Source: Bacteroidia bacterium
GTDB lineage: Bacteria; Bacteroidota; Bacteroidia; J057
Direction of reading: 5' to 3'
Assembly (NCBI GenBank): GCA_030430205.1
Contig: JAUIGE010000045.1
Coordinates: forward strand, 1 to 47,920
Length of the DNA stretch: 47,920 nucleotides
The position numbers and the translations under genes were made by a program. Of this stretch, positions 1 to 47,920 are shown one piece after another; the first letter of the stretch is position 1; each line of letters begins with the position of its first letter. The notes under the pieces are model-generated. The model made no database searches. It saw only the letters and a program-made list of their open reading frames with translations, and was not told the origin of the DNA.

Positions 1-171
1 ATATCGCCCTTTCAGGGCTTTAAGACCTGGTGTGAATCGAATGATCGGGCTTTGCCCGATCGTAGTATATAGCGTCCCTTCAGGACTTTGAGGATGTTTA
101 TAATTCATGACTTTCATTTTTTGTCCTTTACTAAGAAAATTATAGGAATAATCCTTTAATCCCGAAAGGAT
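1..171. repeat. Palindrome-rich intergenic repeat cluster (REP/BIME-like)
   Basis: Four short inverted repeats are packed into 171 non-coding bases: GCCCT/AGGGC at 6-10 and 14-18, an 8-bp perfect stem GATCGGGC/GCCCGATC at 43-50 and 54-61, GTCC/GGAC at 74-77 and 83-86, and ATCCTTT/AAAGGAT at 151-157 and 165-171. The first and third share the context ATAT-(C/A)-GC...TTCAGG(G/A)CTTT, so they look like two diverged copies of one unit (about 1-21 and 67-89). This resembles REP-type palindromes, but no REP-associated transposase is visible, and the cluster may continue beyond the window edge. Confidence 0.6.
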
Positions 172-223
172 GTCATGCTTATGGTAAAGGTGGAAAATTC
201 AGGGGAAAACGTAATTTTGTCCC

Positions 224-1414
224 ATGTCAAAACAAATGATCTCCGACTTTCACCGCTTTGTAGCCAATACTTCTGAAACGCCTACGGCGCTCGAAGTCAC
301 CCGGGCCGAAGGTGTGTACCTCTACACCCCTGAAGGTAAAAAAATCATTGATTTTATCGCAGGTATTTGCGTCAACAATGTGGGGCACAGCGCCCCGGAA
401 GTTGTGGAAGCCGTGCAAAAACAGGCTGCCTTGTACATGCATACGCTCGTATATGGCGAGGGTGTGATCAGCCCTCAGGTGCAATTGGCGGGGCGTTTGG
501 TGGAGCTTTTGGGAGGAAAATTTGAGAAAGTCTACTTCAGCAATAGTGGCGCAAACGCCATCGAAGGCGCACTCAAAGTCGCCAAAAAATATACCGGCAG
601 GCAGCGCCTGCTCGCCTGCCACAACTCCTATCACGGCAGCACCCATGGTGCCATCAGCATCACCGGCAATGCGCGGATGAAGCAGGGCTATGGCCCCTTT
701 TTGCCCGAAGTGGATTTCATCCACTTCAATGATTTCGACGATCTGTCGAAAATAGATACCCAGACAGCCTGTGTGGTGATAGAGCCCATACAGGGCGCCG
801 GAGGGGTTGTCGTGCCAGCCGAAGGCTACCTCCAGGCAGTGCGCAAGCGCTGCGATGAGGTGGGAGCTTTGATGATACTGGATGAAATCCAGACCGCTTT
901 TGGCCGCACAGGCAAATTCTTTGCCTTTGAGCATTTCGGCTTTGAGCCGGATATACTGGTACTCGCCAAGGCACTTGGCGGAGGCATGCCCATGGGAGCC
1001 ATCGTCAGCAGTACTGACATCCTGCGGGTCATCCAAAAAGACCCCGTGTTGGGTTTGATTTCCACCTTTGGTGGTCATCCTGTCTGCTGTGCTGCGGGCC
1101 TGGCCTCGCTCGAAAAAATCCTGCGCGACAAGCTTATGGAGCGCGTGCCTGTCCTGGAAAGCATTCTCCTGGAGGAGCTTCAACATCCTGCTATTCAGGA
1201 GTTAAGAGGCAAAGGATTGCTCTATGCCATCTTACTCAAAGACTATGATACTTGCAGCAGGGTACTGAAACGCGCGCTCAAAAAAGGCGTGTTGAGCACC
1301 AGCTTTCTCAGCATTGATAACGGAATCAGGATTTCACCTCCGCTGACGATCTCGGATGATGAAATGCGCTGGGCTTGCCGTGTCCTTCGCGAAGCGATAG
1401 AAGAGGAGGCTTAG
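224..1414 (+). CDS. Class III PLP-dependent aminotransferase (acetylornithine/ornithine/GABA aminotransferase family)
   Basis: 396 residues, full length for the family. The class III signature is visible: ILDEIQTAFGRTG places the cofactor-contacting aspartate at D220, and VLAKALGGGMPMGA places the Schiff-base lysine at K249. The N-terminal substrate and cofactor region (SNSGANAIEGALKVAKKYTGR, about residues 106-126) is intact. The family moves an amino group from an omega-amino or alpha-amino donor to 2-oxoglutarate or pyruvate in the cytoplasm; the substrate cannot be set from sequence, because no arginine or proline biosynthesis gene is next to it. It stands alone and its TAG stop overlaps by 4 nt the stop of the convergent EGF-lipoprotein gene. 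The only noticeable upstream feature is the palindromic repeat cluster. Confidence 0.9.
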   Translation: MSKQMISDFHRFVANTSETPTALEVTRAEGVYLYTPEGKKIIDFIAGICVNNVGHSAPEVVEAVQKQAALYMHTLVYGEGVISPQVQLAGRLVELLGGKFEKVYFSNSGANAIEGALKVAKKYTGRQRLLACHNSYHGSTHGAISITGNARMKQGYGPFLPEVDFIHFNDFDDLSKIDTQTACVVIEPIQGAGGVVVPAEGYLQAVRKRCDEVGALMILDEIQTAFGRTGKFFAFEHFGFEPDILVLAKALGGGMPMGAIVSSTDILRVIQKDPVLGLISTFGGHPVCCAAGLASLEKILRDKLMERVPVLESILLEELQHPAIQELRGKGLLYAILLKDYDTCSRVLKRALKKGVLSTSFLSIDNGIRISPPLTISDDEMRWACRVLREAIEEEA

Positions 1415-2013
1415 AATTTTCTTTCTAAAACCGCACCGCAGACAAGTGTATCGCCATTCAGGATGACGGAATAATCAAGGGTGAATTTTTGGGAAGTGAG
1501 CAAAGAGCCAATCCCACTTACTTCGCCAAATTCCATGAATTGTTGGCGGATATTGAGAGAAGCAGAGTTGACGGTTTCGACAACCACACGGGACTCTCCC
1601 TGGCTTTGCTTATCGTGAAAATTGATCACGGTGAACTCATTGAAGCGGGGCCCGCTTACGATTTCAACTTCGAAGAAGTTGCTGCTGTTGCAGCTTTCGG
1701 TCACATCAAAACGGCCGATAAATTTATCTGCCCAACTGCTGTCGCACCTTTCGCCCTCAAAACCATCAGAACAAATACAGAGAGGTTCTCCCCGAAAGTT
1801 GAGGACACAGGTATCTGCGTTCACGCATCGCTGGATTTCACAAGGATCAATTTTCACTTCACATTTTTGGCCCAGATATCCATCCGGACAGTCGCAGGTT
1901 CCAGAGATACAAATCCCTCCATTCTGGCAATTTATATCCTTGCAAGGATCCTGACATGCATATTGGAGGAAAGAAAGGCTCAGGGCAAAAAGAATAAATG
2001 GAACGGTTTTCAT
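1411..2013 (-). CDS. EGF-like domain lipoprotein
   Basis: 200 residues when started at ATG 2011-2013, which gives a clean signal peptide; the longer open frame to 2238 only adds residues antisense to DUF885. The signal peptide ends LQYAC, making Cys20 the probable lipid-anchor residue, although the lipobox is weak (Gln at -3). Two six-cysteine EGF-like modules follow, about residues 20-52 (CQNGGICISGTCDC...) and 57-92. The remaining 105 residues are beta-rich with two cysteines and begin DKFIGRFDVTESC, a style of compact barrel-like domain often seen in Bacteroidota EGF lipoproteins. It is probably displayed on the outer membrane or periplasmic side; function unknown. It is convergent with the class III aminotransferase gene. 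Confidence 0.8.
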   Translation of the reverse strand: MKTVPFILFALSLSFLQYACQDPCKDINCQNGGICISGTCDCPDGYLGQKCEVKIDPCEIQRCVNADTCVLNFRGEPLCICSDGFEGERCDSSWADKFIGRFDVTESCNSSNFFEVEIVSGPRFNEFTVINFHDKQSQGESRVVVETVNSASLNIRQQFMEFGEVSGIGSLLTSQKFTLDYSVILNGDTLVCGAVLERKF

Positions 2014-2104
2014 GCTAAAACAATATAGAATTTTGAAAATCAAGCTAAATATAAACCGAAATGAGAAACGATCATTGTACAGAAATGGCGGCTCATTACA
2101 CAAT

Positions 2105-3973
2105 TTATCTGGCCTTCCATCCTTCAACCACTTTTTCCAAAACCTCCAGCGGCAAAGATCCATTTTGCAGCAGCAAAGCATGAAAATCCTGCAACACAAA
2201 ATTTGCTCCCAGGCGCGCTTTAGCAGCCTGTCGCACATCCATTATTTTTTGATGCCCCAGATATGCTGCGCAATATTTACCCGGCTCTATGATGATTTGA
2301 TCCACCCAATAAGTTGCCTCAGCTTCGTCCAAGCCCACATTTTCCTGAATAAATTGGATCGCGCGTTCGCGCTTCCATCCCAGGCTATGCAAGCCTGGAT
2401 CAACGACCAGAAAGCAGGCCTGCAGGATTTGCGCCTGCAAATAGCCCAGACGCGAATAGGTATCACGCGGCAGGGCGGCGTTGGGATCATGATGAAAGCC
2501 CAACTCATCAGCTAAAGTGGTCGCGTAGAGCGCCCATCCTCCACCAAAAGCAGGAAAATCTGCTGTCCGACGGATCAGCGGTAAGTCTTCATTTTCCCGC
2601 TGCAAACTGAGCTGCAGGTGACGACCGGGATAGGTATAGTAATATGCGATGTTGCGCATGGGCCAATTGGGATATGATTCCAGGTCTTTGAGGCGAAAGA
2701 CCATTTTGGACTTTCTGTTTACAAAAACAGGTTGTCCGTATTGCTCTTTTGCCCCCAGACTCAAGGGGTAATAGCGGACGGGAGGCGCATTTTCAAAAGC
2801 AAAAGTATCCAGAAATGTCACCTGTATCAGCTTGTTAACAGGTTCCTGCTCGATAGCTCCCGTGATTTTGACACGGACATCATTGATGATTTTTCGGTAA
2901 TCATCCAGCAAAGCATCTATGCCTGCCATGTCATCTGTATAGCGGCTCAGGGTCGCGGAAGGGATTTGGGAAAAATAGGCTCCCATGGTGGTATCCAGGG
3001 GGCGGCGGATGCTATTGGCTTCAGAACGCAGCATTTCGCCCAGCGATTGCAGCTCGGCCAGGCCGTAGTCATGCAGCTCCTGCGGAGACTTCTCCGTCTC
3101 GGCGATCCACTTCAGACAATAGGCATAATATGCCTCTCCCTCAGGCATTTGCGATGCAACCCTCTCTTCAGGACAAGCCTCAATGAGGCTCTCCAGGTAG
3201 CGCTGCAAGCTGCGGTATACGGGGTAAACCTTTTGGCTCAGTGCATACTCGATTTTGTCCATAAACTCCACGGCTTCGCCTTCATTCAACTGGGTGGGAT
3301 TGACGCGAATCGCCCTGCGGGCGAAGGAGAGGTAGAGGATATTCCGCCGGGGCGGATCAGCCAGAAAGAGGGCCATCTCATCAGATGCTGCCTGCATCAG
3401 GTGGCGTGGCGGGAGCATCTCGCGCCGGGCGCGCTCTTTCAAGCTGTTGATCAGATCTTTGAGATGATCAGCCAGGGCTTTTATGTCTTCATAATAGTTT
3501 TCCGCCTCCGTGCGGTCACGGATCGGATAGCTATGCGCCAGGTAGTCAATCAACTGCTGGTGCGCCCCGCCTCCTGGGACAAAAAGGTGTTGATGGTAGA
3601 AAAAAGGCTTGGCAGCGATGCGTTTTTCCAACTCAAATGAAAGCATTTGATAGCTGACAAGCTGCTGCGCATCCTGATCTTCCAGATCATACTCCTGTAG
3701 CTGCTCCAGCATCCGCTGGTACATGGCCTGGTGATCGCGCTCGCGCGAAGCGCCCGGATCCGAAAAACTATAATCAAAAGGCTGAAAGGCATCCAATACC
3801 GCAATATCCGCCTCTGCCAGTTTCTCTGGACGATCGCCATTCAACTCCATATAGCTGCGGTAAAAAAAGAGGTCAATATCGCTCGGACGCAGCCAAATCA
3901 GGTTTACCACCCACCAAATGCCGTAGGCAAGCAGGCCTATAAAAATGATTGCTGAAATGGTTTTTAATTTCAT
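2105..3973 (-). CDS. DUF885 family protein with degenerate metal-binding motif, membrane anchored
   Basis: 622 residues. An N-terminal hydrophobic segment (about residues 5-27) should anchor it, with the rest outside the cytoplasm. The DUF885 pattern is recognisable in the C-terminal half: YPGRHLQ (448-454), GGWALYATTLADELGF, VVDPGLHSLGWKRERAI, EPGKYCAAYLGHQKI and the terminal FHALLLQNGSLPLEVLE. Typical members carry HExxPGHHxQ and an EGWALY motif, read as a zinc-peptidase-like site. Here those positions are Y445, Y446, R451 and GGW, so the first His, the Glu, one later His and the Glu before GW are missing. It may be a non-catalytic paralogue. A heptamer array begins 13 bases upstream of the start. 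Confidence 0.85.
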   Translation of the reverse strand: MKLKTISAIIFIGLLAYGIWWVVNLIWLRPSDIDLFFYRSYMELNGDRPEKLAEADIAVLDAFQPFDYSFSDPGASRERDHQAMYQRMLEQLQEYDLEDQDAQQLVSYQMLSFELEKRIAAKPFFYHQHLFVPGGGAHQQLIDYLAHSYPIRDRTEAENYYEDIKALADHLKDLINSLKERARREMLPPRHLMQAASDEMALFLADPPRRNILYLSFARRAIRVNPTQLNEGEAVEFMDKIEYALSQKVYPVYRSLQRYLESLIEACPEERVASQMPEGEAYYAYCLKWIAETEKSPQELHDYGLAELQSLGEMLRSEANSIRRPLDTTMGAYFSQIPSATLSRYTDDMAGIDALLDDYRKIINDVRVKITGAIEQEPVNKLIQVTFLDTFAFENAPPVRYYPLSLGAKEQYGQPVFVNRKSKMVFRLKDLESYPNWPMRNIAYYYTYPGRHLQLSLQRENEDLPLIRRTADFPAFGGGWALYATTLADELGFHHDPNAALPRDTYSRLGYLQAQILQACFLVVDPGLHSLGWKRERAIQFIQENVGLDEAEATYWVDQIIIEPGKYCAAYLGHQKIMDVRQAAKARLGANFVLQDFHALLLQNGSLPLEVLEKVVEGWKAR

Positions 3974-3986
3974 AAATAAGTTTCAA

Positions 3987-4112
3987 TTCTCTACTCTCTG
4001 TTCTCTGTTCTCTGTTCTCTGTTCTCTGTTCTCTACTCTCTGTTCTCTGTTCTCTACTCTATGTTCTCTGTTCTCTGTTCTCTGTTCTCTACTCTCTACC
4101 CTCTCACCTCTC
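3987..4112. repeat. Heptanucleotide tandem repeat array, 18 units (TTCTCTG type)
   Basis: Eighteen consecutive 7-nt units, mostly TTCTCTG with TTCTCTA, CTCTCTG, CTCTATG and, at the right end, CCCTCTC and ACCTCTC. The period is never broken. The array fills the whole gap between the start of the DUF885 gene and the end of ruvC (same strand), and its last unit overlaps the ruvC stop codon and final codons. On the transcribed (minus) strand it would give a purine-rich CAGAGAA leader 13 nt before the DUF885 start. Confidence 0.95.
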
Positions 4113-4664
4113 AATCTTCCTATCCGAATTCTGCTTCAGAAAGGAATCCCAGCCGCTATAACTTTTTCCCTGCGATAGGTTTTTATTCTGAAAAAAGTGA
4201 CACACAGCCACGGCCAGGCCATCTGTGGCATCGAGGTAAGTAGGCCATTCCTCAAATATGAGCAACTTTTGCAGCATAGCCGCAACCTGCTCTTTGCTGG
4301 CAGCGCCGCTGCCGGTCACGGCCACTTTCACTTTTCGGGGAGCATACTCGAATATTTCGAGCCCCTGGGCCAGGCCTGCGGCCATGGCTACTCCCTGGGC
4401 TCTGCCCAGCTTGAGCATGGCTTGCACGTTTTTGCCATGAAATGGCGCTTCCAGGGCCATCTCCGATGGCGCAAATTCTTTCACCAGGCTGCTCACCCGT
4501 TCAAAAATTTTTTTCAATTTTTCAGGATGACTGATCTCCGCTTTTCCCAGCTTAATCACGCCACAACCGATCAATTTCATCTTTTTGCCCTCACATTCAA
4601 TGATGCCATAACCGGTCACATTGGTGCCGGGGTCGATGCCGATGATTGTGCGGGATTCTGCCAT
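4104..4664 (-). CDS. ruvC: Crossover junction endodeoxyribonuclease RuvC
   Basis: 186 residues starting at MAESRTIIGIDPGTN, the usual RuvC length. RuvC dimers cut Holliday junctions symmetrically during recombinational repair. The acidic catalytic residues are visible: Asp in GIDPGT near the N-terminus, Glu in ALEAPF near residue 70, and the C-terminal DATDGLAVAVCH. The open frame continues 40 codons upstream, but that stretch is a translation of the heptamer array (PKPKTRN repeated, 21 nt being three periods), so ATG 4662-4664 is preferred. The gene end runs into a second heptamer array, and no ruvA or ruvB is nearby. Confidence 0.93.
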   Translation of the reverse strand: MAESRTIIGIDPGTNVTGYGIIECEGKKMKLIGCGVIKLGKAEISHPEKLKKIFERVSSLVKEFAPSEMALEAPFHGKNVQAMLKLGRAQGVAMAAGLAQGLEIFEYAPRKVKVAVTGSGAASKEQVAAMLQKLLIFEEWPTYLDATDGLAVAVCHFFQNKNLSQGKSYSGWDSFLKQNSDRKIER

Positions 4665-4683
4665 GGGGTAAAGATAGGAATTG

Positions 4684-4786
4684 TTTTGGGTTTCGGGTTT
4701 TGGGTTTCGGGTTTTGGGTTTCGGGTTTCGGGTTTTGGGTTTTGGGTTTTGGGTTACTGCCAACTGCCAACTGCATACTGCCAACT
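4684..4786. repeat. Composite heptanucleotide array: TTTYGGG x10 followed by ACTGCCA x4
   Basis: Ten units of TTTTGGG or TTTCGGG run from 4684 to 4753, then two bases, then ACTGCCA, ACTGCCA, ACTGCAT, ACTGCCA and a partial unit (4756-4786). Both halves have a 7-nt period but unrelated unit sequences. It lies 20 bases upstream of the ruvC start and in the divergent region shared with the membrane protein gene at 4834. The same two families in the same order recur at 45921-45983. Confidence 0.95.
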
Positions 4787-4833
4787 ATTTTTCCTTTGCA
4801 GAAAAACATTGATCTTGCCATCTGAATCTCAAA

Positions 4834-5865
4834 TTGCGAAACCGGAAATTGTCCTTGAAAAACAAGCTTCAATCCCTTTTTGTTGAATTGACTCGCCCGA
4901 CCACGGTTTGGGCGAAGGTGATTAGCCGGGGGCTAAAGGCTTTGATTTCGGTAGCTGCGATCAGCTACATCATCTGGCGCTTGCGCGCTGAGCCTGCGGA
5001 GCATTGGAAAAGCCTTTTCCAGTTGGATCTGCAAGCCATCGGCTTGCTGCTGCTGTGCCTGGCGCTTGCGCCCCTCAACTGGGGCCTGGAAGCCGCCAAA
5101 TGGCGGATCATGATGCGCCCCTACTATCCCGAAATTGATTTTCGGCTGGCTTTTAGAGCGGTGCTCACGGGCATTTCAACGGGCATCTTCACCCCCAATG
5201 GCCTGGGTGCTTTCATGGGCCGTGTATTTTCACTCAAATCTGGCTATCGGGTTGAGGCCACTGTCCTCAGCTTTGTAGATGGGCTGGCCCAGATGGGTAT
5301 CACCCTTTGGATGGGTGGCCTTGCCAGTCTGTATTTTTTTATGGAGCAAAGCGAGCACCTCCAACAATGGTTTCAGCTTTCTGCCAACCACATATTCTAT
5401 GCAAAAATATGCCTCCTGGCAGGCATGGGAATCGCCTTTTTCATGGCCCTATTTCCCAAAATCCCTATCAGGATTCTTCATCTCGTAAAACTGGACAAAG
5501 TCCTTTTCCATCGCATGCTGGAGGCCATTTCGCAGGTCGAGCGCCGGGGCCTCTGGGCGGTTTTGCTGCTGGCAGGCAGCAGGTATATGGTCTTCTCGCT
5601 CCAATACATCCTGCTGATGTATGCTTTTGGATATGAAGGCACAGTGGCGTTTGCCTTTGCCATGACCAGCACGGTGCTGCTGCTCAAGTCCATTGTGCCT
5701 TCTATCGCTCTTTCAGAGCTGGGCATACGTGAGTCGGTCGCCCTGGCGATCATGGGCAGCTTTGGCGTAGCTACGCTGACGGCTTTTAGCAGTACTTTTG
5801 TGCTGTATTTGGTGAATATTATTTTGCCGGCGCTGATGGGATTGCGCTTTGTAATGAAAAAATAG
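4834..5865 (+). CDS. Lysylphosphatidylglycerol synthase TM region / YbhN-like (UPF0104) integral membrane protein
   Basis: 343 residues with about eight hydrophobic segments, matching the transmembrane part of MprF/YbhN-type proteins in size and pattern (LNWGLEAAKWRIMM, TGISTGIFTPNGLGAFMGR, LKSIVPSIALSELGIRESVA). Proteins of this fold are lipid flippases or accessory parts of lipid and glycan pathways in the inner membrane; no aminoacyl-transferase domain is attached, so this is the membrane part alone. Start taken at ATG 4834; a later start is not excluded because the first 30 residues are only moderately hydrophobic. It is divergent from ruvC, and the substrate is unknown. Confidence 0.8.
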   Translation: MRNRKLSLKNKLQSLFVELTRPTTVWAKVISRGLKALISVAAISYIIWRLRAEPAEHWKSLFQLDLQAIGLLLLCLALAPLNWGLEAAKWRIMMRPYYPEIDFRLAFRAVLTGISTGIFTPNGLGAFMGRVFSLKSGYRVEATVLSFVDGLAQMGITLWMGGLASLYFFMEQSEHLQQWFQLSANHIFYAKICLLAGMGIAFFMALFPKIPIRILHLVKLDKVLFHRMLEAISQVERRGLWAVLLLAGSRYMVFSLQYILLMYAFGYEGTVAFAFAMTSTVLLLKSIVPSIALSELGIRESVALAIMGSFGVATLTAFSSTFVLYLVNIILPALMGLRFVMKK

Positions 5866-5944
5866 ACACAGATAAACACTGATGCTACTGATAGGAACAG
5901 TTTTTATACAGTGAATATCAGTCTAATCTGTATTTACCAGTGTC
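5865..5944. repeat. Imperfect 29-nt inverted repeat between convergent genes
   Basis: Bases 5865-5893 pair with 5916-5944 at about 22 of 29 positions; both arms begin GACAC and end ACTGATA when read inward. A 22-nt loop lies between. It starts at the stop codon of the upstream membrane gene and ends just before the marC stop, so it could act as a two-way transcription barrier, though it lacks a clean T-tract. Confidence 0.6.
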
Positions 5945-5951
5945 TCTCTTC

Positions 5952-6515
5952 TTAAGCCAAAATATTCGTCTTAAACATCTGAAAAGCAATCGCAATCAGA
6001 ATAATCCCAAACACCTTTCGCAAGGTATTCGTCACTGAATCACTCATCTTTTTCGCCAGGTAAGTGGAGAAATAGAGCACCAGAAAGATCAAGATCAGGT
6101 TGATCAGGATGCCAATGATGATGCTGCCGCTATCATACTTCGCCTTGAGGGCGAGAATGGTGGTCAAGGTACCTGCTCCCGCGATCAGGGGAAAAGCCAT
6201 AGGAACGATGCTGCCAGCTCCTCCCTGCTGTTGGTCGCGGAAAAAGCGGATGCCCAGCACCATTTCCAGGCCAATAAAAAAGATAATCAGGGAACCCGCC
6301 AGGGCAAAGGAGGCGATTTCAACGCCAAATACCTGGAGCAAAGACGCTCCAAAAAACAAAAAGGCCACCATAAGCGCGCCAGCGACCAGGGTGGTCTTAC
6401 CAGATTCAATGCTAACGCCCTGACGCTTCATGTCAATGATCACAGGCAAAGTGCCTACGATGTCAATCACGGTAAACAGAATGAGGCTGATGGAGAAAAT
6501 GGCTGTAAAGGTCAT
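5952..6515 (-). CDS. MarC family integral membrane protein
   Basis: 187 residues from ATG 6513-6515, six hydrophobic helices. MarC-family features are the N-terminal LFTVIDIVGTLPVIIDM, the FFGASLLQVFGVEIASFALAGSLIIF stretch, the central PMAFPLIAGAGTLTTIL block, and a C-terminal region ending KVFGIILIAIAFQMF. The PLIAGPG-like block is the family hallmark, here PLIAGAG. The family sits in the inner membrane; its transport role is unsettled, and the old multidrug-resistance link is not supported for most members. The open frame extends 20 codons further upstream with a basic, non-hydrophobic peptide; family length favours the internal ATG. Confidence 0.85.
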   Translation of the reverse strand: MTFTAIFSISLILFTVIDIVGTLPVIIDMKRQGVSIESGKTTLVAGALMVAFLFFGASLLQVFGVEIASFALAGSLIIFFIGLEMVLGIRFFRDQQQGGAGSIVPMAFPLIAGAGTLTTILALKAKYDSGSIIIGILINLILIFLVLYFSTYLAKKMSDSVTNTLRKVFGIILIAIAFQMFKTNILA

Positions 6516-6685
6516 GTATTTCGGTCTCTTAAAGGGTTGTTTTGATAGATAAAATGGATGTTTATTCCGCTTCAAATTTCAGCTGATTTGTACGATATTT
6601 GCAAAAATTTGTCATCACGCCCTTTATTTTGTGTCAAAATCACCTTTCATTCACGCAAATAAAGTCAATTTTACTTTTTCCGATT

Positions 6686-7162
6686 ATGTATACCGAATTA
6701 AAAAATCAATTTGATCCTTTGGATATTGACATCATGACTGCCTTGCAGGAAAATGCGCGCATTCCCTTCAGCCAGTTGGCTGAGGAGCTCAAAGTTTCCA
6801 ATTCGCTGGTCCACCAGCGCGTGCGCAAATTGCGGGAGGCGGGGGTCCTGAAGGACCCCATATTTCCCCTGCGGGCAGGGCCGCTGGGCTACGAGACCTG
6901 CGCCTTTACCATGATCATGCTAAAAGAAGCCCGCTACCTGCAGGCCATCGTAGACGAGCTACGCAAAATCCCCGAAATCGTGGAATGCAACAACATCTCA
7001 GGCCGCTATGCCATCATGGTGAAAATATATACTGTCAACAACAGCCACCTGCGTGATGTAGTCTATGAAAAGATTCAGCCCATTGATGGGATCGAAGGGA
7101 CCAATACTTTTATCGCTTTTGAAACGGCTTTTAGCCGTGATGTGCCCCTAAAACTGGATTGA
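6686..7162 (+). CDS. Lrp/AsnC family transcriptional regulator
   Basis: 158 residues from ATG 6686, the standard length. An N-terminal winged helix-turn-helix (about residues 8-50, DPLDIDIMTALQENARIPFSQLAEEL followed by SNSLVHQRVRKLREAGVL) precedes an alpha/beta RAM ligand-binding domain (about 70-155) with the ISGRYAIMVKIY core strand. These proteins form dimers and octamers that sense amino acids or related metabolites. It stands convergent to metK; a link to methionine/SAM metabolism is possible but rests only on position. The open frame upstream of 6686 encodes an unlikely hydrophobic extension and was not used. Confidence 0.9.
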   Translation: MYTELKNQFDPLDIDIMTALQENARIPFSQLAEELKVSNSLVHQRVRKLREAGVLKDPIFPLRAGPLGYETCAFTMIMLKEARYLQAIVDELRKIPEIVECNNISGRYAIMVKIYTVNNSHLRDVVYEKIQPIDGIEGTNTFIAFETAFSRDVPLKLD

Positions 7163-7178
7163 TCTGCTCTGAATGCAG

Positions 7179-7213
7179 AAAGCCGCCTGCCCAGTGGACA
7201 AACGGCTTTTTTT
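7179..7213 (+). terminator. Rho-independent terminator after the Lrp/AsnC gene
   Basis: AAAGCCG at 7179-7185 pairs with CGGCTTT at 7203-7209 and is followed by further T residues to 7213. It lies 17 nt after the Lrp/AsnC stop and before the convergent metK stop. The loop is long (17 nt), so efficiency is uncertain. Confidence 0.6.
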
Positions 7214-7246
7214 AGTTTGCAGTACTCAGTCAACTGCCTCCTGCGA

Positions 7247-8569
7247 CTATCGCACCTCTTCTACTTCAAAAAAAAAAGCTTTTTTGATTGAATCGACGAG
7301 GTCGAGTTTCTCCCAGGGGAAGAAAGTTACTGATTTCATTTCATGTGTTCTAACCTCGGTTTTAACACCGTTTTCCATCGAAACCTGGACATAGCTAACG
7401 GGTACCGCTTCTTCGTAAGCATCTCTTCCCATGTGGCCATAAGCAGCGGTAGGAGAGAAAATAGGATTTTTCAAGCCAAATCGTTTCACGATTTCAGCTG
7501 GCTTGAAAGAAATCATTTTGCGTACGGTTTCTGCGATTTCAGCGTCAGAAGCCTCTACATTGGAGGTGCCGTAGGTATTGACATTGATGGAGACGGGCTC
7601 GGCTACGCCGATGGCGTAGGCAAGTTGTACGAGGACCTCCTCGGCTACGCCTGCAGCTACGAGGTTTTTCGCGATATGACGCGAAGCATAAGCCGCGGAG
7701 CGGTCTACTTTAGAGGCATCTTTGCCGGAGAAGGCTCCGCCACCATGTGCGCCTTTGCCACCGTAGGTGTCAACGATGATTTTGCGGCCTGTGAGGCCGG
7801 AGTCGCCATGTGGGCCACCGATCACAAACTTACCCGTAGGGTTGATATGGAAGATGGTGTCCACCAGCAAATGCTGAGGGATAACGCGAGGCACAACTTT
7901 GTTGATGATATCTTCGCGAATCTTTGCGAGCATCGCTGTGTCAGCTTTTGCCTGTGCTTCAGCACTGTCATCTGCCGGCTTGATGAAATCATCATGCTGG
8001 GTAGAAACGACCACTGTATGAACACGCAAAGGCTTGCCATCATCATCATATTCAATGGTTACCTGTGATTTGGAATCAGGCCTCAGGTAGCCAATCAATT
8101 CAGGTTCTTCTTTCCGAATTTTTGCCAATTCCTGCACCAGACGGTGAGAAAAAGCCAGGGCCATAGGCATATATTCTTCGGTCTCGCTGGTAGCGTAGCC
8201 AAACATCATTCCCTGGTCACCCGCGCCTTGCTCTTTTTCTGCTGACTCATCCACCCCACGGGCAATGTCAGGAGATTGCGAATGCAAGGAATTCATGATT
8301 CCGCATGAATGCGCACTGAACATGTACTCATCAGAGGTATACCCAATTCGGGTAATGGTCTCGCGTACCACTTCCTGTAGGTCCACATAGGCTTCGGTGG
8401 TTATTTCTCCCGCAAGCACTACCTGGCCGGTTGTGACAAGGGTTTCGCAAGCGACGCGAGAGTTCGGATCCTGCGACAGCATGGCATCCAGAACGGCGTC
8501 AGAAATCTGATCGGCTACTTTATCCGGGTGCCCTTCAGATACGGATTCAGATGTAAACAAATAAGACAT
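7247..8569 (-). CDS. metK: S-adenosylmethionine synthetase
   Basis: 440 residues. MetK makes S-adenosylmethionine from methionine and ATP. The diagnostic motifs are intact: [17 protein letters not shown] at residues 13-29 (His14, Asp16, Lys17), [26 protein letters not shown] and the glycine-rich [15 protein letters not shown] loop with following KVDRSAAY. It is slightly longer than the roughly 384-residue enterobacterial enzyme, with an acidic/lysine insertion around residues 185-220 ([14 protein letters not shown]). I see no SAM-riboswitch-like structure in the short leader at 8570-8715, which it shares with divergent trmB. Confidence 0.96.
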
Positions 8570-8715
8570 TATTGTAAATCAATTTAATCACTTCACATTA
8601 ACAACATAATAGCCTGCAAATTTGCAATATCAGTAGGCAAATTCCAAGCTGACAAATTTGCTGTGTGATTAGCATTTTCCGCGCCAAAATCCAGGCTTTT
8701 CAATATTTTTGCAGC

Positions 8716-9366
8716 ATGGCAAGAAGAAAAACCCTCAAAAAAGAGCAATATCAGCTTTTTGACAACTGCTTCAACAGCGATGTTCAGAATCAAGGCAATT
8801 GGAAAAGCTTTTTTGGAAACGAAAATCCCATCACCCTGGAGTTGGGATGCGGCAAGGCCGAACTGAGTTATGGCCTCGCTCAAATGTACCCTGACCGAAA
8901 TTACCTGGGAATAGACCTTAAAATGGACCGCATGTGGCGGCCAGCCAAAGAGGCTATAGAGGCTGGCATCCACAATATCGGCTTTCTCTGTCTTCATCTA
9001 TTAAGTATAGATGAGCACTTTGCTGCCGGAGAAGCGGATGAAATCTGGATTACTTTTCCCGATCCTTTTCCCAAAAACCGCCAATCGAAACACCGCATGG
9101 TAAATGCCACTTTTCTGGACCTTTACAGAAAGGTAATTAAGCCCGGAGGAAAGATTCATTACAAAACTGACAACACCGAGTTGTTTCAATACAGTATGGA
9201 AACTTTCGTCGAATATCAGGATATCCACTTTCATCAACTTTCTTTTGACTTACATGAAGATGATCGCATTTCCGAGGACAAAAAGGTGAAAACTACCTAT
9301 GAAAAACAGTTCATGGGCATGGGAGAAAAAATTAAATATGTAAGTTTTTCATTCGATCAAGTTTAA
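8716..9366 (+). CDS. trmB: tRNA (guanine-N7-)-methyltransferase
   Basis: 216 residues from ATG 8716 (MARRKTLKKEQ). TrmB methylates G46 in the variable loop of tRNAs using S-adenosylmethionine. The SAM-binding motif LELGCGKAELSYGLA is near residues 37-51, followed by YLGIDLKMDRMW, and the catalytic ITFPDPFPKNRQSKHRM stretch is present (family PDPWxKxRHxKRR). It is divergent from metK, which supplies its cofactor; the pairing may be coincidence. The 17 codons upstream of this ATG are not conserved-looking and were left out. Confidence 0.93.
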   Translation: MARRKTLKKEQYQLFDNCFNSDVQNQGNWKSFFGNENPITLELGCGKAELSYGLAQMYPDRNYLGIDLKMDRMWRPAKEAIEAGIHNIGFLCLHLLSIDEHFAAGEADEIWITFPDPFPKNRQSKHRMVNATFLDLYRKVIKPGGKIHYKTDNTELFQYSMETFVEYQDIHFHQLSFDLHEDDRISEDKKVKTTYEKQFMGMGEKIKYVSFSFDQV

Positions 9367-9392
9367 CAACTTCAGTAAAAATCTCCTTTTTG

Positions 9393-9423
9393 TACGTATT
9401 TATTACATAGGTAAAAATACGTA
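9393..9423. repeat. Inverted repeat in the trmB to LRR-gene spacer
   Basis: TACGTATTT at 9393-9401 and AAATACGTA at 9415-9423 form a perfect 9-bp stem with a 13-nt loop in the AT-rich 241-base spacer 9367-9607. There is no T-tract on either strand; it could be a protein site or a weak trmB terminator. Nothing else was recognised in this spacer. Confidence 0.5.
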
Positions 9424-9607
9424 GGTGTTGGTTTGCTTTCTGCTAATGGCGCTTTATTCACCACCTAAGGGAGCCCAAATTGCTTCATAGACTCGTTATA
9501 AATGCTTTTCTACCATTTACTGAAACAATCTTACATAGGTCATAATTTTTAGACAATACCAGAAAGGGAAATTCTATTAATTTACATGACATAACCACCT
9601 GTTAATT

Positions 9608-10165
9608 ATGTCAGCCAAGTTAATTAAAAGCAAAAAAGGGTGGGGATATTTAGATGACGCTTGGCAAAGGGTATTGAAGGATAATCTAAGGGAAGAAGAT
9701 TTAGGTAGAGAAGAATTTGGGAACTTGAAATTTTTGTCCGAATTGGACTTACAAGGTTACATCATCAAAGACCTTCGACCAGTTGCGCTATTCCCGCAGA
9801 TAGAGGCCCTTTACATGAGTCAGCAAGAAATCAAGGATTCTGCTCCCTTGAAAAGTATTCCCCATCTTAAAATTCTAGATGCCAGCTATTCTGTCATCAA
9901 GGATTGGAAAGTTCTGGAGCATCTGCCCCATTTAGAAGAATTGGATCTGTCATTTCCGAGGTTTCAGCAGAGGCTGCAACTGCCGCGATTTGACAGGCTG
10001 CCCAATCTCCGAAAGCTTTACATCAATGGATGTAATGTTCAGTCACTAGAGGCTTTTGAAAAGCTTCCAAAACTTGAAGTATTGTCTCTCAATTTTAATC
10101 GTATTAAGCGTGAAGAGATTTCCCTTTTTCGATTAAAAAATGAGAAATGTGAACTGTTGGCTTAG
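9608..10165 (+). CDS. Leucine-rich repeat protein, cytoplasmic
   Basis: 185 residues. At least five LRR turns of about 22-24 residues run from residue 35 to the end (LKFLSELDLQGYIIKDLRPV, IEALYMSQQEIKDSAPLKSI, LKILDASYSVIKDWKVLEHL, LRKLYINGCNVQSLEAFEKL, LEVLSLNFNRIKREEI), the spacing seen in SDS22/internalin-like solenoids. No signal peptide or membrane segment is present, so it probably acts as a cytoplasmic protein-binding scaffold; partner unknown. The gene and the spacer before it are visibly more AT-rich than neighbouring genes, suggesting acquisition. Its stop overlaps that of convergent rsfS by 4 nt. Confidence 0.75.
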   Translation: MSAKLIKSKKGWGYLDDAWQRVLKDNLREEDLGREEFGNLKFLSELDLQGYIIKDLRPVALFPQIEALYMSQQEIKDSAPLKSIPHLKILDASYSVIKDWKVLEHLPHLEELDLSFPRFQQRLQLPRFDRLPNLRKLYINGCNVQSLEAFEKLPKLEVLSLNFNRIKREEISLFRLKNEKCELLA

Positions 10166-10533
10166 GCCACGTCTTCCAAAAGCTCTACTTCAGCGTCTCC
10201 CCAGAGGTTCTCAAGCCTGTAGAAATCACGTTTCTGGGATTGGAAAATATGAACCACGACGGAGCCGTAGTCCAAAACCACCCACTCACCCTTATCCATC
10301 CCTTCATGATTGAAGGTGTATTCTTTTGCTTCCTCCTTCATGACCTCGGTCACGGAGTCGGCAAGGGCCTGGACATGTCGGTCTGAAGTGCCTGTCGCTA
10401 TAATGAAATAATCGGTGACGGCTGTATCTAGATTTCGCAAATCTAGCTTCGCAATTTTCTTTGCCTTAATTTCCTGCAACCCTCTGACCGCCAGGTCAGC
10501 AAGTTCCTGGGCTGTAAATACTTGTTTTGTCAT
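10162..10533 (-). CDS. rsfS: Ribosomal silencing factor RsfS (Iojap family)
   Basis: 123 residues. RsfS binds uL14 on the 50S subunit and blocks subunit joining when nutrients are scarce. Family features: LRNLDTAVTDYFIIATGTSDRHVQALADSV in the middle, then HNEGMDKGEWVVLDYGSVVVHIF-type block (here NHEGMDKGEWVVLDYGSVVV) and FYRLENLWGDAE near the end. Start at ATG 10531-10533. The 231-base divergent gap to the acyl-CoA ligase gene holds AT-rich sequence without a promoter match I would defend. Confidence 0.93.
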   Translation of the reverse strand: MTKQVFTAQELADLAVRGLQEIKAKKIAKLDLRNLDTAVTDYFIIATGTSDRHVQALADSVTEVMKEEAKEYTFNHEGMDKGEWVVLDYGSVVVHIFQSQKRDFYRLENLWGDAEVELLEDVA

Positions 10534-10764
10534 TCAAAATTTTTTGTTCCAATATTTCTATGCTATGCATATCAAAATTAAAAGTATAGATGTTTATGCT
10601 ACGAATTTAAAAGAATATTAGCTATTTAACGGCAGGAAAAAATGAAATTCATGGCGCAAACTTGTTCAATACTTGCGAACTCTCCGATTCTTATTTATTT
10701 TAAATCAATTTTTCACATGAAGCGTCACATTTTTCAACTAGCGATAATTTAATACCATACTTAT

Positions 10765-12444
10765 ATGACTCCAGCTAAAGCTGCTACTTTCGATACATCT
10801 ATGCTGAAAACGCCCATGGCCATGTTTTACCATTGGGAGCGTACCAAAGGAGATCAGGTTTATATGCACCAACCCATCGATGGGGAATGGAATACCTATA
10901 CCTGGAAAGAAGCAGGTAACCAGGTCCGCCGCATGGCTGCCTACCTGCAATCCCAGGGCTGGGAACCGGGCTCCAAAATCGCCCTGGTTTCCAAAAACTG
11001 TGCGCATTGGCTCATGGCAGATATGGCCATCCTGATGGCAGGCCATGTTTCTGTTCCTATTTATCCCAATGTAAATGGAGAAACCGTCTCTTATATCCTT
11101 GAGCATAGTGAAGCAAAATTGCTCTTCGTGGGCAAACTGGATGAGCCCAATTGGGCTGTTATGAAAGATGGCGTCCCTGAAGGCTTCAACTGCATTACCT
11201 TCCCAAGGCTGGGACAGGCTGGTTTTCCGATCTGGGATGAAGTTATTGAAGAGGTAGCTCCCCTGGAAGGCGAGGTAGATCGCGACATTGACGAGATTGC
11301 AACCATCATTTATACTTCCGGGACCACAGGTACACCCAAAGGCGTGGTGCATAAATTCAGATCCCTGAGCTTTGCCATTCATCAATTCAAAGAATTGTTG
11401 GCGCTCGGAGATAACGAGAAATTTTTCTCCTACCTTCCGCTTTCCCATATAGCCGAGCGTCAATTGATTGAAATGGGATCACTCGTGACGGGCGGTTCGG
11501 TACACTTTGCTCAATCTCTCGATACTTTTGTAGAAAATCTGGGCACCTGTGCACCGACCATTTTTCTGGCTGTGCCGCGTATTTGGACAAAGTTCCAAAT
11601 GGGCGTTTTGGCAAAGTTTCCTCCTTCGCGCCTCAATCTCCTGATTTCTATTCCTATTCTTGGCGGTATTATTAAAAAGAAAATCCGCGAAAAACTGGGA
11701 CTCGCCAATGCCAAACTCTGCCTTACTGGCGCGGCTCCCATTCCGGTCAGTCTGCTTGAATGGTATGAGAAACTCAACATCCGCATCATGGAAGTATATG
11801 GCATGACTGAAAATGCCGCTTACTCGCACTCCAACCTGCCACAGGCATGGAAGTTTGGCTCTGTGGGAAAGACGCTCCCTGATTGTGAAACCAAAATCAC
11901 CGATGAGGGCGAAATTTGTGTGCGCTGTATGTCAAATATGGAGGAATACTATAAAGAGCCGGAAAAAACGGCAGAAACCCTTCGGGACGGCTGGCTTCAT
12001 ACAGGGGATGTAGGAGAAGAGGATGCCAATGGCTTCCTGACGATTACAGGCAGGGTAAAAGACATTTTCAAAACCTCGAAAGCGAAATATGTCGCGCCCA
12101 ATCCCATCGAAATGAAGTTGAGCAACAACTCCAATATAGAGCAGGTTTGTGTGGTTGGAACGGGCATTCCACAGCCTATTGCATTGATTGTCCTTTCTGA
12201 AGGCGCTTTGGAGAAAGACAAAGCAGAGGTCACCAATAGCCTCAAGGAAACCTTGAATGAAGTAAATCCTGTGCTTGAGCATCATGAGAAATTAAAATGC
12301 CTCGTGGTTGTTAAAGAAGGCTGGACGCCGGAGAACGAGCTCCTGACTCCCACCTTAAAAATCAAGCGAAATGCCATTGATAAGGCCTACGGCAAAAATT
12401 ATGAGAAATGGTATGAAAGCGGGGAAAAAGTAAGCTGGGAATAA
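10765..12444 (+). CDS. AMP-dependent synthetase/ligase (long-chain-fatty-acid--CoA ligase type)
   Basis: 559 residues. The adenylation motif TIIYTSGTTGTPKGVVH (about residues 181-197), the A5 motif EVYGMTENAAYSH, and the A7-A8 region GWLHTGDVGEEDANGFLTITGRVKDIFKTSKAKYVAP are intact. The lack of a large C-terminal extension and the overall pattern fit bacterial FadD15-like long-chain acyl-CoA synthetases, which activate fatty acids as acyl-AMP and then acyl-CoA. The protein should be soluble or peripheral on the inner membrane. It is followed by a strong terminator, so it is probably a single-gene transcript. Confidence 0.9.
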   Translation: MTPAKAATFDTSMLKTPMAMFYHWERTKGDQVYMHQPIDGEWNTYTWKEAGNQVRRMAAYLQSQGWEPGSKIALVSKNCAHWLMADMAILMAGHVSVPIYPNVNGETVSYILEHSEAKLLFVGKLDEPNWAVMKDGVPEGFNCITFPRLGQAGFPIWDEVIEEVAPLEGEVDRDIDEIATIIYTSGTTGTPKGVVHKFRSLSFAIHQFKELLALGDNEKFFSYLPLSHIAERQLIEMGSLVTGGSVHFAQSLDTFVENLGTCAPTIFLAVPRIWTKFQMGVLAKFPPSRLNLLISIPILGGIIKKKIREKLGLANAKLCLTGAAPIPVSLLEWYEKLNIRIMEVYGMTENAAYSHSNLPQAWKFGSVGKTLPDCETKITDEGEICVRCMSNMEEYYKEPEKTAETLRDGWLHTGDVGEEDANGFLTITGRVKDIFKTSKAKYVAPNPIEMKLSNNSNIEQVCVVGTGIPQPIALIVLSEGALEKDKAEVTNSLKETLNEVNPVLEHHEKLKCLVVVKEGWTPENELLTPTLKIKRNAIDKAYGKNYEKWYESGEKVSWE

Positions 12445-12462
12445 TTCTCCCTTACCATATTA

Positions 12463-12506
12463 AAAAAAGGCTTTGTTTGACTTTTGAAGTTGAACAAAGC
12501 TTTTTT
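12463..12506. terminator. Rho-independent terminator after the acyl-CoA ligase gene
   Basis: GCTTTGTT at 12470-12477 pairs with AACAAAGC at 12493-12500, an inner CTT/AAG can extend the stem, and the flanks are a run of A on the left and TTTTTT on the right. It is suitable for termination in both directions and sits 25 nt after the ligase stop. Confidence 0.85.
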
Positions 12507-12517
12507 CCTTTGTAGAC

Positions 12518-13417
12518 GTGAAGAAAATAAACCTGCATGCTCACCTGGCGCTCATGCGCCCTCACCAATACGTCAAAAACGTATTGATCTTCTTCCCTGC
12601 TTTTTTTGCAAAAAAAATGGGCTTAGGAGGCGAATTTGACCTCAATCTGCTCCTGCAGACCCTGGCTGCTTTCGCGGCATTCTGCCTGTTCGCATCTACC
12701 GTCTACATCCTCAACGATTATGCAGATCGTCAGGAGGATCGGCTACACCCCAAGAAAAAAAATCGCCCGCTCGCATCCGGCGCGGTACAACCTGCGGCAG
12801 CATTTGTTCAGATGGCTCTTCAACTGGCGATAGGAATGGCATTATTCCTTTGGGCAGGCGGCTGGCCCCTGCTGGCACTCGGAGCAGCTTATCTGCTCAT
12901 GAATACGGCTTATTCCTTTAAGCTCAAACATATTCCCATCATAGACCTCGTCGTGATCGCGACCGGCTTCGTGATGCGGCTTTTTGTAGGAGCCATGGTG
13001 GGCGGGATCGCCCTATCTATGTGGATCATCCTCATCACCTTTTTGCTGGCGCTCTTTTTGGGTCTCGCCAAAAGGCGAGACGATGTCCTCCTGCTTGCCA
13101 AAGGCAAGAAAGTCCGCAAAGCCATTGATGGCTACAACCTCGAATTTATCAATGGAGCCATGATCATGATGGCTTCTGTGACCGTAGTGGCTTATATTTC
13201 CTATACCATCTCTCCGGATAGCCAGGCCTTTTTCAAAAATAAAAACCTCTATTACACCGTCTTTTGGGTGATTTTGGGCATACTGCGCTATTTGCAGATT
13301 ACTTTTGTAGAGGAAAAAAGCGGCAGTCCTACGAAGGTCCTCCTGAAAGACCTTTTTCTCCAACTGACGATCCTGGGTTGGCTTGTGACTTTTGGGGTGC
13401 TGATTTATGCGGTATAG
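12518..13417 (+). CDS. UbiA family prenyltransferase, decaprenyl-phosphate phosphoribosyltransferase-like
   Basis: 299 residues with about nine hydrophobic helices. The first aspartate-rich motif is NDYADRQEDRLHPKKKNRPLASG (about residues 67-89), and the second conserved loop is FLGLAKRRDDVLLL. This RPHQYVKN start and the motif spacing match the UbiA branch that transfers phosphoribose to polyprenyl phosphate (DPPR synthase, first described for mycobacterial arabinan synthesis) better than quinone prenyltransferases. The start chosen is GTG 12518; ATG 12554 (MRPHQYVKN) is a real alternative. No partner epimerase is in the window. Its stop codon overlaps the operator before the response-regulator gene. 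Confidence 0.78.
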   Translation: MKKINLHAHLALMRPHQYVKNVLIFFPAFFAKKMGLGGEFDLNLLLQTLAAFAAFCLFASTVYILNDYADRQEDRLHPKKKNRPLASGAVQPAAAFVQMALQLAIGMALFLWAGGWPLLALGAAYLLMNTAYSFKLKHIPIIDLVVIATGFVMRLFVGAMVGGIALSMWIILITFLLALFLGLAKRRDDVLLLAKGKKVRKAIDGYNLEFINGAMIMMASVTVVAYISYTISPDSQAFFKNKNLYYTVFWVILGILRYLQITFVEEKSGSPTKVLLKDLFLQLTILGWLVTFGVLIYAV

Positions 13418-13433
13418 ATTCTATACAGAATCT
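13416..13433. promoter_or_regulatory. Candidate response-regulator operator, site 1 (before the regulator gene)
   Basis: AGATTCT-ATAC-AGAATCT: two 7-bp half sites with 11-bp centre spacing, the layout bound by OmpR/PhoB-type regulators. Its reverse complement matches site 2 (15378-15395) at 17 of 18 positions. Five bases later comes TAATTTTC (13439-13446), a one-mismatch Bacteroidota -7 box (TAnnTTTG), only 4 nt before the regulator ATG, which would make the mRNA nearly leaderless. Confidence 0.65.
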
Positions 13434-13450
13434 CTCCCTAATTTTCCCGT

Positions 13451-14128
13451 ATGAAAATCCTTCTCATAGAAGACGATCCCAGCCTGGCGGCTATAATCCG
13501 GCGCTACGCGCTCGATGAAGGGCTTCGCTGCGAAGCCGTGGGCAGCTATCAGGAGGCTGAGGAAAAGATTTTTCTCTATCCCTATGATATGGCCCTGGTA
13601 GACCTCGGCCTGCCCGATGGAGAGGGACTTGAACTGGTGAAAGCCCTGCGCCGGCATAGCCCCGAGACGGGTATCATCATCATCTCCGCGCGCAATGCCG
13701 TAGATGACCGCATCAAAGGACTGGAATACGGTGCTGACGATTACCTCAGCAAGCCTTTTCACTTGCCGGAGTTAAAAGCGCGCTTGCGCGCCCTGGAGCG
13801 CCGTAGGCAGCACAAAGGGGAAGAGCAGCTTCGCTTTGAAGAATTTACCCTCATACCCGAAAAGCACGAAGTGCATATACACAACAAAAGCCTGGCGCTG
13901 CGCAACAAAGAATATGAGCTGCTGCTTTTTCTGGTCGTAAACGAAGGCCGGGTATTGTCCAAGATGGCCATTGCGGAGCACCTTTGGGGGGATTATATGG
14001 ACGAAGCAGATTCTTTCGATTTTCTCTACAACCACATCAAAAATCTGCGAAAAAAGATACAGGAGGCCGGAGGCAAGGATTATATCCAAACCATCTACGG
14101 CCTGGGCTATAAATTCAGTCAGGCATGA
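13451..14128 (+). CDS. OmpR/PhoB-family response regulator
   Basis: 225 residues. The receiver domain (1-115) has the acidic pocket E7-D8-D9, the phosphate-accepting D51 (MALVDLGLPDG), the Thr/Ser position in IIISARNAVDD and the conserved Lys in YLSKPF. The C-terminal winged helix (about 128-225) shows LRNKEYELLLFLVVNEGRVLS and the wing VDSFDFLYNHIKNLRKKI-like region ending IYGLGYKF. Its stop overlaps the start of the kinase gene by 4 nt (ATGA), so the two are translationally coupled. The 18-bp operator just upstream suggests autoregulation. Confidence 0.95.
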   Translation: MKILLIEDDPSLAAIIRRYALDEGLRCEAVGSYQEAEEKIFLYPYDMALVDLGLPDGEGLELVKALRRHSPETGIIIISARNAVDDRIKGLEYGADDYLSKPFHLPELKARLRALERRRQHKGEEQLRFEEFTLIPEKHEVHIHNKSLALRNKEYELLLFLVVNEGRVLSKMAIAEHLWGDYMDEADSFDFLYNHIKNLRKKIQEAGGKDYIQTIYGLGYKFSQA

Positions 14129-15390
14129 AACTGATTCAGGCTACCACCCGAAGCTACTTTTTGTATGCATTCATCGCATTTGCGATCGGTGGCCTGCTGA
14201 GTTTTTGGATGGTGAAAAATGCCCTGTATGAAGAAGTGGACGAAAAGCTGTATGAGCACCTTCAGGAGGTAAAAAAAGCCCTGGATGCGGGCGAAACCAT
14301 CCCCGAGGCATGGCCTCGGAAGTTGGAGCGGCAGCTCACCCTCAGCACAGCTGACACAAGCCTCCTTCAATGGAAGGACAGCCTTATTTTTCATCCCGGG
14401 GAAAAAGAATTTCAGCCCTTTCGGCAATTGAAAAGCATCCATTCAGTGAATGGAAAAAGCCATCAGATCGTATTGCATGCTTCGCTGATCGAAGCTGAAG
14501 ACCTGGCGGAAGCCATGGGCAGCGCCCTGGCGCTATTGTTTGTGCTGCTCCTGGCAGGCCTCCTGCTGATCAACCGCAGCTTGCTGCGCAAGCTTTGGAC
14601 GCCCTTTTTCCAAACTCTGGAAAAACTCGGAGATTTTCGCCTGGTACAAAACAAAAAGCTGGCTTTGCCAGCCTCATCTATCGCTGAATTTCAGCAATTG
14701 AAGGCCGTTTTGGAAGATTTTTCGGCGCAGGCGCAGCATGATTTTGAAGCGGTGAAAGCCTTCACCGAAAATGCTTCGCATGAGATACAGACGCCCCTGG
14801 CGGCGGCGCTTTTGGAGCTGGACCTTTTGGCACAAAAGGAAGGATTGAGTGAGGAGCAGCTGAATCATATTCAGCATACCAACCTCTCTCTCCGCAGGCT
14901 TAGCCGCCTGAATGAAGGCCTGCTTTTGCTGGCGAAAATCGAAAACAGGCAGTTTGAGCTGGGAGAACAAGTCGCCTTAAAAGATGTGCTTACTGCCTCT
15001 GTAGGCCGTTTTGAGGAATTGGCTGAAGCAAAAGGGAAGGGGATTGAAAAACATTTTTCCCCCGCATCAAAAACGATCACAGGCTCTTCCATCCTGCTCG
15101 AAATCCTTTTCGACAACCTGCTCAAAAACGCCTTGCGGCACAGCCCGGAAGGCTGCATTATCAGCATTTCTCTGAACGAAAGCAGTTTTCGCATCTGCAA
15201 TCCCGGACAGCCTTTTCAAAAAGGCACTCAGCATCTTTTCGAGCGCTTTAACAAAGAAAACCATGCCTCGGACTCCCTGGGACTGGGCCTCGCCATCTGC
15301 CAGGAAATATGCAAAGCGCAGCAGCTACAGCTGCAATATGAATACCGGGAAGGACAGCATTGCTTTTTTGTGGAAATAGATTCTGTATAG
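14125..15390 (+). CDS. Sensor histidine kinase
   Basis: 421 residues. A first membrane helix at about 11-31, a short extracytoplasmic sensor loop of roughly 95 residues, and a second helix at about 130-150 precede a dimerisation/HisKA domain with phosphorylated H219 (ENASHEIQTPLAAALLEL). The HATPase domain has the N-box FDNLLKNALRHSPEG (about 329-343), the DSLGLGLAIC glycine box near 385-395, and an FERFNKEN F-box. It is the cognate kinase of the overlapping response-regulator gene. The sensor loop has no recognisable ligand domain. The operator for the downstream lipoprotein overlaps the last codons of this gene. Confidence 0.95.
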   Translation: MKLIQATTRSYFLYAFIAFAIGGLLSFWMVKNALYEEVDEKLYEHLQEVKKALDAGETIPEAWPRKLERQLTLSTADTSLLQWKDSLIFHPGEKEFQPFRQLKSIHSVNGKSHQIVLHASLIEAEDLAEAMGSALALLFVLLLAGLLLINRSLLRKLWTPFFQTLEKLGDFRLVQNKKLALPASSIAEFQQLKAVLEDFSAQAQHDFEAVKAFTENASHEIQTPLAAALLELDLLAQKEGLSEEQLNHIQHTNLSLRRLSRLNEGLLLLAKIENRQFELGEQVALKDVLTASVGRFEELAEAKGKGIEKHFSPASKTITGSSILLEILFDNLLKNALRHSPEGCIISISLNESSFRICNPGQPFQKGTQHLFERFNKENHASDSLGLGLAICQEICKAQQLQLQYEYREGQHCFFVEIDSV

Positions 15391-15395
15391 ATTCT
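15378..15395. promoter_or_regulatory. Candidate response-regulator operator, site 2 (before the PepSY-like lipoprotein gene)
   Basis: AGATTCT-GTAT-AGATTCT: a perfect 7-bp direct repeat at 11-bp spacing, spanning the end of the kinase gene. It matches site 1 (reverse complement) at 17 of 18 bases. Exactly 5 nt downstream lies TATATTTG, so the box covers the -33 region, where a regulator of this class could activate transcription. Confidence 0.7.
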
Positions 15396-15400
15396 CAAAT

Positions 15401-15408
15401 TATATTTG
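15401..15408 (+). promoter_or_regulatory. Bacteroidota-type -7 promoter element for the lipoprotein gene
   Basis: TATATTTG is a perfect match to the TAnnTTTG -7 consensus, with 34 nt to the lipoprotein ATG. No TTTG or TTG stands at the usual -33 position; the operator at 15378-15395 occupies it, consistent with activator-dependent expression. Confidence 0.6.
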
Positions 15409-15442
15409 AAACAGAAAAATTTCATTCACCCAAAACCAACTT

Positions 15443-15841
15443 ATGAATAAAATCATTTCTATTCTCACCACCCTGGCGCTGACGCTTTTTCTATTCGCCT
15501 GTAATCAGGATATGAACAACAACCAATCTGAAACCGTCAAGGCACCCAACAAGGAAGCGGCTGCTGCTACCAATTCCGCAGACGACAAAGAGCGCGAAAT
15601 CAGCCCTTCAGAGCTTCCTGATGTAATCAAAATGGCCATCCAGAACACCTATGCAGGTGCCGAAATGCTCGAAGCTGACGAGGTCACCCGCGCCAATGGC
15701 AGCATTTACTATGATGTCGAAATCAGGCACAAAGACCAGCGCTTCGAGCTGATGTATGAAAGTGATGGAACTTTCCTCGGGATTGAAGAAGAAGGCGACG
15801 ATGGGGATGACGATGATGATGATGACGACGACGGAGAGTAA
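15443..15841 (+). CDS. PepSY-like acidic lipoprotein linked to the two-component system
   Basis: 132 residues. The signal peptide ends LFAC, making Cys20 the lipidation site. After a low-complexity linker (about 21-50) comes a PepSY-like fold (about 53-115: SELPDVIKMAIQNTYAG, then EVTRANGSIYYDVEIRHKDQRFELMY followed by DGTFLGIEEE), and the tail is nearly all aspartate (GDDGDDDDDDDDDGE). PepSY-like proteins often act outside the cell membrane as inhibitors or modulators of partner proteins. Its position behind regulator and kinase genes, with its own operator and -7 box, suggests it is a regulon member and perhaps feeds back on the kinase sensor loop. The tail could bind divalent cations. Confidence 0.8.
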   Translation: MNKIISILTTLALTLFLFACNQDMNNNQSETVKAPNKEAAAATNSADDKEREISPSELPDVIKMAIQNTYAGAEMLEADEVTRANGSIYYDVEIRHKDQRFELMYESDGTFLGIEEEGDDGDDDDDDDDDGE

Positions 15842-15860
15842 GCAGTAAAAGAATTTCTGG

Positions 15861-15928
15861 GTTTGAGTTTTAGTTCAAGTTATAGTACAAGACAATTTGT
15901 ACGCTACACCTCGTACTAAAACTCAAAC
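15861..15928. terminator. Long hairpin between convergent genes (possible two-way terminator)
   Basis: GTTTGAGTTTTAGT at 15861-15874 is perfectly complementary to 15915-15928, with a nested GTACAA/TTGTAC pair inside the 40-nt loop. It lies between the convergent ends of the lipoprotein gene (15841) and the GT-C-like gene (15974). There is no clear T-tract, so the terminator role is an inference from position. Confidence 0.5.
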
Positions 15929-15973
15929 TTTTACTCAAACTCCTGACACAGAATCGCTTTTCTACAAAAAGCC

Positions 15974-18370
15974 TCATTTCAAAAAATAATTATTCAAAAC
16001 CAGCCTCCCCCCTGCTTCGCAGTAGACATCCACGCCCTGCGGGCGAATCAGCAAATTGTCAAAGGACAATTTTTCCCCATCGCTGAAAAGCCTGATCCGG
16101 TTTCCTGCTTTTTGCAGGCTAAAAGGGATTTCTACCCGCGCCCACTCTCCGACAACATCCGTTGTTGATTTCATGCCTTTCCAGTCCCAACTGACAGAAG
16201 TCTCGCCCTCAAATTGCTGGACTATGAGTCCCGGGAGGTAATTGGATTCGATATCCAGTTTCACCCAAATGGAAAGCTCCATAGGTGTATTATCGCTTGC
16301 GGAAGGAATTTCGCCCTCAAAGATGACCGCATTTCGTTCTTCAACATGCTTCATTTCTCCCTTCTCTTTATCAAATCCTTCGATCACTATCGCATTCGTT
16401 GAATCCGTCACAAAAACGCCCACAGCAGCCTGATACAGGCTGTCTTTCAGCCCTTCAAACTTTTCCACAGCTTCTTCAGCCTGATCCTCAAAAGCATCCA
16501 GTGGCAGGAGAGCAAAGTGCATATTGGCTAGCTGAAAAAGCAATTCAGATTGATCTATCAGATAGGCTTCCCGCATGGGCGGTTTTTCCTCGGTATAGGT
16601 ATAGAGCAGCAAAAGGGGCTTTTGATTGGGAAACTTTGCTGGCAAAGTCTTCCTGATGAGGGGATGCGCAACCAATTGTATGGTTTCCAGAGAAGGCGTC
16701 AAAGGCGCCCGGGCGACATAATTATTGACGATGGGCAAGCCCAGATTGAGGGAAGCTGCTTTGGAGAAAAAACTGGCGTGCCAGCCTTCCATGACCAGTT
16801 TTTCGGAACCCACATGGTAAAAAGGAAAAGCCAGAATGGCCTGAAAATCATCGGGCTGGTAGCCTTTTTCGGTCAATAGAGCAGTATAATCTGCTTTCCA
16901 GTTTTTGTAATTGGGGTCAATGGTATTTTGAAAAATAAACTGGGTTTGTGCTTTATACAGAATGCGCGCTTCCAACATCCAGAGCGCCGATGCGCCCAAA
17001 ATCAGCCATACACCCGCCAGCCAAAGACGGCTGCCTCTGCTTTGCATGCGAAGCCTGCGGTACAAGGCAAAAAATAGCCAGGCGCAAAGCACCATGAAAG
17101 CATAATAAAAAGGCCAGGCAAGGCGGCCCAGAGAACGAAACTGTCGCAGAAAATCTGCCATTTCGAGCAGAAAGGGCAATTTGTCAAATAGCCAGCCTGT
17201 GGCCAGGGGCAGCAGCAGAAATGCTGCCCAGATCGCAGGCGCCAAAGGCGCCGGAAGCACCGGGCGAAAGATGCGCTTTGCGCCTCGATGCCAAAAAGCG
17301 CGCAAGCGCTTTTCGGGGGATTGAATAGCGGATTGTAAACCCGCTAAAAGCAGCCAGCCCATTCGCAGGAATATGACCCACAGCATCATAAAACCCACAA
17401 TCCCCACATAAGCGGAGCCTTCCAGGCTGTCTTTGTCTGAATCCGAAAAGTGATCCCAAATGCCGGTATATTTATAGACTTCCCATAAGGGAGAAGGGCG
17501 ATATTCTGAAGGTCGGGCAGGCAAAAATATCGTCTCAAAGCCTGCCAGGTAGTAATCAAATCCATAAGGATATTTCACAAAATCCGTCGCAGTGGTAGTC
17601 GTCTCCTTTTGCCAGCCCAGCAAAATCACAATGGGCAAAGCGCCCAGGAGGAAGACAGGCAGGTATATTTTCAGGTTTTTTCGCCAGGCAGAAAAATTTT
17701 GCAACAAATGCACAAATGCATAAGCAAATAGAAAACCGCCACCAATCAGGAAATGATAAGGGTGAGCAAACTCAAAAATCACCGTCGCCAGCAGGTATAG
17801 CCCCAGCCAAAGGGCAATTTTTTTTCCCTCAAATAAGCGAATCAGCAAATACCACATCATCGGCACGAAGAAGATATAGGAAAGCGCATAATGGCCGGTA
17901 AAACGGTCTATTTGAGGAGAAAGCCAGGTGATGACGATGGCAAAAAGAAAGGCGAAGCCCTGGTTCAAATGATTTTTTCGCAGAATCAAAAAGAGGAAAA
18001 ATACAGCAGGGAAAAAGCTGAGGATCATGCTGTAGTTGATGATGCCTGGCACATAGCCCGAAATGTCTGTGACATTCCGGCTAAAAAAACGCATCAACCA
18101 CGAAAGCGTGGGATTGAGGTCTGCATAGACGAGGTGGTTGCCGTGAGGATAGGCAAAGCCTGTATGCAGGGCCCCTGCGGGATTGTGCTTAACAAACCAG
18201 CTGGAAGCGTAGTATGTCTTGAGGCCATCGCCGCCTGCGGCGAAGAGGTAGTTGTTGGGGTGCTGGATGACGGGGCCGAAGGCCTGGATAAGCATCAGCC
18301 CTGTGAGGGCCAAAAGCAGGAAAATGACTGTTTTTTCGGAAAGAAAAATGACCCTGTTTTTTAGCTTCAT
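15974..18370 (-). CDS. Large GT-C-like integral membrane protein with C-terminal soluble domain
   Basis: 798 residues. About ten to twelve hydrophobic helices occupy residues 10-480; the first extracytoplasmic loop holds GGDGLKTYYASSW and YPHGNHLVYADLNP, resembling the acidic first loop of polyprenyl-dependent GT-C glycosyltransferases and of DUF6311-type proteins. Residues 490-680 form a soluble region, and the last 110 residues (from about 690) look like a beta-sandwich carbohydrate-binding module (ELSIWVKLDIESNYLPG, WARVEIPFSLQKAGNRIRLF). The likely role is sugar transfer to an envelope glycan or protein, but substrate and activity are not shown by sequence. It is transcribed away from the ATPase/DUF4276 pair's downstream end, on the same strand. 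Confidence 0.65.
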   Translation of the reverse strand: MKLKNRVIFLSEKTVIFLLLALTGLMLIQAFGPVIQHPNNYLFAAGGDGLKTYYASSWFVKHNPAGALHTGFAYPHGNHLVYADLNPTLSWLMRFFSRNVTDISGYVPGIINYSMILSFFPAVFFLFLILRKNHLNQGFAFLFAIVITWLSPQIDRFTGHYALSYIFFVPMMWYLLIRLFEGKKIALWLGLYLLATVIFEFAHPYHFLIGGGFLFAYAFVHLLQNFSAWRKNLKIYLPVFLLGALPIVILLGWQKETTTTATDFVKYPYGFDYYLAGFETIFLPARPSEYRPSPLWEVYKYTGIWDHFSDSDKDSLEGSAYVGIVGFMMLWVIFLRMGWLLLAGLQSAIQSPEKRLRAFWHRGAKRIFRPVLPAPLAPAIWAAFLLLPLATGWLFDKLPFLLEMADFLRQFRSLGRLAWPFYYAFMVLCAWLFFALYRRLRMQSRGSRLWLAGVWLILGASALWMLEARILYKAQTQFIFQNTIDPNYKNWKADYTALLTEKGYQPDDFQAILAFPFYHVGSEKLVMEGWHASFFSKAASLNLGLPIVNNYVARAPLTPSLETIQLVAHPLIRKTLPAKFPNQKPLLLLYTYTEEKPPMREAYLIDQSELLFQLANMHFALLPLDAFEDQAEEAVEKFEGLKDSLYQAAVGVFVTDSTNAIVIEGFDKEKGEMKHVEERNAVIFEGEIPSASDNTPMELSIWVKLDIESNYLPGLIVQQFEGETSVSWDWKGMKSTTDVVGEWARVEIPFSLQKAGNRIRLFSDGEKLSFDNLLIRPQGVDVYCEAGGRLVLNNYFLK

Positions 18371-18425
18371 TTTCGCAAATTAGAAAAGAAATATATCACA
18401 TCTATGTTTGAGTAAAGCCACATTC

Positions 18426-19094
18426 TCATGAAGCTGCTGGTTTACAATAGGCAATAATTTTTTCAACCCATAGATTAAAACGAGGGCATTTTTGGCGTAA
18501 AATAGGAACACCAATTTCAATGGCCATAATAGGGCCATGCAAAGGTTTCTGATAACCAGGAATTAGCTTTTTTAATCGTTTTGAAGGTGCCGTATTTTCG
18601 CCCTCATTGATCAGTTCAGGATTTGGATTCTCATCGATTATCCTTTCTAATTCTCTTTTATTGTCTTCTGGAACATCTGGTAGGTAGTTAAAGCCCTTTT
18701 TATCCGCAAACAGCAAGCCCTCAAACTCATGTAGTTGAATGTATGGAAGAAAGCGATCATGACTGATTTGCTCTTTTACTGCATTTCCCAGAAAGGCAAT
18801 TCTTTCCTGTACATCTGCGATTCCTTTAGATTCCTGAAAAGCTGGAAAATCTTTATATAAGCGATAAAAATCTATCAATGAGGTTAGGAGAATATCTTTT
18901 TCCCTTTTAAGAATCACACCAGCATTCCATTTAAACCGATCAAATTTTATATCGCCGCCTTTATGGCCCGGACTTGTTTGAAGACTAATAGGCCTCACAT
19001 CATACAATCCATGTAAATGGAAATAGGGAGCGAGACATTCGTTGACAAACTCACTTTCAGTTAGTCCTTCAACAATAATATAAACACCTCTCAT
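18426..19094 (-). CDS. DUF4276 family protein, probable TOPRIM-like effector of an ATPase pair
   Basis: 222 residues. Recognisable family motifs: IIVEGLTESEFV (E9, E13) at the N-terminus, LTSLIDFYRLYKDFP around D75, and LHEFEGLLFADKKGF (H122, E123, E125). The EG-x-TE and later Asp arrangement resembles the metal-binding acidic residues of TOPRIM nucleases (as in OLD proteins), but this is an inference. The start ATG overlaps the ATPase stop by 4 nt (ATGA), so the two proteins are coupled. Base composition is clearly more AT-rich than flanking genes. By analogy with AAA plus DUF4435 in PARIS, this would be the effector half of a defence pair. Confidence 0.82.
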   Translation of the reverse strand: MRGVYIIVEGLTESEFVNECLAPYFHLHGLYDVRPISLQTSPGHKGGDIKFDRFKWNAGVILKREKDILLTSLIDFYRLYKDFPAFQESKGIADVQERIAFLGNAVKEQISHDRFLPYIQLHEFEGLLFADKKGFNYLPDVPEDNKRELERIIDENPNPELINEGENTAPSKRLKKLIPGYQKPLHGPIMAIEIGVPILRQKCPRFNLWVEKIIAYCKPAAS

Positions 19095-20182
19095 TTAGGC
19101 AACCCCCCAAGAACGTTTTTCTCCCACAATTCGCCTACAGAGAACTCTTCTAACCAGTCTGTCAAATCTTCCTCCGATTGTCTTTTAAAAACGGTTTGCT
19201 TGTTTTCTCTTTCTACTACAATAATGTCATCAGGTGAAAAGGCGTTAACCAGATTAACGGACTGGGTAGAAATGATAACTTGAGAAGTCAAGGATGCGCT
19301 TTTTAGCATGGCAGCCAATTTGTTTAGAGCAAAAGGGTGCAAACCAAGTTCTGGTTCATCTATAATGATTGTATCAGGCTTTTCAGGTTGAAGCAAAAGA
19401 GTTGCTAGACAAATCATCCTTAATGTTCCATCAGAGAAATTGTGAGCTGTAAATAATTGATCTGAGCCTTTTTCAAACCATCTTAAATAAATTTGTTCTG
19501 AATTGATTTCATCAGGTTCTAAATAGAATCTGTCAAAAAACGGAGCGATAGACTTCACCACCTGTTCAATCATCCGAAAATAACTGAGGTGGGTATTGGA
19601 AAGGCGATACAAAAAAGCAGCAAGATTTCCCCCATCCTCTCTTAAAAAGGCATAATCTATTGAGCTAGAAGGTTTTTTTAATTTTGAATTGAAACTTGTG
19701 TCGTGAAAATGAAAAACCTTAAACTGTTTAAATTGGGTTCCTAAATATTCATTTCTATAAGCACTATCATTTGGAAAGACGCTTTCAAAATTTCCGCCAA
19801 AACTAATTTGTTTACGATTGGGTCTTTTAGTTACGGGGTAGGAATAATTACTCCACTCTGAGGTGAAAAACAGATTATCGCCTGTTTCAGGCTCCATTCT
19901 AAACTCATATTCATTCTTCCAGTCATTATCAAAAGTTATTCTTCCTGAAATAAAATCTGATGTTTTACTTCCAAAATACAGGAAGTTTTCGGCGCGTCCA
20001 TAGCGACTTACATACAGTTGCAGCTGTTGATTATATAATTGATTGAGGAATTTAAAGAAACTGATAAAATTGCTTTTCCCAGCTCCATTTGGGCCAATCA
20101 ATACATTAATTGGATTGATCTTTATTGACCCACTATCGTGAATGGATTTAAAATTTTTTATTTGAATGGAGTCTATTCCCAT
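19091..20182 (-). CDS. AAA family ATPase (ABC/SMC-type, AAA_21-like), sensor half of a two-gene module
   Basis: 363 residues. Walker A GPNGAGKS at 30-37, an ABC-like signature HNFSDGTLR at 248-255, and Walker B TIIIDEPELGLHP at 271-283 (D275, E276), followed by the VIISTQSVNLVNAF switch region. A long insertion between Walker A and signature (about 45-245) replaces an SMC coiled coil. This is the RecF/OLD-like ATPase group used in many phage-defence systems. It is the first gene of a coupled pair with the DUF4276 gene. AT-rich composition suggests horizontal transfer. A hairpin with a minus-strand T-tract lies about 50 bases upstream. Confidence 0.88.
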   Translation of the reverse strand: MGIDSIQIKNFKSIHDSGSIKINPINVLIGPNGAGKSNFISFFKFLNQLYNQQLQLYVSRYGRAENFLYFGSKTSDFISGRITFDNDWKNEYEFRMEPETGDNLFFTSEWSNYSYPVTKRPNRKQISFGGNFESVFPNDSAYRNEYLGTQFKQFKVFHFHDTSFNSKLKKPSSSIDYAFLREDGGNLAAFLYRLSNTHLSYFRMIEQVVKSIAPFFDRFYLEPDEINSEQIYLRWFEKGSDQLFTAHNFSDGTLRMICLATLLLQPEKPDTIIIDEPELGLHPFALNKLAAMLKSASLTSQVIISTQSVNLVNAFSPDDIIVVERENKQTVFKRQSEEDLTDWLEEFSVGELWEKNVLGGLPK

Positions 20183-20231
20183 TGATCGCTTCTAATTTTT
20201 ATCAAATTACCAAATACTCAAGATTCTACCT

Positions 20232-20261
20232 AAAAAAATGCCTCCCCTCGCAGCAAGGCAT
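20232..20261 (-). terminator. Possible terminator insulating the ATPase/DUF4276 pair
   Basis: ATGCCT (20238-20243) and AGGCAT (20256-20261) form a 6-bp stem with a 12-nt loop; on the minus strand it is followed by seven T (20232-20238). It would stop minus-strand read-through before the ATPase gene. The rest of the 204-base gap 20183-20386 shows nothing recognisable. Confidence 0.4.
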
Positions 20262-20386
20262 CTGAATAGCTTTCAAATGAAAGGGCAATCCACAAAAACC
20301 CCTATTTTTGTTTCGGTTTTGCCCATTTGGGATTCCCTTGTGATAAAAAGTATCCCGATGACTTGTTTAACCCCAATCCATTGGCC

Positions 20387-20860
20387 ATGAATATTAGGCG
20401 TTCACATTCCCTGGAAACCTCCCATAAGGAACGCATCTTCGAGCTTTGGCAATCCGAATTCACCTCCGGTGTGAGTTACGAAAGCATGGCTGCTTTCGAG
20501 GCTTACCTGATCAAATGGGAAAATCCCATGCATTTTGTCCTGATGGATTCGCAAGGCGAATTGCAGGGCTGGCTATTTGCCTTCGATCGCGATGGCGATC
20601 GCTGGTTTTCGATGCTACTGGACCCTGCTGTGCAGGGGAAAGGATATGGGAGCAAGCTGCTGGAAGCAGCAAAAGCAGTTGAAAGTCAACTGAATGGCTG
20701 GGTCGTCGATCACGATCGACATCTCAGAAGCGACGGAAAAGCGTATCGCTCTCCCATAGATTTTTACCTGAAAAATGGTTTTGAAGTGAAAGCCGATGAA
20801 CGCTTTGAGACGGAGCAGCTGTCAGGAGTGAAATTGGTTTGGAGGAAGAAAAACCCCTAA
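20387..20860 (+). CDS. GNAT family N-acetyltransferase
   Basis: 157 residues from ATG 20387 (MNIRRSHSLETSHKERI). The acetyl-CoA binding motif is VQGKGYGSKLLEAAK (Q/RxxGxG/A type) near residues 79-93, preceded by the beta4 strand WFSMLLDP, and a GFEV turn follows near residue 130 (SPIDFYLKNGFEV). The acceptor substrate cannot be predicted. The 20 codons upstream in the same frame are not family-like. Its stop overlaps by 4 nt the stop of the convergent hypothetical gene. Confidence 0.82.
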   Translation: MNIRRSHSLETSHKERIFELWQSEFTSGVSYESMAAFEAYLIKWENPMHFVLMDSQGELQGWLFAFDRDGDRWFSMLLDPAVQGKGYGSKLLEAAKAVESQLNGWVVDHDRHLRSDGKAYRSPIDFYLKNGFEVKADERFETEQLSGVKLVWRKKNP

Positions 20861-21402
20861 CGCTTATTCCAGGCATCCAATTTTGCCATGATCTGCTTCG
20901 CATTATCATAAGGACCCTCTACAAAAAATGGCCTTCCATCCTTTCCAAATTCCAATGGAATTAATTCAACCGCTTCTCTGGGTTCAAGTACATACTGCGC
21001 AAGCATAAAATCCGGATTAGGGGAAAAACCTATATCTGCGGCATAAGCCAGGCCTCCATAGATAATACTATGAACCAACTGGTAGTCTACTTCTGCCATT
21101 GTATAGCCTGATTGTTCATTCAATTTTTCAAAGGTTTCAGTTATTTCATCTTCCTCCTGATTCATCATAGAACCTGTGTTTTTTACCCCCAGGCAAAATA
21201 TATCTACCAAAAATATTCCCTTGATATATTTGCCTGAAGGCTGTTGCCGGGTCACGATGATTTGCGCAAGTCCCGTTTCCTGAAAATCTTCATTGCAATA
21301 GCAATGCGCGATTGGAAAATTTCGAGCCTTTTCTTTGATGTATTTTCGGGGAGATAAGGGGGCTTGTTGAGGCTTCTTTTTCTTTCTGTTGTTTTTTGCC
21401 AT
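20857..21402 (-). CDS. Conserved hypothetical protein
   Basis: 181 residues. A lysine-rich N-terminus (NNRKKKKPQQ) is followed by an alpha/beta protein with the phrases NFPIAHCYCNEDFQETGLAQIIVTRQQPSGKYIKGIFLVDIFCLGVKNT and, later, HSIIYGGLAYAADIGF. I recall this pattern (a PI.xC.ineDW...GLA..iVsR... YLVDlfCLGVK block) from uncharacterised proteins of several phyla, but no function is known to me. No signal peptide or membrane segment. The start follows a short AT-rich divergent gap shared with the NuoG-like gene. Confidence 0.75.
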   Translation of the reverse strand: MAKNNRKKKKPQQAPLSPRKYIKEKARNFPIAHCYCNEDFQETGLAQIIVTRQQPSGKYIKGIFLVDIFCLGVKNTGSMMNQEEDEITETFEKLNEQSGYTMAEVDYQLVHSIIYGGLAYAADIGFSPNPDFMLAQYVLEPREAVELIPLEFGKDGRPFFVEGPYDNAKQIMAKLDAWNKR

Positions 21403-21490
21403 GATTTCTGAGTGTTATGATATTTCTTTATCCTATTAGAAAAGCATTTTTATCCTTAGTTTTACCTCCTGAAAAATACGAATCAATCTT

Positions 21491-23209
21491 ATGGCTACGG
21501 TAAATATTGACGGAAAAGATTACGAATTTGAAGGCAGGCCCAGTCTGCTACAGTTTTGCCTGGACAAGGGCATCGAAATTCCATATTTCTGCTACCACAA
21601 GGAAATGTCCACGCCGACCAACTGTCGGATGTGTCTGATCGACCTGGGATTTCATGCGCGTGATCGCGCTACTGGCGATTTCCAATTTGACGAAGAGGGC
21701 AAGCCCGTAGTCAACTGGGGCCGCAAACCCGCAACATCCTGCAACACCAACCTGGGCCCAGGCATGTTTGTCAAAACCCATCGTACTTCTCCCGAGATCA
21801 AAACCGCCCAGGAAGGCGTGCTGGAATATATGCTCGCCAACCACCCCCTCGATTGCCCGATCTGTGATCAGGCCGGGGAGTGTCCGCTGCAAATATGGAC
21901 CTATAAGTTTGGTCCCGAAGGCTCGCGATTCGAAGTGCAAAAGGTGCACAAACCCAAGCGCATCGAGCTGGGCCCCCGTGTGGTCATGGACGGCGAGCGC
22001 TGCATCAACTGCACACGCTGTGTGCGCTTTGCAGAGGAAATCTCTGGCTCCAACCAATTGACCATTATCAATCGTGGAGACAAAAACCTGCCTTCAACAG
22101 CGCCAGGTGAAGTTTTTGACGATCCTTATTCGATGAATACCATCGACATATGCCCGGTGGGCGCGCTCACCAGCAAGCAAAACCGCTTCAAAGCGCGCGT
22201 CTGGGAAATGGCTCGCGTCGAGGCCATCGACATGAACGACAGCACCGGCACCAACATCAACCTCTGGGTACGTGACAACGAAGTCATCCGCATCACGCCG
22301 CGTGAAAACCAGGAAATCAACAAAATGTGGATGCCCGACGCACATCGCCTGAATACCGCTTTTTACAATGAAAATCGGGTCTCTGGTGTGTATCAGAAAG
22401 GAGAAGCAGTAGATTTTTCGGCAGGCATCAAGTCTGCTGCAAAATTGCTGAATGACAATAAAGGCAAAACGCTTTTTGTGGGTTCAGCCTACGCTTCCCT
22501 CGAAAGCAACTATATGCTGAAAGAGCTTGCAGAAGCTCAGGGGGCGACAGAGATTTTCTATGTTTCTCATCTGGAAGAAGGCTTTGGCGACAACTGGCTC
22601 ATCCAGGATGACCGCACCCCAAACGCAGCGGCCTGCGAACAATTGGCTTTTAAAGCCCTCAGCCTGCAAGACTTGCAGAAAAAATTGAGCAGCGATGCCT
22701 ACAGCCTGCTGTATGCGCTGGAAAATGACCGCAGCTTTGCTGCGATGGATGGGGAGTTGGACGGCATAGCCGTGATCGCCCATGCCTATCAGCATCAGAG
22801 CAGTTTCAATAAAGTAGATGTGCTGCTACCCGCAGCCAATGCCATCGAAGGCGAAGGCGTTTACATCAACTTCAAAGGCATGCCGCAAAAGAGCCAACTG
22901 GCTCGTCAAATCAAGCAAATGACGCCTGAGATGTGGATGCGCGTGCCCAAAAGCCGCCTCGACAAAGGCGCTGTCATCAAAGACAACTGGCGCGATGAAG
23001 CCAACATCTTCGATGTGCTTCCCTCCTGGTTGCTGATCGCTCAGCTTGGCAGAGAGCTCGGCCTCGATATGCCTTATGAGAAGCACGGAGATATTTTTCC
23101 GCTGGTAAAAGCTCAATTCGCAGATTTGCTGGAAAAAGTTACTTTTTCCTATAAAGCGCCCAAATCTGCTTTCAAAAGCACCCAGCTGGATTTTGCACCT
23201 AAGTGGTAG
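21491..23209 (+). CDS. nuoG: NADH-quinone oxidoreductase subunit G-like iron-sulfur protein
   Basis: 572 residues. The N-terminal 2Fe-2S domain uses C34, C45, C48 and C84. The His/Cys3 4Fe-4S cluster ligands are H118, C122, C125 and C131 (HPLDCPICDQAGEC), and a second 4Fe-4S cluster uses C171, C174, C177 and C221 (CINCTRC...CPVGA). After that comes a reduced molybdopterin-oxidoreductase-like fold. It carries electrons from NADH toward the quinone arm of complex I. It is short beside the roughly 900-residue E. coli subunit, the missing part being the C-terminal catalytic-like region. No other nuo gene is adjacent, which is unusual. Confidence 0.88.
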   Translation: MATVNIDGKDYEFEGRPSLLQFCLDKGIEIPYFCYHKEMSTPTNCRMCLIDLGFHARDRATGDFQFDEEGKPVVNWGRKPATSCNTNLGPGMFVKTHRTSPEIKTAQEGVLEYMLANHPLDCPICDQAGECPLQIWTYKFGPEGSRFEVQKVHKPKRIELGPRVVMDGERCINCTRCVRFAEEISGSNQLTIINRGDKNLPSTAPGEVFDDPYSMNTIDICPVGALTSKQNRFKARVWEMARVEAIDMNDSTGTNINLWVRDNEVIRITPRENQEINKMWMPDAHRLNTAFYNENRVSGVYQKGEAVDFSAGIKSAAKLLNDNKGKTLFVGSAYASLESNYMLKELAEAQGATEIFYVSHLEEGFGDNWLIQDDRTPNAAACEQLAFKALSLQDLQKKLSSDAYSLLYALENDRSFAAMDGELDGIAVIAHAYQHQSSFNKVDVLLPAANAIEGEGVYINFKGMPQKSQLARQIKQMTPEMWMRVPKSRLDKGAVIKDNWRDEANIFDVLPSWLLIAQLGRELGLDMPYEKHGDIFPLVKAQFADLLEKVTFSYKAPKSAFKSTQLDFAPKW

Positions 23210-23223
23210 ATTTTCCTCAAAAA

Positions 23224-23829
23224 ATGGAGCTTAGCTCAGAAGATATCATTCGTCTGTATGGACGCTATTTGTTTGTGATTCCCAAAGAGGAAATACAGGC
23301 AGATGCGCTTGTTCCTGATAATGAAGAAGTTATTTCTCCAGAAAAAATTGAAGAAATAGTCCAATCCAAAGCAGAATTGCCGATTGCAGAAGAACCCCAG
23401 GCAAAAGAAACACAACCTATTGAAACCCTGCCTGCGCCAGAAGCAACTGTCCAATCCGAATTGACAAGCGGAGCGCCAGTCGTATGGAAAATGCGGGCAA
23501 ATGCACGCATTGCGATGGTGATGCCTGAAGCAGATTTCAAAAACCGTGCGATGACCATTATCCTGAAGGATTGTGTCGAAAGGGCCGGCATGGAAACACA
23601 ATTCATTGGGTTTGGTGTACTGAAATCCGATGAATCCGCTTTTGACTTCAGCAAACAGCCAGTTCCTTTTTCCCTGGTATTTTCTCCTGGCGTAAGCGAA
23701 AAACAAATGATACAGCTGGAAGGCGGACAGGAAATCTATCCTATGCCGGGCCTGATTGACATTATCATGCAGCAGGAAAAACAGGCGGAACTCATCCTCC
23801 TTCTCCAGCAACTTAACGAAAGGCTATAA
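23224..23829 (+). CDS. Hypothetical protein with Pro/Glu-rich linker
   Basis: 201 residues from ATG 23224 (MELSSEDIIRLYGRYLF); a GTG at 23203 would overlap the nuoG stop but the ATG gives the more natural start. A short N-terminal helix is tied by a Pro/Glu/Ala-rich linker (about residues 35-85) to a folded C-terminal domain (about 90-201; RIAMVMPEADFKNRAMTIIL, then GGQEIYPMPGLIDIIMQQE, ending in a leucine/glutamine-rich helix). No family recognised. It lies 14 nt behind nuoG and 4 nt before rdgB, so the three genes probably share a transcript. Confidence 0.7.
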   Translation: MELSSEDIIRLYGRYLFVIPKEEIQADALVPDNEEVISPEKIEEIVQSKAELPIAEEPQAKETQPIETLPAPEATVQSELTSGAPVVWKMRANARIAMVMPEADFKNRAMTIILKDCVERAGMETQFIGFGVLKSDESAFDFSKQPVPFSLVFSPGVSEKQMIQLEGGQEIYPMPGLIDIIMQQEKQAELILLLQQLNERL

Positions 23830-23833
23830 AGCC

Positions 23834-24418
23834 ATGGAAAAAGCAAGAATCTTTTTTGGCACCAACAATCCCCACAAGCTCCGGGAGATAAACGAAATCA
23901 TAGGCAGCAGATACGAGCTCCTCAGTTTCAAGGACTTAGTGGAGGAAATAGAGGTAGAAGAAACCGAGCTCACGCTCGAAGGCAATGCCGCTCTGAAAGC
24001 AAAAGCTTTCTTTGATCATACCGGCATCCCCTGCTTCGCAGATGATACGGGGCTGGAAGTCGCCAGCCTGGAAGGACGCCCTGGCGTATTCTCCGCCCGC
24101 TACGCAGGCCCTGCCTGCTCCTCCGATGACAACATCGACAAATTGCTGGCTGAGCTCTCAGACAAAACTGACCGTCAGGCACAGTTTCGCACGGTCATCG
24201 CCTTCTATGATGGCGATGAGATGCGCTATTATGATGGCATCGCCAAAGGAAACATCCTGCCTGCAAGGCAGGGAGAAGGAGGATTCGGCTACGATCCCGT
24301 CTTTCAGCCTGAAGGACATAGCCAAAGCTTTGCCGAGATGTCTCCACAGGAAAAAAACGCGATTTCACACAGAGGAAAAGCCGTTAGGGCTTTCGCAAAT
24401 TTCCTGATGGGAGGATAG
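23834..24418 (+). CDS. rdgB: Non-canonical purine NTP pyrophosphatase (RdgB/HAM1 family)
   Basis: 194 residues from ATG 23834. The enzyme hydrolyses dITP, XTP and similar bases to monophosphates and so keeps them out of DNA and RNA. Family motifs are intact: GTNNPHKLREI (phosphate loop) at residues 9-19, FADDTGLEVASLEGRPGVFSARYAG with the catalytic acidic pair, GEGGFGYDPVF, and the base-recognising ISHRGKA near the end. The open frame reaches upstream to 23756 inside the previous gene, but the internal ATG fits the family start. Confidence 0.93.
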   Translation: MEKARIFFGTNNPHKLREINEIIGSRYELLSFKDLVEEIEVEETELTLEGNAALKAKAFFDHTGIPCFADDTGLEVASLEGRPGVFSARYAGPACSSDDNIDKLLAELSDKTDRQAQFRTVIAFYDGDEMRYYDGIAKGNILPARQGEGGFGYDPVFQPEGHSQSFAEMSPQEKNAISHRGKAVRAFANFLMGG

Positions 24419-24429
24419 GGATTTTTGGG

Positions 24430-24499
24430 TTCCTGGTTCGTAATTCCTTATTCGTAACTCCTTGTTCGTAATTCGTAATTCGTAATTCGTAATTCCTCC
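24430..24499. repeat. Heptanucleotide tandem repeat array, 10 units (TTCGTAA type)
   Basis: Units of TTCGTAA alternate with TTCCTGG, TTCCTTA, CTCCTTG and TTCCTCC; the last four of the core are identical. The 7-nt period is unbroken. It fills the gap between the convergent rdgB and tadA stops, ending 3 nt before the tadA stop. Confidence 0.93.
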
Positions 24500-24502
24500 C
24501 CC

Positions 24503-24940
24503 CTACCCCCTCCTCTTCCTAAAAAACTCCTGCATCAAAGCCTTGCACTCCTCCTCCATCAATCCCGTCGTAATGAGCGTCCGGGGATGTACGATCCCTG
24601 CCCCCAAACGGCCAAAGCCCGTTTTCGGCTCGGCTACGCCATAGATAATGCGTCCCAGCTGCGCCCAGCGCAGAGCTCCCGCGCACATCACGCAAGGCTC
24701 TACGGTGACGTAGATGCTGCATTCTGGCAGGTACTTGCTGCCCAGATGCTGGCAGGCGGCTGTGATGGCGATCATCTCGGCATGGGCCGTGGGATCCTGT
24801 AGCATTTCAGTCTGGTTGTAGCCTTTTCCGATGATCTGAAAATCGCTTACCACGACGGCACCTATCGGCACTTCGCCGGACTCAAATGCTCTTTCTGCCT
24901 GGCGTAGCGCCTGCCGCATGAAGTGTTCGTCTGATAGCAT
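24503..24940 (-). CDS. tadA: tRNA-specific adenosine deaminase
   Basis: 145 residues. Zinc ligands and catalytic Glu are visible: HAE at 53-55 and PCVMC with C83 and C86. TadA converts the wobble adenosine of tRNA-Arg(ACG) to inosine. The substrate loop downstream (RWAQLGRIIYGVAEPKTGFG) matches TadA rather than cytidine or guanine deaminases, though this cannot be absolute. The start codon overlaps the stop of the upstream T9SS protein gene (TAATG), so it may be translated by re-initiation. Confidence 0.9.
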   Translation of the reverse strand: MLSDEHFMRQALRQAERAFESGEVPIGAVVVSDFQIIGKGYNQTEMLQDPTAHAEMIAITAACQHLGSKYLPECSIYVTVEPCVMCAGALRWAQLGRIIYGVAEPKTGFGRLGAGIVHPRTLITTGLMEEECKALMQEFFRKRRG

Positions 24941-26814
24941 TATTTTACCACCAATTTTTGGTTGAGAAGTATACCCGCTTCGGTGCTGATTTGCAGCAGG
25001 TAAATGCCGGAAGCCAAAGGCGAAGTATCAAAAGAAAAGCGCATCCGCCCCTGCTGGTAGGGGTCAAAGTCATAAAATGTCTTGACGATACGACCCTGTA
25101 GGTCGAGGAGGTGTACGCCCAGGTGATCTGCCTTGGGCAGGTCAAACTCCACCGTGACGAAATCCTGCGCAGGATTGGGATAGACAGTAACATCAGCCTT
25201 TGGCTGATCGGGAGCTATGCTGACCAGACCGCCGGGGCGGTCGATCTCGGCGATGCTGGGCACCGCCTGTGCCAGCAATCTGCCTGTGGTGCCTATCACC
25301 CATACTTTGCCGGGACGGTAATAGGCCCGCTGGCTGCCTGTATAGTCGCCCCAGCGCTCTGAATTGAAATTTCCATTTGGCAAAACGCCGATAAAATCTG
25401 TTCCCTCTTTCACTTGAATCCTGTCAGAATATCCGCCATTGCCATCATAATACAGGGCCGTAGTAGCAGGAAAAGTCCCTTTTGCCACCATATCAAAGAA
25501 GATGATCGCATCGAAATCTCCATCTGCAGGATCGGAAGATCCTGTAAAAGCGAGGCTGGGATAGCCAAAAGTATAGGGAGCTTCGCTGATAATATTGCCC
25601 GTAATAAACTTGCTGGTACTCACATCTTTTATCGTGCCATGGTAGATTCCCGCATGGCCATTTGTGGTATCTATGGTATTTCCGACAAACTGTATTTTGT
25701 CATTAAAGATAAAAGCGTCCAAAACGCGGGCGTCATTGGTATCCAGGCTATCTGCCACACGGGCCTGGGGCCCACGGGGCGGCAGCCCATAAGGCACATC
25801 CGATGCCCGGAGGTTCACCTCCAATCCTACTCCGGGGGCATTCAGGCTATCGCTTACCCTTACGATGAAAAAGGCAGGATTCAGTATGTCAAAATTTCGG
25901 TTGGAAAGGAAATAGTGGCCGGGGCCAAAGTTCCCTTCTCCTCCTTTTACAGGGCAGAGATTGCGCAGCGTAAGCACCCCAAATTTAATATCGGACCAAA
26001 TACGCATATCGAGTGAATCCCCTCTGTAGCCATCATATTTGTCGATCTGAAAGATCAGGGTTTCCTCAAATCCCGTTTGCCAGGGCTCATTATTTCTGAT
26101 AGAATTTCCCGTCAAAAAAACCTCCTTTGTACCGATAGACAACATCGGATAGTCAAACCAGCTGTTGTTGTCGCGGGGATTTCCCTCCAGGCGATACAGG
26201 TTCCAACTGCCTGCGGCATTATGCGTTTGGGAAAATCCCAGGTAAATATTGGTGGAAGAATCTGTGCGGCTGAGGGCACAGAGGATAAATCTATCTTCAT
26301 CGGGATCATAATGCACTTTCGGATCAAAGAGGGTTCCTTCTGTACCAATAGAATTGAAAAAATTGCCCAGGGAGGCCTGTGAAAGCATATTTCCCAGCGT
26401 ATCCATCACCCGGATAGAAAAGTTGATGACACCTACTACCTGACCGCTGTCAGAGACAGCGATATGTGTATCCAGAGGGATACCTATAGGCGTAGTGGGG
26501 CCGCCAAATTCCTGGCGCAGGATGGGTTGATCAGCCCCAGCCCGCGACTGGACGCGTGTGGCATCTTTCACAGGGAAGCGGCGGGCGCTTTCCCGCTTGG
26601 CGCGCGCCAGGTAGGCGCGGTAGCTATCGCCGTCAGGCGAGGGGGCTTCTATGGAAAAAAGGCTGGTATTGAAGTCTGGGCCAAGCTGGCTCATATTCAC
26701 AACAGCTGTGCGGGCTTTGGGGCTTAGAATCTCTGTGTGGTAAGTCAGCTCCTGGGCAGACAAAAAAGAAAGGCTTAGGCATATCAAAATAAGAATAACG
26801 TAGCTTTTGGTCAT
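24940..26814 (-). CDS. Secreted protein with type IX secretion C-terminal sorting domain
   Basis: 624 residues. An N-terminal signal peptide (residues 1-21, ending LSFLSAQ) and a final domain of about 80 residues with YPNPAQDFVTVEF, LLDLQGRIV and ASGIYLLQI followed by KLVVK mark it as T9SS type A cargo. The body (about 100-530) is beta-rich, with repeated aspartate-rich turns and phrases like DPKVHYDPDEDRFILCAL and YLGFSQTHNAAGSWNLYRL, which suggests a beta-propeller; no catalytic motif recognised. Exported through the outer membrane, perhaps surface-held. tadA follows in a stop/start overlap. Confidence 0.85.
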   Translation of the reverse strand: MTKSYVILILICLSLSFLSAQELTYHTEILSPKARTAVVNMSQLGPDFNTSLFSIEAPSPDGDSYRAYLARAKRESARRFPVKDATRVQSRAGADQPILRQEFGGPTTPIGIPLDTHIAVSDSGQVVGVINFSIRVMDTLGNMLSQASLGNFFNSIGTEGTLFDPKVHYDPDEDRFILCALSRTDSSTNIYLGFSQTHNAAGSWNLYRLEGNPRDNNSWFDYPMLSIGTKEVFLTGNSIRNNEPWQTGFEETLIFQIDKYDGYRGDSLDMRIWSDIKFGVLTLRNLCPVKGGEGNFGPGHYFLSNRNFDILNPAFFIVRVSDSLNAPGVGLEVNLRASDVPYGLPPRGPQARVADSLDTNDARVLDAFIFNDKIQFVGNTIDTTNGHAGIYHGTIKDVSTSKFITGNIISEAPYTFGYPSLAFTGSSDPADGDFDAIIFFDMVAKGTFPATTALYYDGNGGYSDRIQVKEGTDFIGVLPNGNFNSERWGDYTGSQRAYYRPGKVWVIGTTGRLLAQAVPSIAEIDRPGGLVSIAPDQPKADVTVYPNPAQDFVTVEFDLPKADHLGVHLLDLQGRIVKTFYDFDPYQQGRMRFSFDTSPLASGIYLLQISTEAGILLNQKLVVK

Positions 26815-26889
26815 CAGAATTTTGCTTAGGTTGAAAAAATAAATGAGAAAGAAAGTTAAGCAAAAAAATCTAACCCGCTATTTGAAAAT

Positions 26890-26917
26890 CAAAAGCCCAG
26901 CCCCAAAGGGCCAGGCT
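26890..26917 (-). terminator. Probable terminator of the small tail-anchored protein gene
   Basis: AGCC...CCC and GGG...GGCT (26894-26917) form an interrupted stem, and the minus strand then reads TTTTGATTTTC. It lies 26 nt after the stop of the small minus-strand gene ending at 26943. The stem contains two mismatches. Confidence 0.5.
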
Positions 26918-26942
26918 AATGTCATGTCTTTAGATTCCGCTG

Positions 26943-27155
26943 TCAGACGTTGGCAAGTGTCAGGTAGAGTACGAATCCCGCTACGAATAACAGGAGGTTC
27001 TGCCATGACAATGAACTACGTTTGTCTTTCATCAACTTTTCGATGATCCGTTGTTGCTCATGGAGCGTACGCTGGACCGCTTGATCATAGGTCTCCCCAT
27101 CACGAATGAACAAGAGGGGAGTTTCTTGGAAAAACGGCTGATTGGTGTTAGACAT
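26943..27155 (-). CDS. Small tail-anchored membrane protein
   Basis: 70 residues from ATG 27153-27155 (MSNTNQPFFQETPLLFIRDGETYDQAVQRTL). The first 50 residues are soluble and helical (QAVQRTLHEQQRIIEKLMKDKRSS), and the last 18 form one hydrophobic helix (LLLFVAGFVLYLTLANV) with no tail after it. The frame could begin earlier, at a TTG at 27251, giving a second N-terminal helix; that start codon is poor. No family recognised. A promoter candidate lies 130 bases upstream. Confidence 0.6.
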   Translation of the reverse strand: MSNTNQPFFQETPLLFIRDGETYDQAVQRTLHEQQRIIEKLMKDKRSSLSWQNLLLFVAGFVLYLTLANV

Positions 27156-27285
27156 AGGCTTTTGTGTTTGGCGGTTAGGAGAAAAGTGAAAAGCATTACG
27201 CGAAATCCAATACATGAAAACAAAAAAAATCAGCCAAACAGAAAAAAACAAAAATGAAAGACTAAGCCCCAGATCAACTGTTACT

Positions 27286-27316
27286 CAAATATAAATCTCC
27301 ATTTACGGAAAATCAA
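27286..27316 (-). promoter_or_regulatory. Candidate Bacteroidota promoter for the small tail-anchored gene
   Basis: On the minus strand TATATTTG (27286-27293) fits TAnnTTTG exactly, and a TTG (27314-27316) lies 20 nt further upstream at the -33 position. The leader to the ATG at 27155 would be about 120 nt. The other part of the gap 27156-27471 (316 bases) is AT-rich with no further recognised signal. Confidence 0.4.
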
Positions 27317-27471
27317 CGTATTTGAGGCCCTTCCCCCTTTTATCACCTATCCTCCTCCCCTAATTACAGGATTTTCTACTCTCCCAATTGGTCGATTTTC
27401 CCATCTATCCACATTTTTTATATATTGGCCTTTAGTTTGTTTTTTCACTTATATATTCAACTTTAGCCTTT

Positions 27472-27639
27472 ATGGAAGATAGTCAATCATACGACGGTTA
27501 TGACAGCAGCCATGAAGAGGAAGGCGTAAAATCCGTTTTCCCATTTTTTCGGTCCTGGAGACAGGTGTATACCTTTGTTTTGGTCGAATTGGCCGGTCTT
27601 ATTCTTTTGTTTTACCTTTTTAGTAACGCCTACGCATGA
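27472..27639 (+). CDS. 55-residue single-helix protein coupled to the sodium:solute symporter
   Basis: 55 residues, starting ATG 27472. An acidic, tyrosine-rich N-terminus (EDSQSYDGYDSSHEEEG) is followed by PFFRSWRQVYTFVLVELAG and a single hydrophobic helix ending YLFSNAYA. The TGA stop overlaps the ATG of the symporter gene (ATGA, 27636-27639), so translation is coupled. Small subunits of this kind are known beside some SSS transporters (for example DUF485 and DUF4212 proteins), but those are longer with two helices; this looks like a shorter, one-helix version. It probably pairs with or stabilises the transporter. Confidence 0.82.
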   Translation: MEDSQSYDGYDSSHEEEGVKSVFPFFRSWRQVYTFVLVELAGLILLFYLFSNAYA

Positions 27640-30101
27640 ATCAAACTGCTACGCTCTCCCTGATCGATTGGCTGGTAATGGGTGGCACTATTCTGCTGAT
27701 CGTCCTATATGGCGTCTGGAAAAGCAGAGGAGCTAAAGACATCAAAAACTACCTGCTTGCCAATAAAGAGATGAAATGGTGGACCATCGGGCTGTCTGTG
27801 ATGGCAACCCAGGCAAGTGCCATTACTTTTCTCTCTACTCCTGGCCAGGCCTTTGATGACGGCATGCGCTTCGTCCAGTTTTACCTGGGTATGCCGCTGG
27901 CCATTATCATCATCTGTGCCGTTTTTATCCCGATTTACCACAGACTCCAGGTATTCACGGCCTACGAGTATCTGGAAAAAAGATTTGACAACAAGACCCG
28001 CACGCTCGGGGCTTTTTTGTTTTTGATAGCCCGAAGCATCGCTTCAGGCCTGACCATATCCGCGCCTGCGCTGATTTTGGCAGTAGCCCTGGGCTGGGAT
28101 ATTTATCTCACTACCGTGGTGATAGGCGGTATCGTCATTTTGTACACCCTTTGGGGAGGTACCAAAGCCGTTGCCTTGACCCATAAATACCAGATGGCGG
28201 TGATATTTCTGGGGATGGCCATCGCCGGCGTGCTGATGGTCATGGCCCTGCCAGACAATGTCTCCTTCGGAGATGCTATTTTCCTCGCCGGAAAGATGGG
28301 CAAGCTCAATGCCTTCACCATGCCTGAAAGCTTTGGCGACTTTTCCAATCCCAATGATTTTTTCAACAATAAATATAACCTCCTCACTGGCCTGATAGGC
28401 GGTGCTTTTCTGGCACTCTCCTATTTTGGTACGGATCAGTCTCAGGTACAACGCTACCTGACCGGCAGGTCTGTCACCCAAATGCGGGCCGGACTCCTCT
28501 TCAATGCCATGGTCAAAGTGCCCATGCAGTTTCTGATCCTGTTTTTGGGTGCATTGATGTTCATTTTCTACATCTATTCCTATCAGACAACCGAGGTACT
28601 TTATGACCAGAAATTGCGGACAGAAATAGCTGAAAGCGGACAGGTGGAGAATTTCGAGCAACTCAATGAGCTGAATGACAGCCTCAATGTGACCCTGCAA
28701 CGCAAAGCCTCAGAATTGCTGGAGCTGAAGGCTGAAGACCTGACCCCCGAAGAGTCTTTTGAGTTAAAATACCGACAGGAAGAAGCCCAGGCTCTGGCCC
28801 TGGAAATGAAACAACTGACCCGCGAGAGCGTGGAGTTGGTGGAAAAAGATCCCGAAAAAGTAAAGGTGAGAATCACCAAAAACCGGGATTATGTCTTCCT
28901 GCACTTCGTGTTGAATATGCTGCCGATAGGCGTTATCGGCCTGCTCATAGCGGTGATCCTCTCCGCAGCGATGTCCTCTACAGCCTCCGAGCTCAACTCC
29001 CTGGCCTCGGTCACGACCGTGGACATCTACCAGCGGCACCTCAAACGCAACGGCAGCGACGCTTCCTATGTAGGAGCTTCCAAGCTCTTCACACTAGGAT
29101 GGGGCATAGTGGCAATCGCCATAGCGATCATAGCTCTGGAAGAGGAAAACCTCATCCAGGCTGTCAATCACCTGGGCTCCATCTTCTATGGCCCGATACT
29201 CGGTATCTTTGTGGCGGCCTTTTTCTTTAAAAGGCTTAGAGGTACAGGCGTCTTCTTTGGCGCGCTGGCCGCCGAGGCTGTGATTTTGGGATTGGAGTTT
29301 GGCCACAAGCTTATCGACATCCCTCAGGTACCTTATCTCTGGTACAATGTGATCGGTGTGATCGTGGTATTGCTCGTTGCATTCCTACTCAATGGCTTCT
29401 CACGGCCTTCTCAGGACCATGAAGAAGAAAACTATGACCCTGTGCCCATGCCTGGTATGGATTATTCAGACTTCTCCAAAGAAGAAGAATATGAGCAGGA
29501 GGAGGATACAGATGGAGAAAAGCCCCTGACGACTGAGTTTAGCAAACCTAAACTCAAAGCTCAACCCAAACGTCATGTGGAAAATGTTGATCCATTTGCA
29601 CATCTGGCGCCGAGAGAGCATGATGTGATTGAAGATATCAAAAAGCACCTGCAAAGCCTGTTACCACAAATGGCTAAAGGCCTGCGCCGGATTACACCTA
29701 CCCGTAATCCGGAAACCTTCAGTGAGGGTGACAAAGTCACGCATCTCTTTGACTTTGAAGTCAATACTGACAACTACCAGGTGACATTCCATCCTCGTGC
29801 CATAGATGGCACAAGCCTGGCTTCCTGGGAGCCATTGCCACGCGACGGCGGCCTGATTTCGAATATGCGCCAATTAGGTCCAGAGGACTATGACCTGGAA
29901 AACAGCGGCGTTGACCGCGAAAATTATGAGAACTACCAGCTTGCCATGCAGCAAATGTTCCTTTCATGGTTCACTTTCTGCTGGCGTGAAGCAGGTGGCC
30001 GCGTAGCACATTTCCCTGCTTACCTGACTTTCGAAGGCGATACACGGACCTTCCACCTGAATAAGGGAAAATGGTTTGATGAGGCTAGCCGTTGGGGGTA
30101 G
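27636..30101 (+). CDS. Sodium:solute symporter (SSS family) with long C-terminal soluble domain
   Basis: 821 residues. The SSS core is clear: WWTIGLSVMATQASAITFLSTPGQAF in helix 2, GGTKAVALTHKYQM, SYFGTDQSQVQRYLTGRS and a late LSAAMSSTASELNSLASV. A loop at about residues 315-410 is a charged helical insertion rich in Glu, Gln and Leu. After the last helix (near 595) comes an acidic linker (about 600-630), then an extra cytoplasmic domain of about 165 residues (655-821; AHLAPREHDVIEDIKKHL to the end) with no match to known SSS tails. The transported solute is unknown. The 55-residue protein gene overlaps its start. Confidence 0.88.
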   Translation: MNQTATLSLIDWLVMGGTILLIVLYGVWKSRGAKDIKNYLLANKEMKWWTIGLSVMATQASAITFLSTPGQAFDDGMRFVQFYLGMPLAIIIICAVFIPIYHRLQVFTAYEYLEKRFDNKTRTLGAFLFLIARSIASGLTISAPALILAVALGWDIYLTTVVIGGIVILYTLWGGTKAVALTHKYQMAVIFLGMAIAGVLMVMALPDNVSFGDAIFLAGKMGKLNAFTMPESFGDFSNPNDFFNNKYNLLTGLIGGAFLALSYFGTDQSQVQRYLTGRSVTQMRAGLLFNAMVKVPMQFLILFLGALMFIFYIYSYQTTEVLYDQKLRTEIAESGQVENFEQLNELNDSLNVTLQRKASELLELKAEDLTPEESFELKYRQEEAQALALEMKQLTRESVELVEKDPEKVKVRITKNRDYVFLHFVLNMLPIGVIGLLIAVILSAAMSSTASELNSLASVTTVDIYQRHLKRNGSDASYVGASKLFTLGWGIVAIAIAIIALEEENLIQAVNHLGSIFYGPILGIFVAAFFFKRLRGTGVFFGALAAEAVILGLEFGHKLIDIPQVPYLWYNVIGVIVVLLVAFLLNGFSRPSQDHEEENYDPVPMPGMDYSDFSKEEEYEQEEDTDGEKPLTTEFSKPKLKAQPKRHVENVDPFAHLAPREHDVIEDIKKHLQSLLPQMAKGLRRITPTRNPETFSEGDKVTHLFDFEVNTDNYQVTFHPRAIDGTSLASWEPLPRDGGLISNMRQLGPEDYDLENSGVDRENYENYQLAMQQMFLSWFTFCWREAGGRVAHFPAYLTFEGDTRTFHLNKGKWFDEASRWG

Positions 30102-30113
30102 GAGAGGTGGCGG

Positions 30114-30176
30114 GAGCAGAGAGCAGAGAGCAGAGAGGCGAGAGCAGAGAATAGAGAGCAGAGAGGCGAGAGCAGA
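30114..30176. repeat. Heptanucleotide tandem repeat array, 9 units (GAGCAGA type)
   Basis: GAGCAGA repeated with GAGGCGA and GAATAGA variants, in an unbroken 7-nt period. It begins 13 nt after the symporter stop and precedes the shared terminator. Complement of the unit (TCTGCTC) is close to the TTCTCTG family at 3987-4112. Confidence 0.93.
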
Positions 30177-30203
30177 GATTTTAGACTATTTTATTTTGTA
30201 TAA

Positions 30204-30233
30204 AAAAGAGGCTGCCATTTGGCAGCCTCTTTT
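30204..30233. terminator. Two-way rho-independent terminator between symporter and alpha-2-macroglobulin genes
   Basis: A perfect 13-bp stem, AAAAGAGGCTGCC at 30204-30216 and its complement at 30221-30233, with a 4-nt ATTT loop. A and T runs flank both sides, so it can end transcription of both convergent genes. Confidence 0.93.
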
Positions 30234-30259
30234 GTTATTATTTTGTTTTTTTATTTACC

Positions 30260-33200
30260 CTACTCCACCACCTTCACCAAACCAGCTCCATGATATGAGC
30301 GATAATTCGGGTCATACATGGCCTCGGCACCCACAGGCGCCAGGCGGTAATTTCCGGTATTGACGACACGCATCATGTAGTAGTAATAATAGGTATTATT
30401 TGCACTGGCTGAGGTAAAGACCAGCAACCTGTCATCGCGGATGTCCACATACTGTGGATTCATGCGGTTGCCTTGCTTGTCGACCCAGGCCAGATCGGCC
30501 GATGTCCGCAGGCGTGGGTTTTCGATCTCAAAGCCCGCAGGGATGAGGTCTGAAATGGCGATATTGTCCACGGAACGTGGGCCTCCGGTAAGGGCGAGTC
30601 GGCAGACGATCAGGTCACCCTGGCTGAAGTTCATATCCGTGATGACCGTACCAAAGCGGTCATAATAGGTTCTGCGCACCTTGAGGTCCTTGTCCTCTTC
30701 TGTCACTTTTCCATTTACCTGCACCCCTTCGGTGTCCCAGCTATAATAGGTATTTCCCTGTCCTGCGGCACGGAGGCTGATCTTTTTGCCTGCCAAAGCA
30801 GTCGCAGAAAAACTGCTGGTCCCCGGCTTGAAGGTGTTGACCACCTTGCCATCAGCGAGCATCTCGATGGTGACGTTGGACTCGGCTGCCCGTTTGGCAG
30901 CTTTTCCCATCCCCAAAAATGTCCAGACGCGATCCTGGGTAGACCAGATGTTGTCCATGTTTTTGCTGAGGTAGCTGATGATCAAAGGTACTTGTGGGTG
31001 ATCGGGATTGACGTCCAGAAGGACGTTGAGCATGATGGCATTGGCTCGGATTTCCGAGTCAAAGCTACCGCCGGTCAGGCGGTCTGTGCGCTCTGTGGCG
31101 TAGCTGCTGGGCACCAGGTCGTTGAAGGCCGCCCAGTCTTTGGCGTGCGCATAAGCGCCCGCGAGCAGGTAGCGGGTATCACCCGTGAGCAGTTGAGGCC
31201 GCGCGCGGTAGTAGTTCATAAAGGAAATCTCAGGCCGACCGGCCAGTGCCAATACATAGAGACTGTAAACAGCCGATTTGTTGGCGATATTTTTGGAAAT
31301 ACGGCGACCATCCTCATAGGTATAATAAGTATAGGTTTCCCTGTTGGCAGCCCTTCTTACAAGGTAATCCAGGGCCTTTTCCAGCACCTGCTGATTGACA
31401 TTCAGGCCTTTCTTTTGGGCTTCAACCAGGTAATGCGTGGCAAAAGCAGATGCCCACCAATTGACATCCCCATTGTACTCCGGCCAATAGCTGAATCCGC
31501 CATCATAGCGCATCATGTCCTGTATGCGGATAGCACCTTGCTGCGCAAAGTAGATCGGATTGCCGGTCTTGTATAGATCCGGTGCCAGTTGCTGGGCAAG
31601 TTCATTGAAATACAATTGGGGGAAAGCGCTGGAAGTGGTCTGCTCCAGGCAGCCGTATGGATAGCGCACCAAATAGCGGAAATGCCTGCCCAGACCCTGT
31701 CCGGGAAAAGCGCTGACAGTAACCGAGGCTTCCTGTGTTCCACCCACAAAATTGTCAGGTATGCTAAAGGAAATCTCCTCTCCTGCCTTGATGCTACCTC
31801 CATCTCCTTTGCGGATATAGGGCGAAATAGGGCGCACAGCGATTTCAATTTCTTCCTGGACTTTGTCCAGACCAGTGGTCGTCATGGTGATCTTTCCTGT
31901 CCCGACTTCACTTTTTCCGACCAAAGTAAAATAGGTGGTTTCCGTTCCATTGGCAGCCAAACGCACAGCACGGCTTCTGTCCGAGATCAACTCTATCGGT
32001 CCTTCAACATCCACTTTTACCTGAGCTGAACCCGCTTCACCCGTGGTATTCATGACTGAAACAGGCATAACCAGGGTGTCACCCACGGAGAGCACACGTG
32101 GTATGGAAGGCTGTAAGACGATGTCATCGGCTACTTTCATCGGCATATCTGCCGAGCCAAAACGGTCGCCTTTATAGGCGACAGCCATGATGCGGACTTC
32201 CCCATTAAACTGGGGGAGCTTCAGGTCAATGGTGACTTCACCATTGGCATTGGTGCGCTTGATGCCGCTCCAATAAGACAAGAGCTTGAAGCGCTTGGCT
32301 TTGACGGGATTGAGGCGCTTGGAGCGCCCTTCATCACCACCGGCAGGTGAGGAGGTTTTCGGAGCCACGATCTCGGGGAGCAAATACTCATAGAGGTCAT
32401 AGCTCTCCACCTGCAAGCTGCGTTTGGCGTACATGGACGCATAGGGATCGGGGGTTTTGTAGCCTTTGATCTGAAGGATGCCTTCATCTACCACAGCTAT
32501 CGTCACGCGGATGTCCTGCTCTGCCTTTGTTTTGACCGTTATTTTCTGGGTCGTCCGTGGCTTCACCTTTTGGGTCGGCGCTTTTATTTCAACAGCCAGA
32601 TGCTTGTTGGCGTCTTCTACCATGATCGGGGCAAAGCCATGCCCTACGAGGAAGGGAGATTGGTTGTCGGCCGTATGCGGGCGGAAAAGCGTAGCCGTGA
32701 TATAGGCATTGGGCAAATGCTGAGGTCCCAGGTCAATATCCAATTCCACGGAATTGCCGGTGACGTTGACATACCGATGCTCGAGGATGTTATCCCGCTC
32801 GACTGTGACGAGCATTTTGCCGGCAAAAGGAGTCACAAAAAGCGCATGCGCTTTTTCACCGGGTGCATATTTTTCCTTATCCAGGACGATATCCACCCTG
32901 CCTTCTTTATCAATCTGAAAATCTCCCCTGCCTGAATTGCCGCGATAATAGGCATAGAAACCCTGAGAAACGCGAAACTGATTGCCTTTTACATTGGCAC
33001 GCAATTCATAGCTGCCTGATTTTTCTACCTGGAAATTGACCTTCTGCTCCTTGCCATTCACCACTATATTCTTGTCCCAGACATTTACTTCTACTCTTTC
33101 TGAAATATAGCGGTAGCGGCCCGTGCGGTTGGATTTGCTCAAAACAGTCTTCCAGACATGCTTCACCAGGCTCAATTCGACCGTTACGCCCTGCGCATCT

Positions 33201-35677
33201 TTGTCATCTTTGTCTACTGCCGCCACAGAAAATGTAATGTCCTGATTGACACCTCGGTAGTAGTATCCCTCAGATTTGATTCCCACATAGTAGTCATTGG
33301 GAAAAATATCAAAATCTACCGCGCGGCTCACCGTTCTGCCTGTCAGGTCAAAAACACTGGTTGTCGCTGTGCCTTTGATATAGCCGGGTGTCTCGATATT
33401 GGTGGGAATTTCAAATGTCTGCTGAACTTCTCCCTTTTCATCGAGTTTTCCTTCGAAAAAGGTGTTTTCGAGGGTTTTCAGGCGATCTTTATAGGTCTGC
33501 GAAACATAAAAATTGTAGTCGTTGTATTTTTTAGACTGAAAAGTTGCATGCCGCAGCCGCACGTCCATTTCGTATTTGTGGTTGGCAGTAGGCGCGCCAA
33601 AGAGGTATTCGGCATCCACATCTACGATGAGTTTTTCGCCCATTTTGAAGCGCTCCTTATTGCCTTTGGCAGCCACCCGGATTTTATCCGGCACAAAGTC
33701 CTCCACGCTGATGGCGTAGTCCTGGATAAACTGATCGTCTCCCGTCATCAATTCGACGCGGTAGCGACCGGTCTGGGCGAAATCAGGAATGTCCAATTCG
33801 ATCTCCAGGGCTCCCTGGCTGTCCAGTTCTTTGGTAAAAGACTGGAACAATTCGCCGCGCGGATTGAATACTTTGAGGACGATGGGAATATTGCCCACCA
33901 TGCCCAAATTCGCATCACGCATAATGGCAGAAATATGCGCTTTATCGCCAGGGCGATAGAGATCGCGGTCACCATAGATGAAGCAATCGTAACCCGATTG
34001 CGGGATAGACTTGCCGCCCACATCGTAACGCGATGTTTCTACCCGTGCGGAGCGCACATCGAGGAAGTTGAAGTCATCGCCAAACTCGGCGGTGATAAGC
34101 GCAGGATGAAATCCTTCCATGCCTTCCTGCGTGTCGGAAAAGCGAACAATGCCGTCAGGCCCTGTTTTGGCGGAAAAAAGGGTTTGGTTGTTTGTAGAAA
34201 TCACTTTGATTTCGACATTGGCAAGCGGCTCTGCCGTCTTGATGGAATTGACAAAAACGAGGATCTCGTTTCCTGCCTTTTTCGTGATCAGGCCCATATC
34301 GGAGATACAGATCAGCTTGGAGTCGCGCAGCCAATAATCCTGATCAGAGCGAACCTCCGCTATATAAATGCCTTTAAAACGCTCATCAAGCACCCTGTCG
34401 AGGTTGAGCGTCTTGCGCTGGCGCATATTGGGTGTCGCCTCAAAGGTGATCTCTTCTTCGTATAGCTGTTGCCCATAGTAGCTCACATAGTATTCGCTGC
34501 CATAGTCATTGCCATAATCATTGTACATATTTTGGTACTCGTAATTCTGGTAAAAGAAAAAGAGCAGGTTGTTTTTGAAAACTTCATGAACGTACAATTT
34601 GGCTTTTTCCACATTGACGCCTTCATAGGCCAAATTCTGAAAACCTCCACGAGCGAGGTACATGCCTTTATCCGAAAAATCCAGGGAAGGCTCCAGGTTG
34701 GCAACTGCTACTTCCTGCTCAAAGGCTTCTTCGAGTGAACCCCCAAATAAGCCCGGCATGCCTGCTTTTACCTTTACTTTATAGGTACTTCCCGGCTTAA
34801 AACCGCCTTCAATCCGAATGATATTCTGGCGCGTGGAGAAAGTCATGCCACTTACTTTGGGCTCAACTTCAATGTAACTTTTGAGGTTTTTGTCGTCAGC
34901 GGCCTGACTTGCCACCAGCTCCACCCAGGCATTATCTCCACTGAAACTGGAGGTAGCGCCGATGATCTGCATCTCAGTGATGGGTGAAAGGACAAGGGAA
35001 AAGGTTTTGTTGCTGGGCAATCCACGATCAGAGTTCATAGGCTGCAAGCCTTTGGCGAGTGTCAGCTCAAATTTTTGAGCTGTTTCCGTCTGTTGCATCT
35101 CACCGAGGTTGACAGTCAGCCGTGTAGACGGCTGGTCATTGGTGACCCCCAGGCTGCTGTGCGCCTGTCCTTCGCGCGTAGCGCTGAGCGCCCCTGCAAG
35201 CGCCTGAGGCGCTACATCATAATTGAAGAGCAGATTGGCCATCACGCGCACGCGATGATCGGAATGGGGAATCTGTTCCCAATAAATCTCGGCTTCTACA
35301 GCCGAAAAATAAGGCGTATGGAAGCTGTAATCACTGCTTTGCAGTTTGAGTTTTTTACCAAAAAGCACAGCTTTATTCACGCTGGCGCTGTAGTCCTGGC
35401 TTTGCTTCAGCGGCCCTTCGGGCGAGAAGAGCAGGCTACTGGCGTTGAGCCATTTGAAGCGGCCGGCAATAGCCGGCTTAAAAGTCACAAACTCCTCAGT
35501 GAGCCACTGATCCTGCACATCATCAGGAGCCAGCTCCTGGTCAAAATTGATGGTAAAGGACTGTAAGTCCTGGACTTCACCTTGCGGCTCAAAGTCCGTG
35601 ACAGTCACCTGATCGCGGTTACAGCTCCAGAGGAGAAGCGTTACTGAAAAGAAGATAAGGAAGTTGCGGATTTTCAT
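30260..35677 (-). CDS. Bacterial alpha-2-macroglobulin, lipoprotein with intact thioester
   Basis: 1805 residues. The signal peptide ends LLLWSC, so Cys19 is lipidated. The order is: N-terminal macroglobulin-like (MG) domains, a YGDRDLYRPGDKAHISAIMRDANLG segment typical of the family near residue 570, further MG domains, KPRTTQKITVKTKAEQDIRVTIAVVDEGIL, the bait-like stretch after YDLYEYLLPEIV, and the thioester motif YPYGCLEQT with Cys1343 and Gln1346, followed by the alpha/alpha toroid. The protein traps attacking proteases in the periplasm and binds them covalently. In Proteobacteria it is usually coupled with pbpC; no pbpC is in this window. Confidence 0.95.
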   Translation of the reverse strand: MKIRNFLIFFSVTLLLWSCNRDQVTVTDFEPQGEVQDLQSFTINFDQELAPDDVQDQWLTEEFVTFKPAIAGRFKWLNASSLLFSPEGPLKQSQDYSASVNKAVLFGKKLKLQSSDYSFHTPYFSAVEAEIYWEQIPHSDHRVRVMANLLFNYDVAPQALAGALSATREGQAHSSLGVTNDQPSTRLTVNLGEMQQTETAQKFELTLAKGLQPMNSDRGLPSNKTFSLVLSPITEMQIIGATSSFSGDNAWVELVASQAADDKNLKSYIEVEPKVSGMTFSTRQNIIRIEGGFKPGSTYKVKVKAGMPGLFGGSLEEAFEQEVAVANLEPSLDFSDKGMYLARGGFQNLAYEGVNVEKAKLYVHEVFKNNLLFFFYQNYEYQNMYNDYGNDYGSEYYVSYYGQQLYEEEITFEATPNMRQRKTLNLDRVLDERFKGIYIAEVRSDQDYWLRDSKLICISDMGLITKKAGNEILVFVNSIKTAEPLANVEIKVISTNNQTLFSAKTGPDGIVRFSDTQEGMEGFHPALITAEFGDDFNFLDVRSARVETSRYDVGGKSIPQSGYDCFIYGDRDLYRPGDKAHISAIMRDANLGMVGNIPIVLKVFNPRGELFQSFTKELDSQGALEIELDIPDFAQTGRYRVELMTGDDQFIQDYAISVEDFVPDKIRVAAKGNKERFKMGEKLIVDVDAEYLFGAPTANHKYEMDVRLRHATFQSKKYNDYNFYVSQTYKDRLKTLENTFFEGKLDEKGEVQQTFEIPTNIETPGYIKGTATTSVFDLTGRTVSRAVDFDIFPNDYYVGIKSEGYYYRGVNQDITFSVAAVDKDDKDAQGVTVELSLVKHVWKTVLSKSNRTGRYRYISERVEVNVWDKNIVVNGKEQKVNFQVEKSGSYELRANVKGNQFRVSQGFYAYYRGNSGRGDFQIDKEGRVDIVLDKEKYAPGEKAHALFVTPFAGKMLVTVERDNILEHRYVNVTGNSVELDIDLGPQHLPNAYITATLFRPHTADNQSPFLVGHGFAPIMVEDANKHLAVEIKAPTQKVKPRTTQKITVKTKAEQDIRVTIAVVDEGILQIKGYKTPDPYASMYAKRSLQVESYDLYEYLLPEIVAPKTSSPAGGDEGRSKRLNPVKAKRFKLLSYWSGIKRTNANGEVTIDLKLPQFNGEVRIMAVAYKGDRFGSADMPMKVADDIVLQPSIPRVLSVGDTLVMPVSVMNTTGEAGSAQVKVDVEGPIELISDRSRAVRLAANGTETTYFTLVGKSEVGTGKITMTTTGLDKVQEEIEIAVRPISPYIRKGDGGSIKAGEEISFSIPDNFVGGTQEASVTVSAFPGQGLGRHFRYLVRYPYGCLEQTTSSAFPQLYFNELAQQLAPDLYKTGNPIYFAQQGAIRIQDMMRYDGGFSYWPEYNGDVNWWASAFATHYLVEAQKKGLNVNQQVLEKALDYLVRRAANRETYTYYTYEDGRRISKNIANKSAVYSLYVLALAGRPEISFMNYYRARPQLLTGDTRYLLAGAYAHAKDWAAFNDLVPSSYATERTDRLTGGSFDSEIRANAIMLNVLLDVNPDHPQVPLIISYLSKNMDNIWSTQDRVWTFLGMGKAAKRAAESNVTIEMLADGKVVNTFKPGTSSFSATALAGKKISLRAAGQGNTYYSWDTEGVQVNGKVTEEDKDLKVRRTYYDRFGTVITDMNFSQGDLIVCRLALTGGPRSVDNIAISDLIPAGFEIENPRLRTSADLAWVDKQGNRMNPQYVDIRDDRLLVFTSASANNTYYYYYMMRVVNTGNYRLAPVGAEAMYDPNYRSYHGAGLVKVVE

Positions 35678-35796
35678 AAAATGGGCGGATTGTTACGTTT
35701 TTATAAAAGTAAGAAGGATTTGGGGAAAAGTGTGCATGGTTTATGTAATTTGCCGAACATCCCAGAACCCGTAATCTGGAACAAAAAACGAAGATT

Positions 35797-37011
35797 ATGC
35801 CTACTATATCTGACCGCATGCAAGCCATGCCAGCTTCTCCGATCCGCAAGCTCGTCCCCTTTGCCGACGCGGCCAAAGCCCGCGGCACACATATCTACCA
35901 CCTCAATATCGGCCAACCCGATATAGAAACCCCTGCCGAATGGTGGCAGGCCATAGACAACGCACAGCTCAAAGTGCTGGAATACAGCCACTCCCAGGGC
36001 ATCGCGCCTTTGAGAAAAAGCATTAGCGATTATTATAAGCGCCTGGACTACTTCATCCGTCCAGACGATGTCATCGTCACGACCGGCGCTTCTGAAGCGC
36101 TTAATTTCATCTTTGCAGCCTGTATGAATCCTGACGATGAAGTCATCATTCCAGAACCCTTTTATGCCAACTACAATGGATTTGCTATCGCTTCCAATGT
36201 AAAAGTAGTGCCCATCACTACCCACATCGAGGATGACTTTGCCTTGCCTGATATAAAAGCTTTCGAAAAGCTGATCACGCCACGAACCAAGGCGATCATG
36301 ATTTGTAATCCGGGCAATCCTACCGGAGTGGTATATCAGTTGGAAGCCCTTGAGAAGCTGAAGCAAATCGTGCTGAAGTATGATTTATACCTGATTGCAG
36401 ATGAAGTATATCGTGAGTTTGTATATGATGGAGAAAAACATGCTTCTGTCCTGGGGATGGATAGCCTGGAGGAAAACGTGATCGTGGTTGACTCTGTTTC
36501 CAAGCGCTTCAGCGCTTGCGGGGCACGTATCGGTTGTGTGATCTCACGCAATGCAGAAGTGATGGGCGCCATCATGAAGATGGCGCAAGCGCGCCTCTCC
36601 CCTCCTACCCTGGGCCAGTTGGGTGCACAGGCAGCCTATCAACTTCCACCTTCTTATTATGAAGGCGTAAATAGAGAATATAATATCCGCCGGGACTTCC
36701 TCAAGCAGGCTTTGGATGCCATACCGGGAGTGCTTTGCCCGGAAGTGAATGGCGCATTTTATGCGATGGTGCGCCTCCCGGTGGAGGATACCGAGCAGTT
36801 TTGCCAATGGATGCTGGAATCCTTTGAATACAAAGGAGCTACTGTCATGATGGCGCCTGCGGCAGGCTTTTATGCCACTCCTGGCCTCGGTAGTGACGAG
36901 GTGCGCCTCGCCTACGTCCTAAATACAGAGGACCTGGCAAAAGCCATGGAATGTCTGGCAGAAGGAATCAAAGCCTATCAGGCTGTGAGGGCAGAAAGTA
37001 CTGCCGGATAA
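35797..37011 (+). CDS. Class I/II PLP-dependent aminotransferase (aspartate aminotransferase type)
   Basis: 404 residues. The PLP-binding lysine is K236 in VVDSVSKRFSACGARIGCVIS; the ICNPGNPTGVVY (about 168-179) and IADEVYREFVYDG (about 201-213) motifs contact cofactor and substrate. Fold-type I enzymes of this kind transfer amino groups from aspartate, aromatic or branched amino acids to 2-oxo acids. The substrate is not set by neighbours, which are unrelated. Divergent from the alpha-2-macroglobulin gene; the 119-base gap holds a weak TTTG...TAATTTG promoter-like pattern (35719-35752) that I do not score separately. Confidence 0.9.
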   Translation: MPTISDRMQAMPASPIRKLVPFADAAKARGTHIYHLNIGQPDIETPAEWWQAIDNAQLKVLEYSHSQGIAPLRKSISDYYKRLDYFIRPDDVIVTTGASEALNFIFAACMNPDDEVIIPEPFYANYNGFAIASNVKVVPITTHIEDDFALPDIKAFEKLITPRTKAIMICNPGNPTGVVYQLEALEKLKQIVLKYDLYLIADEVYREFVYDGEKHASVLGMDSLEENVIVVDSVSKRFSACGARIGCVISRNAEVMGAIMKMAQARLSPPTLGQLGAQAAYQLPPSYYEGVNREYNIRRDFLKQALDAIPGVLCPEVNGAFYAMVRLPVEDTEQFCQWMLESFEYKGATVMMAPAAGFYATPGLGSDEVRLAYVLNTEDLAKAMECLAEGIKAYQAVRAESTAG

Positions 37012-37062
37012 TGCCGCTTCAGCAACCGGAAATTCTTCTTTTAACCTCCAACCATACTTCTC

Positions 37063-37494
37063 ATGCGAATCCTTTTCCTTCTTTCCCTCATCCTCTTTTT
37101 CGGATGTCAATCTACCAAAACCATCCCGGCAGATTACGAGGGACAACGAATCACTTTTGGCGCGGGCGGCGGTTTTACCGGAGCTGTGACGACCTATTGT
37201 TTGCTTGAAAATGGAAGACTTTACAAGAAAGAAGGCATTCCAGGGAAAAATGAAAGTGAATACGAAAAGATCGGTCGCCTGAATAAAAGCGAAAGGACAG
37301 CCTTGCTGAATCAGGGAGCCGAAGCCATCAAAATATTTGAATATGAAGGTCAGCCCGGCAATATGTATGCATTCGTGGACTGCGAACTGGATGCAGGCAA
37401 AGGCCGTTTTACCTGGGATATGGGCGATCCGCCCACCGGAGATATCCTATATGAGCTTTATCTTTCGTTAATGAAAACAGTAAAATCAGAATAA
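37063..37494 (+). CDS. Small lipoprotein, function unknown
   Basis: 143 residues. The signal peptide (MRILFLLSLILFFGC) makes Cys15 the lipidation site. The mature part is compact: ADYEGQRITFGAGGGFTGAVTTYCLLENGRLYKKE at the front, then a helix (LNKSERTALLNQGAEAIKIF), and a C-terminal YAFVDCELDAGKGRFTWD strand pair. It looks like a family of Bacteroidota lipoproteins in which a FGxGGGFTG motif is repeated, but no function is known to me. It lies 51 nt after the aminotransferase gene and 1 nt before the M4 protease gene, so it may share their transcript. Confidence 0.75.
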   Translation: MRILFLLSLILFFGCQSTKTIPADYEGQRITFGAGGGFTGAVTTYCLLENGRLYKKEGIPGKNESEYEKIGRLNKSERTALLNQGAEAIKIFEYEGQPGNMYAFVDCELDAGKGRFTWDMGDPPTGDILYELYLSLMKTVKSE

Positions 37495-37495
37495 C

Positions 37496-40400
37496 ATGAA
37501 ACAGCCAGTACTTTTACTTGTGGCGATCCTGGTATCGCAATTCGCCTTTGGCCAGACATTTAAGGAAATAGACAAAAAGGCTACGCCTTCTACCTTCCAG
37601 CCAGATGTCATCATCCGCGGAGCGGATCAGTCTTTTTTCCAATCCCCCAACCTCACGGTTTCGGCCGACTATTGGGGCATCCCGGGCAGCCTCCGCCAAA
37701 AGATAGCGCAGGCTCAGCAGGCTGACAACAGCCTGAATCACATACAGGCGGTGAGCGCCAAAGGCCTTCCTACTTTTATCCAAACTCAAAGCGACGGAAG
37801 CGAAAACAGCATGCCTGCGACCTCCCAGGCCGCTGAACTGGCCAGTTTTCGATACCTCGATGAGCTGAAAAGCCTCATCCGCATTCAGGAGCCCTCGCAG
37901 GAGTTTGCGGTAAAAACGAACGAGACAGATCAGCTGGGCCAACGTCATGTGAAGTTGCAGCAGTTCTATCAGGGCGTGCCTGTTTATGCATCTGAGGTGA
38001 TCGTTCACTTTTCGCCGGATGGGCAAAAGCGCTTCAATGGCCGTTACCACGCCACGCCTGCGGGCATCTCTGTGACTGCTGCAATCAGCGATTCGCTGGC
38101 GATTCTGGAAGCCATTCGGCATGTCAGCCTCATCACACATTACCGCCCACTCAGGGCGCCAGAGAAAAAAATCATGAAATATGATGGCCCCCTCTCTGAA
38201 TTGGTGCTTTACCCCAACCCTGCAAACAAAGAAGCGCTACAACTCGCTTACCATATCACCATCCGCCCTAATTTTGTGGAGCGCTACGAATATTATGTGG
38301 ATGCCCAAACAGGCGAGGTTCTGCACAGCTTTGACCATACCTGCTCCATAGGCCCCAAAACGGGTACAGGCACAGACCTCAATGGCGTAGCACGCAGCTT
38401 TGGCATCTACCAGGACGCCAGCAACGTCCACTACATGATAGATGCTTCCAAAAGCATGTTCACCGGTTCCAGTACCAAACTCCCCGACCAGGGTGAGGGC
38501 ATCATCATGACCGGGGATATGAACAATACAGGTACCCAAAACCCCAGCTTTTTCTATGTTACTTCAAATACCACCAATGGCTTTTCAGCTACGGAAGTGT
38601 CCGCTCATTATAATGCAGGCATAGCCTTCGACTACTTCAAAAGCGCCCATGGGCGCAATTCCATCAATGGAAGTGGCGGAGACATCGTCTCTTTTGTGAA
38701 TGTCGCCGATGACAATGGCAGCGGTTTGGATAATGCCTTTTGGAACGGCCAGGCGATTTTTTATGGAAATGGAGCCAGCTCATTCACTCCTTTGGCGGGA
38801 GCCCTTGACGTAGCCGGTCATGAGATGTCTCATGGCACGGTGCAGGAAACCGCCAACCTGGAGTACCAGGGGGAATCCGGTGCCCTCAACGAATCTTTCG
38901 CTGATATCTTCGGTGTCATGATTGACCGCAATGACTGGACGCTGGGAGAGGATGTGGTAAAAACGAGTGCTTTTCCATCGGGCGCTTTGCGCAGCATGAG
39001 CGACCCCCACAATGGCGGCACCAACCTCAATCACAATGGCTACCAGCCCAAAAAATACTCTGAGCGCTATACCGGCTCTCAGGACAATGGCGGTGTACAT
39101 ATCAATAGCGGTATTCCCAACCATGCCTTTTACCTGTATGCACAAGCTGTAGGTAAAGACAAAGCGGAAGACACCTACTACCGCGCCTTGTCAACATACC
39201 TCACACGATCGTCGAAGTTTGAAGACTGCCGTCTGGCAGTTCAGCAGGCAGCCATAGACCTCTATGGCAACAACTCCAGCGAGCTGATCGCCGCCGAGAC
39301 GGCATTTGCTGCCGTGGAAATGCCCGGCTCACCCGCCAGTGGCGGGGGCAGTGGGGGCGGTGGCCCCAAACCCAATCTGCAGGACCTGCCTGTCAATCCC
39401 GGCCAGGATTTTATCCTGAGCACAGACGTTAATCCTGGGGATATAAATACCCTCTATCGCTCGTCTACTACGGGGACCAATTTTGCAGCGATGAGCACCA
39501 CAGATCACAAAGAACGCATCAGCGTGAGAGATGATGGCGCTTTTGGCTATATCGTCGGCACCGACAACCATGTTCGCGAACTGCGCCTTGACCCCAACAA
39601 TGTCAATGAGCAAATCATCAGCAACCAGCCCGATTGGGACAATGCCGTCATCTCCAAGGACGGCACCAAAATGGCGGCCATTACCACCTCCATTGATACT
39701 TCTATCTACATCTTTAATTTTGCAAATAATACCGCCGCCCAATTCATTTTGTACAACCCTACTTTCTCCCAGGGGGTAAATTCAGGCGGCGTTTTGTATG
39801 CTGATGCATTGGAATGGGACTACAGTGGTCAATTTGTGATGTATGATGCTTTCAACCGCATTACCGGCACCCTGGGTGATAATGTTGAATATTGGGATGT
39901 AGGATTTTTGAATGTATGGGATAACCAAACCAACAATTGGGGAACAGGCGAAGTGACCAAACTTTTCACTCAGCTCGATCCGGGTATCAGCATAGGTGAT
40001 GCTGTTTTTTCCTCCAATTCGCCTTATATCATCGCCTTTGACTATATCGACAACAATACAGGAGATTTTTCTGTCGTCGCTGCGAATATAGAAACAGGAG
40101 ATGTGCAAGCTGTTTTTACCCAAAGCATTTTGGGCTACCCTGATTATTCAAAACGTGACGATAAAATCCTCTTTGCAGCGGAGGATCAGGCAGGTAATGA
40201 AATTGTCGCTCAGATTTCCATGGCTAATGACAAAATCACGCCTTCTGGGCAGGCGACTGCATTGATAGGAGATGCGACTTATCCCATTTGGTATGCCACA
40301 GGCGTCCGTGACCTGCTGCTGAATGTCAGGGACGGTTTTGAATCCAAAAACCTGGGGGCCATCGCTTTTCCCAATCCTGTGAAAGATATCCTAAACCTCC

Positions 40401-40606
40401 GCTATGAGTTGGAAAAAGCATCTTCAGTGAAGATCAGCCTGTATGATCTTTCGGGCAAATGGCTGCGCAACCTGGCTGTCACAGCTCCGCAAAGCCCGGG
40501 TGAGCATGAGCTCAGCAGCGACCTTTCCGATCTGCCCGCAGGCAGCTATATCCTCCACCTCCAGGCAGGCAATAAACTGCAAAGTATTTCGCTTTTGAAG
40601 CTATAA
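37496..40606 (+). CDS. M4 family metallopeptidase (thermolysin-like) with T9SS sorting domain
   Basis: 1036 residues. Signal peptide (1-19), FTP/PepSY-type propeptide (about 60-280: GQRHVKLQQFYQGVPVYASEVIVHF), then the M4 catalytic domain. Zinc ligands and catalytic residues are HEMSH at 442-446 (H442, E443, H446), E466 in GALNESFAD, and the transition-state histidine H535 in GGVHINSGIPNHAFYL. A glycine-rich linker leads to a beta-propeller-like region (about 640-930), and the last 80 residues (FPNPVKDILNLRYEL, DLPAGSYILHL) are a T9SS type A signal. Secreted, broad-specificity endopeptidase; it starts an apparent operon with the Ig-like repeat protein. Confidence 0.93.
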   Translation: MKQPVLLLVAILVSQFAFGQTFKEIDKKATPSTFQPDVIIRGADQSFFQSPNLTVSADYWGIPGSLRQKIAQAQQADNSLNHIQAVSAKGLPTFIQTQSDGSENSMPATSQAAELASFRYLDELKSLIRIQEPSQEFAVKTNETDQLGQRHVKLQQFYQGVPVYASEVIVHFSPDGQKRFNGRYHATPAGISVTAAISDSLAILEAIRHVSLITHYRPLRAPEKKIMKYDGPLSELVLYPNPANKEALQLAYHITIRPNFVERYEYYVDAQTGEVLHSFDHTCSIGPKTGTGTDLNGVARSFGIYQDASNVHYMIDASKSMFTGSSTKLPDQGEGIIMTGDMNNTGTQNPSFFYVTSNTTNGFSATEVSAHYNAGIAFDYFKSAHGRNSINGSGGDIVSFVNVADDNGSGLDNAFWNGQAIFYGNGASSFTPLAGALDVAGHEMSHGTVQETANLEYQGESGALNESFADIFGVMIDRNDWTLGEDVVKTSAFPSGALRSMSDPHNGGTNLNHNGYQPKKYSERYTGSQDNGGVHINSGIPNHAFYLYAQAVGKDKAEDTYYRALSTYLTRSSKFEDCRLAVQQAAIDLYGNNSSELIAAETAFAAVEMPGSPASGGGSGGGGPKPNLQDLPVNPGQDFILSTDVNPGDINTLYRSSTTGTNFAAMSTTDHKERISVRDDGAFGYIVGTDNHVRELRLDPNNVNEQIISNQPDWDNAVISKDGTKMAAITTSIDTSIYIFNFANNTAAQFILYNPTFSQGVNSGGVLYADALEWDYSGQFVMYDAFNRITGTLGDNVEYWDVGFLNVWDNQTNNWGTGEVTKLFTQLDPGISIGDAVFSSNSPYIIAFDYIDNNTGDFSVVAANIETGDVQAVFTQSILGYPDYSKRDDKILFAAEDQAGNEIVAQISMANDKITPSGQATALIGDATYPIWYATGVRDLLLNVRDGFESKNLGAIAFPNPVKDILNLRYELEKASSVKISLYDLSGKWLRNLAVTAPQSPGEHELSSDLSDLPAGSYILHLQAGNKLQSISLLKL

Positions 40607-40616
40607 AAAGGATTTC

Positions 40617-42038
40617 ATGAATAAAGTAACAACACTTTCTCTCCTCTTTCTCTGCTTAATTTCCTTTGCAAAGCTTTCAGCACAGGTACTGCCCCAGGCC
40701 CTTATCATTGGAGATACGACTTTCTGCCCCGACGACAGCGTACAGCTTTTTGTGGTGCCGGGCACCTACCCGCGCTACCTTTGGTCTACGGGTGATACCA
40801 CCAACGATCCGACGCTCTTTGCCAGCGCGGCTGGCAGCTATTGGGTCCGTGTCATAGACACGGCTGGCAATGTCGGGCCCATGTCTCCGACCCGGAGTAT
40901 CTCACAAATAACACCTCCGGCAAAGCCCCGGATTCTCGGTCAGGCCGCTTTTTGTAAAAACGGCAGCACCAGCCTCACGGCTTCGCCGGGCAATATGCCC
41001 AAATACCGCTGGTCTACGCTGGACAGCAGTGCCAGCATACAAGTCTCACAACCAGGCAATTACAGCCTGGTCGCCATAGACATAAATGGCTGCGAAAGTG
41101 TACTTTCTGATCCTTTTTCGGTGGTCGAAAATCCTTTGCCGCCCCGACCTGTCATCATGGGTGACTCAGCCATCTGCGAGGGCGACAGCGCCCTGGTGGG
41201 CTTGTTAGCGCCTTTTTATACCAGCTATAATTGGTCAAATGGGGCCGGGAGCCAAAGTATTTGGGTGAAGATGGCCGACAGCCTGAGAATCTCTGTTACG
41301 GATACCAATGGCTGCCAAAGTCCGCTTTCAGCGGTCTTTATCGTGCGCGAAAGCATGCGCCCGCCCCCTCCCGCCATCGGCGGAGATACCGTCTTCTGTG
41401 AAGGCGACAGCCTTCAGCTTTTTGGCCCCATGGGCCAGACGAGCTACCTCTGGTCTACGGGCGCCACGACGCCCACTGTCTGGGTTCAAAGCTCGGGCGC
41501 TTACGCCCTGCGTGTCACCAATGCGGTGGGCTGTATCAGCCCTTTCTCTCAGCCCTGGCGCATCAGCGAGCTGCCTGTGCCTGCCATGCCTGTCATCAGC
41601 CCTTTTGGGCCCGATAGCCTGCACGCCAACAGCCACGCCAGAAGCTATATCTGGCTGTACAACGGCCAGCCTCTGGCCGACAGCTCCGAGATCATCCCCG
41701 CCAACCAATCCGGTGTATACCAGGTCATCGCCCTGAATGAAAGCTGCATTTCAGATACTTCAGCGGCATTTTCTTTTGTAAAAACCAGTTTGGGAGAAAA
41801 GCTTTCCGATGAATTTGCCATTTATCCCAATCCTGCAAAGGACAGGCTTTACATCCTTTTTCCGCAAAAAAGAGAGCTCGAAATCGCTGTCATGGACATA
41901 CAGGGCAAAAAAATCATGCAGCAAAGGCTGCTTTTGGATGCCTCAGGCCTGGGCGAGTTGAAGCTGGAAGGATTGGCCCAGGGTTACTATTTTCTGAGAA
42001 TAGGCGCGGCCTGGAAGAAGTTTTTGGTGAAAGAATAG
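40617..42038 (+). CDS. Secreted Ig-like repeat protein with T9SS sorting domain
   Basis: 473 residues. Signal peptide (to about 22, ending AKLSAQ). Four repeats of about 85-90 residues follow, each starting with P-x-I-x-GD-x-x-FC-x-GDS and carrying a YLWSTG(A/D)TT signature and an internal disulfide-type cysteine pair, with a fifth shorter one; this is an Ig/PKD-like adhesion-type stalk. The last 80 residues (FAIYPNPAKDRLYILFP, MDIQGKKIMQQ, LAQGYYFLRI) are a T9SS type A signal. The gene lies 10 nt after the M4 protease stop and is probably co-transcribed. Ligand unknown. Confidence 0.88.
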   Translation: MNKVTTLSLLFLCLISFAKLSAQVLPQALIIGDTTFCPDDSVQLFVVPGTYPRYLWSTGDTTNDPTLFASAAGSYWVRVIDTAGNVGPMSPTRSISQITPPAKPRILGQAAFCKNGSTSLTASPGNMPKYRWSTLDSSASIQVSQPGNYSLVAIDINGCESVLSDPFSVVENPLPPRPVIMGDSAICEGDSALVGLLAPFYTSYNWSNGAGSQSIWVKMADSLRISVTDTNGCQSPLSAVFIVRESMRPPPPAIGGDTVFCEGDSLQLFGPMGQTSYLWSTGATTPTVWVQSSGAYALRVTNAVGCISPFSQPWRISELPVPAMPVISPFGPDSLHANSHARSYIWLYNGQPLADSSEIIPANQSGVYQVIALNESCISDTSAAFSFVKTSLGEKLSDEFAIYPNPAKDRLYILFPQKRELEIAVMDIQGKKIMQQRLLLDASGLGELKLEGLAQGYYFLRIGAAWKKFLVKE

Positions 42039-42077
42039 AAAATCGTTTTTCCTATCTTGCAAGCCAAATTTTTTCCC

Positions 42078-42881
42078 ATGAGCAAAACTGCGTTAATAAC
42101 AGGCGCTTCCTCAGGCATAGGCGAAGCCATTGCTTTGCATCTGCTCCACGCGGGCTACCGCGTCTATGGCACGAGCCGCAGGGCTCGCGAGAGTCAGCCT
42201 GATGGAATACAATTCATCCAGATGGATGTGGATGATGATGCCTCTGTACAGGCAGCTGTGGCTGCTTTGATGGGCGGTATTGACCGCCTGGATGTCGTGG
42301 TGAACTGTGCCGGCCTCGGCATTTTGGGGGCCATCGAAGAAATTCCTGTAGCGACAGCCAAACAGATTTTCGAGACAAATGTATTTGGCGTCTTGCGGGT
42401 ATTGCAGGCTGTAGCGCCCTATATGCGCAAGCAAGGCCTTGGCCACATCATCAACATCAGCTCCATTGCTGGTGAAGTGAGCCTGCCTTTGAGAGGCATC
42501 TATTCGGCAAGTAAATTTGCCATGGAGGCCATGAGCGAAGCCATGCGCATGGAATTGAAATCCTTTGGGGTTCAGGTGGTTATCCTGCAGCCTGGCGATT
42601 TTAATACTTCGCTTCAACAAAACCGCACACATATCCATCCGGATTCGGATTCGCCTTATGCGCGTATTTTCAAAGAAATAGAAGCTCAGATTGCGGAGGG
42701 CATGCAAAAAGCGCCTTCGCCTGAGCCCGTGGGACGCCGTGTGGAAAAAATTGCGAAAAGCAAGCATCCTGGCCTGCGTTATCGCGTAGGAAGTAGCCTG
42801 GAAGTCATTACGCCCCGTTTAAAGAAAATCCTTCCTCCTGCGTTGTTTGAAAGACTTATCATGTCTTTTTATAAGATGTGA
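42078..42881 (+). CDS. Short-chain dehydrogenase/reductase
   Basis: 267 residues from ATG 42078. Classical SDR motifs: TGASSGIG at 8-15, NCAGLGILG near 82-90, and the catalytic Ser-Tyr-Lys set in INISSIAGEV and YSASKFAMEAM. Substrates range from ketones and sugars to lipids; the enzyme uses NAD(P)H in the cytoplasm. The C-terminal third (RVEKIAKSKHPGLRYRVGSSLEVITPRLKKILPP) follows the pattern of SDRs annotated as retinol or oxidoreductase-like. It lies 39 nt after the Ig-like repeat gene, and the TPR gene follows. Confidence 0.92.
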   Translation: MSKTALITGASSGIGEAIALHLLHAGYRVYGTSRRARESQPDGIQFIQMDVDDDASVQAAVAALMGGIDRLDVVVNCAGLGILGAIEEIPVATAKQIFETNVFGVLRVLQAVAPYMRKQGLGHIINISSIAGEVSLPLRGIYSASKFAMEAMSEAMRMELKSFGVQVVILQPGDFNTSLQQNRTHIHPDSDSPYARIFKEIEAQIAEGMQKAPSPEPVGRRVEKIAKSKHPGLRYRVGSSLEVITPRLKKILPPALFERLIMSFYKM

Positions 42882-42901
42882 AACCCAAAACAGACTTAAT
42901 T

Positions 42902-44701
42902 ATGAAAAACCTATTTTTTCTCCTGCTCCTGATAATAAGCGTCACCTTACAAGCCCAGGTAAATGATGGCGAAGCCGCCCTGGCTGAGCGCTACTATTTC
43001 GATGGTCAGTTTGAAGAGGCACTGGAGTTGTATGACAAATTGAATAAAAAAGCGCCCAGCGAGAGCTATGCGCTGCGCATCGTCAGTTGCTACGAGCTGT
43101 TGGGCAATTTTGAGGAAGGCCTCAAATTTTTGGATAGAACCATCAGAAAACAACCGCGGGAAGTCATTTATCATGTGGTCAAAGCAGATATGCTGGAGAA
43201 AACAGGTGAGCTGGAAGCCGCTGACGATCTGTATGAAGATGTCATTGACAAAAAGCTGCGTACCGAAGGTGATTTCATCCGCATTGGTGCTTTTCTGTAC
43301 CAATCCGGTAAGCTGGACCTTTCGCGCAAAGCGTATGAGCAGGGCCGCAAACGCCTTCGCTCCAGCTACGTTTTCGCCAACGAAATCGCCAATATCTACG
43401 CCCAGCAGGGCGCCTGGAAGGCTGCTACGGAGGAGTTTCTCAACGAATACTACGGCAACCCTCAAAATCTTGAAAAAGTCAATCTCGACATCCTCAACCT
43501 GGTCAACCCGGTATCTGAAGCTGCCATCGAAAAAGCGCTCTTAGGCGCTATCGATAAGCAAAACAATGACCTCGGCCTGCGGACGATTTTGTTTGAATAT
43601 TACGTTTTGGCTGAGAATTTCTTCGAAGCTTTTGTTCAGGTTAAATCCATTGACCGCCTCTTCCGCGAAGACGGCAACCGCGTCTTCAAATTTGCCGAGA
43701 CCATGCGCAACAACAAGCGCTACGATCTTTCAAATGAAGCATTTGACTACATCATCGAGCGCAAGAAAAATTCGCCCTACTTTTTCCGCGCCCACATGGA
43801 AAAAGCGGTCAACAATGAGTTGAAAGCTTTTGAGCAGATCCCGGTAGATCTGGTGGCATTGCGCGTAGCAGTGGATACCTATGAAGGTTTGTTCAAAGAA
43901 TTTGGACGCGAAATAAGCTACTTCAATGCCATTTACCGACAGGCGAAGCTGCGGGTGTTTTATCTCAATGAGATTGAGCAGGCGCGTAAAGACCTGGAGC
44001 AGGTGGTGCAGCTTCGGGGCCTGCAGCCCGATGAGTGGGCGCAAGCCATGTTGCTGATAGGCGATATCCAGCTGATGCAGAAGGAGTATGGCACCGCCAA
44101 ATTGACCTATACAGAGATCACAGAGCGCTTCAAAAGCAGGCAGACCGGCGCGCTGGCCAAGTACAAACTGGCGCAAATGGCTTATTATAAAGGCGATTTC
44201 ACAGAGGCACAAGCCCGGCTTAGCGCCATCAAAGACAATACCTCCAATGACATTTCCAATGATGCCATCAAACTGAATTTGTTGATCATCGACAATACAG
44301 GACTCGACACGACCACCCGTCCGCTTCAGCTTTTCGCAGAGGCACAACTGCTTGTATATCAGCGGGATTATGATGACGCCATGGTCAAACTGGACAGCCT
44401 CTCCGAGGCTTATCCTACCAGCGGCCTCACCGACGAAATCCTTTGGGAAAAGACCCAAATCTACCTCAAGCGCAACAATATCCCGAAAGCATTGGAATAC
44501 ATTGACCGCATTCTCGCCAACCACAAAGAAGACATCTATGGCGACGATGCGCTCTACACCAAGGCAAGGCTGTATGACTACAACCTGAAAGACCAGGAAG
44601 CGGCGCAAAAGTATTACCTGGATTTTCTGATCCAGTATCCCGGCAGTTTGTATTCGGTAGAGGTACGGAAGCGTATCCGCGCTTTACGTAAAGAAGGCTA
44701 A
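42902..44701 (+). CDS. Tetratricopeptide repeat protein, periplasmic
   Basis: 599 residues from ATG 42902, giving a signal peptide (MKNLFFLLLLIISVTLQAQ). At least eight TPR-type helical pairs cover the protein (EAALAERYYFDGQFEEALELYDKL, ...GTAKLTYTEITERF, ...DDAMVKLDSLSEAYPTSGL, ...EDIYGDDALYTKARLYDY, ending FLIQYPGSLYSVEVRKRI), the last four in the style of YfgC/BamD-like periplasmic TPRs. Likely a scaffold in envelope assembly; partner unknown. The upstream ATG at 42878 would overlap the SDR stop but lacks a proper signal sequence at its front. Confidence 0.85.
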   Translation: MKNLFFLLLLIISVTLQAQVNDGEAALAERYYFDGQFEEALELYDKLNKKAPSESYALRIVSCYELLGNFEEGLKFLDRTIRKQPREVIYHVVKADMLEKTGELEAADDLYEDVIDKKLRTEGDFIRIGAFLYQSGKLDLSRKAYEQGRKRLRSSYVFANEIANIYAQQGAWKAATEEFLNEYYGNPQNLEKVNLDILNLVNPVSEAAIEKALLGAIDKQNNDLGLRTILFEYYVLAENFFEAFVQVKSIDRLFREDGNRVFKFAETMRNNKRYDLSNEAFDYIIERKKNSPYFFRAHMEKAVNNELKAFEQIPVDLVALRVAVDTYEGLFKEFGREISYFNAIYRQAKLRVFYLNEIEQARKDLEQVVQLRGLQPDEWAQAMLLIGDIQLMQKEYGTAKLTYTEITERFKSRQTGALAKYKLAQMAYYKGDFTEAQARLSAIKDNTSNDISNDAIKLNLLIIDNTGLDTTTRPLQLFAEAQLLVYQRDYDDAMVKLDSLSEAYPTSGLTDEILWEKTQIYLKRNNIPKALEYIDRILANHKEDIYGDDALYTKARLYDYNLKDQEAAQKYYLDFLIQYPGSLYSVEVRKRIRALRKEG

Positions 44702-44715
44702 GATTTCATCTCCGC

Positions 44716-45909
44716 CTACTCTTCTTCTTTCTCCTGCTTGCGCTTCCGGCCCACGATCGGATAACGTTCAAAGGGCTTATTTTCATCGAAAAGCTTGCGG
44801 TAGGTGATATAGGTTTTGTACAAATCACAGTAGACAAGATCGGCAATTTTGAGCATGGTGGGATTAAAATCCCCCAGCCATCCCAGCTCGATCTCATCAT
44901 AGCGATCTTTCGGGACGATCACATTCTTCAAATGCAGGACCATGGCTGCCTCTACGCCCTTGCGCTGATAGGCTGGCGATACGCCATAGAGCATCCCAAA
45001 CATCTTGCGGCATTTGCCGCGTTTTTGGTTGTAGAGAAATTTGAGTTTCGCTATCAGGTTGAACTTGCCGTTCAGGTTTTTGAGGAGTTGGTTGATATCG
45101 GGCAGGCAAAAGAAAAAGCCGACAGGCTTGTCGTTGTGAAAGCAGAAGATGATGGTATCCTCATCTACGATGGGTTTCATCTGCTTAAACAGATTCACTG
45201 CCTGCGATTTGCGCATGGGCTGAAAGCCCGCATGTGACGTCCAGGCATCGTTATAAATCTCCAAAAAGGCCTCAGCCCAGCGGCTTTCTATCTCTTTTTT
45301 GGTGAATTGAGGAAAAGTGAATTCAGGGTTATCGTAAATACGATGCGCCTTTTCTTCATACTTGGGGTCTATGGCATCATATACTTCCCGATTGAAAGTG
45401 TACTGCTCAAAGAAAGTCCTGAAGCCATAGGCTTCATAAAATTGCTGGTAATAAGGCGGGTGATAGTTGAAGCCGTAAAGCGGCTCAGAGTGCCCTTTCA
45501 CCAGCAAGCCCCACCATTGGTGCTTTTCCCCAAAATTGACAGGGCCATCCATGGCCTCCATGCCGCGCTCCTTCAGCCATGCCTTAGCATGGTCAAAAAG
45601 CGTAAAAGCCACTTTTTGATCCTCCACACAGTCCATAAAGCCAAAGCCACCGGTGGGCTGTCCGACCCTATTCATTTCCTTTTTATTGATAAAAACAGCG
45701 ATCCGGCCAATGGTTTTCCCTTGCTCATCCACCAAAATCCAACGTTCACATTCCCCATGACGGAAGGTTTTGTTTTTTTCTTTGTCAAAAACAGCTTCTA
45801 TATCCTTGTCCCAGGGACGGATGTACCAGGGATCGTCTTTGTAAAGGCGAGTGGGTAGTTCGAGAAATTCGCGACGGGTGTTTTTATCTGTGATGGGAAG
45901 AAATTTCAT
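44716..45909 (-). CDS. GNAT-like N-acetyltransferase-type protein
   Basis: 397 residues. Two acetyltransferase-like halves are suggested: an N-terminal half with ECERWILVDEQGKTIGRIAVFINKKE and VEDQKVAFTLFDHAKAWLKERGM, and a C-terminal half with YNDAWTSHAGFQPM and VSPAYQRKGVEAAMVLHLKNVI (Q/RxxG-type acetyl-CoA motif). Such long two-domain proteins are common in Bacteroidota and Proteobacteria, usually annotated only as GNAT-like. No signal peptide; substrate unknown. The heptamer array 45921-45983 lies 11 nt upstream of the ATG. Confidence 0.72.
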   Translation of the reverse strand: MKFLPITDKNTRREFLELPTRLYKDDPWYIRPWDKDIEAVFDKEKNKTFRHGECERWILVDEQGKTIGRIAVFINKKEMNRVGQPTGGFGFMDCVEDQKVAFTLFDHAKAWLKERGMEAMDGPVNFGEKHQWWGLLVKGHSEPLYGFNYHPPYYQQFYEAYGFRTFFEQYTFNREVYDAIDPKYEEKAHRIYDNPEFTFPQFTKKEIESRWAEAFLEIYNDAWTSHAGFQPMRKSQAVNLFKQMKPIVDEDTIIFCFHNDKPVGFFFCLPDINQLLKNLNGKFNLIAKLKFLYNQKRGKCRKMFGMLYGVSPAYQRKGVEAAMVLHLKNVIVPKDRYDEIELGWLGDFNPTMLKIADLVYCDLYKTYITYRKLFDENKPFERYPIVGRKRKQEKEEE

Positions 45910-45920
45910 GGGAGGGGGGA

Positions 45921-45983
45921 AGTTTCGGGTTTCGAGTTTTGAGTTTCGGGTTTTGATCTACTGTACACTGCAAACTGCCGACT
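45921..45983. repeat. Composite heptanucleotide array, 9 units (GTTTCGG type then ACTGCNN type)
   Basis: Five units of (A/G)GTTT(C/T)G followed by four units ending in ACT (ATCTACT, GTACACT, GCAAACT, GCCGACT). The period is 7 nt throughout. The same two families in the same order and orientation occur at 4684-4786. It lies in the divergent gap between the GNAT-like and Uma2 genes. Confidence 0.9.
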
Positions 45984-46056
45984 AAAATGAGTCGCTAAGT
46001 TAGGGGAAAAATAAGATTTTTGTGTAAATTGAGGTTTGTGATTGAAGTACCTATTC

Positions 46057-46659
46057 ATGGTAATAAAAGAAAACATATTGAGTGCTGCAGCTTATCTGGA
46101 AGCTGAAAGAAATCGAAGCAAGGATGAAGGCAAACGAGAGTTTGTTTTCCGTCAATTAATTGAAATGGCTGGAGCGAGTAAGTACCATAACCTAATTGTA
46201 TCGAATCTACTAAGGGCATTAGGGGATCCGTTAAATGAAAAAGGATTTGAAGTTGTAGCATCTGATTTGAGGGTTATTAATCCTGAGAAAAGTAGCTTTG
46301 TATATCCGGATATTGTCGTATTTCATGATGATACAGCCTTTTTTCTGGATGATCATTTAGATACCCTGGCTAATCCAAGTTTAGTTTTTGAGGTCCTTTC
46401 AGATTCTACTGAGGCTTGGGATAGAGGAGATAAATTTCGCCTGTATCGCTCAATTGAGAGTTTAAATGTCTATGTGTTAATTTCTCAGAAAAGGCCACTT
46501 ATTGAAGTTTTTTCAAGAACAGAGGACAATAATTGGCATATTACTTCTGAAGATGATCTTGAAAGGAGTGTATTGCTCAAGCAGCTTGACCTTTCTTTGC
46601 CATTAAGCAAAGTATATCGGAAAGTGTCATTTGAAGAAGAAATAACTCTGGAAGAATAA
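46057..46659 (+). CDS. Uma2 family endonuclease-like protein
   Basis: 200 residues from ATG 46057; a TTG at 46042 is possible but less likely. The restriction-endonuclease fold of the Uma2/DUF820 family is visible: an N-terminal helix pair (AYLEAERNRSKDEGKREFVFRQLIEM), then YPDIVVF (conserved Asp near residue 87), LVFEVLSDSTEAWDRGDKF with the conserved Glu, and the LYRSIESLNVYVLIS helix-strand. Members are predicted PD-(D/E)XK nucleases; biochemical evidence is limited. AT-rich against its neighbours, which suggests a mobile gene. No toxin-antitoxin partner is visible. Confidence 0.85.
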   Translation: MVIKENILSAAAYLEAERNRSKDEGKREFVFRQLIEMAGASKYHNLIVSNLLRALGDPLNEKGFEVVASDLRVINPEKSSFVYPDIVVFHDDTAFFLDDHLDTLANPSLVFEVLSDSTEAWDRGDKFRLYRSIESLNVYVLISQKRPLIEVFSRTEDNNWHITSEDDLERSVLLKQLDLSLPLSKVYRKVSFEEEITLEE

Positions 46660-46665
46660 GTCTTC

Positions 46666-47358
46666 CTACACCTGCCAGTCAATCTCCGATTGGCCGCGTT
46701 CCCTCAGAAATTCATTGCATTGCGAAAAGTGGTGACAGCCAAAAAATCCGCGATAGGCGGAGAGGGGTGAAGGATGAACGGAGCGCAGGACGAGATGCCT
46801 GTTGGCGTCTAGAAAATTGCCTTTCCGCTGGGCATAATTGCCCCAAAGCATAAAGACTACGTCTTTCTTTTGCTCATTCAAGGCATGAATGGCGGCATCT
46901 GTAAACTGCTCCCAGCCTTTGTTTTGGTGGGAGCCCGCCTGATGAGCCCGCACGCTGAGCGTTGCGTTGAGCAGGAGTACGCCCTGCTCAGCCCACTTTT
47001 GCAAGTGGCCATGATCAGGAATCTGAAAGGCGACCTGAGGGTCGTCCTCCAGCTCTTTGTAGATATTGACCAAAGAAGGCGGCACGGGCACGCCCGGCAA
47101 TACCGAAAAACACAGGCCATGGGCCTGTCCGGGGCCGTGATACGGGTCTTGCCCGATGATGACTACTTTGACCTTGTCAAAAGGTGTACTGTCAAATGCA
47201 TTGAAAATAAGCTTTCCCGGAGGGAAAATCTGCTGACCAGCCTGCTTCTCCTGAAGCAGAAATGTTTTCAGTTGCTGAAAATAGGATTTGCCAAATTCCT
47301 GGCGAAGGACTTCCTTCCAGCTTTCTTCTATTTTGACTTGCGCAGCTATATCTGACAT
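46666..47358 (-). CDS. ung: Uracil-DNA glycosylase
   Basis: 230 residues. Ung removes uracil from DNA in base excision repair. The catalytic motif [18 protein letters not shown] has the water-activating Asp71, the SxxD/N uracil pocket is in [10 protein letters not shown], and the [13 protein letters not shown] loop with catalytic His lies near residue 197. Family 1 length and order are normal. A heptamer array starts 6 nt upstream of the ATG. Its stop is 7 nt from the convergent Uma2 stop. Confidence 0.95.
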
Positions 47359-47363
47359 GAGAT

Positions 47364-47433
47364 CGTTTTTCGTTTTTCGTTCTTCGTCTCGCCTCTCTAT
47401 TCTCTATTCTCTATTCTCTATTCTCTATTCTCT
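47364..47433. repeat. Heptanucleotide tandem repeat array, 10 units (CGTTTTT then ATTCTCT)
   Basis: Units CGTTTTT, CGTTTTT, CGTTCTT, CGTCTCG, CCTCTCT and then five identical ATTCTCT. The 7-nt period is unbroken. The left end is 6 nt upstream of the ung start; the right end abuts the presumed left end of the IS3 element. ATTCTCT is a rotation of the TTCTCTA unit seen at 3987-4112. Confidence 0.94.
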
Positions 47434-47478
47434 TGTGCGTCCCTGAAATAAGTTGACCGTTTTTCAACAAAAAATCTC

Positions 47479-47877
47479 ATGTTAAAAGACGGAAAACAGT
47501 TACAACGAAGCCGAACTTACAGCGAAGATTTCAAGCGTTCCTTGGTCAGTGAATATGAACGCGGGGAGTCTACAGTCCTTGAGTTAAGTCGTCGTTATCA
47601 GATTGCTTATCAAAGTATTTATCGTTGGATTCGTTCTTACTCTTTTTACCAGGAAAAAGGATATGTAATCGTGGAAAAATACAAGAGTAAAGAAATGGAA
47701 CTCAAGGCAGCATTAAGTCGGGTCAAAGAGCTCGAACAGCTTGTTGGTCAGAAGCAAATCAAGTTGGAGTATCTGGAAAAACTCATAGAGTTGGCCGATG
47801 CTCAATATGGCCTTGATTTAAAAAAAAACTCTTCTACCCAACCCTTGAATGGTTCCACCAAAACCGATCAGCAATGA
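47479..47877 (+). CDS. IS3-family transposase OrfA (helix-turn-helix)
   Basis: 132 residues. An HTH domain at about residues 14-56 (YSEDFKRSLVSEYERGESTVLELSRRYQIAYQSIYRWIRSY) is followed by a leucine-heptad coiled coil (about 75-110; KELEQLVGQKQIKLEYLEKLIEL) used for OrfA/OrfAB pairing. Its stop overlaps the OrfB start by 4 nt. A run of nine A (47820-47828) in the LKKN codons is a likely -1 frameshift slippery site, and the -1 frame is open from there into OrfB. Confidence 0.9.
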   Translation: MLKDGKQLQRSRTYSEDFKRSLVSEYERGESTVLELSRRYQIAYQSIYRWIRSYSFYQEKGYVIVEKYKSKEMELKAALSRVKELEQLVGQKQIKLEYLEKLIELADAQYGLDLKKNSSTQPLNGSTKTDQQ

Positions 47878-47920
47878 GCTATTCACTCAATGCCCTCTAC
47901 GTTGTGGTCGGCACCAGCAA
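47874..47920 (+). CDS. IS3-family transposase OrfB, N-terminal fragment cut by window end
   Basis: Starts at ATG 47874 in the -1 frame relative to OrfA and reads MSYSLNALYVVVGTS before the window ends. This matches the typical OrfB start; the DDE catalytic domain is beyond the edge. It may be made as an OrfAB fusion by -1 frameshifting at 47820-47828. Confidence 0.75.
   Translation, partial: MSYSLNALYVVVGTS

Follow-up and report, generated by a model that had tools for sequence, protein, structure and literature searches.

Putative tandem operators at both ends of a PorY-family regulator-kinase gene pair in a Bacteroidia genome

In the 47,920-bp stretch of DNA from a Bacteroidia bacterium that was analysed here, referred to as the window, a gene for an OmpR/PhoB-type response regulator is followed by genes for a PorY-family sensor histidine kinase and a PepSY-like lipoprotein. 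Two similar 18-bp sequences, site 1 (AGATTCTATACAGAATCT, 13416-13433) and site 2 (AGATTCTGTATAGATTCT, 15378-15395), overlap the stop codon of the respective preceding gene, i.e., a UbiA family gene ending at 13417 and the kinase gene ending at 15390, both of which terminate in GTA TAG. The features of the locus are as follows, the putative operators being given in the register found class-wide:

13413-13434, forward strand: putative operator 1, half-sites TATAGATTC (13413-13421) and TACAGAATC (13424-13432) with an 11-bp period, including the 18-mer at 13416-13433
13439-13446, forward strand: predicted -7 box of the regulator gene, TAATTTTC, 5 of 6 consensus bases
13451-14128, forward strand: response regulator, OmpR/PhoB family, 225 aa (PF00072, 89.3 bits; PF00486, 65.8 bits), with the recognition-helix residues N194, H195, K197 and R200
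14125-15390, forward strand: sensor histidine kinase, PorY family, 421 aa (NF052314; HisKA, HATPase_c)
15375-15396, forward strand: putative operator 2, half-sites AATAGATTC (15375-15383) and TATAGATTC (15386-15394), including the 18-mer at 15378-15395
15401-15408, forward strand: predicted -7 box of the PepSY-like gene, TATATTTG, 6 of 6 consensus bases
15443-15841, forward strand: PepSY-like lipoprotein, 132 aa (PF11396)

The regulator comprises a receiver and a winged-helix Trans_reg_C domain, both scoring above the gathering score, with D51 in the translated segment ALVDLGLPDG as phospho-acceptor aspartate, and the kinase reaches 409.5 bits against NF052314 (curated cut-off 350), which places it in the PorY family. 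The lipoprotein scores 22.5 bits against PF11396 (E = 1.4e-4), short of the gathering score of 28.3; all 37 aligned PepSY-like proteins, this one included and the longer L152 frame omitted, hit the same model at E 0.001. Of two repeats present in most of the aligned relatives it retains the second only, followed by an aspartate-rich tail, and the sole basis for its predicted secretion is a lipobox-like FAC in the translation. A single-sequence structure model shows a helix and four strands (mean pLDDT 69.4), and its fold matches in Foldseek are weak, so that with a best E-value of 8.5e-3 they serve as supporting evidence only.

A preliminary description of this DNA had claimed that the two sites agree at 17 of 18 bases, that their half-sites recur with an 11-bp period and that each is followed after 5 nt by a -7 box, and all three claims held on re-examination, the first with site 1 reverse-complemented. 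Compared in the same direction the sites are identical at 15 of 18 bases, and the reverse-complement pairing is a by-product, because the half-site AGAWTCT is nearly its own reverse complement; judged by the spacing to the predicted -7 boxes both sites have the same orientation, as is mostly the case in relatives. The -7 box of the regulator gene begins 4 nt past the 22-mer operator and ends 4 nt ahead of the ATG, which predicts an mRNA with little or no leader, and 34 nt separate the -7 box of the PepSY-like gene from its ATG. Together with the kinase family, the -7 boxes point to a host within the Bacteroidota.

For comparison, 141 loci were fetched among the matches listed, of which 130 distinct loci, each combining a PorY-family kinase with an OmpR/PhoB-type regulator, were retained after removal of five duplicates and exclusion of six loci with a missing, partial or too short regulator start (L041, L077, L098, L122, L128, L171); by a script test the two genes are adjacent in 124 of the 130. 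The regions upstream of the regulator genes share the 11-bp tandem repeat TTCARAATTTC-TTCAGAATY, followed after 4-5 nt by TAnnTTTG. In line with this, the self-match at a lag of 11 bp is 0.342, in contrast to 0.282 in the region further upstream, and a motif search of the 130 upstream regions reached a log-likelihood of 579 versus at most 84 in 15 shuffles, these being mononucleotide shuffles that keep base composition only and were run with fewer iterations than the real search. A -7 box lies 4-5 nt after the operator at 60 of the 79 sites upstream of regulator genes and at 51 of the 64 behind the kinase gene, compared to 310/25,058 (1.2%) and 64/2,580 (2.5%) of control positions, and in 39 of the 60 regulator sites with a -7 box the start codon is at most 8 nt away. 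The operator list used for these spacings, as well as for the profile and covariation analyses below, contains window site 2 as a manual addition and window site 1 set manually to the 22-mer register.

Outside the window, 63 of 129 loci carry the same operator after the kinase gene (1/130 on the reverse strand), and 46 of 64 post-kinase operators, counting the hand-added window site 2, begin within the interval from -20 to +15 relative to the kinase stop codon. A motif trained on the post-kinase regions only scores above 12 bits upstream of the regulator gene in 56 of the 130 loci on the forward strand, as opposed to 5/130 on the reverse strand and 2/129 in a control region further upstream. 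The next gene after the kinase often encodes a PepSY-like secreted protein, and among 38 such genes, chosen by eye from the translations, 20 have an upstream match above 14 bits to the motif trained on the regulator upstreams, with 0/38 on the reverse strand. Altogether, at least one site above 12 bits is present in 97 of the 130 loci and at neither place in 33.

The window sites represent a diverged version of this class operator which is common to genomes whose regulator has N194. Operator 1 scores 13.7 bits in the class-wide register, the motif search itself having favoured a register 11 bp further on (14.6 bits), and operator 2 scores as low as 4.3 bits forward, the highest reverse-strand score in its 110-bp region being 12.0. 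In a relative of the same genus (G001) the scores are 16.9 bits before the PepSY-like gene and 9.6 bits before the regulator gene.

Taken together, these comparisons suggest, with a probability of roughly 80%, that both sites are tandem operators of the regulator encoded between them, through which it would control its own gene and that of the kinase and activate the PepSY-like gene. The OmpR/PhoB-class geometry proposed in the preliminary description is supported by the repeat, the distance to the -7 box and the covariation described below across the 130 loci. Of the autoregulation and activation predicted there, control of both genes is what the 130-locus comparison supports, and activation is likely from the layout. 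In this scheme the PorY-family kinase would phosphorylate the regulator, which would bind as a head-to-tail dimer with one monomer per half-site; since the operator lies at about the position of a -33 element and ends just before the -7 box, the bound dimer would most likely recruit RNA polymerase, at site 1 for the autoregulation of the regulator-kinase pair and at site 2 to drive the PepSY-like lipoprotein gene. The lipoprotein in turn probably feeds back on the kinase at the sensor domain, a speculative step drawn by analogy with DbfQ of Vibrio cholerae; in a DbfQRS-like module the PepSY protein would bind this domain and switch the kinase towards phosphatase activity.

Alternatively, the regulator might be a repressor that sits between the -33 region and the -7 box and blocks polymerase; autoregulation would then be negative and the PepSY-like gene repressed. 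The operators end 4-5 nt from the -7 box, where repressors can also sit, and the sign of regulation cannot be told from sequence comparison. However, a TTTG at the usual -33 distance is by eye absent in the window, which suits activator-dependent promoters, and regulators of the OmpR/PhoB family often activate from such operator positions. In addition, the authors of the dbfQRS study call their data suggestive of positive autoregulation (PMC12714742). Repression is thus considered unlikely, and activation by the regulator the likely mode.

Further support for the regulator as the binding protein comes from covariation. In 46 loci, with window site 2 entered by hand, the two operators of one locus share 13.98 of 18 half-site bases, compared to 11.57 (sd 0.24) when shuffled (0/5000), and the flanks of these paired operators show no agreement beyond shuffles. 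Among 185 regulator columns the top covarying ones with operator bases are 194, 195 and 200, all within the recognition helix, and columns 194, 195 and 197 remain in the five best column-base pairs among 39 representatives of less than 60% identity. Column 151, outside the helix, covaries about as strongly, and the shuffles used in these covariation tests leave shared ancestry in. The proposed code relates residues 194-197 to half-site bases 2-4: the window module combines N194 with TAYAGAWTC, whereas A194 goes with TTCCAAATT in the paralogous module, which is located on another contig of the same genome and likewise has an operator upstream of a PepSY-like lipoprotein gene of its own.

This covariation bears also on the reading of site 1 as a palindromic operator (AGATTCT-N4-AGAATCT) of an unrelated dimeric repressor, with site 2 as a degenerate copy. 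Site 1 is indeed a perfect 7-bp inverted repeat and, once reverse-complemented, matches site 2 at 17/18; however, the half-sites of the relatives are direct repeats with an 11-bp period, and covariation ties the operator bases to the recognition helix of the neighbouring regulator. The palindromic reading was rejected on these two grounds and appears very improbable.

For the class as a whole, the claim is a broader one, namely that PorY-family pairs are bracketed by two regulator-specific operator copies, that operator and recognition helix coevolve, that paralogous modules of one genome therefore stay insulated from each other, and that the regulator mRNAs are mostly leaderless. As a combined claim, we consider this about evenly poised between true and false. 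If true, it would amount to a readable specificity code tying each such sensor to its target.

With up to three mismatches the 18-mer matches in the window only at sites 1 and 2, in three rows, site 1 being matched on both strands, and 100 dinucleotide shuffles of the window gave a mean of 0.03 matches and none with three or more. Two perfect matches to the full pattern in 7.24 Mb, together with these three window matches against 0.03 expected and the presence of the operator in relatives at both of these positions, leave a negligible probability for a match by chance or by derivation from the upstream gene ends, for which the shared GTA TAG and the stop codon overlap at both sites might speak.

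The preliminary description had also offered the 18-mer as a motif for a regulon search, and in its own genome it revealed no wider regulon. In 7.24 Mb, 12 rows were found with up to three mismatches versus 1 for a reversed-pattern control; the other matches are mostly coding, eight of the nine further places lying within open frames of at least 229 aa and the ninth (L004) starting at codon five of a frame below the 100-aa minimum for listing. The 18-mer was rejected as a regulon tool on account of these long frames. The pattern YAGAWTC-N4-YAGAWTC-N6-TANNTTTB, designed around the two sites, matches perfectly at just two places in the whole genome, sites 1 and 2, and therefore a wider regulon is not seen; with up to three mismatches it gives 20 rows versus 11 for the control. 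Since, in addition, the paralogue differs in operator and helix, the circuit looks private in its own genome.

As to known systems, the arrangement is of a kind already known, i.e., an OmpR/PhoB tandem operator and a DbfQRS-like module. PhoP of Mycobacterium tuberculosis forms a tandem dimer on its DNA, with the recognition helix reading the major groove, and the PhoP box, like the pho box of Escherichia coli PhoB, consists of a pair of 7-bp direct repeats separated by 4 bp (PMC4832192), a layout shared by the window operators. These differ in half-site sequence, directly precede a -7 box of the Bacteroidota type and flank the sensor gene pair on either side. In DbfQRS of V. cholerae a small secreted PepSY-domain protein is encoded beside the kinase-regulator pair (PMC12714742), and likewise a small, predicted secreted PepSY-like protein adjoins the two-component system in the window. 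In contrast to dbfQ, which sits upstream and for which co-transcription is predicted (PMC12714742), an arrangement absent from the window, the PepSY-like gene lies downstream with a putative operator and -7 box of its own. That paper names Proteobacteria, Terrabacteria and Fusobacteria, and its main text contains 0 occurrences of 'bacteroid' (PMC12714742). With PorXY of Porphyromonas gingivalis the locus shares the kinase family, whereas the neighbouring partner of the kinase is an OmpR/PhoB-type regulator and not PorX. Of the NCBIfam models, PmrA of PmrAB (BasRS) scores highest for the regulator, and among proteins of solved structure BasR is one of the closest to the regulator in sequence; however, the score of 167.6 bits is far below the model cut-off of 330.

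A search of the open-access literature returned no description of this operator family, the bracketed layout or the covariation between helix and bases, and no such operators described for Bacteroidota. A fixed promoter geometry together with the helix signal would make the targets of many PorY-family pairs predictable from sequence; the class-wide operators offer ready promoters for reporter assays and a direct test of feedback by PepSY-like proteins on PorY-family kinases.

Finally, a profile built from 113 of the 143 listed operators, with rough calibration, gave at least 27 matches at E <= 10 in the own genome, where 150 of 3,044 first-look candidates were scored. Three of these have E <= 0.1, namely the paralogue regulator, the PepSY-like gene near the paralogue and site 1 (E = 0.074, site 1 itself being among the training rows), and the remaining listed matches have E >= 0.25; site 2, although a training row, is not among the 27 listed from the 150 scored candidates. 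Eleven of the 27 were inspected, several of them lying within long frames. The match L186 (E = 0.42), 63 nt ahead of the first codon of a 156-aa frame, could be a genuine additional target of the regulator; its half-sites resemble the operator of the paralogue more. In 12 other genomes, 19 of 30 fetched loci were inspected among the matches listed, and the genes after hits outside the training set, as judged by translation, encode outer-membrane proteins, a PepSY-like protein, a probable efflux adaptor and receiver-domain proteins.

The sensor locus and its neighbours are arranged in the window as follows.

12518-13417, + strand: UbiA-family gene
13451-14128, + strand: OmpR/PhoB-type response regulator
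14125-15390, + strand: histidine kinase
15443-15841, + strand: small PepSY-like lipoprotein

The kinase is a member of NCBIfam NF052314, named the PorY family (409.5 bits against a cut-off of 350), and two 18-mers, one at each end of the sensor pair (13416-13433 and 15378-15395), overlap the stop codons of the genes before them, with a -7 box 5 nt past each. The preliminary description read these as matched operators for autoregulation and direct activation of the lipoprotein gene; its coordinates and counts for the two 18-mers proved correct on re-check, and the sequence comparisons support its interpretation of the pair as operators, with corrections. AGAWTCT being almost identical to its reverse complement, the inverted match of 17 of 18 bases and a direct match of 15 of 18 can both be made. 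The 18-mer has three matches within the window against 0.03 expected, and a chance origin of these is unlikely. Across the 7.24-Mb genome, the operator-plus-box pattern, which was fitted to both sites and their -7 boxes, has exactly two perfect matches, and with up to three mismatches 20 as compared to 11 for the control, i.e. only about twice as many.

Among 395 genomes belonging to the same class, 114 have an NF052314-type kinase at E 1e-90 or better; 141 loci were fetched, of which the 130 that were distinct and had a readable regulator start were kept, with regulator and kinase adjacent by the script's test in 124. Upstream of the regulators (129 loci with the full 150 bp), base agreement amongst lags 3 to 24 is highest at lag 11 (0.342; next 0.310 at lag 12), compared to 0.282 for lag 11 at 90-150 bp upstream. 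Motif search in these regions yielded TTCARAATTTC followed by TTCAGAATT, i.e. two half-sites with an 11-bp period. This 22-bp motif did not include the -7 box, and a box with at least five of the six consensus bases starts 4-5 nt past it at 60 of 79 regulator sites, the control rate being 1.2% at coding positions (310/25,058) and 2.5% at far-upstream positions (64/2,580). The consensus TAnnTTTG was worked out in Bacteroides fragilis, and it has also been observed in Flavobacterium johnsoniae (PMC7366714). Read forward, both window sites have the -7 box 4 nt past the 22-mer, the commonest spacing in the relatives, and because of this spacing both are oriented forward. Against the class motif, site 2 alone scores poorly (4.3 forward, with a best reverse-strand match of 12.0), so that it is assigned by where it lies, by its box and by its resemblance to site 1.

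As judged by motif matches at both places and by reciprocal motif training, operator - regulator - kinase - operator - target is a recurring arrangement across loci. In the stretch from -30 to +330 bp relative to the kinase stop, sites above 12 bits are present in forward orientation in 63 of the 129 other loci and on the reverse strand in 1 of 130. Of 64 post-kinase operators, counting that of the window, 46 have their first base at -20 to +15 relative to the kinase stop codon. In turn, a motif trained on post-kinase regions alone finds, at 12 bits, 56 of 130 regulator upstreams forward, 5 of 130 reverse and 2 of 129 further upstream. The 12-bit threshold is passed at both places in 46 loci, site 2 of the window having been entered by hand; in 33 of the 130 loci, neither place has a site. 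The target gene is not always PepSY-like: of the 116 loci in which the frame following the kinase could be read, 38, chosen by eye, encode a PepSY-like protein (PF11396 is matched by all 37 aligned), the others including TolC-like and further outer-membrane or secreted proteins, as judged from translations. The regulator-upstream motif exceeds 14 bits before 20 of the 38 PepSY-like genes and 19 of the 78 others in forward orientation, and before none of either in reverse (0/38 and 0/78). On contig C1 of the relative G305 (L056, L235; about 2.5145-2.5150 Mb) a PepSY-like gene with a preceding operator lies, by coordinates, directly upstream of the regulator gene, a gene order similar to that of dbfQRS. 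Contig C1 of another relative, G005 (143.4-148.2 kb; L210, L222, L234) has four profile matches in about 5 kb, in two divergent pairs beside uncharacterised frames.

Both sites of a locus are probably served by the same regulator, whose binding is predicted. Where a locus has both operators (46 loci, with site 2 of the window entered by hand), the two share 13.98 of 18 half-site bases, as compared to 11.57 (sd 0.24) with shuffled partners, the observed value being reached in 0 of 5000 shuffles; their flanking bases show no effect (4.63 vs 4.83 shuffled, 46 loci). When half-site bases were compared with regulator columns by mutual information, with labels shuffled among 97 loci, columns 194, 195 and 200, all within the recognition helix, ranked first of 185, followed by 214, 151, 222, 196, 192 and 197. 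After identity clustering at 80, 70 and 60% (78, 64 and 39 representatives), columns 194, 195 and 197 remain near the top, along with 151, outside the helix. These shuffles ignore ancestry; the concentration of signal in the helix is informative nonetheless, because all columns share that ancestry. In M. tuberculosis PhoP, Ser216 and Tyr217 of the recognition helix are among the side chains meeting bases of the 7-bp motif (PMC4832192); by our own matching to HIKNLRKK, they would correspond to window positions 194 and 195. The mechanism itself is of a known kind, and no description of the class-wide operator, the bracketing layout or the helix-base covariation was found in the literature searched.

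Asparagine at column 194 (N194) occurs in 2 of 97 loci, those of the window and of its same-genus relative G001, and all six of their half-sites have A at position 2. It is also found in L041, a family relative with an internal stop codon in its regulator frame; by eye, L041 has repeats of the window kind before the regulator gene. A second module of such type in the window's own genome, a paralogous sensor module with its own operator type (L042, L182, L183; G000 contig C26), has A194 and half-sites TTCCAATTT/TTCCAAATT. The class profile matches its regulator promoter at E 2.5e-4 (a promoter in the training set) and the region before a nearby PepSY-like lipoprotein gene at E 0.0096 (outside the training set), this gene lying about 0.9 kb past the paralogous kinase with another frame between. 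Since the N194 and A194 modules show distinct half-sites, each with its own sites, the two paralogous circuits appear to use different operators in one cell.

The regulator may repress instead of activating; the operator occupies about the place that a -33 element would take, which argues for activation, and the regulator is likely to activate both promoters. In the window (13439-13451) and at 39 of the 60 sites that have a box, no more than 8 nt separate the end of the -7 box from the regulator start codon, 4 nt being commonest (25/60). Transcription of the regulator gene should thus begin at the start codon or close to it, and leaderless or near-leaderless regulator mRNAs are predicted in this family. 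Leaders below 10 nt make up about 3.7% in Bacteroides thetaiotaomicron (PMC7366714).

The window's PepSY-like lipoprotein carries a FAC resembling a lipobox, and its tail is acidic and aspartate-rich (acidic tails also occur in L045 and L051). Most of the 36 other aligned proteins contain two repeats, the first of which is missing from the window's protein. A single-sequence model gives a helix and four strands, with best Foldseek matches (best E 8.5e-3) to periplasmic proteins of Parabacteroides and Bacteroides, the top one of which is described as calcium-binding; we take these matches to be PepSY-like proteins. DbfQ binds the kinase sensor domain (PMC12714742). By analogy, it may be speculated that the PepSY-like protein exerts feedback on the kinase and that cations might tune this feedback.

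Beyond the lipoprotein gene lies a 798-aa membrane-protein-like frame (15974-18370, - strand) that matched neither Pfam nor NCBIfam at E 0.001. A DUF4276 protein and an AAA_21 ATPase, encoded side by side at 18426-20182 (- strand), together match HEC-01, a candidate anti-phage system, with PADLOC scores of 249.8 bits for HEC-01B and 463.9 bits for HEC-01A.
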